From the IMG/VR virus record IMGVR_UViG_3300012920_000150, positions 1-31,474 of that record: DNA of 31,474 nt. The stretch is one strand, 5' to 3'. The position numbers and the translations under genes are program-made. This document shows, in pieces, positions 1 through 31,474 of the stretch (position 1 is its first letter; every line of letters starts with the position of its first letter). The DNA is from a virus. Under the pieces are notes generated by a model. The model had not been told where the DNA came from. It searched no databases and worked only from the letters and a program-made list of their open reading frames with translations.

Positions 1-143
1 TCACGATACCCTGAAGTAACAATAAAGGGAAACCCGCAAGCTTCTCTTAGTTCGTCTAGTTTATGTATAAAGCCTTCGCTCATATTGTTCTTGCCAGTTT
101 CCTGACAGTCGAAGTCTTCGTATTTGAAGTATTTAAAGTTCAC
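1..143 (-). CDS. Peptidase M15-type endolysin, partial (cut by window edge)
   Basis: Only the first 47 codons are present; the gene runs off the left edge. The peptide opens MNFKYFKYEDFDCQETGKN and reaches a TSGYR motif. This is the usual N-terminal half of phage M15 (D-Ala-D-Ala carboxypeptidase/L-Ala-D-Glu endopeptidase-like) zinc peptidases, in which the His/Asp metal ligands follow the SGYR segment. The likely role is cleavage of peptidoglycan cross-links at lysis. The start is GTG at 143, with a strong ribosome site (AAAGGAG) about eight bases upstream. The GTG overlaps the TGA of the holin gene (GTGA), so the two are probably translationally coupled. The zinc ligands lie outside the window, so catalytic competence cannot be judged. 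Confidence 0.75.
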   Translation of the reverse strand, partial: MNFKYFKYEDFDCQETGKNNMSEGFIHKLDELREACGFPFIVTSGYR

Positions 144-511
144 TTATTAACTCCTTTAACTTTCTCAAATGAACGTAAACCACCTAGACCGAGCATACCC
201 ATAAGTACGGGCATCATAACACTCGTGTCCGCTTGGGGGACTACCACACCAAAGGGTGCTGCTAGAGGGCTTATTAAAAAGTTAATTGTAAACCCACCAA
301 CACATACCCAAGCTGTTGCAGGTCGCCATGAAGATTGAAACCAGTTACCTTTTGCATCAAGTTTGTTTACCTCTATCTGAGCTTTAGCAATCTCGTGTAT
401 ATGCTTCTCAGACATGGTAGCAATTTCATGCGCTATCTTTTGTTTAGTATCTGCATCAGGGATAAACTTATCCAGTAATCCCGTTACAGGAGCTATTAAT
501 TGTTCTAACAT
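140..511 (-). CDS. Holin, 3TM superfamily type
   Basis: This 123-residue protein would form the inner-membrane lesion that lets the endolysin reach the cell wall. It has an amphipathic, charged N-terminal half (residues 1-55) and a signature stretch around residues 55-70 (GNWFQSSWRPATAWVCVGG). That Asn-Lys-x-(D/E)-Ala then F-x-S-x-WRP pattern is typical of the gene-transfer-agent/3TM holin family. Two hydrophobic segments follow (about residues 64-92 and 97-112), and the C-terminus is basic. It sits directly before the M15 endolysin gene (GTGA overlap) and starts inside the stop codon of the preceding small gene (TAATG). The family assignment rests on motif recognition. Confidence 0.75.
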   Translation of the reverse strand: MLEQLIAPVTGLLDKFIPDADTKQKIAHEIATMSEKHIHEIAKAQIEVNKLDAKGNWFQSSWRPATAWVCVGGFTINFLISPLAAPFGVVVPQADTSVMMPVLMGMLGLGGLRSFEKVKGVNK

Positions 512-663
512 TACTTACCTACTTTTTTCATGGCTTGTTTATGTGCTTGAGTAAAAGTACTACCCTGTTTCATTTTATTTTTCATAAACTTCATATGTTT
601 AGCGGTATGATGCTTCTTATGTATTTTTAAAGTTTCTAATTGCCTTTTATTTAAATTTGCCAT
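511..663 (-). CDS. Small basic His/Lys/Met-rich protein
   Basis: A 50-residue protein with about one third Lys and His, no acidic cluster and no membrane segment. The middle reads KIHKKHHTAKHMKFMKNKM and the end QAHKQAMKKVGK. Small proteins of this look recur near the lysis genes of marine phages, but I know of no function. An upstream extension of the frame (to 744) would overlap the preceding gene deeply. The ATG at 663 lies inside the TAA of that gene (TAATG), and its stop overlaps the holin ATG in the same way, so it is a coupled link in the lysis cassette. A nucleic-acid or membrane-surface role is possible but unproven. Confidence 0.6.
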   Translation of the reverse strand: MANLNKRQLETLKIHKKHHTAKHMKFMKNKMKQGSTFTQAHKQAMKKVGK

Positions 664-893
664 TATACACCTACCAGTTGAAGAAACTGGCCAAGCCCCA
701 TAGCTTGACCCCAATAGACAACTGCACCACCTACTACTAGCCACTTAATTTGTGCTAGAGACTTATTAATACAGTCTAGCTGCTCTTTTAGCTCTGCGGC
801 ATTGTCCTGAAGGGACTTAAGCTGCTCTTCGTGCAAGTCTACCCGCCACTCAAGGCGGTCTACTTGTTGTTTTAAGTCGTCCAAATAAATCAC
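663..893 (-). CDS. Coiled-coil single-pass membrane protein, XhlA/holin-like
   Basis: A 76-residue protein whose first 50 residues form a heptad-rich coiled coil (LKQQVDRLEWRVDLHEEQL and on). A single hydrophobic segment follows at about residues 51-72. This layout resembles haemolysin XhlA-type phage proteins, which act with holins, so a holin accessory or antiholin role is inferred. Two starts compete. GTG at 893 has a poor ribosome site. TTG at 884 lies six bases after GGTG in AAAGGTGATTTATTTG, almost the same leader as the tail tube B gene (AAAGGTGATTTCAAATG), and may be the true start. It is coupled to the next gene by TAATG. Confidence 0.55.
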   Translation of the reverse strand: MIYLDDLKQQVDRLEWRVDLHEEQLKSLQDNAAELKEQLDCINKSLAQIKWLVVGGAVVYWGQAMGLGQFLQLVGV

Positions 894-899
894 CTTTAT

Positions 900-1772
900 T
901 TAATCTGTCATGTAATTAGTTAAAGAATCCGTCATATGGAATCTAGGCTCTTTGATCATTGATGGTGCTTTAAGTCCTATAGGTCTGTAGTAAAACTCAC
1001 AGGCTAAAGCCCTATCTTGTATTGATGAAAAATTTACAACAGCCATATCATTTATAGTCGCTCCATCTCCAGCATTACCGCTTGGTACATGATAATATAA
1101 ATTACCTGCTCCACCAGTAGTAGCGCTTCGGTCATCTTCTGGTGTCAAGAAAATATCAGGATACTGATTTAAAGTTCCACTGCTAGAAGGTGCATTTGTG
1201 GTGCTATCTTGAGATGTTACAACAGACCATCCAACAGTTTTTACAGTACCAGCAGATGCGTTACCAGAACCCAAACCTCCTGAAATAGCGTATAAATATA
1301 CAGTAAAACAGGGAGGTATATCACTAACTTGAGCTGTTAGGTTTTTAGAGCTTAAATCTACGTCAAAGTTAAAAGTACAGTCAATAAGTCCGAAAGTGTT
1401 TACTCCACTTATAGTAGTTAAGTGAGTGAAATCTTCCTCTGCACAATAAAAAGAATCTTGTGCCATTAAATTAGCTTCATCTAACACCCCGTCTGCCAAA
1501 CCATTATCTGCTGTAGTATCTGGATGGTCGGGGACATAACCTTTGTATATTTTGCAATATACAGTGTCGCCTATGTATTGCCAGACACTAGGGTATTTAA
1601 TAGTATTAAAAGCTTTTGAAGGCGAGTTATAAGTACACGCTATCAATGCTTCTAAAGTTGTCCCATAATTAGAAAACAAGTTATAAGAGGTTATATATTG
1701 ACTAAAAGGTCGTGTTATATTATTAGTGTCAGTTATGTTTTCTGGAAATGCTGAAATAGGACGTAAAGACAT
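900..1772 (-). CDS. Unrecognised virion-type protein (290 aa)
   Basis: I do not recognise this family. The 290-residue protein has no signal peptide or membrane segment. It is rich in Thr, Ser, Asn, Gly and aromatics, with many short beta-prone stretches and several cysteines. Two low-complexity stretches stand out: Gly/Ser/Ala-rich around residues 164-177 and Ser/Thr-rich around residues 188-200. This composition suits an extracellular phage structural or receptor-binding protein. It lies after the fibre, the subtilase-like gene and the 92-residue protein, and just before the lysis genes, a place where host-range genes are common. ATG at 1772 is preceded by an AGGAGG-like site. Confidence 0.6.
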   Translation of the reverse strand: MSLRPISAFPENITDTNNITRPFSQYITSYNLFSNYGTTLEALIACTYNSPSKAFNTIKYPSVWQYIGDTVYCKIYKGYVPDHPDTTADNGLADGVLDEANLMAQDSFYCAEEDFTHLTTISGVNTFGLIDCTFNFDVDLSSKNLTAQVSDIPPCFTVYLYAISGGLGSGNASAGTVKTVGWSVVTSQDSTTNAPSSSGTLNQYPDIFLTPEDDRSATTGGAGNLYYHVPSGNAGDGATINDMAVVNFSSIQDRALACEFYYRPIGLKAPSMIKEPRFHMTDSLTNYMTD

Positions 1773-1781
1773 GCTTACCTC

Positions 1782-2060
1782 CTATCGAGTTTCGTCTATT
1801 TGTACCGTAGAAGTTCCAACAGCAGTAGCTGCAAAGCTTGTTACAGTAACTGAAGTATCTGCACTAAAGGCCATGTAAGGACATAACACTACTTCTTCTA
1901 TTGCTGAAGTTGTGTAGTTTTTAATTTTAACATAAGTAGAGCCATCAATGCTCCCATATAAAGTTACGTCATTAGCTCCATCAATAATTACTTGTATTAC
2001 ACCACGAGAACCATCGCCCATTTTAGGGTTAAAAGCAGTGCCTAATTTTAATTGTGCCAT
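1782..2060 (-). CDS. Small beta-rich virion-type protein (92 aa)
   Basis: A 92-residue protein dominated by Val, Thr, Ser and Ala with alternating hydrophobic residues, including the stretch VTLYGSIDGSTYVKIKNYTT. This reads as a compact beta-sandwich. It has no membrane segment and one cysteine. It follows the subtilase-like gene and precedes the 290-residue protein with only nine bases between, so it probably shares their transcript. Its place and composition suggest a tail-tip, fibre-accessory or decoration protein, but no family was recognised. ATG at 2060 is preceded by AAAGGAAAAC, a good ribosome site. Confidence 0.6.
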   Translation of the reverse strand: MAQLKLGTAFNPKMGDGSRGVIQVIIDGANDVTLYGSIDGSTYVKIKNYTTSAIEEVVLCPYMAFSADTSVTVTSFAATAVGTSTVQIDETR

Positions 2061-2075
2061 TTTGTTTTCCTTTGT

Positions 2076-3911
2076 TTAAGTTGCTAGTTTCGTATTAATT
2101 TCATCACGAGTGTAGTTAATTTGGTTTGCCTGAGGAGTATCAGTAGTTGTTGGGTCTGTATCAGGTAGTAGTGTAGGATTAGATGTAAAGTTATGATCTA
2201 GGTATGCTATGTTACCTGAATAGCCCATACTAGAATAAGTAGCTGTAAACCAAGGTTGATCGCCATACTTACTTGATGGAGACATTTCTAAGCCAGTATC
2301 ATATAATTTATCAGTCCCTACCGCTATGTCCCTAAAGTATCTTCTTAGTTGTTTTGGAGTTGTAGTTGGATATTCTTGTAATACCAAGGCGGCCATACCG
2401 CCAATATTGGGAGAGGCAAAAGATGTTCCTGAGGCGTTGTAGTGTCCTAAGTTAGCTCGGTTACTGTTGATTGATACTTCATATGCTTTTTTAGTGTAAA
2501 GTTCCATTTCAATATTTACACCAGCGGCAACGGCATCAATCCTATTACCTCTATTAGAAAATGTAGCTAGAGTTTCTTTTCCATCATAAAGAAACTGATT
2601 TCCAAACTCAGTGCTTAAAGCTCCCGCCATTATAGAATTAGTATAAGATAGTAGCCCTCCTCTATTATAGGGCGATCCAAATTTTAACTCAACACTGCTT
2701 TTGTCAGAGCCTATATGCTGCGTACAATAAAAATTATTATAATCAGGGTGATCGGGTAAAACATCGTATTGTGTTGAATTTCCTGCTGCACTTACAGCGT
2801 GAACACCTGCGGCAATCATTTCGTTCTTAGGGTCTACTACAGAGTCTTTAAATGTACCATCCATGTTAGAAAGGTCGTTTATGTAAGTAGCAACTTGTTG
2901 ATAAGTTGGGCTACTTCCTAAGTCTGTTTGTATATTACTAAATTTACCTGCACCCATTGACACAGGTAAAAATCCATAAGACCTACACTCGTGATTACCT
3001 TGCGCTAAAGTTCTGTCTCCAATACCGTCTGGAGATATAGTGTCATATTTATTTCCTCTAAATATTAAAAAGTTACCTCCTCCTACTGAGGAAAAGTTTC
3101 CGAGATCATCGGTTGTGTGAGCAAATGAGTCTATCATTATAGTTGGTCTAGTATTACCAGCAGCTATTTTTTCTTGATGGAATTTTTTTACAACGTCATA
3201 ACTGTTTGGCGCAGATATTTGGTAAGCCCCGCCCCAATATATTGGATAGATTTTTGCTCCTGTAGCCCATCCATAAGTATTACCACACGCTATATAAGCT
3301 ACAGCTTCAGCGTGATATTGGTTATACCTAGAAAAGGCGTTATTAAGGAAAGGATAATTGGTATAATTCATATCTGGTAGGTTTGAAAACCCAGTAACTG
3401 TGTTCCACTGAAACTGTTGTATTCTACTTACACCGTTAGTCATAAACTCAGGATCGTTAGTATTTATCCTATCAGCAAGGTGTAATACTACATCTACACC
3501 TGTACCATCATTAGTATAGGTATATGTATGGTTAACCTCTGATTCAAGAGCAACATTATTGGTAATGCTAGAATGCCTAATTAAACCCCAATTGCCATAC
3601 TTAGGGCTACTATAACCTGTAGTTTCCGTTGAACCTCCGTCAACAGTAGTTCCTGTGTAATGGGTATTTTCAATATGTTTACGCCTAAAAGTTTTTACAG
3701 TTTTTGTAGCTAAAGCTTGTGGTGTTAAATCTGACATGAGCGTTGAAGTTTTGTAAGATTCATGTGCTTTTAAAACATTTAACTCTTCTTCAGTACAGTC
3801 AGCTATAAATATTGAAGGTCTGTGAGGTAATTCATCTATAACTGTTGTTAAACTAAAGAGTACCCGTTTGTCAAAACCCTCTTTAACTTTTATTGTGTAC
3901 TGTTTGCTCAT
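2076..3911 (-). CDS. Subtilisin-like (S8 family) protein, virion-associated, altered Asp motif
   Basis: This 611-residue protein carries a subtilase domain from about residue 135 to 515. Visible are the His motif (HAEAVAYIACG, His200), the oxyanion Asn motif (SAAGNS, Asn378) and the nucleophile motif (GTSFASP, Ser497). The usual D-[ST]-G motif is not present: the aligned stretch reads LHLADRINTNDPEF, placing Ala where Asp is expected, with Asp147 one residue later. Activity is therefore uncertain. There is no signal peptide, and the first 130 residues look like a separate lead domain or propeptide. The gene sits between fibre and lysis genes and starts inside the stop of the small upstream gene (TAATG). 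Its last residues (DEINTKLAT) resemble that neighbour's C-terminus. It may be a tail-associated surface-degrading or structural protein. Confidence 0.8.
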   Translation of the reverse strand: MSKQYTIKVKEGFDKRVLFSLTTVIDELPHRPSIFIADCTEEELNVLKAHESYKTSTLMSDLTPQALATKTVKTFRRKHIENTHYTGTTVDGGSTETTGYSSPKYGNWGLIRHSSITNNVALESEVNHTYTYTNDGTGVDVVLHLADRINTNDPEFMTNGVSRIQQFQWNTVTGFSNLPDMNYTNYPFLNNAFSRYNQYHAEAVAYIACGNTYGWATGAKIYPIYWGGAYQISAPNSYDVVKKFHQEKIAAGNTRPTIMIDSFAHTTDDLGNFSSVGGGNFLIFRGNKYDTISPDGIGDRTLAQGNHECRSYGFLPVSMGAGKFSNIQTDLGSSPTYQQVATYINDLSNMDGTFKDSVVDPKNEMIAAGVHAVSAAGNSTQYDVLPDHPDYNNFYCTQHIGSDKSSVELKFGSPYNRGGLLSYTNSIMAGALSTEFGNQFLYDGKETLATFSNRGNRIDAVAAGVNIEMELYTKKAYEVSINSNRANLGHYNASGTSFASPNIGGMAALVLQEYPTTTPKQLRRYFRDIAVGTDKLYDTGLEMSPSSKYGDQPWFTATYSSMGYSGNIAYLDHNFTSNPTLLPDTDPTTTDTPQANQINYTRDEINTKLAT

Positions 3912-4087
3912 TATAAAGTTCCTAATTTTGTGTTTATTTCGCTTAGCGTAAAAGCTACATTTTTACTTGACATAGGTGTTCCAGAACTATTAAATAAAGG
4001 CTTACCGTTAGAGTCTTTGTAAATTATTAAACGAGCTGCGTCTTTGTTTGTGTTGTTAGGAGTTATAGCTGTAGTTACACTTCTCAT
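3911..4087 (-). CDS. Small protein (58 aa) sharing a C-terminal motif with the subtilase-like protein
   Basis: A short gene between the fibre and the subtilase-like gene. It encodes 58 residues starting MRSVTTAITPNN, with a central YKDSNGKPLFNSSGTP stretch and the end SEINTKLGTL. The ATG at 4087 has a good ribosome site (AAGGAGAG) and its TAA overlaps the next ATG (TAATG). The ending EINTKL also occurs at the end of the downstream subtilase-like protein. Four of those six codons differ synonymously between the two genes, which suggests protein-level conservation rather than a recent DNA copy. Function unknown; an adaptor or fibre-associated role is a guess from context. Confidence 0.65.
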   Translation of the reverse strand: MRSVTTAITPNNTNKDAARLIIYKDSNGKPLFNSSGTPMSSKNVAFTLSEINTKLGTL

Positions 4088-4096
4088 ACACTCTCC

Positions 4097-5752
4097 TTAC
4101 GTTATACCGTCACCAAAGATGTAGTAACATCCAGCGGTTGCATCAAATACCAGCTCAGCAATGCCGCCTGATCCAATAGTTCGGTTGGCTGTACCACTGC
4201 TTACAGACGTTCCGTTAATGTATTTTAATAGCATTCCATTTCTGTCTAGTATAATGTTATAGTCGCTTACGTTCATAATAACCCACGTATCACCGTCATG
4301 GACGCTATTAGCGGGAGTGTTTTGGTTAATATCTAGTAATGACCAAGTAGACGTTCCAGCACCAGAATAGAAGATACGCTTATCACCTAACTGTCTAAAG
4401 CTAAGAGTATTTATAGTAGTTCTGGTTTCGCTTACGGGTTTTAAATGAGCCTGAATGTTAATTTTACTAAGAATAGAATTAGGTATTATATCACCTTCTA
4501 TTTTAATGTCAGCAGCTTTCATAACAATATCAATAGGATTTGTGTTTTGTGTACCACCTAATTCTATTTGGGTAGCGTTTGGTCCAGTAGCAAAAATACA
4601 ATTATTTTCTACAGTTAGCATACCGCTATCAGTACACCCTGAATCAATAGTAACGCTTGATTGTATTCCATTACCTGTAGCATCTTTTACATCTAGCCTA
4701 CCATAATTAAGAATGCCACCAGCACTATTACCAACGGCAGGTCTTATATAATTTCTCCATCTACCATAAAGAGGATCGTAGTTTGTCGAATCATTTGAAT
4801 CATAACTACTTTCACCACCAACAAAGAATAAAAGCCCACCGCTAGTACTACCAGTGGCTACAATTCTATTAAAGTCTTGCGGTGTTGTATCATCTCCTGT
4901 TGGATAACCTGTGCCTTGGCGAACAACTAAATGGTTACTATCAATAAACAAGTTACCACTTGTGTTTTTCTCTGTTATGTAACTGTGTGTTCCATCAGAG
5001 TGTATTGTTAAATCTTCGGCTGCCCCAAAAGTTACTTTAGTGTTATCAGGTACGTTAAAGCCTGACACAGCATTTGGAAAAGAAACAATCTCTACTGTAT
5101 TTCCAGCAGTTACGTTTGTACCAAAAGTAACCTGTGTTGCTGTTGTAGTGTAGTCGCTGCCTACCTTTTTTAAAGAACCATTTAAAAATACTAAGGTGTT
5201 TGTATCGACAGGGTGTGACGGAGTAAACACTGTTTGGTTACCAGTTGTAGTAAAGGTTTCTTTGCGGCCTCTACTATTTATTGATTCCCACGAATTTCCG
5301 TTGTATAACTGCAATAGACCTGTAGACGTATTAAAAAACAAGTCACCTGTTGAAGCTGATGAAGGTGTGCTAGTTCCTGATGAATAAAACGTCTGAGCTG
5401 CAAATTCAGTTTGAGCTGCTTGGTCAAGGGCTTCTTGAGCCATCATAAATGACTGCTCACCGTCAGTGTTAAGCTGAGTTGCAGTAAGAACTGTGTTATC
5501 AGAATAATTGTTAATACGAGCATTCTGGCTTGTTGAGCGAGTAATTCGTATCTTTGCTCCATCTGTAGGAAGACTATCAGACGCAAAGGTAATGTTAGTG
5601 CCAGTTAAAGTATAAGCACTGCTTGCCTGTGTTACACCAGCGACTGTCACTGAGATGTCTGTAGCACCCCTGCCTGTTATGTAGCTAGGCGTAGCAAACT
5701 GGGTCGAGGTAGTGACCGAGCTTGCTGTGTATTCTGTGTATGAATTTGCCAT
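4097..5752 (-). CDS. Tail fibre protein (T7 gp17-like N-terminus)
   Basis: At 551 residues it is close to the 553 of T7 gp17. The N-terminal 150 residues (MANSYTEYTASSVTTSTQF; later LTATQLNTDGEQSFMMAQEALDQAA) match the pattern of T7-type fibre N-termini that attach to the tail. A short Ala/Gln-rich helical stretch and a GDLFFNTSTGLLQLYNG segment follow. The central and C-terminal parts are beta-rich and Gly/Asn/Thr-rich, as expected for a trimeric shaft and receptor-binding tip, ending in YYIFGDGIT. It comes right after the gp16-like gene, as gp17 follows gp16 in T7. The distal part probably sets host specificity. Confidence 0.85.
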   Translation of the reverse strand: MANSYTEYTASSVTTSTQFATPSYITGRGATDISVTVAGVTQASSAYTLTGTNITFASDSLPTDGAKIRITRSTSQNARINNYSDNTVLTATQLNTDGEQSFMMAQEALDQAAQTEFAAQTFYSSGTSTPSSASTGDLFFNTSTGLLQLYNGNSWESINSRGRKETFTTTGNQTVFTPSHPVDTNTLVFLNGSLKKVGSDYTTTATQVTFGTNVTAGNTVEIVSFPNAVSGFNVPDNTKVTFGAAEDLTIHSDGTHSYITEKNTSGNLFIDSNHLVVRQGTGYPTGDDTTPQDFNRIVATGSTSGGLLFFVGGESSYDSNDSTNYDPLYGRWRNYIRPAVGNSAGGILNYGRLDVKDATGNGIQSSVTIDSGCTDSGMLTVENNCIFATGPNATQIELGGTQNTNPIDIVMKAADIKIEGDIIPNSILSKINIQAHLKPVSETRTTINTLSFRQLGDKRIFYSGAGTSTWSLLDINQNTPANSVHDGDTWVIMNVSDYNIILDRNGMLLKYINGTSVSSGTANRTIGSGGIAELVFDATAGCYYIFGDGIT

Positions 5753-5761
5753 TTGTTTTTC

Positions 5762-8700
5762 CTAGTTAAATAGTTTTTGCTTATCAGTTCGGTTAGCGTG
5801 ATGCTGTAATATTGCTTGGAACTTTGGATTATCTACTAAAGCAAAAGAAACTTCTGTTGCAGCAGCAGCTCGATATTCATTAATAATACGTTTTATTTCT
5901 GAAGCTCTGGTTTTTTTATCGTTCCATTGTTTAGCAAATACAGGGTCACGAAGCTCTGCGTACAGAGGACTATTAATAAAGTCATCAATACGCTCGTTTA
6001 GTGTCATTTTAGTGTTTCCTATAGGAAGCTCTATTGTACCTACACGTTCTTGATAAACATCATACCAGCTTCTTCCTTTACGAAAAGGTATACCAAATAT
6101 TTCAATGCCGTCATTATATTCAAGACGTTTAATATCTACACCACCCCAAGCACTATGTTTAGACACAGGAGCAGTAAGACTCATACCTAATCTACGCATT
6201 TCATCAACATTAGTTTGATACAAAAGCTCGTTTGCTTGCTCACGTTTAACTTCTTTTTTAGTCAAACCTGTGTAGTCTACTAAGTAGGGGTTTTTAGCAA
6301 TAGGTCGTCCATCAAGAGGACTTCTGCGTTGATCAGTGTTAGCTAGATACTTTGTATTATCCCAATTTAGAAGATGTGGTTTACCTTTTATAATACCTTC
6401 AATATCTCTAATTTCGCTTTGAAATAACTCATTGCCTTCAGCAAAATGTACTTCTTCTACGAAGCGATAGTAAGGCATAAAACCTTGTAGGTGTCTAGCA
6501 GCGCCTTTTAAAGCTTGCTTTGTTTTACTTGCACCTTCGTCTTTACCGCCAGTTCCAGTAGCAAACTCTATAACACCTTTAAGACTTTGTAGTGTTGGTA
6601 TTTCTAACATTGTCTTTGCACCAGCTATTACATAACCAGCAAAGGATTCAAGAACATTTTGCTCTGTACCGTACATGATCTGGTCACTAATGTTACCTGC
6701 AACCATTGCAAAACGAGCAGCAGGGTCTAAACGTCTTATACCTACACCGTTAATACTGTAAGGTAGGAATTGATCTGACATGTTTTCTACATTAGCTCTG
6801 TTACGGTCTGTAGTGCCTTGACCTGTAATCATACCTGATCCAGCCATCATAAAGACACTTGCCCACATCATTGTACCTAAAGCTAAAGCAGCTTCTGCTT
6901 CAGCAGCAACTTGAGGGTTAGGTGAATTTAACCTTTCCCTTAAGCTCTTAGAAAGCATTTGTAGTGCTGGTGTGCGATCACCTACGAATGTTAAAAGGTT
7001 ACTTGGAGTTCGTATAAAGGGTAAAAGCTGTGTAAATATAGGTGCTTTATTACGCAGTGTTGTACCTGCTCTACCTAAATCACCAAACACATCCTTAGCC
7101 ATAGCGTTTTGGAATGTAACAACATTAGCTTCTTCTAAAGCTTCAGCAGCAATAGAACCTTGAACAGGTTGTATGCTGTTAGCCATATCATCAATATGCT
7201 TATCAATAATGTTCTTTGCTTGTACATTTGCTTTTTGTAAGGCTTCTGTAAAAGATGAACCTTCGTCTAAGTAACGCTCTATTAGTTTTTTACTAACAGT
7301 AGTTCTAAAAGCTTGCTGCTTCATAAACTCATCGGTACTAATCATTAACCGTCTACCTAATAGACGATTGAGGTTACCAAAGACATTCGCACCGTACATA
7401 CCAAGGCTTTCGCCTTTTTGTTTTCCTAAAGTGCCGATAGACATATCACGGTCACCTACAATTACACCATTACCTGCTTTACCATCAAAGGCATCAAAAG
7501 CAGTACGGTAAGGCGAAATAGAACCTCGTGAGGTGTTTAAAGCGTGTAAGAAATAACCTGCCGACTCGTGTATATGTTTAATTTGTAAAGCTTGCTCAAC
7601 CATAGCTGAACGTACAGCTTTTGCATCGCCTGTTAATACTCCACCAATTCCTCGTTGCATTATACGATACTGGTGGTGTGCTAAGGATGATGCGGTGTTT
7701 ACTGCAATCGTAGACCAAGCGCCTAGAATGTTATGTACAAACACATCGTTAGCAACAGCAACAGCTTTACTAACTCGGCTGACTTTAACGTCTTGCATAT
7801 TTCTAATAACAGCTTTAGCTGCATCAACATCAGAAGTGTTTGCTATTTTTTGTATAAGGTTTGCTCTTTCAAATACACCTAGTTTCTGAGAAGCTAGTTC
7901 AGGGTCTAAACGACCTTGAGTAGCTTTAAGTACCTTAGCTGCATCAGATCCTAAAAATTCTATTTTAGTTGTTAGTTTTTCAAGATCACTATAGCGAGCC
8001 ATAAAGTTTTCTGGATCAGCTTCAGCTTTCTTAAAGTTTTGCCACGCTACAGTCTCAGCAGTTTTAAGAAACTCAACGTAGTTGTTTTTGTTAACACCTG
8101 TTGGTATTGTAGTAGCGTCTGCCATTTTATTAACAAAGCGTTCCACAGTCAGTGGTTGTACAGTACCATCTGTTTTTACATCTCCTAAATCCCACGTACT
8201 GACCATTTTCTTAAAGTCTTTTTCCATAAGAGTCTGAGAGCTTTTAGGAGTCTTGTTTAACTGTACTGCTAAATTACCTGTGACTTGTTGTTTAAATGCG
8301 TCTAAACCAGCCTGACGAGATGCTTCATTAGCTCTACGATCAGTACCGTCACCAGCTACACGAGCAGCAATACGTTGTCCTAAAGCTTCTACGTTTTGTG
8401 CAGCTTGCTCAGGTGTTGTAACACCAGCTTCTGTTCTAGCTTTATCTACTGGTGGCTTATCCACTATAACAGTGTTTTCACCCATTACAGGTTCAGCTTT
8501 ATTTCCAGCTTTCTTTGCGGCAGCACCTTTTACTGCACCCGCTGCTCCACCTGCTGCACCTCCAAAGAGTGTACCAGCAACAGAACCTATACCTGCTGAT
8601 TTAAGGACGTTTTCTACTGATGAACCGTCACCAATACCAATTTGTCCTCGTGTGTCAGCATCGAAATGCCCATAAGCAGCGCCTTGAGCAGCTCCTTCTA

Positions 8701-9304
8701 TAGCGCCCCATTTAGCGCCTTTACCAGCATAGGCAGCAACCGCCTTACGAATACCTAACTGAGCTACTTGCTTGGCTGCTTGACCCTGAAGAGTCCCATA
8801 ACCGCCTGTAAATAAACCCATCCATGTAGCAGGGTCACGAATTATAGCTTCACCGTAATCAAAAAGGGCATCCCATTTGCTTACATTGTCTTTGTAAAAA
8901 GGAACTGTGTTATCCCATACGTTATACATCATAGCAACAGCTTGACGTTCTTCTTCGTTGAACTGATCACCAGCTAACTGACGGCCTAGTTTAAAGACGC
9001 TGCCAGTGTTTGCTGTTAAAAAACGCATATGGTCGTAGTATTCGTCTAAAGTTTTCTTATCGTCTCCGATTAAATCTTCACGTACTTTACCTGCTTTGTT
9101 GTTAGCAAAAGTTCGATAAGCGTTAAGGAGTTCTGGATTTTCTAAATTATCTTTGTACGATGTTTCTTCTTGCTTAATAGCTTCATCGTTTAACAGTCCT
9201 GCTTCATGGTAATCTGCAACTAGGCTCGCCTGTTGCTCTGGGCTTAGACGGTTAGGCGTTCTGTACGTCCTACCTCCAAACTCATATGTATATAACTTTG
9301 CCAT
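5762..9304 (-). CDS. Internal virion protein, gp16-like (ejectosome), no lytic transglycosylase domain seen
   Basis: This 1180-residue protein is assigned from its position after gp14- and gp15-like genes and before the fibre, its great length (T7 gp16 is 1318), and its composition of Ala/Gly-rich and long helical regions. In T7 gp16 forms part of the channel through the envelope during DNA ejection and begins with a soluble lytic transglycosylase domain. The N-terminus here (MAKLYTYEFGGRTYRTPNRL) shows no such domain and no ES-x-F-type catalytic motif. Gly/Ala-rich, possibly membrane-inserting stretches occur around residues 230-270 (SVAGTLFGGAAGGAAGAVKG) and 800-835 (ALALGTMMWASVFMMAGSG). 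It shares the gp15-like transcript with an eight-base gap. Confidence 0.8.
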   Translation of the reverse strand: MAKLYTYEFGGRTYRTPNRLSPEQQASLVADYHEAGLLNDEAIKQEETSYKDNLENPELLNAYRTFANNKAGKVREDLIGDDKKTLDEYYDHMRFLTANTGSVFKLGRQLAGDQFNEEERQAVAMMYNVWDNTVPFYKDNVSKWDALFDYGEAIIRDPATWMGLFTGGYGTLQGQAAKQVAQLGIRKAVAAYAGKGAKWGAIEGAAQGAAYGHFDADTRGQIGIGDGSSVENVLKSAGIGSVAGTLFGGAAGGAAGAVKGAAAKKAGNKAEPVMGENTVIVDKPPVDKARTEAGVTTPEQAAQNVEALGQRIAARVAGDGTDRRANEASRQAGLDAFKQQVTGNLAVQLNKTPKSSQTLMEKDFKKMVSTWDLGDVKTDGTVQPLTVERFVNKMADATTIPTGVNKNNYVEFLKTAETVAWQNFKKAEADPENFMARYSDLEKLTTKIEFLGSDAAKVLKATQGRLDPELASQKLGVFERANLIQKIANTSDVDAAKAVIRNMQDVKVSRVSKAVAVANDVFVHNILGAWSTIAVNTASSLAHHQYRIMQRGIGGVLTGDAKAVRSAMVEQALQIKHIHESAGYFLHALNTSRGSISPYRTAFDAFDGKAGNGVIVGDRDMSIGTLGKQKGESLGMYGANVFGNLNRLLGRRLMISTDEFMKQQAFRTTVSKKLIERYLDEGSSFTEALQKANVQAKNIIDKHIDDMANSIQPVQGSIAAEALEEANVVTFQNAMAKDVFGDLGRAGTTLRNKAPIFTQLLPFIRTPSNLLTFVGDRTPALQMLSKSLRERLNSPNPQVAAEAEAALALGTMMWASVFMMAGSGMITGQGTTDRNRANVENMSDQFLPYSINGVGIRRLDPAARFAMVAGNISDQIMYGTEQNVLESFAGYVIAGAKTMLEIPTLQSLKGVIEFATGTGGKDEGASKTKQALKGAARHLQGFMPYYRFVEEVHFAEGNELFQSEIRDIEGIIKGKPHLLNWDNTKYLANTDQRRSPLDGRPIAKNPYLVDYTGLTKKEVKREQANELLYQTNVDEMRRLGMSLTAPVSKHSAWGGVDIKRLEYNDGIEIFGIPFRKGRSWYDVYQERVGTIELPIGNTKMTLNERIDDFINSPLYAELRDPVFAKQWNDKKTRASEIKRIINEYRAAAATEVSFALVDNPKFQAILQHHANRTDKQKLFN

Positions 9305-9312
9305 GTGGTTAC

Positions 9313-11031
9313 CTATTGGTTTGCTTCTTCACTTGTTTCTGTGATTGTAATAGAAAAGTCGGGAAACTGATCACTCGTGACAACAGTATCTCCAGTATCT
9401 GTTATTTCAATATTTTGTATGAATTCTCTTGTTAAGTTTCTTGGTGGTGGTGGTGGTGTTCGCTGAACAGCTTGCTCTGTTGCAGTATTTAGTGAGCCTA
9501 TTTGAAAAGGCTTACGAGTGTCAGCTGTAGTAAATTTCCTTGTTTCAAACCATTTCTCAGACATCTCTATTAACTGCTCAGGTGTGGCTTTTTTATCAAG
9601 ATTTTTACGCCAAAACTCTTCTATTTCAGCTACGTGTTGTGCCATATCTACGTTATAACCACTACTTTTATTAGTATTAATAATACCTATACCAAAATAT
9701 TCTTCAAACTCTTTGATTATGGCTTTTTGTGTTTCTACAATCTGCTCGCTGTTTTCGTAGTATCTTCCCATTGCAATATCAATAGTCTTTTCAAACATTT
9801 CTCTGCCTTGGTAAGTTTTAAGCTTATTAAGCTTTTCTTGGCGGGCTTTGTTAAAATCTGTATTATCCTTATCTATGTTTTCTGTTACCCAATCAGAATA
9901 GTCTTTAAAAGCTCTGTTACTGGTTTCAGCTCTAACATTTGTTTGATCAAAGGCTTCGTCAATCTCAGCTTTTAAAATGTTTTGCTCATGGTCAGAAAAA
10001 TTATCCTCACCTCTAACCCCTATTAAATTAGCTTTAGCTGCCTGATAAGCTTCATCGGCAGTGCTATGTTCTCTAACAGCTTTCATAACAAAACCTTTCT
10101 GCTCGCTCTGTAGACGAGCTTCTCTGGTTTCAACTGCTGCCTGATTAAACGCTATGGCTGCTTGTCGTTTCTCACGTAATGAATCCCAATTGGTACTACC
10201 TATGATTAAAGTTGGTTTACCTTTACCTTGTTGTAATGTAAGCTTTGCGGCTGCATCATAAAGGCTAGTGTCTATTTCACCTGTTTCTCCATCAGCAACC
10301 ATGCTTCTTTCAACAGCACTTAAAAGAGCTTGGTTTATTTCTTTTGGTGAACGGCCTTCTGCTTTTAGCGTTTCCCTAAGATTAGACCAAGATTCTTGTG
10401 TGAGGCCGTCTGAACCTAAGGATTCAATTTCAGCGATCATTCGTGTTTGTCTTGCTCCAGCTTCATAGGCTTGGCCTTGCCGACTTACTGCTTCCCCTTG
10501 TTGTGTCAAATAGGGTTGTACTTTCTCTTCAAACTTTGGAGCAAAACCAACACCCTCGTAAACGGTATCATAGCCACTGCTTTCTAACCAAGCAGCTCTT
10601 TTTGTTTTTTCCCATGCGTAGTATGCTGCTGGATCGGTTAGCTGGTCTATACCTGACTTTATTGACTCTGCCTGTAAGTGCGCTTTATATTCACCCTGTG
10701 CTTTTGTTGCCATAGCGATGTTGTACTCTCGCTCTACAGCTTCTCTGCTGGTAAATATACTAAGGTTAGGATTAGCTTCGTCAAACTTCTTAACTTCTCC
10801 TGATCTGTATGCTTCATCTACTGCTCTAGCTTTATCTAACTCGGTAGAGGCATCTGTTAGAGACTTAGTAGCTCCTACAACTTGATTGAGAGCATCAGAC
10901 AGTTGCTGTGCTTGTATAGCTTTTTCTCGGCCTTGACCACTCACAAAGGTATCTACGACTCTATTGGTTTTCTTTTGTGTTTGACCAAAAAGGTTTTTAG
11001 TCTGTACTGTTTGACTAATAGACTTTGCCAT
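9313..11031 (-). CDS. Internal virion protein, gp15-like (ejectosome)
   Basis: At 572 residues it is shorter than T7 gp15 (747) but occupies the same slot between gp14- and gp16-like genes. It is almost wholly helical and charged, rich in Ala, Glu, Gln and Lys, with no membrane segment. This fits the helical tube protein that spans the periplasm during DNA ejection. Near residues 125-170 it has a DPAAYYAWEKTKRAAWLESSG stretch of the kind seen in gp15 homologues. A proline run (TPPPPPR) lies near residue 525 before the C-terminal tail. The gap to the gp14-like stop is one base. The assignment rests mainly on synteny and architecture. Confidence 0.75.
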   Translation of the reverse strand: MAKSISQTVQTKNLFGQTQKKTNRVVDTFVSGQGREKAIQAQQLSDALNQVVGATKSLTDASTELDKARAVDEAYRSGEVKKFDEANPNLSIFTSREAVEREYNIAMATKAQGEYKAHLQAESIKSGIDQLTDPAAYYAWEKTKRAAWLESSGYDTVYEGVGFAPKFEEKVQPYLTQQGEAVSRQGQAYEAGARQTRMIAEIESLGSDGLTQESWSNLRETLKAEGRSPKEINQALLSAVERSMVADGETGEIDTSLYDAAAKLTLQQGKGKPTLIIGSTNWDSLREKRQAAIAFNQAAVETREARLQSEQKGFVMKAVREHSTADEAYQAAKANLIGVRGEDNFSDHEQNILKAEIDEAFDQTNVRAETSNRAFKDYSDWVTENIDKDNTDFNKARQEKLNKLKTYQGREMFEKTIDIAMGRYYENSEQIVETQKAIIKEFEEYFGIGIINTNKSSGYNVDMAQHVAEIEEFWRKNLDKKATPEQLIEMSEKWFETRKFTTADTRKPFQIGSLNTATEQAVQRTPPPPPRNLTREFIQNIEITDTGDTVVTSDQFPDFSITITETSEEANQ

Positions 11032-11032
11032 T

Positions 11033-11533
11033 TTATTTACCTTTTGCTAATTTGTAATTTGCAGCGCCTTGTGCAGCTTGAGAACCTGCTGTTAACAGTG
11101 TACCTGCTACGCTAGGTCGAGCTACAGAGTTAATACGTGATTGTGCTCTACTTGCTGATCCTACTTGATCCCAATATAGCTGCCTTGAATCACGATCTAG
11201 GTTCTGTGTAACTCCTTGGTTAGCTTCAAGACCTTGCCTCATAATGTCCCCAATGACACCTCCAGTGTTATCACTAGCACCAGATTCACCCATAGCGACT
11301 CTAGCTCTAGCTGCTGTTTCCATTGTTCTGCGGTTAATGCTTATCTTTTCTTGTGCTGCATCTTGCTGCTTCTGTGCAAATACCTCAGCCATCTGCTGGT
11401 CTTCTTGCATCTTAGCTTGGTTAGCCGCTTCAGCGTTTGCTGTGTATGCTTTACCTTGCTCGTGAGCAGCGTTTAGCGTACCTGCTACAGACATAGCAGA
11501 TGAAATAGCTAGTAAGGTAGTTGGTTCACACAT
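11033..11533 (-). CDS. Internal virion protein, gp14-like
   Basis: A 166-residue protein matching the T7 gp14 pattern (196 residues). It has an MC N-terminus followed by a hydrophobic stretch (LLAISSAMSVAGTLNAA), then a long Ala/Gln-rich helix, then the motif AARARVAMGESGASDN, close to the AAIGES segment of T7 gp14. The C-terminus (SQAAQGAANYKLAKGK) is basic. In T7, gp14 is released first and forms the outer-membrane pore of the ejection machine. It overlaps the end of the gp13-like gene by eight bases and is followed one base later by the gp15-like gene. Confidence 0.8.
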   Translation of the reverse strand: MCEPTTLLAISSAMSVAGTLNAAHEQGKAYTANAEAANQAKMQEDQQMAEVFAQKQQDAAQEKISINRRTMETAARARVAMGESGASDNTGGVIGDIMRQGLEANQGVTQNLDRDSRQLYWDQVGSASRAQSRINSVARPSVAGTLLTAGSQAAQGAANYKLAKGK

Positions 11534-11990
11534 TTTTCTTAATCCTCACAAATTGGTAGAAGGGTTGTTTCCCTACTCCGTATTCTTTATCTAGTTTTAT
11601 GAATTCAAATCCTAATGATTTAAGCCACCTCTTCGATACTGTATTGTCTACGTGAACGAAATTAAGCAAGAGAGGGTAGATAGTGTTCATCTCCTCTACC
11701 CATGTCTTTGCTTGGGGGATAAATTCATTTCTTGTTTCTATAATCTTATCTGTCCCTAGTAACCAAGGGCTGCCAAATATACCGTTGTTAGCTACACCGA
11801 ACATTCCTACAACACTACCATCTTCATGTATGATTGAATTACACACCTCAGACGCATTGTAACACCCTTGAAGGGACTCTAGCGGAGTCAACCCATTACT
11901 ATAGGTTATCTCCGTAACGTCCTGAGAACGCATGAGAGGGGCTATCTCACGACAGTCCGAAAACTCACTTTTTCTATAATGGTGTCCCAT
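11526..11990 (-). CDS. gp13-like protein with GNAT acetyltransferase fold
   Basis: From ATG at 11990 this encodes 154 residues (T7 gp13 is 138). It shows a GNAT-like layout: an N-terminal MRSQDVTEITYSNG stretch, a central HEDGSVVGMFGV strand pair, and a C-terminal VSKRWLKSLGFEFIK motif typical of acetyl-CoA-binding folds. T7 gp13 is needed to assemble the internal core, although no acetylation target is known. The frame stays open to 12068, but that extension would overlap tail tube B by 77 bases. The 11990 ATG has an AAAGGAT ribosome site and lies two bases beyond the tail tube B stop, so it is preferred. Confidence 0.75.
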   Translation of the reverse strand: MGHHYRKSEFSDCREIAPLMRSQDVTEITYSNGLTPLESLQGCYNASEVCNSIIHEDGSVVGMFGVANNGIFGSPWLLGTDKIIETRNEFIPQAKTWVEEMNTIYPLLLNFVHVDNTVSKRWLKSLGFEFIKLDKEYGVGKQPFYQFVRIKKNV

Positions 11991-11991
11991 G

Positions 11992-14439
11992 CTATATCCT
12001 TTGTGATCTGAGTACGACAAACCCTTCCCACTCTGCCCTCTGAAATACTGAAGGAAGCGGTGAGGCATTTGTGATCTCTATTTTAGACTCTTTGGCTTGT
12101 GATTGAACACCGACCTTAAAGTTACCTGAAGTGTCTACTGCTGATTGATCGAGGACATTATCTAAATCGCCTAATAATCGACCAGTAAAGACTGCTGATA
12201 CAGGATCACGATTACCGTTAGTTTGAGTAATTGAAAAAGACCCAGTGTCGTTGTATGTAAATGATATGGATCGTAGCTGAAATCTTGCTATATCCGAAGC
12301 ATCACCTTGAGCTGGTTTAAAGACTTGCTCAGAGAGTTGATACTTAAAGGTGTATGGTATGCCACCATAGACGGGAACTGTAGAAGTACCTGCTGTTGTT
12401 GCTGTTACCTGCTCACCTTTAGAGTTGTAGTACACAAGGTTACTGTCAGTGTAGCCCATTGAAGGAGCGCCACTTGTAAACTTCTGCTGATGGTCAAGGT
12501 GCATAGGGTAAATATTAAGTAACTCAGGATCTAAACTTAAGGTCATATTTTCAAATCGACCATCTTCAAATATGATAAATATCTCTTCGTTATTAAAAGC
12601 AACGTGAGCAATGTTAGCATCAAATTTCCATTTAGACCAAGAGCTTTGTAAGCGCTCAGTCTCGTTCTCATACCACTTGTAAACGTATAACTCTTTTGCA
12701 TCTGTTGAAGTTCGTACTAGCAAAAGGTTTTCGTTAGTAGAAGATATCATCTGCTTCACATTACCTGCAAGATAGTTTGGTACATGAGCAGTAATAAGGT
12801 TAGCATCTTTTACTTCTGTATCGCCTGTAGTGTAATACTCCCGTATTCCTGAAAATGTACCGTTCTGTACTGCAAAAAATACACTGTTACCAGCACCTAC
12901 TGGACTTGCCCTTAAATCACACTCAAAGTTCGTAGAGGTATCTATAGACACTTCTGCTGGTGTGAGGAGCTGGTCAGCGGAGAGGGTAAACTGGTTAATC
13001 TCAGAGAACAGTAAGAGCTGCTCTTGGAATGGTACAGCAGCCTTCAGTATCGATACTTCATTTTGGCTGACTGCTACATCAATAGGAGCAGAGTCCAGAA
13101 GTGTTCGTACAGTTGTTCTAAAGAAGTTAAAGTAACCGTTGGCTTCGCTGAAGATTACATTTTCATTTGATAGGAAACCTAAACGATTGCGGTGGAAAAA
13201 TACATCGTTAATCTTTCCTCCAACAAAACTTGGAAAAGGATTAGTATCATCATCACCTGCTTTTCTTTCATCCCACGCACCTGTAGTAAAGCTGAAGCTT
13301 TCGTCAGCATTTTGTAATAAGGTGTGGGGCATAGTGGAAGTATCGAAAGAATGGTATATAGCAGCATTAGGTCTTGAAGGTGCTGGACATTCTTGCCAAT
13401 TTCCTGAAGACGTGAAGCCTGAATACTTAACGTAAAAATTATCTTCCTTTTTTTGATTGTCACCTACTACTTGAATAGTAAAATCAGGTGTTGCGTTTTT
13501 TGGAAGGTCTGTAAAAGCAGCCGCAGTATCTTTATGAGCAAATAAATTTCTACCACCATCGTCATCAGACACTATCATACTAAAATCATCGGTGTTGTTT
13601 TCCATAATAAAATAAGGAAAAGATCCACCACCTTTTCTAGTAAAACCTGTAGGTGGAGTAGTGATAGTAACCCCAGTGAAAGTACCCATGCGTTGAATAG
13701 CAGTACCTCTGTTAGCTATTGAGCTGGTTGTACCAGATATAACGCCCATTATATAGCCTGTTTGCAAACTTTCAGCATCATCTCCATCGCTACCGTCATC
13801 TGATGTATACGTTCCAGTGCCATTAGTTACATTACCTGTTGCTGGATTTCCTGTTAAAAGGTGGCAAACATATCTTCTTGCATAATTAGCTTGTTTTAAA
13901 TAAAACATACCTTCAAAAGGTCTTGGGTTACTTGGGGAAGTTTGATCTTTAGCCACAACTTTTTCTTTATTTACATAGAACGTGTAGTCAGCCACAGAGG
14001 TTGCTGTGACTTGTTGGTTGTTGAGGCTTGTGCCAAAGTATGCGCTAAGTGTAGCTGCATCTGAGTTAGTAGCTATTTGTGATCCTGCTGCATTCCAACT
14101 TGCTACACCTGACTCGTACCGAAGTCTACCTTCAATGTCATAGACGTAGAGTTTAGGAGTTGCTGGCACAAGAATAACGGTAAACTGTTCCGCAGCACTT
14201 CTCTTGTACGTGTGGATGTGTGCTGTTGATAGTTCAGTAGCTGTTAAGTAAGTGTTACTATTAGGGCTACCTGTATTTAACTTTCTTTTAAACTTCGTGG
14301 GTGGGCGTTTCTTTAAGCCTTCTACTATATCAGAGTAACCGTTTTCCTGTACTTCTCCTTGGCTTGCTAAACGTAAACTAGGGGGCTGTTGAGAAATCCC
14401 GTTGATAAAGTTAGGAATGCTTTTAGAAACTAGAGCCAT
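11992..14439 (-). CDS. Tail tube protein B (nozzle), gp12-like
   Basis: At 815 residues it is close to T7 gp12 (794), which forms the tail nozzle. The N-terminus (ALVSKSIPNFINGISQQPP, then KKRPPTKFKRKL) is the hallmark opening of this family, and the middle contains FFHRNRLGFLSNENVIFSEA and LLLFSEINQFTLS stretches that are strongly conserved. The C-terminal part is a beta-rich platform domain ending WEGFVVLRSQRI. It overlaps the end of tail tube A by 17 bases and is followed after one base by the gp13-like gene. ATG at 14439 has a good AAAGGTG ribosome site. Adaptor and nozzle rings attach the fibres and gate DNA. Confidence 0.92.
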   Translation of the reverse strand: MALVSKSIPNFINGISQQPPSLRLASQGEVQENGYSDIVEGLKKRPPTKFKRKLNTGSPNSNTYLTATELSTAHIHTYKRSAAEQFTVILVPATPKLYVYDIEGRLRYESGVASWNAAGSQIATNSDAATLSAYFGTSLNNQQVTATSVADYTFYVNKEKVVAKDQTSPSNPRPFEGMFYLKQANYARRYVCHLLTGNPATGNVTNGTGTYTSDDGSDGDDAESLQTGYIMGVISGTTSSIANRGTAIQRMGTFTGVTITTPPTGFTRKGGGSFPYFIMENNTDDFSMIVSDDDGGRNLFAHKDTAAAFTDLPKNATPDFTIQVVGDNQKKEDNFYVKYSGFTSSGNWQECPAPSRPNAAIYHSFDTSTMPHTLLQNADESFSFTTGAWDERKAGDDDTNPFPSFVGGKINDVFFHRNRLGFLSNENVIFSEANGYFNFFRTTVRTLLDSAPIDVAVSQNEVSILKAAVPFQEQLLLFSEINQFTLSADQLLTPAEVSIDTSTNFECDLRASPVGAGNSVFFAVQNGTFSGIREYYTTGDTEVKDANLITAHVPNYLAGNVKQMISSTNENLLLVRTSTDAKELYVYKWYENETERLQSSWSKWKFDANIAHVAFNNEEIFIIFEDGRFENMTLSLDPELLNIYPMHLDHQQKFTSGAPSMGYTDSNLVYYNSKGEQVTATTAGTSTVPVYGGIPYTFKYQLSEQVFKPAQGDASDIARFQLRSISFTYNDTGSFSITQTNGNRDPVSAVFTGRLLGDLDNVLDQSAVDTSGNFKVGVQSQAKESKIEITNASPLPSVFQRAEWEGFVVLRSQRI

Positions 14440-15046
14440 TTGAAATCACCTTTGTGCCGATGTGTCGGTCTAAAACACTCGCTGTGCTGTAGTCATCGAA
14501 TATGTTGTAATCAGCGTTGTCCCCTTCCATTTCTTGTAAGGCAAACCATGCTTTTTGTTCATCATCTCTATTCATTTTTGACAGAGTGTCACTTCCTACC
14601 ACTCGCTCTTGAAAGATACGAGCTGCTTTGATAGCAATATAACGTCTTGCTATTTCTGGAAGTAAGTCAAAGGATAATAAGACTACAACATCTAGCTTGA
14701 GAGCTTTGCCTATGTTGTAAGTATGGTTTACTTTATCATACATCTTATTACCACGTTGTATGTATTCGTTCTTAGAGCTTCTAAACTTATTCTCGCTTTG
14801 CGCTAAGTCAGCTCTTACAATCTCCGTAGGGAGAATAACATTGCCGCTGGAGTCAGCCGCAACGGTGTAATCTGGTTCAGAGTTAAAGTTCCATCCGTGT
14901 GATTGAACATCTCTGGAAACATTCTTGAGGATGGTCTCAGCAGTCTCAGCATCTAGCAAACCAGAGGCTAGGTTGTTTACTGGTGCTTCACCAATAGTAG
15001 AAAGCATAATGTTTACTGCTTCTAGTTCTGTTGTTGGAGTTGTCAT
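14423..15046 (-). CDS. Tail tube protein A (adaptor), gp11-like
   Basis: From ATG at 15046 it encodes 207 residues (T7 gp11 is 196). The start MTTPTTELEAVNIMLSTIGE, then VNNLASG and VSRDVQSHGWNFNSE, is the conserved opening of the gp11 family. The family forms the ring joining the portal to the nozzle. The frame is open to 15100, but that stretch contains the hairpin terminator behind the capsid gene and no good start signal, so the later ATG is chosen. The gene is the first after that terminator. Its end overlaps the tail tube B start. Confidence 0.9.
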   Translation of the reverse strand: MTTPTTELEAVNIMLSTIGEAPVNNLASGLLDAETAETILKNVSRDVQSHGWNFNSEPDYTVAADSSGNVILPTEIVRADLAQSENKFRSSKNEYIQRGNKMYDKVNHTYNIGKALKLDVVVLLSFDLLPEIARRYIAIKAARIFQERVVGSDTLSKMNRDDEQKAWFALQEMEGDNADYNIFDDYSTASVLDRHIGTKVISNGSSF

Positions 15047-15059
15047 GTTTACCTCAATG

Positions 15060-15098
15060 AAAAAATAAAGAGAGAAGCACCCCCGAAGGGATGCTCTC
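15060..15098 (-). terminator. Hairpin terminator after the capsid gene
   Basis: On the minus strand GAGAGCATCCC-TTCG-GGGGTGCTTCTC forms a GC-rich stem with a UUCG loop and one bulge, followed by a T-rich run (TTTATTTTTTT). It lies 12 bases after the capsid stop and before tail tube A, the same place as the T7 late terminator Tphi behind gene 10. Partial read-through would give more capsid than tail mRNA. Confidence 0.75.
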
Positions 15099-15109
15099 AA
15101 TAGGATAGC

Positions 15110-16195
15110 TTATGCTACTAATGCAATAGCTGATTTACCACGTAGTCTGTTGTGACCCATAGCGTACTTAGCTACCATTAATGTACCTTGACGGTCGATC
15201 TGGTATTCAGATTCAACACCCAAGTCCATTAACTTAACTGTAGCAGCCGCATCTTTAGTAAAGATAAGACCTTTTAAGTTAGGATTATAAGTACCAGCGC
15301 CACGATATTTGCCAGCATTACCAGAACCAGCAGTGTCAGCTAGTGGGTTAGGAGTCTTCTCATCCGCAGTTGGTAAGTGGTTAGACATTAATACTTTAAC
15401 GCCACCAATAGTAGGAGCAGCTTTCAAAGCAGCACTACCGTTACCACCGAAGTCACGGTTCATAACTGCTAAGTCAGAGCCAGTATTGAACAACTTGTAG
15501 TAAGTCTCAGGAGTAACTACCAAGAATTTCTCGCCACCTACATCATGCTCATCAAACTTTTGTAGAGCAGCAAATACACCGTCTACAAAGTTAGCAGCAG
15601 TGAAAGATGCAGCACCTTCATCAGCAGTACCAGCGATGTCGATTTTACCAGCTTCACCAGCCGCACCACCAACGTCACTGTCAGTGTCAGACAAAGCAGC
15701 GAAGTCATCATTAGACCAGTAACCAGATGAGTCACCGTTAGCGACAGCAGCGCCAGTTGCTGATTGATAGATCATAGAGAAGATGTTGCGGTCAGCAGCG
15801 TTTGCTAACGCATTACCCATCTCTTTACTGTAAGTAGATCGAACTTCGTAGTGGTTGATAGCTTCATCAATTTTAGGAATGAAAGCTGCACTCAATAAGA
15901 GGTCATCTACAGTTACAGTGATCTCACCGTGAGAAACTTTGTCACCAAAGACTTGTTCACCAGCAGTGTGGTAAGCAGCATCAATTGTACCGATGCTTGG
16001 GAATTGGGCAGAACGCCCGTTCTTAATTGTGCGAACTCTGTGAAGAGGCATCGCAATGTTCTTTTCTTCAAAAGAGGTCAGAACCTCACCAGCGAACTGG
16101 CGAAGGAACAAAGCGTTGACATTTGTGCTGCCAACCCCTGCTCGACCTAATCGTGATACACCGCCTGTTGCAGTGTTATTATCAGACCATGCCAT
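15110..16195 (-). CDS. Major capsid protein, gp10-like
   Basis: At 361 residues it is close to T7 gp10A (345) and has the HK97-type fold expected for this family. Conserved landmarks are the opening AWSDNNTATGGVSRLGRAG, the LFLRQFAGEVLTSFEEKN segment, VRTIKNGRSAQFPSIG near residue 60, and the end GTLMVAKYAMGHNRLRGKSA. It lies between scaffold and tail tube A, as in T7. The 167-base gap upstream holds a hairpin terminator, and another terminator follows the stop, so the gene looks like its own expression unit. ATG at 16195 has an AAAAGG ribosome site. No slippery site giving a T7-like 10B minor form was seen. Confidence 0.95.
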   Translation of the reverse strand: MAWSDNNTATGGVSRLGRAGVGSTNVNALFLRQFAGEVLTSFEEKNIAMPLHRVRTIKNGRSAQFPSIGTIDAAYHTAGEQVFGDKVSHGEITVTVDDLLLSAAFIPKIDEAINHYEVRSTYSKEMGNALANAADRNIFSMIYQSATGAAVANGDSSGYWSNDDFAALSDTDSDVGGAAGEAGKIDIAGTADEGAASFTAANFVDGVFAALQKFDEHDVGGEKFLVVTPETYYKLFNTGSDLAVMNRDFGGNGSAALKAAPTIGGVKVLMSNHLPTADEKTPNPLADTAGSGNAGKYRGAGTYNPNLKGLIFTKDAAATVKLMDLGVESEYQIDRQGTLMVAKYAMGHNRLRGKSAIALVA

Positions 16196-16332
16196 AATAT
16201 TTTACCTTTTAGTTAAATGTTTAAATGAATGAATAATTCTACTCAGCCACTTAACACTAATCCGTTCTCTGAGATTATCCTCCTCGGAGGGTCAAAGGTA
16301 ATTGTACTTGTGTTGTCGTTTCTTTTGGAATT
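16196..16332 (-). promoter_or_regulatory. Capsid leader region between terminator and capsid start
   Basis: These 137 bases lie between the hairpin terminator and the capsid ATG and hold no gene. A small inverted repeat (CCTCCGAGGAGG, 16279-16290) and the ribosome site AAAAGGT sit here. No copy of the 14-base phage promoter motif was found. If the upstream terminator is efficient, a promoter must lie here, but I could not identify one with confidence. Confidence 0.35.
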
Positions 16333-16354
16333 AAAAAAGCCTCCCGAAGGAGGC
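16333..16354 (-). terminator. Rho-independent terminator between scaffold and capsid
   Basis: On the minus strand GCCTCC-TTCG-GGAGGC is a perfect six-pair GC-rich stem with a UUCG tetraloop, followed at once by TTTTTT. It begins nine bases after the scaffold stop codon. The form is that of a strong intrinsic terminator. Together with the hairpin at 15060-15098 it brackets the capsid gene. It could alternatively act as an RNA-stabilising or processing hairpin. Confidence 0.8.
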
Positions 16355-16362
16355 CAAAGAGA

Positions 16363-17169
16363 CTATTGTATGTTACCGCTACGCCCTAATTTGTTTGTAA
16401 CGGTCTGGCGATATGCTGGATCACTTTCGTATCTGGGATCACTCATGTCTCTTGTGACTTCTGCCCAAGATTCATAAACACCGCCTGTCGAAGTAGTAGC
16501 TTGACCACCAATTAACGATGGGTCTACACCTTCAGCAGCTTGATACCTTGATCTTAATCCTGACACTGCCAGTTGTACCATATCAGTGTCTCCTGAGTCT
16601 ACAGCTCGATCATAAGCAGCTATCTCTTGTGGAGACATATTGTCTGCTGCCCAGTTAATCATTTCGCTGTAAGCTTCTTGCCCGCCTACGCTATCGTAGA
16701 CTGCCTTTTGGTAGTTGTTGACAAGAGCTTCCTGCCCTTGTATCCAACTATCTACCAAACTCTGTGGAAAACCTGCCTCTTCTAACGCACTGTATGCGTC
16801 CTCGGACAAGCCTCCTAATTCGTTATACTCTTGTTGAAAGACATCAAAGTCTAACCCTGAGGCATCGAGTGCTGTCTCAACATCACCTACATCAGTATTT
16901 TCGTCATACTCTACATCTTCATCAACAACTTCATCTTCGTATTCGTATTCTTGTTCTGGCTCATCACCTTGACCTAGTTTTTGTTCTAGGTTGGCGTAAG
17001 CTTCTGCCATATCTTCAACAGAATTAAACTTCTCAGGTAACCACTCAGGACGTTCTCCTTGGTTAGGGTCATTGTTAGCTTCAAGTTGCTCACCCTTTTC
17101 TACCATCTCTTGAACGTACTCTGGTGACTCACCTGTATCTTGGTATGTATTTAAATTCTCTGTACTCAT
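16363..17169 (-). CDS. Capsid assembly scaffolding protein, gp9-like
   Basis: A 268-residue, strongly acidic protein (T7 gp9 is 307). It contains the conserved RPEWLPEKFNSVEDMAEAYANLE segment near residues 40-63, followed by an acidic Asp/Glu/Tyr-rich linker (about residues 70-95) and a helical C-terminal half. The basic end (VTNKLGRSGNIQ) would contact the capsid shell. Scaffold proteins shape the prohead and leave before DNA packaging. It lies directly upstream of the capsid gene and downstream of the Lys-rich protein. An intrinsic terminator follows the stop. Confidence 0.9.
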   Translation of the reverse strand: MSTENLNTYQDTGESPEYVQEMVEKGEQLEANNDPNQGERPEWLPEKFNSVEDMAEAYANLEQKLGQGDEPEQEYEYEDEVVDEDVEYDENTDVGDVETALDASGLDFDVFQQEYNELGGLSEDAYSALEEAGFPQSLVDSWIQGQEALVNNYQKAVYDSVGGQEAYSEMINWAADNMSPQEIAAYDRAVDSGDTDMVQLAVSGLRSRYQAAEGVDPSLIGGQATTSTGGVYESWAEVTRDMSDPRYESDPAYRQTVTNKLGRSGNIQ

Positions 17170-17192
17170 ACTATAGTCTCTTTAGTTTAAAG

Positions 17193-18197
17193 TTAAGGTC
17201 GCTTACCAGTTTTATTCCACTTGTTCATGTACTCTCGTAAGCTTAAGCCAGAAGCCTTCAACTGCTCTCTAGTTACATTAGCTAGTTTCTTGCCTTTATG
17301 CTCAACTGTCTTACTATTGCCTACACCAAATTTACTTTTCTTATATTTTGGATTTATTGGTTTAGGTTTAGGTTTAGGTTTGGGTTTGGGTTTAGGTTTG
17401 GGTTTAGGGTCAGGCTTCTTATTTGCTAGATTAGCCTTCGGGTTTTTAAACTTATACTTTTCCAAACCTTTTTGAGTCTTAAGAACTTTCTTGCTACCTG
17501 CTTCCCTTCTTTCCTTAGAAGACCCTTTAAAATCTCTAGTGTCCCTATTGGTGCTTGCTGCGAAGGCTGCTGGTACACTTGCTGCTCCTGCTACGCCCTT
17601 AATAGTTAAACCTTTTAATCTGTTTCCAAATCTTTTAAGCCTACCTTTTAAACTGGTATCACTTCTATCTATTACGACAGTTTTAGGATTAGGTTTAGCG
17701 TTGGCGGCTTTTTCTTTAGCAGCTTTAGCTCTTGCCTTACCATCTTCAACTACCTTTTTCTTATTAGGAAATGTTTTATTCTCTGCTGCTATTTGACGTT
17801 GCCTAGCAGTTTTCATGTTTTCTCTGATGATTGCCTGACGAGTTTTTACATCTTTCATCTCAGCAGCTTGTTGAGCACGAGTTCCTTGTTTAATACGGCT
17901 CTGTACTTTTGCCTTACTTTCAAGCTTAGCATTGTTTTTATTAGCCTTAGCAATACGCTCTTTCTCTGCTTTACTTGCAGCAGCATCGTGAACTTTCTTT
18001 TGACTAACAGCCTTAGGTTTTGTCTTAGGTCTTCCTCGGCCAGTAGGTTGTTTCTTTGCTGGCTCTTTCATCTTATGCTGTTCAGCTTTTTTCCTAATAT
18101 CTTCTCTTTTTTTAGCGGCTCTGCTTTTCTTCCTTGCTTCAGCTTTCTTTTCTGCTTCTGTCACTGGTTTCTTTCGTAATCTAGGAGCTTTAGCCAT
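17193..18197 (-). CDS. Lysine-rich, histone H1-like protein with Lys-Pro repeat
   Basis: A 334-residue, extremely basic protein placed between portal and scaffold, a position with no counterpart of this kind in T7. Residues 1-165 are Lys/Ala/Arg/Glu-rich helices (such as KKAEARKKSRAAKKRED). A less charged patch follows near residues 195-215 (LTIKGVAGAASVPAAFAAS), then a Lys-Pro run at about residues 260-281 coded by tandem hexamers. The C-terminal end (REQLKASGLSLREYMNKWN) looks like a small folded or docking motif. ATG at 18197 overlaps the portal stop by one base (TAATG). The composition suggests DNA binding, either packaged with the genome or acting in the prohead, but no function is known to me. 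Confidence 0.7.
   Translation of the reverse strand: MAKAPRLRKKPVTEAEKKAEARKKSRAAKKREDIRKKAEQHKMKEPAKKQPTGRGRPKTKPKAVSQKKVHDAAASKAEKERIAKANKNNAKLESKAKVQSRIKQGTRAQQAAEMKDVKTRQAIIRENMKTARQRQIAAENKTFPNKKKVVEDGKARAKAAKEKAANAKPNPKTVVIDRSDTSLKGRLKRFGNRLKGLTIKGVAGAASVPAAFAASTNRDTRDFKGSSKERREAGSKKVLKTQKGLEKYKFKNPKANLANKKPDPKPKPKPKPKPKPKPKPINPKYKKSKFGVGNSKTVEHKGKKLANVTREQLKASGLSLREYMNKWNKTGKRP
17361..17408 (+). repeat. Tandem hexamer repeat TTTRGG (eight units)
   Basis: Eight consecutive six-base units, TTTAGG or TTTGGG, lie on the plus strand. Read on the minus strand they code Pro-Lys pairs (CCT/CCC AAA) in the Lys-rich protein. Runs of GG or GGG spaced by TTT on the template strand could fold as a G-quadruplex and are prone to copy-number slippage. 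The look is telomere-like, but the repeat is coding. Confidence 0.9.
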
Positions 18198-19759
18198 TAT
18201 TCTTCCTCGCCTTGTTGCTGCATCATCCCAGACTCGACCGCACCTTTAACGGCAGGGGCTACGCCCTTCTCGGCAAGTTTCATCATCTGTTGTTGTTGCA
18301 TCATTTGTTGTTGTTGCTGTTGCTCAGCCTGTAGTTCTTCAGGTGTTTTAATCAAACCTAAAGTATCAATACCTAAAGAAGCACCTAAGCGATCAATGTA
18401 ATCATCTACATTTAACTGCTGTGCTATTACTTGTTGACCAAGCGGTTGTAAGTATTGGAGGAACGCTGACAACTTGTTTAAGTCTTGCCCACGACCAAGG
18501 GCTTCTAAGCCTGTTACTATCTGAGGCTTGAGAGTGTCCTTAGGGAACTTAGGCATCTTCTTCTCATCTTGCAATTTAGCGAGTAGCAAGTTTACAAGGG
18601 GAAGTTGAAACTCTTGGGAGAGTACAGAGTAGATACCACCGAGAGCAGTTTCTAACTCTTGAGCCATGTAGCGCACTTCTTCTGCTGTTACTCGTTCAGC
18701 TTGACGCTGGACTGAGCTATTAAGTAAGAAGGCAAACGACAAACGCTCTGAAATTTTTTGCATAGTTTCTTGGGCAACTCGGAAGTCGTTAAACTTATTA
18801 GCCTGTAGTGTTGTCACATCGTTAGCATCACCTGAGATGATACCACCGTTAGGGCTGTCAGCAATGTTGCGTATCTTGGTTGTACCGTTAGGTCTAACTA
18901 AGAATAATAATTTAGCACTAGCTGCACTGCCTTCCACGATTGCACGAGTTAAAGCTTCAAGAGATTTTAAGTCACCTATTATCTCTTCGCAATATGAACG
19001 ACCGTAGTCGCTACCATCGACAGCTATAAATCGCAAAGGCATCCATGGAAGTTTGTCTTCTGGATAAGATCCTAGCGACTTAGGTATGACAATACCTTTG
19101 ACTTCTTGATGAATAGTAAACTTCTTGCCATCACGCTTTACGCAAGTATATAAGTCACATTCTTTTTTATCTACTGTTTCTTGATACTCAGGGCTTTCTA
19201 ACAAAGCTTCTTGGACTTCTTTGGGAAGAGCATCATAAGCAATCGTTTCTTTAGTAATGATCTTAAGAACACTGCCCATTGTATCTCGGCTGACAACGTA
19301 ACGATCAAGTCTAAATACCTTCATGCCTCCATTCTTTGGCATATGTACAAGAGCATTGCCTGATACGATAAGCTGCTTAAGAGCCTCGAATGTCGGTACT
19401 CGTATCGCTTTAGTTTCTATAACTTGAGCAGCGCTACGTTCAATCCTTCCTAAAGCTTCTTCAGCTTTACCACGCCCTTCTGCACCTAACTCAATGAGAT
19501 TATAATCATCAATGGTTAAGCGGAAGAATGGGCTGTTAGGTGGGAGGAGAGTCATTAGCAGCTTAGAGGCAAGGTTGTTTACACCTCTTGCCCCTACTGC
19601 TTGATAAGGAGTGTCGTACTGGCTAGTCCCATTATGACCTTCAGGAGGCATTAGTGTTGGGATAGTTAATTCAGCACAAGCTCTTGCTCGTGTCAGAAAC
19701 GCATCACGATCTGCCGCCATGTGTTCATAAGCTTTGGCTATACCTTGATCGTTATTCAT
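18197..19759 (-). CDS. Portal (head-tail connector) protein, gp8-like
   Basis: At 520 residues it is close to T7 gp8 (536). Family landmarks are the N-terminal ACAELTIPTLMPPEGH motif, GARGVNNLASKLLMTLLPPN near residues 57-76, FRLTIDD, and the long helical region with AERVTAEEVRYMAQELE. The C-terminal tail is Gln/Met-rich (QQQQQMMQQQQMM) and acidic at the end (QQGEEE). The dodecameric ring is the DNA entry and exit gate and nucleates the head. It follows two small genes and starts the main structural run; its stop overlaps the ATG of the Lys-rich protein. Confidence 0.95.
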   Translation of the reverse strand: MNNDQGIAKAYEHMAADRDAFLTRARACAELTIPTLMPPEGHNGTSQYDTPYQAVGARGVNNLASKLLMTLLPPNSPFFRLTIDDYNLIELGAEGRGKAEEALGRIERSAAQVIETKAIRVPTFEALKQLIVSGNALVHMPKNGGMKVFRLDRYVVSRDTMGSVLKIITKETIAYDALPKEVQEALLESPEYQETVDKKECDLYTCVKRDGKKFTIHQEVKGIVIPKSLGSYPEDKLPWMPLRFIAVDGSDYGRSYCEEIIGDLKSLEALTRAIVEGSAASAKLLFLVRPNGTTKIRNIADSPNGGIISGDANDVTTLQANKFNDFRVAQETMQKISERLSFAFLLNSSVQRQAERVTAEEVRYMAQELETALGGIYSVLSQEFQLPLVNLLLAKLQDEKKMPKFPKDTLKPQIVTGLEALGRGQDLNKLSAFLQYLQPLGQQVIAQQLNVDDYIDRLGASLGIDTLGLIKTPEELQAEQQQQQQMMQQQQMMKLAEKGVAPAVKGAVESGMMQQQGEEE

Positions 19760-19769
19760 AGGTTAATCC

Positions 19770-19982
19770 TTAGTATTTACTTGCTATGTTTAAGCCTGTA
19801 TTTATTTTCTTTTTTGTAGGTTTAGCTGCTTGAGCTATTCCTAAGTCTCCAGCCTTTTTTGCCATACTACCACCAAAGGGGGTAGAGCCAGACTTAATTG
19901 CGCTGCCTAGCGCACTATCTGATACTTTAACCTTGGCTTTTCTTTTTCTCATTTCATTTGCTGCTAATCCTACCATACACAT
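19770..19982 (-). CDS. Small MCM-start protein upstream of portal (70 aa)
   Basis: A 70-residue basic protein starting MCMVGLAANEMRKRK and ending KKKINTGLNIASKY, with Gly/Ser/Ala-rich middle segments. The frame also allows a GTG at 19994, but the ATG at 19982 has GAGG seven bases upstream and matches the start of the preceding gene (ATTATGTGTATG in both), so it is preferred. Small MC-start proteins just before the portal are usual in marine T7-like phages and are thought to be virion or assembly proteins; this is recollection of synteny, not proof. The portal gene follows ten bases later. Confidence 0.6.
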   Translation of the reverse strand: MCMVGLAANEMRKRKAKVKVSDSALGSAIKSGSTPFGGSMAKKAGDLGIAQAAKPTKKKINTGLNIASKY

Positions 19983-19990
19983 AATAAACC

Positions 19991-20203
19991 TCACGCTACC
20001 TTATTAATTGTCAAGCCTGAGCCTTTTGACGAGGATGCTACTTGAACACCTGAACCTCTTCGGAGCTTCTTCTTACCCAAGCGTTTCTTCTTCATCTGTG
20101 TAGCGGTAGAGTCTACAGCATTCTCGATTTCATCAGGGGCTTGGTTGGGTGTTGGGGCGGGGGCTGGTGGTTTAGGAGCTTTGGGAGTACTTGGCATACA
20201 CAT
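19991..20203 (-). CDS. Small MCM-start Pro-rich basic protein (70 aa)
   Basis: A 70-residue protein beginning MCMPSTPKAPKPPAPAPTP, followed by an acidic patch (APDEIENAVD), a very basic segment (MKKKRLGKKKLRRGSG) and the end GSGLTINKVA. It and its downstream neighbour have the same length, the same first three residues and similar ends, so they may be distant paralogues. ATGs at 20218, 20215, 20203 and 20197 are all in frame; 20203 is chosen by analogy with the neighbour. The gene overlaps the end of the upstream small gene by about 30 bases. A head or tail assembly role is likely from context only. Confidence 0.6.
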   Translation of the reverse strand: MCMPSTPKAPKPPAPAPTPNQAPDEIENAVDSTATQMKKKRLGKKKLRRGSGVQVASSSKGSGLTINKVA

Positions 20204-20384
20204 AATTTTTCTCATCATTTGTTTGTGCGTCCTCGTACATAAACTCCATACGTTCGATGACGGATTGTTGACCCTGTAAGTAGGCTATATGTTCGGGAGT
20301 TTGACCTACTTTAGTGGGTAATTTGTTGGGGTAAATCCCCTTAAAATGCTCTAATAATTCTTTAGATATATAGAATTTTTTCAT
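20172..20384 (-). CDS. Hypothetical protein (70 aa), first gene of the late block
   Basis: A 70-residue protein starting MKKFYISKELLEHFKGIYP, with a central VGQTPEHIAYLQGQQSVIERM stretch and an acidic, polar end. I do not recognise a named domain. The TPEHIAYLQGQQSVI pattern is familiar from small phage proteins of unknown function near the portal. The frame extends to 20432, but that would run through the promoter motif at 20398-20411. The ATG at 20384 is therefore chosen; it is about 13 bases after the motif and has AGAGAAAC as a weak ribosome site. It is the first gene behind the candidate late promoter. Confidence 0.6.
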   Translation of the reverse strand: MKKFYISKELLEHFKGIYPNKLPTKVGQTPEHIAYLQGQQSVIERMEFMYEDAQTNDEKNYVYAKYSQSS

Positions 20385-20394
20385 AGTTGTTTCT

Positions 20395-20414
20395 CTAATA
20401 CTGCACCTTTTAAA
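20395..20414 (-). promoter_or_regulatory. Candidate phage RNA polymerase promoter (late genes)
   Basis: On the minus strand AAAAGGTGCAGTAT occupies 20411-20398, followed by TAGAG. The same 14 bases occur in the other main intergenic gap, before SSB. The form recalls the SP6 promoter (AGGTGACACTATAG) and the core of T7-type promoters ending in TATAG. It would start transcripts about 12 bases before the first late gene. Exact recurrence in two non-coding gaps at module boundaries is the main support. Confidence 0.6.
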
Positions 20415-20461
20415 CTCTGTTAATAAAATCAAGGACTTATAGGAAAGTGTAACCAGACGTT

Positions 20462-20507
20462 AGCGATGATATGGAGGCAGGTTATTACCTCCAATATCAC
20501 TATCGCT
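20462..20507 (-). other. Imperfect hairpin between RNR and late genes
   Basis: AGCGAT-x-GATATGGAGG and CCTCCAATATC-x-ATCGCT form a long imperfect stem (inner ten-pair arm with one bulge, outer six-pair arm) around a ten-base loop, starting seven bases after the RNR stop. No T-run follows on the minus strand, so it is a poor intrinsic terminator. An RNase III site or an mRNA-end stabiliser is more likely. The rest of the gap 20412-20513 holds nothing else recognised. Confidence 0.55.
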
Positions 20508-20513
20508 TTAGCC

Positions 20514-22424
20514 TTAGATTTCACACTGACCAGCTACACAAGCTAATTCCTGTGTCCCTGTCGTGGTGTCTTCTTTCTCAAACTCACCTAGTTTATCCCA
20601 CTCAATATCTGAGGGCATTTCTAGCTTGAGCTTATTGTACGTTTCTTCATCAATAGCCTCGTAAGGGGCTTGCTGATAGACGTGATCAGTGCGGGGTAGA
20701 AAGCTAATACCTGAGCAGCTATCCAACCTGTCCCATAACCATTGACCTGCTGCTAGGAACTCAGCATCAGAATAGTAAATAGTTACACTTGGCTTATGCT
20801 CACACCAGTTGTCCTGATAGACCTCCCACAGATCAAGCTGTGTCTGTACGTTCAGCTCGTCAACACTGACAGCACCGACAGGAGCTTTGATGGGGAACGA
20901 GAACACATAGTTCTCATTGTTCATTACATCCTTCTCCCAAGGTACTCCAGCATTCTTAAGAAACGCTGAGATAGGGTCTTTCCCATCTGAACGTACTCGT
21001 CTGATGTAGTACGGAGAGAACCTAGCGTGTATGCCTGACGCACTATCCACTAACTGACTAACTGTACCTGATGGTTTCACACAAGTAATAGCTGTTGACT
21101 GATTAACACCTAAGTCATTCGCCCATCGCTTGTTAGTGTCAATCGCTACCTGCTTGAGCCTAAGTAATATATCACTGAGTATAGGCTGGTTAGGATGATC
21201 AAACCATGTACCACTTGTCTGCTTACCTGAGAGTACCGAGTGATCCATGATGCCTGTCATGCTGACACCAAGTAGACACTCCTCTGCTGTGTTCTTCTTC
21301 CAGACAGATCGCACGTAGCGGAAGTCAGTTAAGGTAGACTGTAGTGTTCCTAGTATGGTAGCAATCTCAACCTTACGTTTTAAATCATCAAAGTTATCTG
21401 TTGCTCGTACCACTACTTCGGATAAGTTACATACCTGAGCTGACCTTAAGATGATCTCAGAGCAAGGGTTAGTCCCAAACGCATGATCTACTTCTCTCCG
21501 TCCACTCTTCTCTGCTTGTTTCTTTGCAGCACTCCTAGAGAAGATACCACGCTCACCAGCCTTAGACTTATAGAGAGCAGTCCACTCTTCCAAGAAGGTT
21601 TCAAAGTCTGGCTTGTCTGTGTAAACAGCGCTGTTATTAGCAAGCGCCCTTTGTGTATCAACTTCCCACCAATTACCAGACTTAGCATGACGCATCCGAT
21701 CATCACTAAGGTTAGACAAACTAATAAGCGCAGACCTACGGACACCACCAACGACAACAATCTCTGCAATCTTGCATACAATATCATGACATTCTAAGCT
21801 AGTAAGCTTCCTCCCAGCAGCAGATTTAAAAGTGGCAACAGTGAAATTAAACAAAGCAACAAGAGGATCAGCTCCAGAGCTACGTCCTCCGAAGGTCTTA
21901 AGCCTTTCACCTTTTTGACGAAGGCGGCTAATATCCCACGAAGGTATCTGACCCGAATACAAAAGGCTAACCAGCTCACGAAAAGCCTTAGCCCAACCGA
22001 TTTTAGAGTCTTGTACAATGATTGTAGTATCTGTTTCATGGAACTCTTCTGCTACCTCTGGTAATTTGTTTACTGATTGCCGTTCTACTGAGAATCCTAC
22101 ACCTGTACCACACATCAGGACATAGAGTATCTCATCGAACACCCTAATATTATCTACTGCTACATACGAACAGTTAAAACCAGCCATGTTATCTCGGTCT
22201 AGTGCCTTACCTGCCGTCATCAAACAGCGCATGGATGGCATGACATCTTGATTGTAGATGGCCTTGTATAACATCTCGCTTGTATCATAATCTATCTGAC
22301 CTCTAGCAACCCAGAAGTCTGTGTAACGTCTTACGGTTTCTGCCCAAGTCTCTCGTCTGTTATCTTCTTCTCGCCAACGAGCGTACCGTGACTTGTGTAT
22401 GTATTGTTGATATGAATCCATCAT
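20514..22424 (-). CDS. Ribonucleotide reductase, class II (adenosylcobalamin-dependent), monomeric type
   Basis: This 636-residue enzyme reduces ribonucleotides to deoxyribonucleotides for phage DNA synthesis. The thiyl-radical loop is visible as NPCSEI (Cys321, Glu323). The redox pair is Cys85 (GFNCSYV) and Cys332 (QVCNLSE), and the C-terminal shuttle pair is CVAGQC (Cys629, Cys634). No class I small subunit or class III activase is nearby, and the length and motif spacing fit the monomeric RTPR-like class II enzymes found in marine podoviruses. The enzyme then needs host B12. ATG at 22424 follows GGTGAT and overlaps the MazG-like stop (ATGA). It closes the nucleotide-metabolism block. Confidence 0.9.
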   Translation of the reverse strand: MMDSYQQYIHKSRYARWREEDNRRETWAETVRRYTDFWVARGQIDYDTSEMLYKAIYNQDVMPSMRCLMTAGKALDRDNMAGFNCSYVAVDNIRVFDEILYVLMCGTGVGFSVERQSVNKLPEVAEEFHETDTTIIVQDSKIGWAKAFRELVSLLYSGQIPSWDISRLRQKGERLKTFGGRSSGADPLVALFNFTVATFKSAAGRKLTSLECHDIVCKIAEIVVVGGVRRSALISLSNLSDDRMRHAKSGNWWEVDTQRALANNSAVYTDKPDFETFLEEWTALYKSKAGERGIFSRSAAKKQAEKSGRREVDHAFGTNPCSEIILRSAQVCNLSEVVVRATDNFDDLKRKVEIATILGTLQSTLTDFRYVRSVWKKNTAEECLLGVSMTGIMDHSVLSGKQTSGTWFDHPNQPILSDILLRLKQVAIDTNKRWANDLGVNQSTAITCVKPSGTVSQLVDSASGIHARFSPYYIRRVRSDGKDPISAFLKNAGVPWEKDVMNNENYVFSFPIKAPVGAVSVDELNVQTQLDLWEVYQDNWCEHKPSVTIYYSDAEFLAAGQWLWDRLDSCSGISFLPRTDHVYQQAPYEAIDEETYNKLKLEMPSDIEWDKLGEFEKEDTTTGTQELACVAGQCEI

Positions 22425-22774
22425 CGTTTATCACCAGACCCTTTCAGTGTTCCCCTCTTTTGACGAGATAAAAGTTTGTCAAGATTGTTAAAGGCTACAT
22501 CACTTAAGTTTATACCAAGCCTGTCTGCTAAGACTGCTAAGTACCAGAACACATCACCTATCTCTCCTGCCATGTCCTCTTTGAAGTTGGCTGGTTCACC
22601 ATCTCTTATTTTCTTTTTCAATTTACCAGCTACCTCACCTGCCTCAGAGCAAAGACCTAGAGCGAGGTACTCTAGGGCTTGGTCTTCGGGGAAGATAGCT
22701 GTTAAGTTACACTTGCTTTGATAGTAGTCAAAGCCCTCAAACATTCCGTTGAGGTAATCATAATTCATTTCCAT
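22421..22774 (-). CDS. MazG-like nucleotide pyrophosphohydrolase
   Basis: From ATG at 22774 it encodes 117 residues with the MazG-type metal-binding helices: SEAGEVAGKLKKKIRDG at about residues 42-58 and MAGEIGDVFWYLAVLADRLG at about residues 68-87 (the E-x-x-E plus E-x-x-D pattern). Such proteins hydrolyse NTPs or dNTPs to monophosphates; in marine phages they are thought to tune host nucleotide or alarmone pools. An upstream GTG (22783) is in frame, but the ATG overlaps the preceding stop (TAATG). Its stop overlaps the RNR start, tying it to the same metabolic task. Confidence 0.85.
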   Translation of the reverse strand: MEMNYDYLNGMFEGFDYYQSKCNLTAIFPEDQALEYLALGLCSEAGEVAGKLKKKIRDGEPANFKEDMAGEIGDVFWYLAVLADRLGINLSDVAFNNLDKLLSRQKRGTLKGSGDKR

Positions 22775-22887
22775 TATTCCCACTCCCCTTGATGCTCAGT
22801 GCATAGTTTTATAAAACAATCCATACACACAGAAAGCTCTTCGTACTTTTCTACCTGTTCTTTTTCATTACACGCTTCGCACTTCAT
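22774..22887 (-). CDS. Minimal Cys4 zinc-ribbon-like protein (37 aa)
   Basis: A short gene of 37 codons beginning MKCEACNEKEQVEKYEELS and including VCMDCFIKLC. Two CxxC knuckles (KCEAC and VCMDC) suit one zinc ion, and the rest is acidic. The start and stop both form TAATG overlaps with the neighbouring DUF3310 and MazG-like genes, which strongly supports real translation. The size is near the minimum for a zinc ribbon or rubredoxin-like knuckle. It could be a protein or nucleic-acid contact module; its function is unknown. Confidence 0.6.
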   Translation of the reverse strand: MKCEACNEKEQVEKYEELSVCMDCFIKLCTEHQGEWE

Positions 22888-23132
22888 TACCAGTTAACCC
22901 CTTTTGTCTTTTCCATTAATTCAATCATTTTGTTTAGATACCAAATTGCTTTGCGAGCATCCTCAATAGGCTTGCCCTTTTCCCACAACCTAGAGCCTGT
23001 GTATTTAATCACATTACCGTGACAGTATGAGATAGCCTCATAGTCACCTAACACATCAACGATGTAATCAATGGTTTCTATCTCGCCTTTGTTATAGTGA
23101 GGGGGTTCGTTTACTAAATCTACGCTGCCCAT
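22887..23132 (-). CDS. DUF3310 (SaV-like) small protein
   Basis: An 81-residue protein with the DUF3310 pattern: NEPPHYNKGEIETIDYI at the start, GNVIKYTGRLW-like text in the middle (YCHGNVIKYTGSRLWEKGK) and DARKAIWYLNKMIEL at the end. The domain is widespread in phages and is found in T7 gp1.7, a nucleotide kinase, but the isolated domain has no proven activity. Its place beside MazG, RNR and exonuclease suits nucleotide metabolism. It overlaps the exonuclease end by 13 bases and its stop overlaps the next ATG. Confidence 0.8.
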   Translation of the reverse strand: MGSVDLVNEPPHYNKGEIETIDYIVDVLGDYEAISYCHGNVIKYTGSRLWEKGKPIEDARKAIWYLNKMIELMEKTKGVNW

Positions 23133-23848
23133 AACTTCACCTCCTTTGTCTCGAAGTTGTACTCTCCGTTACGTAGGATACGTGCGAGCCTTGCGTTCTC
23201 GATTGCGACTTCTTCACTGAGGCCATGCTTTTCAAAAGTTTTAACAACAGTTTCCCATGTTGATCCATGTTGTTCTAGTATTCGATCAGCTTTAACTTTA
23301 CCTACAGTGGGACAACCCTTGTAGTTATCAATGGAGTCACCTATCAAGGTTTGGGAAAAGAAATGATAATCGGCTTCATCCTCTAACACCTCTACAACCT
23401 TACCATCAATCAAGTGATAAGCAGGGATAGTGAGCAAGTCTTTATCAGCAGACCAGATAACTGTGTTGGCATCACCACTACCTAAAATTCCAAGTAGGTC
23501 GTCAGCCTCCAGCTTATCCTCAGAACGGCCATTGTACTTTTCCGTCAAATATTTTTTAGCAAAATTTAGGAGCATGGGTTTGCGTGTACCAGCTCTGTTC
23601 TTCTTGTAGTACGGAGCTACATCTTTACGATATAACTTGTCGCCAGACAAACAGGTTATAACTTTAGTACACATGGACTGCTCAATGATTTTAGACATGA
23701 ACTCTTCTATCCCACCAATGACATCTTTCTCATGGGCGTGGAGTGTCCATAAACCATCTCCCCAATCTATAGGAGTTTCAGCGATGGTAGCTGCTTTGTA
23801 TGCAACGATGTCCCCATCGACTAATAGTGTTCTATCTATCATCTTCAT
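23120..23848 (-). CDS. 5'-3' exonuclease, T7 gp6-like (FEN/PIN fold)
   Basis: This 242-residue protein (T7 gp6 is 300) has the FEN-type acidic residues in DGDIVAYKAA (near residue 12), EADDLLG (about residue 113) and SADKDL (about residue 134). It also has the helix-hairpin-helix-like GDSIDNYKGCPTVGKVKA at about residues 169-186. In T7, gp6 removes RNA primers and degrades host DNA for reuse. It follows DNA polymerase and two small genes, as gp6 follows gp5. ATG at 23848 overlaps the end of the membrane protein gene; a second ATG two codons later is possible. Confidence 0.9.
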   Translation of the reverse strand: MKMIDRTLLVDGDIVAYKAATIAETPIDWGDGLWTLHAHEKDVIGGIEEFMSKIIEQSMCTKVITCLSGDKLYRKDVAPYYKKNRAGTRKPMLLNFAKKYLTEKYNGRSEDKLEADDLLGILGSGDANTVIWSADKDLLTIPAYHLIDGKVVEVLEDEADYHFFSQTLIGDSIDNYKGCPTVGKVKADRILEQHGSTWETVVKTFEKHGLSEEVAIENARLARILRNGEYNFETKEVKLWAA

Positions 23849-24014
23849 CCCCCATTATTTTTTTAAACTCTTTTTCATCCATACGTTCCATCATTAGCCC
23901 CAACTTTGCTAACCTATATTCTATCAAGGATTGTCCTAACCACCTGATACCCAAGGATATACTAACAAAAGCAAAACTAACAACGAGGATGATATTAAGT
24001 ATGTTGTATTCCAT
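23832..24014 (-). CDS. Small membrane protein (60 aa)
   Basis: From ATG at 24014 it encodes 60 residues: MEYNILNIILVVSFAFVSIS begins one strong N-terminal transmembrane helix (about residues 5-28). A short cytoplasmic tail follows, rich in Met, Lys and acidic residues (MMERMDEKEFKKIMGDEDDR). The start has an excellent GAGGTG ribosome site; the open frame upstream to 24137 lies inside the nuclease gene and is ignored. It overlaps both neighbours. Small membrane proteins in this region of T7-like phages often affect host functions or superinfection; none is recognised here. Confidence 0.65.
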   Translation of the reverse strand: MEYNILNIILVVSFAFVSISLGIRWLGQSLIEYRLAKLGLMMERMDEKEFKKIMGDEDDR

Positions 24015-24411
24015 CGTCACCTCTTGTGTGATGTTTTTGAAAACGCATCTTTCTAGTCTTAGCGTCAAAGACAATGTATTGGACACCCATTTCTTTTTGA
24101 AGCTTAGTCCTACCACTAGCGTTAGTTGTATAATCACTACTGTTAGACTTCACATCAAATAGGTATACTTCATTGTCTTTAATACCTACCATATCAACAG
24201 CGCCTGTTGACCCTGCATTGTAGAAGACTTCAAAGCCTTCATCCCATAACCATGTAATTGCATATAGTTCTGCAAGGTCACCTATCCTACTCTTATCAGT
24301 GAGTGTCTGCCCAACTCGTTCCGATTTGATATTCGGAGTCAAGCGGACATTTGAAGTTAAAAGTTCGCTCTGTTTCTTTAATGGCCTCTTTAGTGATTGC
24401 ACCAATAGCAT
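23995..24411 (-). CDS. PD-(D/E)XK nuclease-like protein overlapping the DNA polymerase end
   Basis: Counted from ATG at 24411 (138 residues), the core is SRIGDLAELYAITWLWDEGF, then STGAVDMVGIK and YLFDVKSN. This gives Glu48, Asp73 and Asp86-x-Lys88, the PD-(D/E)XK arrangement of small resolvase-like or restriction-like nucleases. The core begins right after the polymerase stop, but no ATG, GTG or TTG exists there. The start must lie inside the polymerase gene: 24411 (AAGGG about eight bases upstream) or 24447, giving overlaps of 116 or 152 bases. The N-terminal 35 residues are basic and may be mere overlap. A likely role is recombination or DNA-end processing. Confidence 0.7.
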   Translation of the reverse strand: MLLVQSLKRPLKKQSELLTSNVRLTPNIKSERVGQTLTDKSRIGDLAELYAITWLWDEGFEVFYNAGSTGAVDMVGIKDNEVYLFDVKSNSSDYTTNASGRTKLQKEMGVQYIVFDAKTRKMRFQKHHTRGDDGIQHT

Positions 24412-26020
24412 CCTCAAGCCCTTTTTTAACCAAGATTTGAACTTCATCGTGTACAAACGCCACTATCGAAACTTCTTCGTTAGTGTAGCCTTTACTTCTT
24501 ATCATATTTTCTACAGTTGCATACCACTTCTTACAAATGATAGCCCCTGCTGATTGAAGTAATGTATTCAACGCTGCATGGGGGTGACGGATAGGTATAA
24601 GCCTACCGTCTAAACCGTTAATAAACTTATCCCCTTGCTGCTGTTCTAATCTCATGTTTAGAGCTTCTGTTAGTTTCTTTAACGCAGGAGTCTTAGCTAG
24701 AAAGCGTTTCTTAATCTGGCCTCCCTCCTTTGCACCCTTGCCAATGATCTGGCCTATCTTCTCGTTACCTGCACCGTACAAAAAGCCGTAAATAAATGTC
24801 TTAGCTTGAGGTCGTGTATCAAGCCCTGCCGCTTCTTGGTTGGCGGTGTGTATATCACCTTCAAGTATCTCTTTACCATACTTACCACCATCATATCGGT
24901 TCATGTAGTGTGCTAGACACCGCAACTCAAGTCCGCTTGCGTCTGCTCCAAGCAATGAGTAACCTTCTGGGGCGTGGAACAACTCCCTACATTCCTTGCC
25001 AAAAGCTGCTCCTGTTGATGGGACTTGTGCCACGTTAGGGTCGCTATGTGTACAGCGAGAAGTGACAGCACCCATGTGGTTAACACGCCCATGAATACGG
25101 CCTTCTTTTTCGAGCTTAAGCCACGCTTGTTTCCCATTTCCTAATTGTCCTAATCTTTTGTTCAACATTAAATACTCTGTCAGTAGACGAGCTTCGGGCA
25201 TATCAATTCCTGCCAGAATTTTTTCGTCAATTTTTGGGTCACCTGACGGAGTAAACTCTTTTGGCTTCCAACCTTTCTTCTGTAGTCTGTCTGCTATCTG
25301 TTGTCTAGATGCAGGGTTGAATGGAATAACTTTCGTTTTCGTTTTCAACTCGACTATCGTTGGAGGTAGGTTATCAACCAACTCTGTCTCTATCTCTTGC
25401 TTACGTGCTGATAGTTTCGTGTAAAGCTGTTGTGCCTTATCGACATCAAAGGGAAACCCTGTGTGTTGCTGCTTGATGAGAAGTCGGTTCATCTCATGCT
25501 CTAGCTGCATCGGTTCTTCAGGGTAGTTCTTTTGCTTTATCAACTCATACAGCTTGACGTTCAACGCTACGTCTTGTACGCAATACTCAAGCATCTCTGG
25601 CGTGTAATGCTCCCACGCACCGTCATGCTCTCCGTAATCACCTTTGTTAAACTTTAAGCGTTGTCCCCAAGCCTTAAGAGAGTGCGAACCAATTAAATTA
25701 CTATCAACAGTACGTTTAAGTAAGTCTTTCTCTTTGAGGTTAGGCCATATCAACCTTGATGCAACAAGTGTGTCGTATACTTGTCCATAGTAGTCGAAGT
25801 CATAGAGCTTTTTTAACACAGGCAGGTCGTAAGCCATGATGTTGTGACCACCAATAACCCCACCATAAGACTCTTGTTCCTTTAAAATATCTAATGCGAC
25901 ATCTAGTTGTGTTGGGTCGAACCTCCAGACATTGCCTGAGTTAGTATCCTGCATCACAATACAGTGAACAGCCGTCACGTCATCAAGTAAGTTGTCTGCT
26001 TCTAAATCAAATATAATCAT
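24296..26020 (-). CDS. DNA polymerase, T7 gp5-like (family A) without thioredoxin-binding insertion
   Basis: A 574-residue replicative polymerase (T7 gp5 is 704). The 3'-5' exonuclease residues are present: Asp5 and Glu7 (FDLEAD), Asp65 (AYDLP), Asp150 (CVQDV). Polymerase motif A is GADASGLELRCLAHYM (Asp360), motif B RPQAKTFIYGFLYG (Lys407, Tyr411) and motif C VHDE (Asp525). Between residues 212 and 233 there is only a short linker where T7 has the roughly 75-residue thioredoxin-binding loop. Processivity must therefore come from another source. The gene follows primase-helicase and the 54-residue gene, and its end overlaps the nuclease gene. ATG at 26020 is preceded by GAGAGGG. Confidence 0.95.
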   Translation of the reverse strand: MIIFDLEADNLLDDVTAVHCIVMQDTNSGNVWRFDPTQLDVALDILKEQESYGGVIGGHNIMAYDLPVLKKLYDFDYYGQVYDTLVASRLIWPNLKEKDLLKRTVDSNLIGSHSLKAWGQRLKFNKGDYGEHDGAWEHYTPEMLEYCVQDVALNVKLYELIKQKNYPEEPMQLEHEMNRLLIKQQHTGFPFDVDKAQQLYTKLSARKQEIETELVDNLPPTIVELKTKTKVIPFNPASRQQIADRLQKKGWKPKEFTPSGDPKIDEKILAGIDMPEARLLTEYLMLNKRLGQLGNGKQAWLKLEKEGRIHGRVNHMGAVTSRCTHSDPNVAQVPSTGAAFGKECRELFHAPEGYSLLGADASGLELRCLAHYMNRYDGGKYGKEILEGDIHTANQEAAGLDTRPQAKTFIYGFLYGAGNEKIGQIIGKGAKEGGQIKKRFLAKTPALKKLTEALNMRLEQQQGDKFINGLDGRLIPIRHPHAALNTLLQSAGAIICKKWYATVENMIRSKGYTNEEVSIVAFVHDEVQILVKKGLEDAIGAITKEAIKETERTFNFKCPLDSEYQIGTSWADTH

Positions 26021-26063
26021 AATACCCTCTCGCTGGAGTGGAAATCCCCGAACCGTTCGGAGC

Positions 26064-26228
26064 TTAATGTTTAGTTTCTTGTGCTGCTAGTTCTTCTTCA
26101 TAAATTTCACAGAACTCTCGGTACGTTGGTATCTCTTCTGAGCCTATAGCTAGTAACATCTGTTTAAGTATTCTGTAAGCTGCCATAACTTTTAACTCAT
26201 TAACTTCTTCATAATCTTCTAACGACAT
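26064..26228 (-). CDS. Small acidic helical protein (54 aa)
   Basis: A short gene between primase-helicase and DNA polymerase. It encodes 54 residues: MSLEDYEEVNELKVMAAYRI, then a helix-prone LKQMLLAIGSEEIP and an acidic end (EIYEEELAAQETKH). The ATG at 26228 lies nine bases after the helicase stop and has a GGGGAAGG ribosome site. There are no cysteines and no membrane segment. I recognise no family. Its acidic nature and place may suit a replisome accessory or an inhibitor of a host protein, but that is only a guess. Confidence 0.55.
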   Translation of the reverse strand: MSLEDYEEVNELKVMAAYRILKQMLLAIGSEEIPTYREFCEIYEEELAAQETKH

Positions 26229-26237
26229 AGCCTTCCC

Positions 26238-27815
26238 CTAAAATGGTACATCATAATCTTCAGCCATACGACCTGTCTCTTTCGAGTAGATCAACTGACC
26301 TGCAACTCCTGTCTCGCCACTCCATCGGTTCTTGAGTATGCGTAGTGTGGTCTTGTTAGAATCTTCAGGGTCTTGCTGATTACGTTCAAGACCAATAACA
26401 ATATCGGACAACTGACCTATTGCTGCTGAACCTCTAAGCTGAGACAACGAAGTGACGACACCTTCTTCGTGTCCCTTGTCACCTGATGGTCGTCTTAGGT
26501 GTGAGACAACAATCATACCAATGTTAAGCTCCTCTGTAATAGAGCGAAGCCTAGTCATTAATGTGTCTATTGTCCTACGTTCATCACCACCATCCATACC
26601 ACTAACTACAATACTAATGTGATCTAGGATAATGTACTGACAACCACAGCCACGAGCAAGGTAACGTATCTTACCTAACAAGTTATCTGACTCAGTAGAA
26701 CCCCAGTGATCATACATGAACACTCGGCCTGTTCCTAGAGTAGCATCAAAAGCTTCCCTGAGTTCAGCCTCACGCACATCTTCAAGATGCACGAGCTTGT
26801 TCAAGTGTAAGGACATCAATCCCTGAGCTGTGCGTTTACTGGATTCCTCCAACGCAACATAGCCTATGGTAGCGCCCTCGTTCAGTAGATGATATGCAAA
26901 CTCTCGTGTGAGTTGACTCTTACCTAATCCTGATCCTGCTGTTACAGTAACTATCTCGCCTAACCTACACCCACCTATCTTTTCGTTTAAAGCAGAGTAA
27001 GGGTAAGGTACAGTGTGTACGTGTTTCTCTGTTGATACCTCTTCCCACAAGTCAGCACCGTTGATGATACCGTCAGGTTGGAAACTCTTTGCACCCCAGA
27101 ACGCATCGATTAACTCAGCAGTACGACCTGCCATAAGCATATCACTAGCATCCTTGAGGGGTAGTTTAGCTATCTTCGCCTTACGAGGAGAGAGTAGAGC
27201 CGCACACTCAAGTGCTGCTTTCTGGCCTACCTCATCGTTATCAAACATAAAGACTACAGAGTCAAAACCCTCTAGCCATTCGATAGCTTGTTTGATGTCA
27301 CGCTTAGCACCAGCAGCTCCTGTCTTAACGGAGACTACAGGCCACTTATGCTCGAAAGCTTGAGACAACGACAATGCGTCCAGCTCACCCTCAACTATTG
27401 TGATTGACTTCCCTTTGTCTCTCCAGAGCCATTGTCCGTAGAGACCTGCTTCTTTGAGGTTACCTCGCACTGAGAATTTTTTTCCTGCCATCCGTACTTT
27501 TTGACCGACAGTTTCGCCTTGCGGGGTTTTGTGATTTGCAATCTGCGCTGTCTTACCATTGACCTCTCCAACTAAGTAGTCCCAGAACTGGGTTGTCTTT
27601 TGCGTCAGCTTTCTTTTTGCTAAATGTTCACTCGTACCTGTTACAAAATTGTTGGGCTTCAACTCTACCACTTTAGCCTCCTCTTGGGATTGCCCGTATG
27701 TTTCACACGCAAAGCAATACGTGTGTCCGTCAGAGTACAAGCTGTTTGCATCTGACGAACCACACTTATCACAAGGAGTGTGCATTATAAACTCACTCTC
27801 CTGAGAGCCACTCAT
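26238..27815 (-). CDS. Primase-helicase, T7 gp4-like
   Basis: From ATG at 27815 this is 525 residues (T7 gp4A is 566). The zinc-binding domain has Cys15, Cys18, Cys34 and Cys37 (PCDKCGSSDANSLYSDGHTY), nearly the T7 spacing. The TOPRIM-type primase core shows IVEGELDAL and MFDNDEVG. The helicase has Walker A GSGLGKS and the Walker B region YIILDHIS, then SHLRRPSGDK and LRGSAAIGQLSD. The frame opens at 27869, but the later ATG matches the T7 N-terminus layout and gives only a 23-base overlap with endonuclease I. It unwinds DNA and primes the lagging strand for the polymerase encoded just downstream. Confidence 0.95.
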   Translation of the reverse strand: MSGSQESEFIMHTPCDKCGSSDANSLYSDGHTYCFACETYGQSQEEAKVVELKPNNFVTGTSEHLAKRKLTQKTTQFWDYLVGEVNGKTAQIANHKTPQGETVGQKVRMAGKKFSVRGNLKEAGLYGQWLWRDKGKSITIVEGELDALSLSQAFEHKWPVVSVKTGAAGAKRDIKQAIEWLEGFDSVVFMFDNDEVGQKAALECAALLSPRKAKIAKLPLKDASDMLMAGRTAELIDAFWGAKSFQPDGIINGADLWEEVSTEKHVHTVPYPYSALNEKIGGCRLGEIVTVTAGSGLGKSQLTREFAYHLLNEGATIGYVALEESSKRTAQGLMSLHLNKLVHLEDVREAELREAFDATLGTGRVFMYDHWGSTESDNLLGKIRYLARGCGCQYIILDHISIVVSGMDGGDERRTIDTLMTRLRSITEELNIGMIVVSHLRRPSGDKGHEEGVVTSLSQLRGSAAIGQLSDIVIGLERNQQDPEDSNKTTLRILKNRWSGETGVAGQLIYSKETGRMAEDYDVPF

Positions 27816-28170
27816 CTGGAATAATTTCCTCCGCATATATAAACCCATGTCTTTCTGCCCATTCAGCACAAGTCATTTTAGTGCCATCTTTTCGCCTCTT
27901 AGCACCTTGCACAGTGCTGTTGTTCCTTTGAAATAAAAAACGTATGTCCAAATCAGGGTGTTGTTCCTTCATGCTTCTCATCTTACGTTGAGCATCTTGT
28001 CTAAAGTAACCCTTCACCTCAATGTACATATCACCTATTTTTAAATCAGGTATGTAATTACGCTCGACCACATAGGGCAGCTTACAAGGTTCATACTCAT
28101 AAGCCACCCCTCTGGCATCGAGGTTCTGCTGAACACGTTCTTCTAAGGTTGACCTAGAAGTCGCCTTCAT
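27793..28170 (-). CDS. Endonuclease I (Holliday junction resolvase), T7 gp3-like
   Basis: From ATG at 28170 it encodes 125 residues (T7 gp3 is 149). The catalytic set is visible: Glu10 (STLEERV), Glu25 (VAYEYEP), Asp42 (YIPDLKIG), Glu51 and Lys53 (YIEVKG), with spacing close to T7 (Glu20, Glu35, Asp55, Glu65, Lys67). The QHPDLDIRFLFQ and EWAERHGFIYA stretches are also family-typical. It resolves branched DNA and breaks down host DNA. The open frame upstream to 28275 lies in the SSB gene and is rejected; the chosen ATG has a strong GAGGAGG site inside the SSB end. Confidence 0.92.
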   Translation of the reverse strand: MKATSRSTLEERVQQNLDARGVAYEYEPCKLPYVVERNYIPDLKIGDMYIEVKGYFRQDAQRKMRSMKEQHPDLDIRFLFQRNNSTVQGAKRRKDGTKMTCAEWAERHGFIYAEEIIPDEWLSGE

Positions 28171-28765
28171 CAGCAAATACCTCCTCTTGGGCGGTTTCAT
28201 TTGTGGTGGGGGCAACATAACCGTCCTCTTCATCGAACACGGAGCTTGCGGAGTTACCGTATTCAATAAGATCAATGACCTGAACTGCCTTCAGGCGTAA
28301 CGAGACACCAGCTTTCTTCGTGCTAGGCATGACGTAGGGTACAGGTTCAAAGGCAACCTTCACCTTAGACCCGTTACCAATAAGGACACTCTTGTCCATT
28401 GGCTTAACCTTAGCATCAAACACGGCAGGTTCTTGTTCGTAGTAAGTGCCATCACGCTTTCTTACTTTAGCTTTCAACTTAAACTTGAACTCTACATTAC
28501 CAGTATCATCTCCTGTTTCCCTATCATAGACAGGTTGACAAACAGGTTGTGTGGTCAGCGTGTTCTTGAGGCGTGGGTCTTTTTCCACAGCTTCTGCAAA
28601 CTTCGCTTGAACTATTGATTCTAGTTTCTCACACATCTGAGCAGACTCAGCTACAGGCATTTGGATGTTGATGGAATAATCACCATCTGGATTAAACTTC
28701 GTGTCAGGCTCAGTTACCTTTGCCCACATAGCTGTACCTGCAATCTTCATAATATTTTTAGCCAT
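28154..28765 (-). CDS. Single-stranded DNA-binding protein, T7 gp2.5-like
   Basis: A 203-residue protein (T7 gp2.5 is 232) with an OB-fold-like body. Key stretches are DTKFNPDGDYSINIQMP near residue 21, then PVYDRETGDDTGNVEFKFK and KVAFEPVPYVMPSTKKAGVS. A strongly acidic C-terminal tail ends in a single Phe (EEVFADEGDF). Acidic tail plus terminal aromatic is the T7 gp2.5 hallmark for contacts with polymerase and helicase. It is the first gene after the candidate phage promoter, with a leader of about 40 bases and an AGGAAA ribosome site. It overlaps endonuclease I by 17 bases. Confidence 0.9.
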   Translation of the reverse strand: MAKNIMKIAGTAMWAKVTEPDTKFNPDGDYSINIQMPVAESAQMCEKLESIVQAKFAEAVEKDPRLKNTLTTQPVCQPVYDRETGDDTGNVEFKFKLKAKVRKRDGTYYEQEPAVFDAKVKPMDKSVLIGNGSKVKVAFEPVPYVMPSTKKAGVSLRLKAVQVIDLIEYGNSASSVFDEEDGYVAPTTNETAQEEVFADEGDF

Positions 28766-28804
28766 ATTTAATATTTCCTATATAGTTTAGTTGAATGGGG
28801 GAGG

Positions 28805-28824
28805 GCTATACTGCACCTTTTGGA
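28805..28824 (-). promoter_or_regulatory. Candidate phage RNA polymerase promoter (middle genes)
   Basis: On the minus strand AAAAGGTGCAGTAT (28821-28808) is followed by AGCCC. It lies between the RNA polymerase stop and the SSB start, where T7 also places phage promoters. The 14 bases are identical to those at 20411-20398. It resembles the SP6 promoter core. The remaining bases of this 59-base gap are the AT-rich SSB leader. Confidence 0.6.
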
Positions 28825-30489
28825 TTAGGCGAAAAAATAGTCACTCCGTAACACTTCATTTAAGTCAAGGTCTCCTTTCTCTGGTGGTTGTGGAATAACC
28901 ACATCATTCGGTAACGTGGTTACTGCGGATTCGTAGATACTGAGAAGTACGTCATTGTCTTGATATAGTTTGACAAAAGCCTCTCGTAATCTCTTGTTTA
29001 ATAACGGCATATTGGTGCTGTGTGTAGCGTATGAGTCATGCACCATTGCAAAGTCAATTATACCATCCTTGAGACACTCATGTACAGTCATGGTCAAAGC
29101 TGCTGCATCAAGTGAATGGACAAAGTTAGGGCTAGCTCCTGACAGAACCTTACGTTTGTCTATGGTGTCCATGATAGCCTCGTTGTAGCTTAGCTGAATT
29201 ATTGACCCACTGATATGTGACTTCACCCTTCTCTTTCTGTTCTCTTTGTAGTCTTGTCTGACAACTAAGTTAGTCGGTGTAGTCCAAGAGAATATAAAAC
29301 CATTCTCAACATACAGCTTAGCTATCTCCTTGATATAATTCATAGCACTAAATGCTGAGACAATGACTTCGCCTATCGCTTGCCATACAAAGCCTGAAAG
29401 GTAAAACGATGGTTGGAAAAACTCATCATTCCAAGGGTTGTTTCCTTTACATTTCTCCTCCAGAGCCTCCTTGATGTACTCCCTACAGGCATGACGAGTG
29501 CCACTGTAAGGTACGATCATCACTGAACGCTTGGTGAGTTTACGACAAATGCCAACTTGTAACAGTTGCCTAGCCATTGGATCGCTTTGTTGCTCTAGTA
29601 ACTTGGTTGTTCTTCGAGCAACATCAGCATAAATATCCTGAGGCTCATCACTAGGGGTCAGATTAACCGCACGACCCCCTTCAGAGTCCCTGAGCATCGC
29701 TGAGAGGTGCTGTAATCCATTACATGATCCATCACTAGCGCAAGGCAAACGTGTCTCATATGGCTCTCCAAAGTCTCTCAGACGTACCTCATTATACTTT
29801 GCCCACTCAGCACACCATGCCAGTGCTTGCCAAGGTTTGTCAGCCTCTTGCCACCACTTACATTCATAAGGGTTATTATAAACAGCAACAGCATTTTCTA
29901 TATTCATATATGCCCACATCTCACGCTCTTCTAGGCTCACCTTGTCCACTCCGAACACATTAGCGCCATGTATGGCTAACCATTGTGCATCTCCGTCATG
30001 GAGAATGGTAGCTGGTCGAGAGAACTCTAGTAGCGCCTTAGAATAATCAGCGTTCTGAGGAGACAGGAACGACTCAACAGGGTACTTACGGCCTCTGAAG
30101 TCACACTGCCACACGAACCAGAAATTGTCCATGTTAGCGTATTCTTCTGCGAGCTGTAATGTACGCTCCACTTGAATACGTTTAGACAGGTTCTTGGCAT
30201 TCTCAGTATGGATAGTGTTACGTAAGGTTTTGAACTCCTTAAACTTTTTTGATTGTTCTTCGTTGAGATGACGAGGCTCAACACTAAAAGGATAGTTAGG
30301 TAATGCTAGGTTATCCCTTGATGGCAACCCCTCCCACCTCTCTCCGCTTTCCCAACAAGTGCGTAGTGTTTCCAAAACAAACTTGTTCACTCTCCAAGGT
30401 GTACGTTGTAATGCGTTTACACATTCGTACTCAAGGGAGTTATCACGGTTGTTGTGATCCTCGACAAATTGTTTTAAGTCGTCTCTCAT
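28825..30489 (-). CDS. T7-type RNA polymerase, C-terminal (catalytic) part of a split gene
   Basis: This 554-residue ORF covers T7 RNA polymerase from about residue 285 to the end. All catalytic residues are present: Asp253 (ASDGSCNGLQH, T7 Asp537), Lys320 and Tyr328 (RKLTKRSVMIVPYSG, T7 Lys631 and Tyr639) and Asp485 (MVHDSY, T7 Asp812). The Gly after the motif B Tyr is Ser-Gly here. The end SDYFFA keeps the C-terminal foot. ATG at 30489 overlaps the TGA of the upstream half (ATGA) in the -1 frame. Either two separate chains assemble, or a frameshift or sequence error joins them. The enzyme should read the 14-base promoters seen downstream. Confidence 0.92.
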   Translation of the reverse strand: MRDDLKQFVEDHNNRDNSLEYECVNALQRTPWRVNKFVLETLRTCWESGERWEGLPSRDNLALPNYPFSVEPRHLNEEQSKKFKEFKTLRNTIHTENAKNLSKRIQVERTLQLAEEYANMDNFWFVWQCDFRGRKYPVESFLSPQNADYSKALLEFSRPATILHDGDAQWLAIHGANVFGVDKVSLEEREMWAYMNIENAVAVYNNPYECKWWQEADKPWQALAWCAEWAKYNEVRLRDFGEPYETRLPCASDGSCNGLQHLSAMLRDSEGGRAVNLTPSDEPQDIYADVARRTTKLLEQQSDPMARQLLQVGICRKLTKRSVMIVPYSGTRHACREYIKEALEEKCKGNNPWNDEFFQPSFYLSGFVWQAIGEVIVSAFSAMNYIKEIAKLYVENGFIFSWTTPTNLVVRQDYKENRKRRVKSHISGSIIQLSYNEAIMDTIDKRKVLSGASPNFVHSLDAAALTMTVHECLKDGIIDFAMVHDSYATHSTNMPLLNKRLREAFVKLYQDNDVLLSIYESAVTTLPNDVVIPQPPEKGDLDLNEVLRSDYFFA

Positions 30490-31268
30490 AGTCCATGTAT
30501 CCTCATAAAAGGTTTCTTGTTGATATGTTCAGAGTAGTAACCACCACCATAAAAAGAATCCCAATCTTTAGGTTCAATAATGCAAGGAGAATAACGTGGT
30601 AGGTTATTCATATTAGCGTTGTTAAATGCCTCAATCCAATCAAGAGTCTCATCAGTAGGGTCAAGGTACGCCACTACTTTTTTCCTAGAATATTTTTTCC
30701 TAACTTTAACAATACCAGTATGCTCAATAATAAGGTTAATCATAAACAAACCAACTTTCATACGATCAGTCTTAGACCATTCGCCTATCTCAATGCCATC
30801 AGACTTCATCTTATGGTTAAGGCCATGACGCTTGTGGTCAAAGCCTTTGTCAGACTTCTTGTTAGCCAGTTTAATCACATTACGAGCTACCTCTGGATCT
30901 TCTTCTATCCACTTGTCCAGCTTGTCCTGAGTCTCTATCTGCTTACCAACATAGAGTGCTACAGCGACCAACCTGCTTACAGATGCAACATGATCCACCA
31001 CAGACAGTAACGACAAGAAGCAAGCCGATGCAGGGTTGACGCTGCTAATTAACTTGTGAACCCTATCGTTATTACCTCTTGGTTTTTTTAATGCTTCCGT
31101 CAAAGCATCAGTCAAGGGTTCACACACTCCCGATATTATTCTCCTACCGTGTTTAGTTTTAGACTCCAAGTTTTTAGCCTGAAGATCATCTTTTTGTTTT
31201 ATATACCTGTCTATTCCCGATTGAACCATGCGATATTCCAGCTCAATCTGTTCCTCTATTGTAGCCAT
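30486..31268 (-). CDS. T7-type RNA polymerase, N-terminal part of a split gene
   Basis: The 260-residue ORF corresponds to the N-terminal promoter- and RNA-binding domain of T7 RNA polymerase (about residues 1-275). Recognisable parts are EALKKPRG and SVNPASACFLSLLSVVD, then the GFDHKRHGLNHKMKSDGIEI region, IEHTGIVKVRKK, and near the end YSPCIIEPKDWDSFYGGGYY, which matches the T7 PCVVPPKPW...GGGYW segment. The last residues KKPFMRIHGL still resemble T7 RPLALVRTH, so conservation reaches almost to the stop. The stop TGA overlaps the ATG of the catalytic half. ATG at 31268 has a GAGGG site and follows the small upstream gene by two bases. Confidence 0.85.
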   Translation of the reverse strand: MATIEEQIELEYRMVQSGIDRYIKQKDDLQAKNLESKTKHGRRIISGVCEPLTDALTEALKKPRGNNDRVHKLISSVNPASACFLSLLSVVDHVASVSRLVAVALYVGKQIETQDKLDKWIEEDPEVARNVIKLANKKSDKGFDHKRHGLNHKMKSDGIEIGEWSKTDRMKVGLFMINLIIEHTGIVKVRKKYSRKKVVAYLDPTDETLDWIEAFNNANMNNLPRYSPCIIEPKDWDSFYGGGYYSEHINKKPFMRIHGL

Positions 31269-31270
31269 GT

Positions 31271-31435
31271 CTAACCCTCATTTTGGGACATAAAATATTT
31301 CTCATACAGAGCATCCTCATCTAAATAATCAGGTATGCTCGATGGCCTGTTTATTTGTATCTTAGCAAGAACATCAGCATACCTTCTGTTGTAATCGGCA
31401 ATAGCCGCATCAGGTATAACTATCTTACTGCTCAT
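31271..31435 (-). CDS. Small hypothetical protein before the RNA polymerase (54 aa)
   Basis: From ATG at 31435 the product is 54 residues: MSSKIVIPDAAIADYNRRYA, then DVLAKIQINRPSSIPDYLD and an acidic, aromatic end (DALYEKYFMSQNEG). No domain is recognised. An earlier in-frame ATG (31459) lacks a ribosome site, while 31435 has GAGGAGC about ten bases upstream and overlaps the end of the preceding gene by only 11 bases. It lies two bases before the RNA polymerase start and probably belongs to the early operon. T7-like phages often have small early proteins of host take-over here. Confidence 0.5.
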   Translation of the reverse strand: MSSKIVIPDAAIADYNRRYADVLAKIQINRPSSIPDYLDEDALYEKYFMSQNEG

Positions 31436-31474
31436 CGTACCACTGCTCCTCTCTGGCATCGTCAGGGTCTCTCA
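31425..31474 (-). CDS. C-terminal end of an upstream gene (partial)
   Basis: The frame entering from the right edge codes for RDPDDAREEQWYDEQ and a TAA stop at 31427-31425. The acidic, polar end is typical of small early phage proteins, and the 11-base overlap with the next ATG fits the style of the whole window. Only 15 complete codons are visible, so neither identity nor reality is certain. Confidence 0.4.
   Translation of the reverse strand, partial: RDPDDAREEQWYDEQ

Follow-up and report, generated by a model that had tools for sequence, protein, structure and literature searches.

T7-type RNA polymerase is the textbook example of an enzyme made of one chain. Departures from this plan have been described in phages and in the laboratory. 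RNAPII of phage N4 (Schitoviridae), composed of gp15 and gp16, is a natural heterodimer of the T7-like superfamily and has been purified as such (PMC4496689). For the pelagiphages, Chen et al. 2019 reported RNA polymerases 'fragmented into two parts', and not recently, throughout HTVC019Pvirus group III with the sole exception of HTVC011P, and proposed neither a mechanism nor a function (PMC6811365). The T7 enzyme itself has been divided by design: a polymerase split between residues 301 and 302 is active when fused light-dimerising domains join the fragments (PMC13304687), and a fragmented T7 RNA polymerase with 'resource allocator' fragments has also been described (PMC4299498). Here, we analyse a polymerase locus from an uncultured phage which, in our assessment, very probably encodes a natural, working two-chain T7-type RNA polymerase produced by stop-start coupling.

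Gene layout and domain content of the locus

The window, that is, the whole stretch of DNA analysed, comes from an uncultured T7-like phage, represented in IMG/VR by this 31.5-kb fragment. The genes annotated in it are T7-like, and include genes for a gp2.5-like SSB, an endonuclease, a primase-helicase, Pol A, an exonuclease, MazG and RNR, as well as structural genes (head-tail connector, capsid and tail). The polymerase is encoded on the minus strand by an N-chain gene (30486..31268; 260 aa; TGA stop at 30488-30486), which covers the N-terminal domain (approximately T7 residues 34-300), and a C-chain gene (28825..30489; 554 aa; ATG at 30489-30487), which covers thumb, palm, fingers and all catalytic residues. 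The stop of the former and the start of the latter are combined in an ATGA overlap (30486..30489, minus strand), and C is read in -1 relative to N. A GAGG on the same strand (30501..30504), a likely internal Shine-Dalgarno sequence for the C chain, lies within the last N-gene codons, 11 nt before the C start. The original prediction had described two ORFs of 260 and 554 aa overlapping by ATGA in the -1 relation, with a TTTT at 30510-30507; the coordinates are confirmed and the TTTT is present. Elsewhere in the window, two long ORFs of the structural module (17193-18197 and 9313-11031; 334 and 572 aa, respectively) have no PHROG match at 1e-3, and a 153-aa ORF (23995-24456), which matches the unknown PHROG 5018 (1e-6), extends about 160 nt into the 3' end of the DNA polymerase gene (24296-26020) and is read in a different frame.

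Homology to the T7-like superfamily spans both of its domains: the N part matches Pfam RPOL_N (PF14700, 2.9e-18) and, in profile comparison with T7 RNA polymerase chains, residues 34-300, and the C part matches RNA_pol (PF00940, 3.7e-105). Because the N and C parts cover positions 2-266 and 271-816 of PHROG 414 (816 aa), nothing is lost from the polymerase, as had been surmised at the outset. The C-chain residues then singled out as catalytic, D253, K320, Y328 and D485, align with T7 D537, K631, Y639 and D812. The catalytic residues of the superfamily (D537, K631, Y639 and H811/D812) and the DxxGR motif are all present, the latter in the C chain, and those catalytic residues checked are invariant in 166-169 of the 169 members of the clade to which the window belongs. 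Chain lengths are tight across this clade (N 255-265 aa, C 549-558 aa; median sum 811 aa), and fused relatives match them. The cut, previously placed at T7 residues 275-285, aligns instead with T7 H300/S301; it falls in the linker that joins the N-terminal domain to the thumb and removes no more than a peptide bond there, around T7 residue 300. The enzyme departs from the one-chain plan of the superfamily, two ORFs being found in each clade member that shows the junction. Judged by its domains and motifs, the polymerase belongs to the T7-like ('single-subunit type') superfamily, of which one chain is only a nominal feature, N4 RNAPII being accepted without it.

Structures were predicted with AF2 for the isolated chains, N and C each alone. 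The C-chain model (pLDDT 89) has the T7 RNA polymerase fold (TM 0.73-0.86, Foldseek), and the N-chain model (pLDDT 85) likewise finds its best Foldseek matches in T7 RNA polymerase, with TM values mostly of 0.71-0.82 against elongation complexes and of 0.47 against the promoter complex 1cez. According to these models, the N chain retains the N-domain fold, and the isolated N chain is predicted to be in the elongation-state fold, which is compatible with, although no proof of, easier switching between states.

Junctions, selection and origin of the split

Four scans of viral contigs gave approximately 170 loci of the window clade, a mostly marine virus lineage, with 127 unique junctions once identical ones were removed. 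Every locus that shows the junction is split and none is fused, in 127 distinct junction sequences and down to about 48% identity in the C part. Whether the split recurs in homologues had been suggested as a check, and the answer is clear: 82 of the 127 junctions have a 4-nt overlap (ATGA, TTGA or GTGA), which is the commonest arrangement, 23 have a 1-nt overlap (TAATG or TGATG), and the remainder have other small overlaps or gaps or, in six cases, 211-975 nt between the halves. The frame of C relative to N is -1 in 112 junctions, 0 in 10 and +1 in 5. The wide gaps contain whole unrelated genes, namely ThyX (PF02511, 1e-42; L136:1729-2421), a C5 DNA methylase (PF00145, 3e-14; L104:270-1208) and small ORFs (L102:2525-3504, L010:2693-2997, L112:2204-2416 and in L110). 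The polymerases of L010 and L102 are nearly identical (C chains 98%), yet their inserted genes differ. At one locus (L009:575-640) the junction is duplicated: between the N stop and the C start lies an ORF of 8 codons (MKMRVHRL), which has an ATGA of its own. The space between the two polymerase genes is a landing place for other genes, such as those named above, the small unknown ORFs included.

Of 111 overlapping junctions, about 80 have a GAGG 5-11 nt ahead of the C start. Most of it is encoded by the last conserved Arg codon of the N gene, which is AGG in 72 of 108 cases (67%), compared with 22% elsewhere in the N gene, a difference whose p value is indicative only, as the sequences are related. 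These patterns are suggestive of a Shine-Dalgarno sequence for the C chain concealed within the final codons of the N gene. Codon-position entropy around the junction was only weakly informative. Further upstream, a tRNA-Leu (TAA) shortly precedes the N gene in L010 (640-1732), L102, L110, L112, L108 and L144, and a tRNA-Leu (TAG) does so in HTVC025P (L146). In L010 and HTVC025P it is adjoined by a tyrosine integrase, a gene arrangement that suggests lysogeny and a tRNA-Leu attachment site. No integrase match was obtained in G002 and G003, the long relatives closest to the window.

Close pairs have dN/dS values of 0.02-0.075 in N and 0.02-0.10 in C, pointing to strong purifying selection on both halves (omega 0.02-0.10), and the protein distances of the two chains are correlated (r = 0.89; Mantel 0/999). 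Each genome has only one RNA_pol catalytic domain, and a search for a second intact RNA polymerase elsewhere in the genome found none. Promoter-specific transcription is a trait of the superfamily; a 14-mer search of intergenic regions for a phage promoter did not exceed the shuffled control for the window or a 42-kb relative, and in a 41.5-kb relative yielded only a repeated hairpin. The hairpin-like repeat of the latter (G003; L220-L222), TGCCTCGGACATTCCGAGG, occurs in at least five or six of its intergenic regions and is not among the recurring words of the window or of G002.

A maximum-likelihood tree of the C part recovers the window clade with 100/100 support and places it as sister to the fused polymerases L200, L202 and L204 (100/99). 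A second split group consists of the pelagiphage genera Fussvirus, Stopavirus and Chosvirus, with the fused HTVC011P nested inside. A single origin of all splits was considered and rejected (one split clade, AU p = 0.0018), and it follows from this test and the tree that the linker was cut on at least two occasions, in almost the same position. HTVC011P, whose uninterrupted polymerase (L150:1535-4177) lies within an otherwise split pelagiphage group, represents either a natural re-fusion or a group that was split more than once. Relatives in bacterial genomes comprise 51 prophage loci, none of them split; since all of the approximately 41 that show both parts are fused, splits are rare outside the two clades in this survey. 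The phage collection searched held no cultured member of the window clade, the best C-part identity being 41%.

A probable two-chain enzyme and competing readings

We infer that the two genes are coupled in translation and that their products assemble into an active polymerase. In the proposed model, the N and C genes belong to one operon, and the ribosome would terminate the N chain at the TGA and start the C chain at the overlapping ATG, aided by the Shine-Dalgarno-like GAGG near the end of the N gene. As the promoter-binding and RNA-exit N-terminal domain, the N chain would then assemble non-covalently with the C chain, which would supply thumb, palm and fingers, the active site and the specificity loop, to form the phage polymerase. 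Such a two-chain enzyme was one of several options in the original prediction, and is the one favoured here, all close relatives being split, in several arrangements.

The other options fared differently. Programmed -1 frameshifting, which would fuse the ORFs into one 90-kDa polymerase, would suit the 112 of 127 junctions, including that of the window, in which C is -1 to N, as well as a -1 frame that is open for about 13 codons upstream, and for the window taken by itself some fused product might arise in small amounts through -1 shifting at a low level. It cannot, however, account for the whole genes that separate the halves in L104, L136, L102, L010, L110 and L112, for the 15 junctions in which C either shares the frame of N (behind a stop) or is in +1, or for the two successive ATGA units of L009; moreover, an X_XXY_YYZ slippery heptamer lies within the shift window in just 1 of 170 loci and the TTTT is unconserved (L006, L007). 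On these comparisons frameshifting is refuted for the clade, and we give it very little weight overall. A recent inactivating mutation, or a sequencing or assembly error, in an intact gene could produce such a layout in one genome through a single-base change, but is negligible as an explanation of 127 distinct junctions from independent assemblies, in a split clade that has 100/100 support, is deeply divergent and shows very low dN/dS for N and C alike. Because the junctions vary, contain inserted genes and show three frame relations, frameshift, error and recent decay are excluded as general explanations. Intact close relatives or a one-base error had been named as findings that would speak against a split enzyme; the opposite was found, every close relative being split.

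The genes found between the halves in some relatives might also recall a self-splicing intron or a split intein, joining the halves after transcription or after translation. The 4-nt or 1-nt overlaps of most genomes leave no room for such an element, which is excluded at those junctions, an Rfam search for introns gave no match in ten sources, and the halves end and begin with native polymerase residues, intein sequence being absent; we consider the chance of this explanation minimal. It is also highly improbable that the C chain alone is the polymerase, with the N chain in another role or as an optional regulator. The catalytic domain and the specificity loop do both reside in the C chain, but the N chain keeps the N-domain fold in the predicted structure, is under selection as strong as that on the C chain and co-diverges with it. 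Within the two-chain reading, the cut itself may be functional rather than a neutral fission of the operon, with the N chain a dissociable, sigma-like initiation subunit, although we think this unlikely. Such an N chain would bind the promoter together with the C chain and refold or leave towards elongation, its supply setting the amount of active polymerase, a scheme that we regard as equally doubtful. If it were true, the independent cutting of this linker in two lineages of phages would amount to convergent evolution of a two-part T7-type enzyme.

Comparison with natural and engineered split polymerases

Our literature search for an earlier description of the window clade returned the pelagiphage group III remark alone, a published remark confined to one pelagiphage group with a 'fragmented' polymerase. 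Evolution has cut the T7-type polymerase at the engineers' linker at least twice independently, and the cut has been kept across a large and diverse phage clade. This clade offers more than 100 natural two-piece polymerases with which the N-terminal domain in initiation can be tested, and is also a source for building split transcription switches. For annotators, it is a warning that such loci are not to be treated as frameshifts.

The fused polymerases of L200, L202, L204, Rhizobium phage Pasto, Vibrio phage 1.204.O and T7 share domain order, motifs and total length (approximately 810-880 aa) with the window polymerase, but are encoded by one uninterrupted ORF. N4 RNAPII, like the window polymerase, has two chains, those of the latter being known here from gene layout. 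It is cut after DxxGR, between T7 residues ~452 and 459, so that gp15 comprises the N domain, thumb and DxxGR, whereas in the window clade, cut at 300/301, the whole catalytic domain resides in the C chain; N4 RNAPII is also truncated (673 aa), acts with gp1/gp2 and is the partner of a giant virion RNA polymerase. The polymerase of pelagiphage group III (Fussvirus, Stopavirus and Chosvirus KM23C739) is likewise a two-gene T7-like enzyme, cut at around T7 residue 300, with two small genes between the halves in HTVC025P. It nevertheless represents a separate lineage (35-37% identity in the C part), whose split is, by the AU test above, not of common descent with that of the window clade. Its junction peptide differs as well, the N part being extended by about 20 residues and the overlaps measuring 20-32 nt, and the group includes the fused HTVC011P, whereas no fused member is found among the window-clade junctions in view. 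The engineered split T7 RNA polymerase is cut within about 1 residue of the natural site, and its activity at 301/302 when the fragments are brought together bears out the earlier appeal to laboratory split chains (PMC13304687), although the 302 version is a construct with added dimerisers and the natural polymerase has none. The window clade is thus a third, large and independent variant of natural two-chain T7-like RNA polymerase, besides N4 RNAPII and pelagiphage group III, and one that most likely relies on stop-start-coupled translation and non-covalent assembly.
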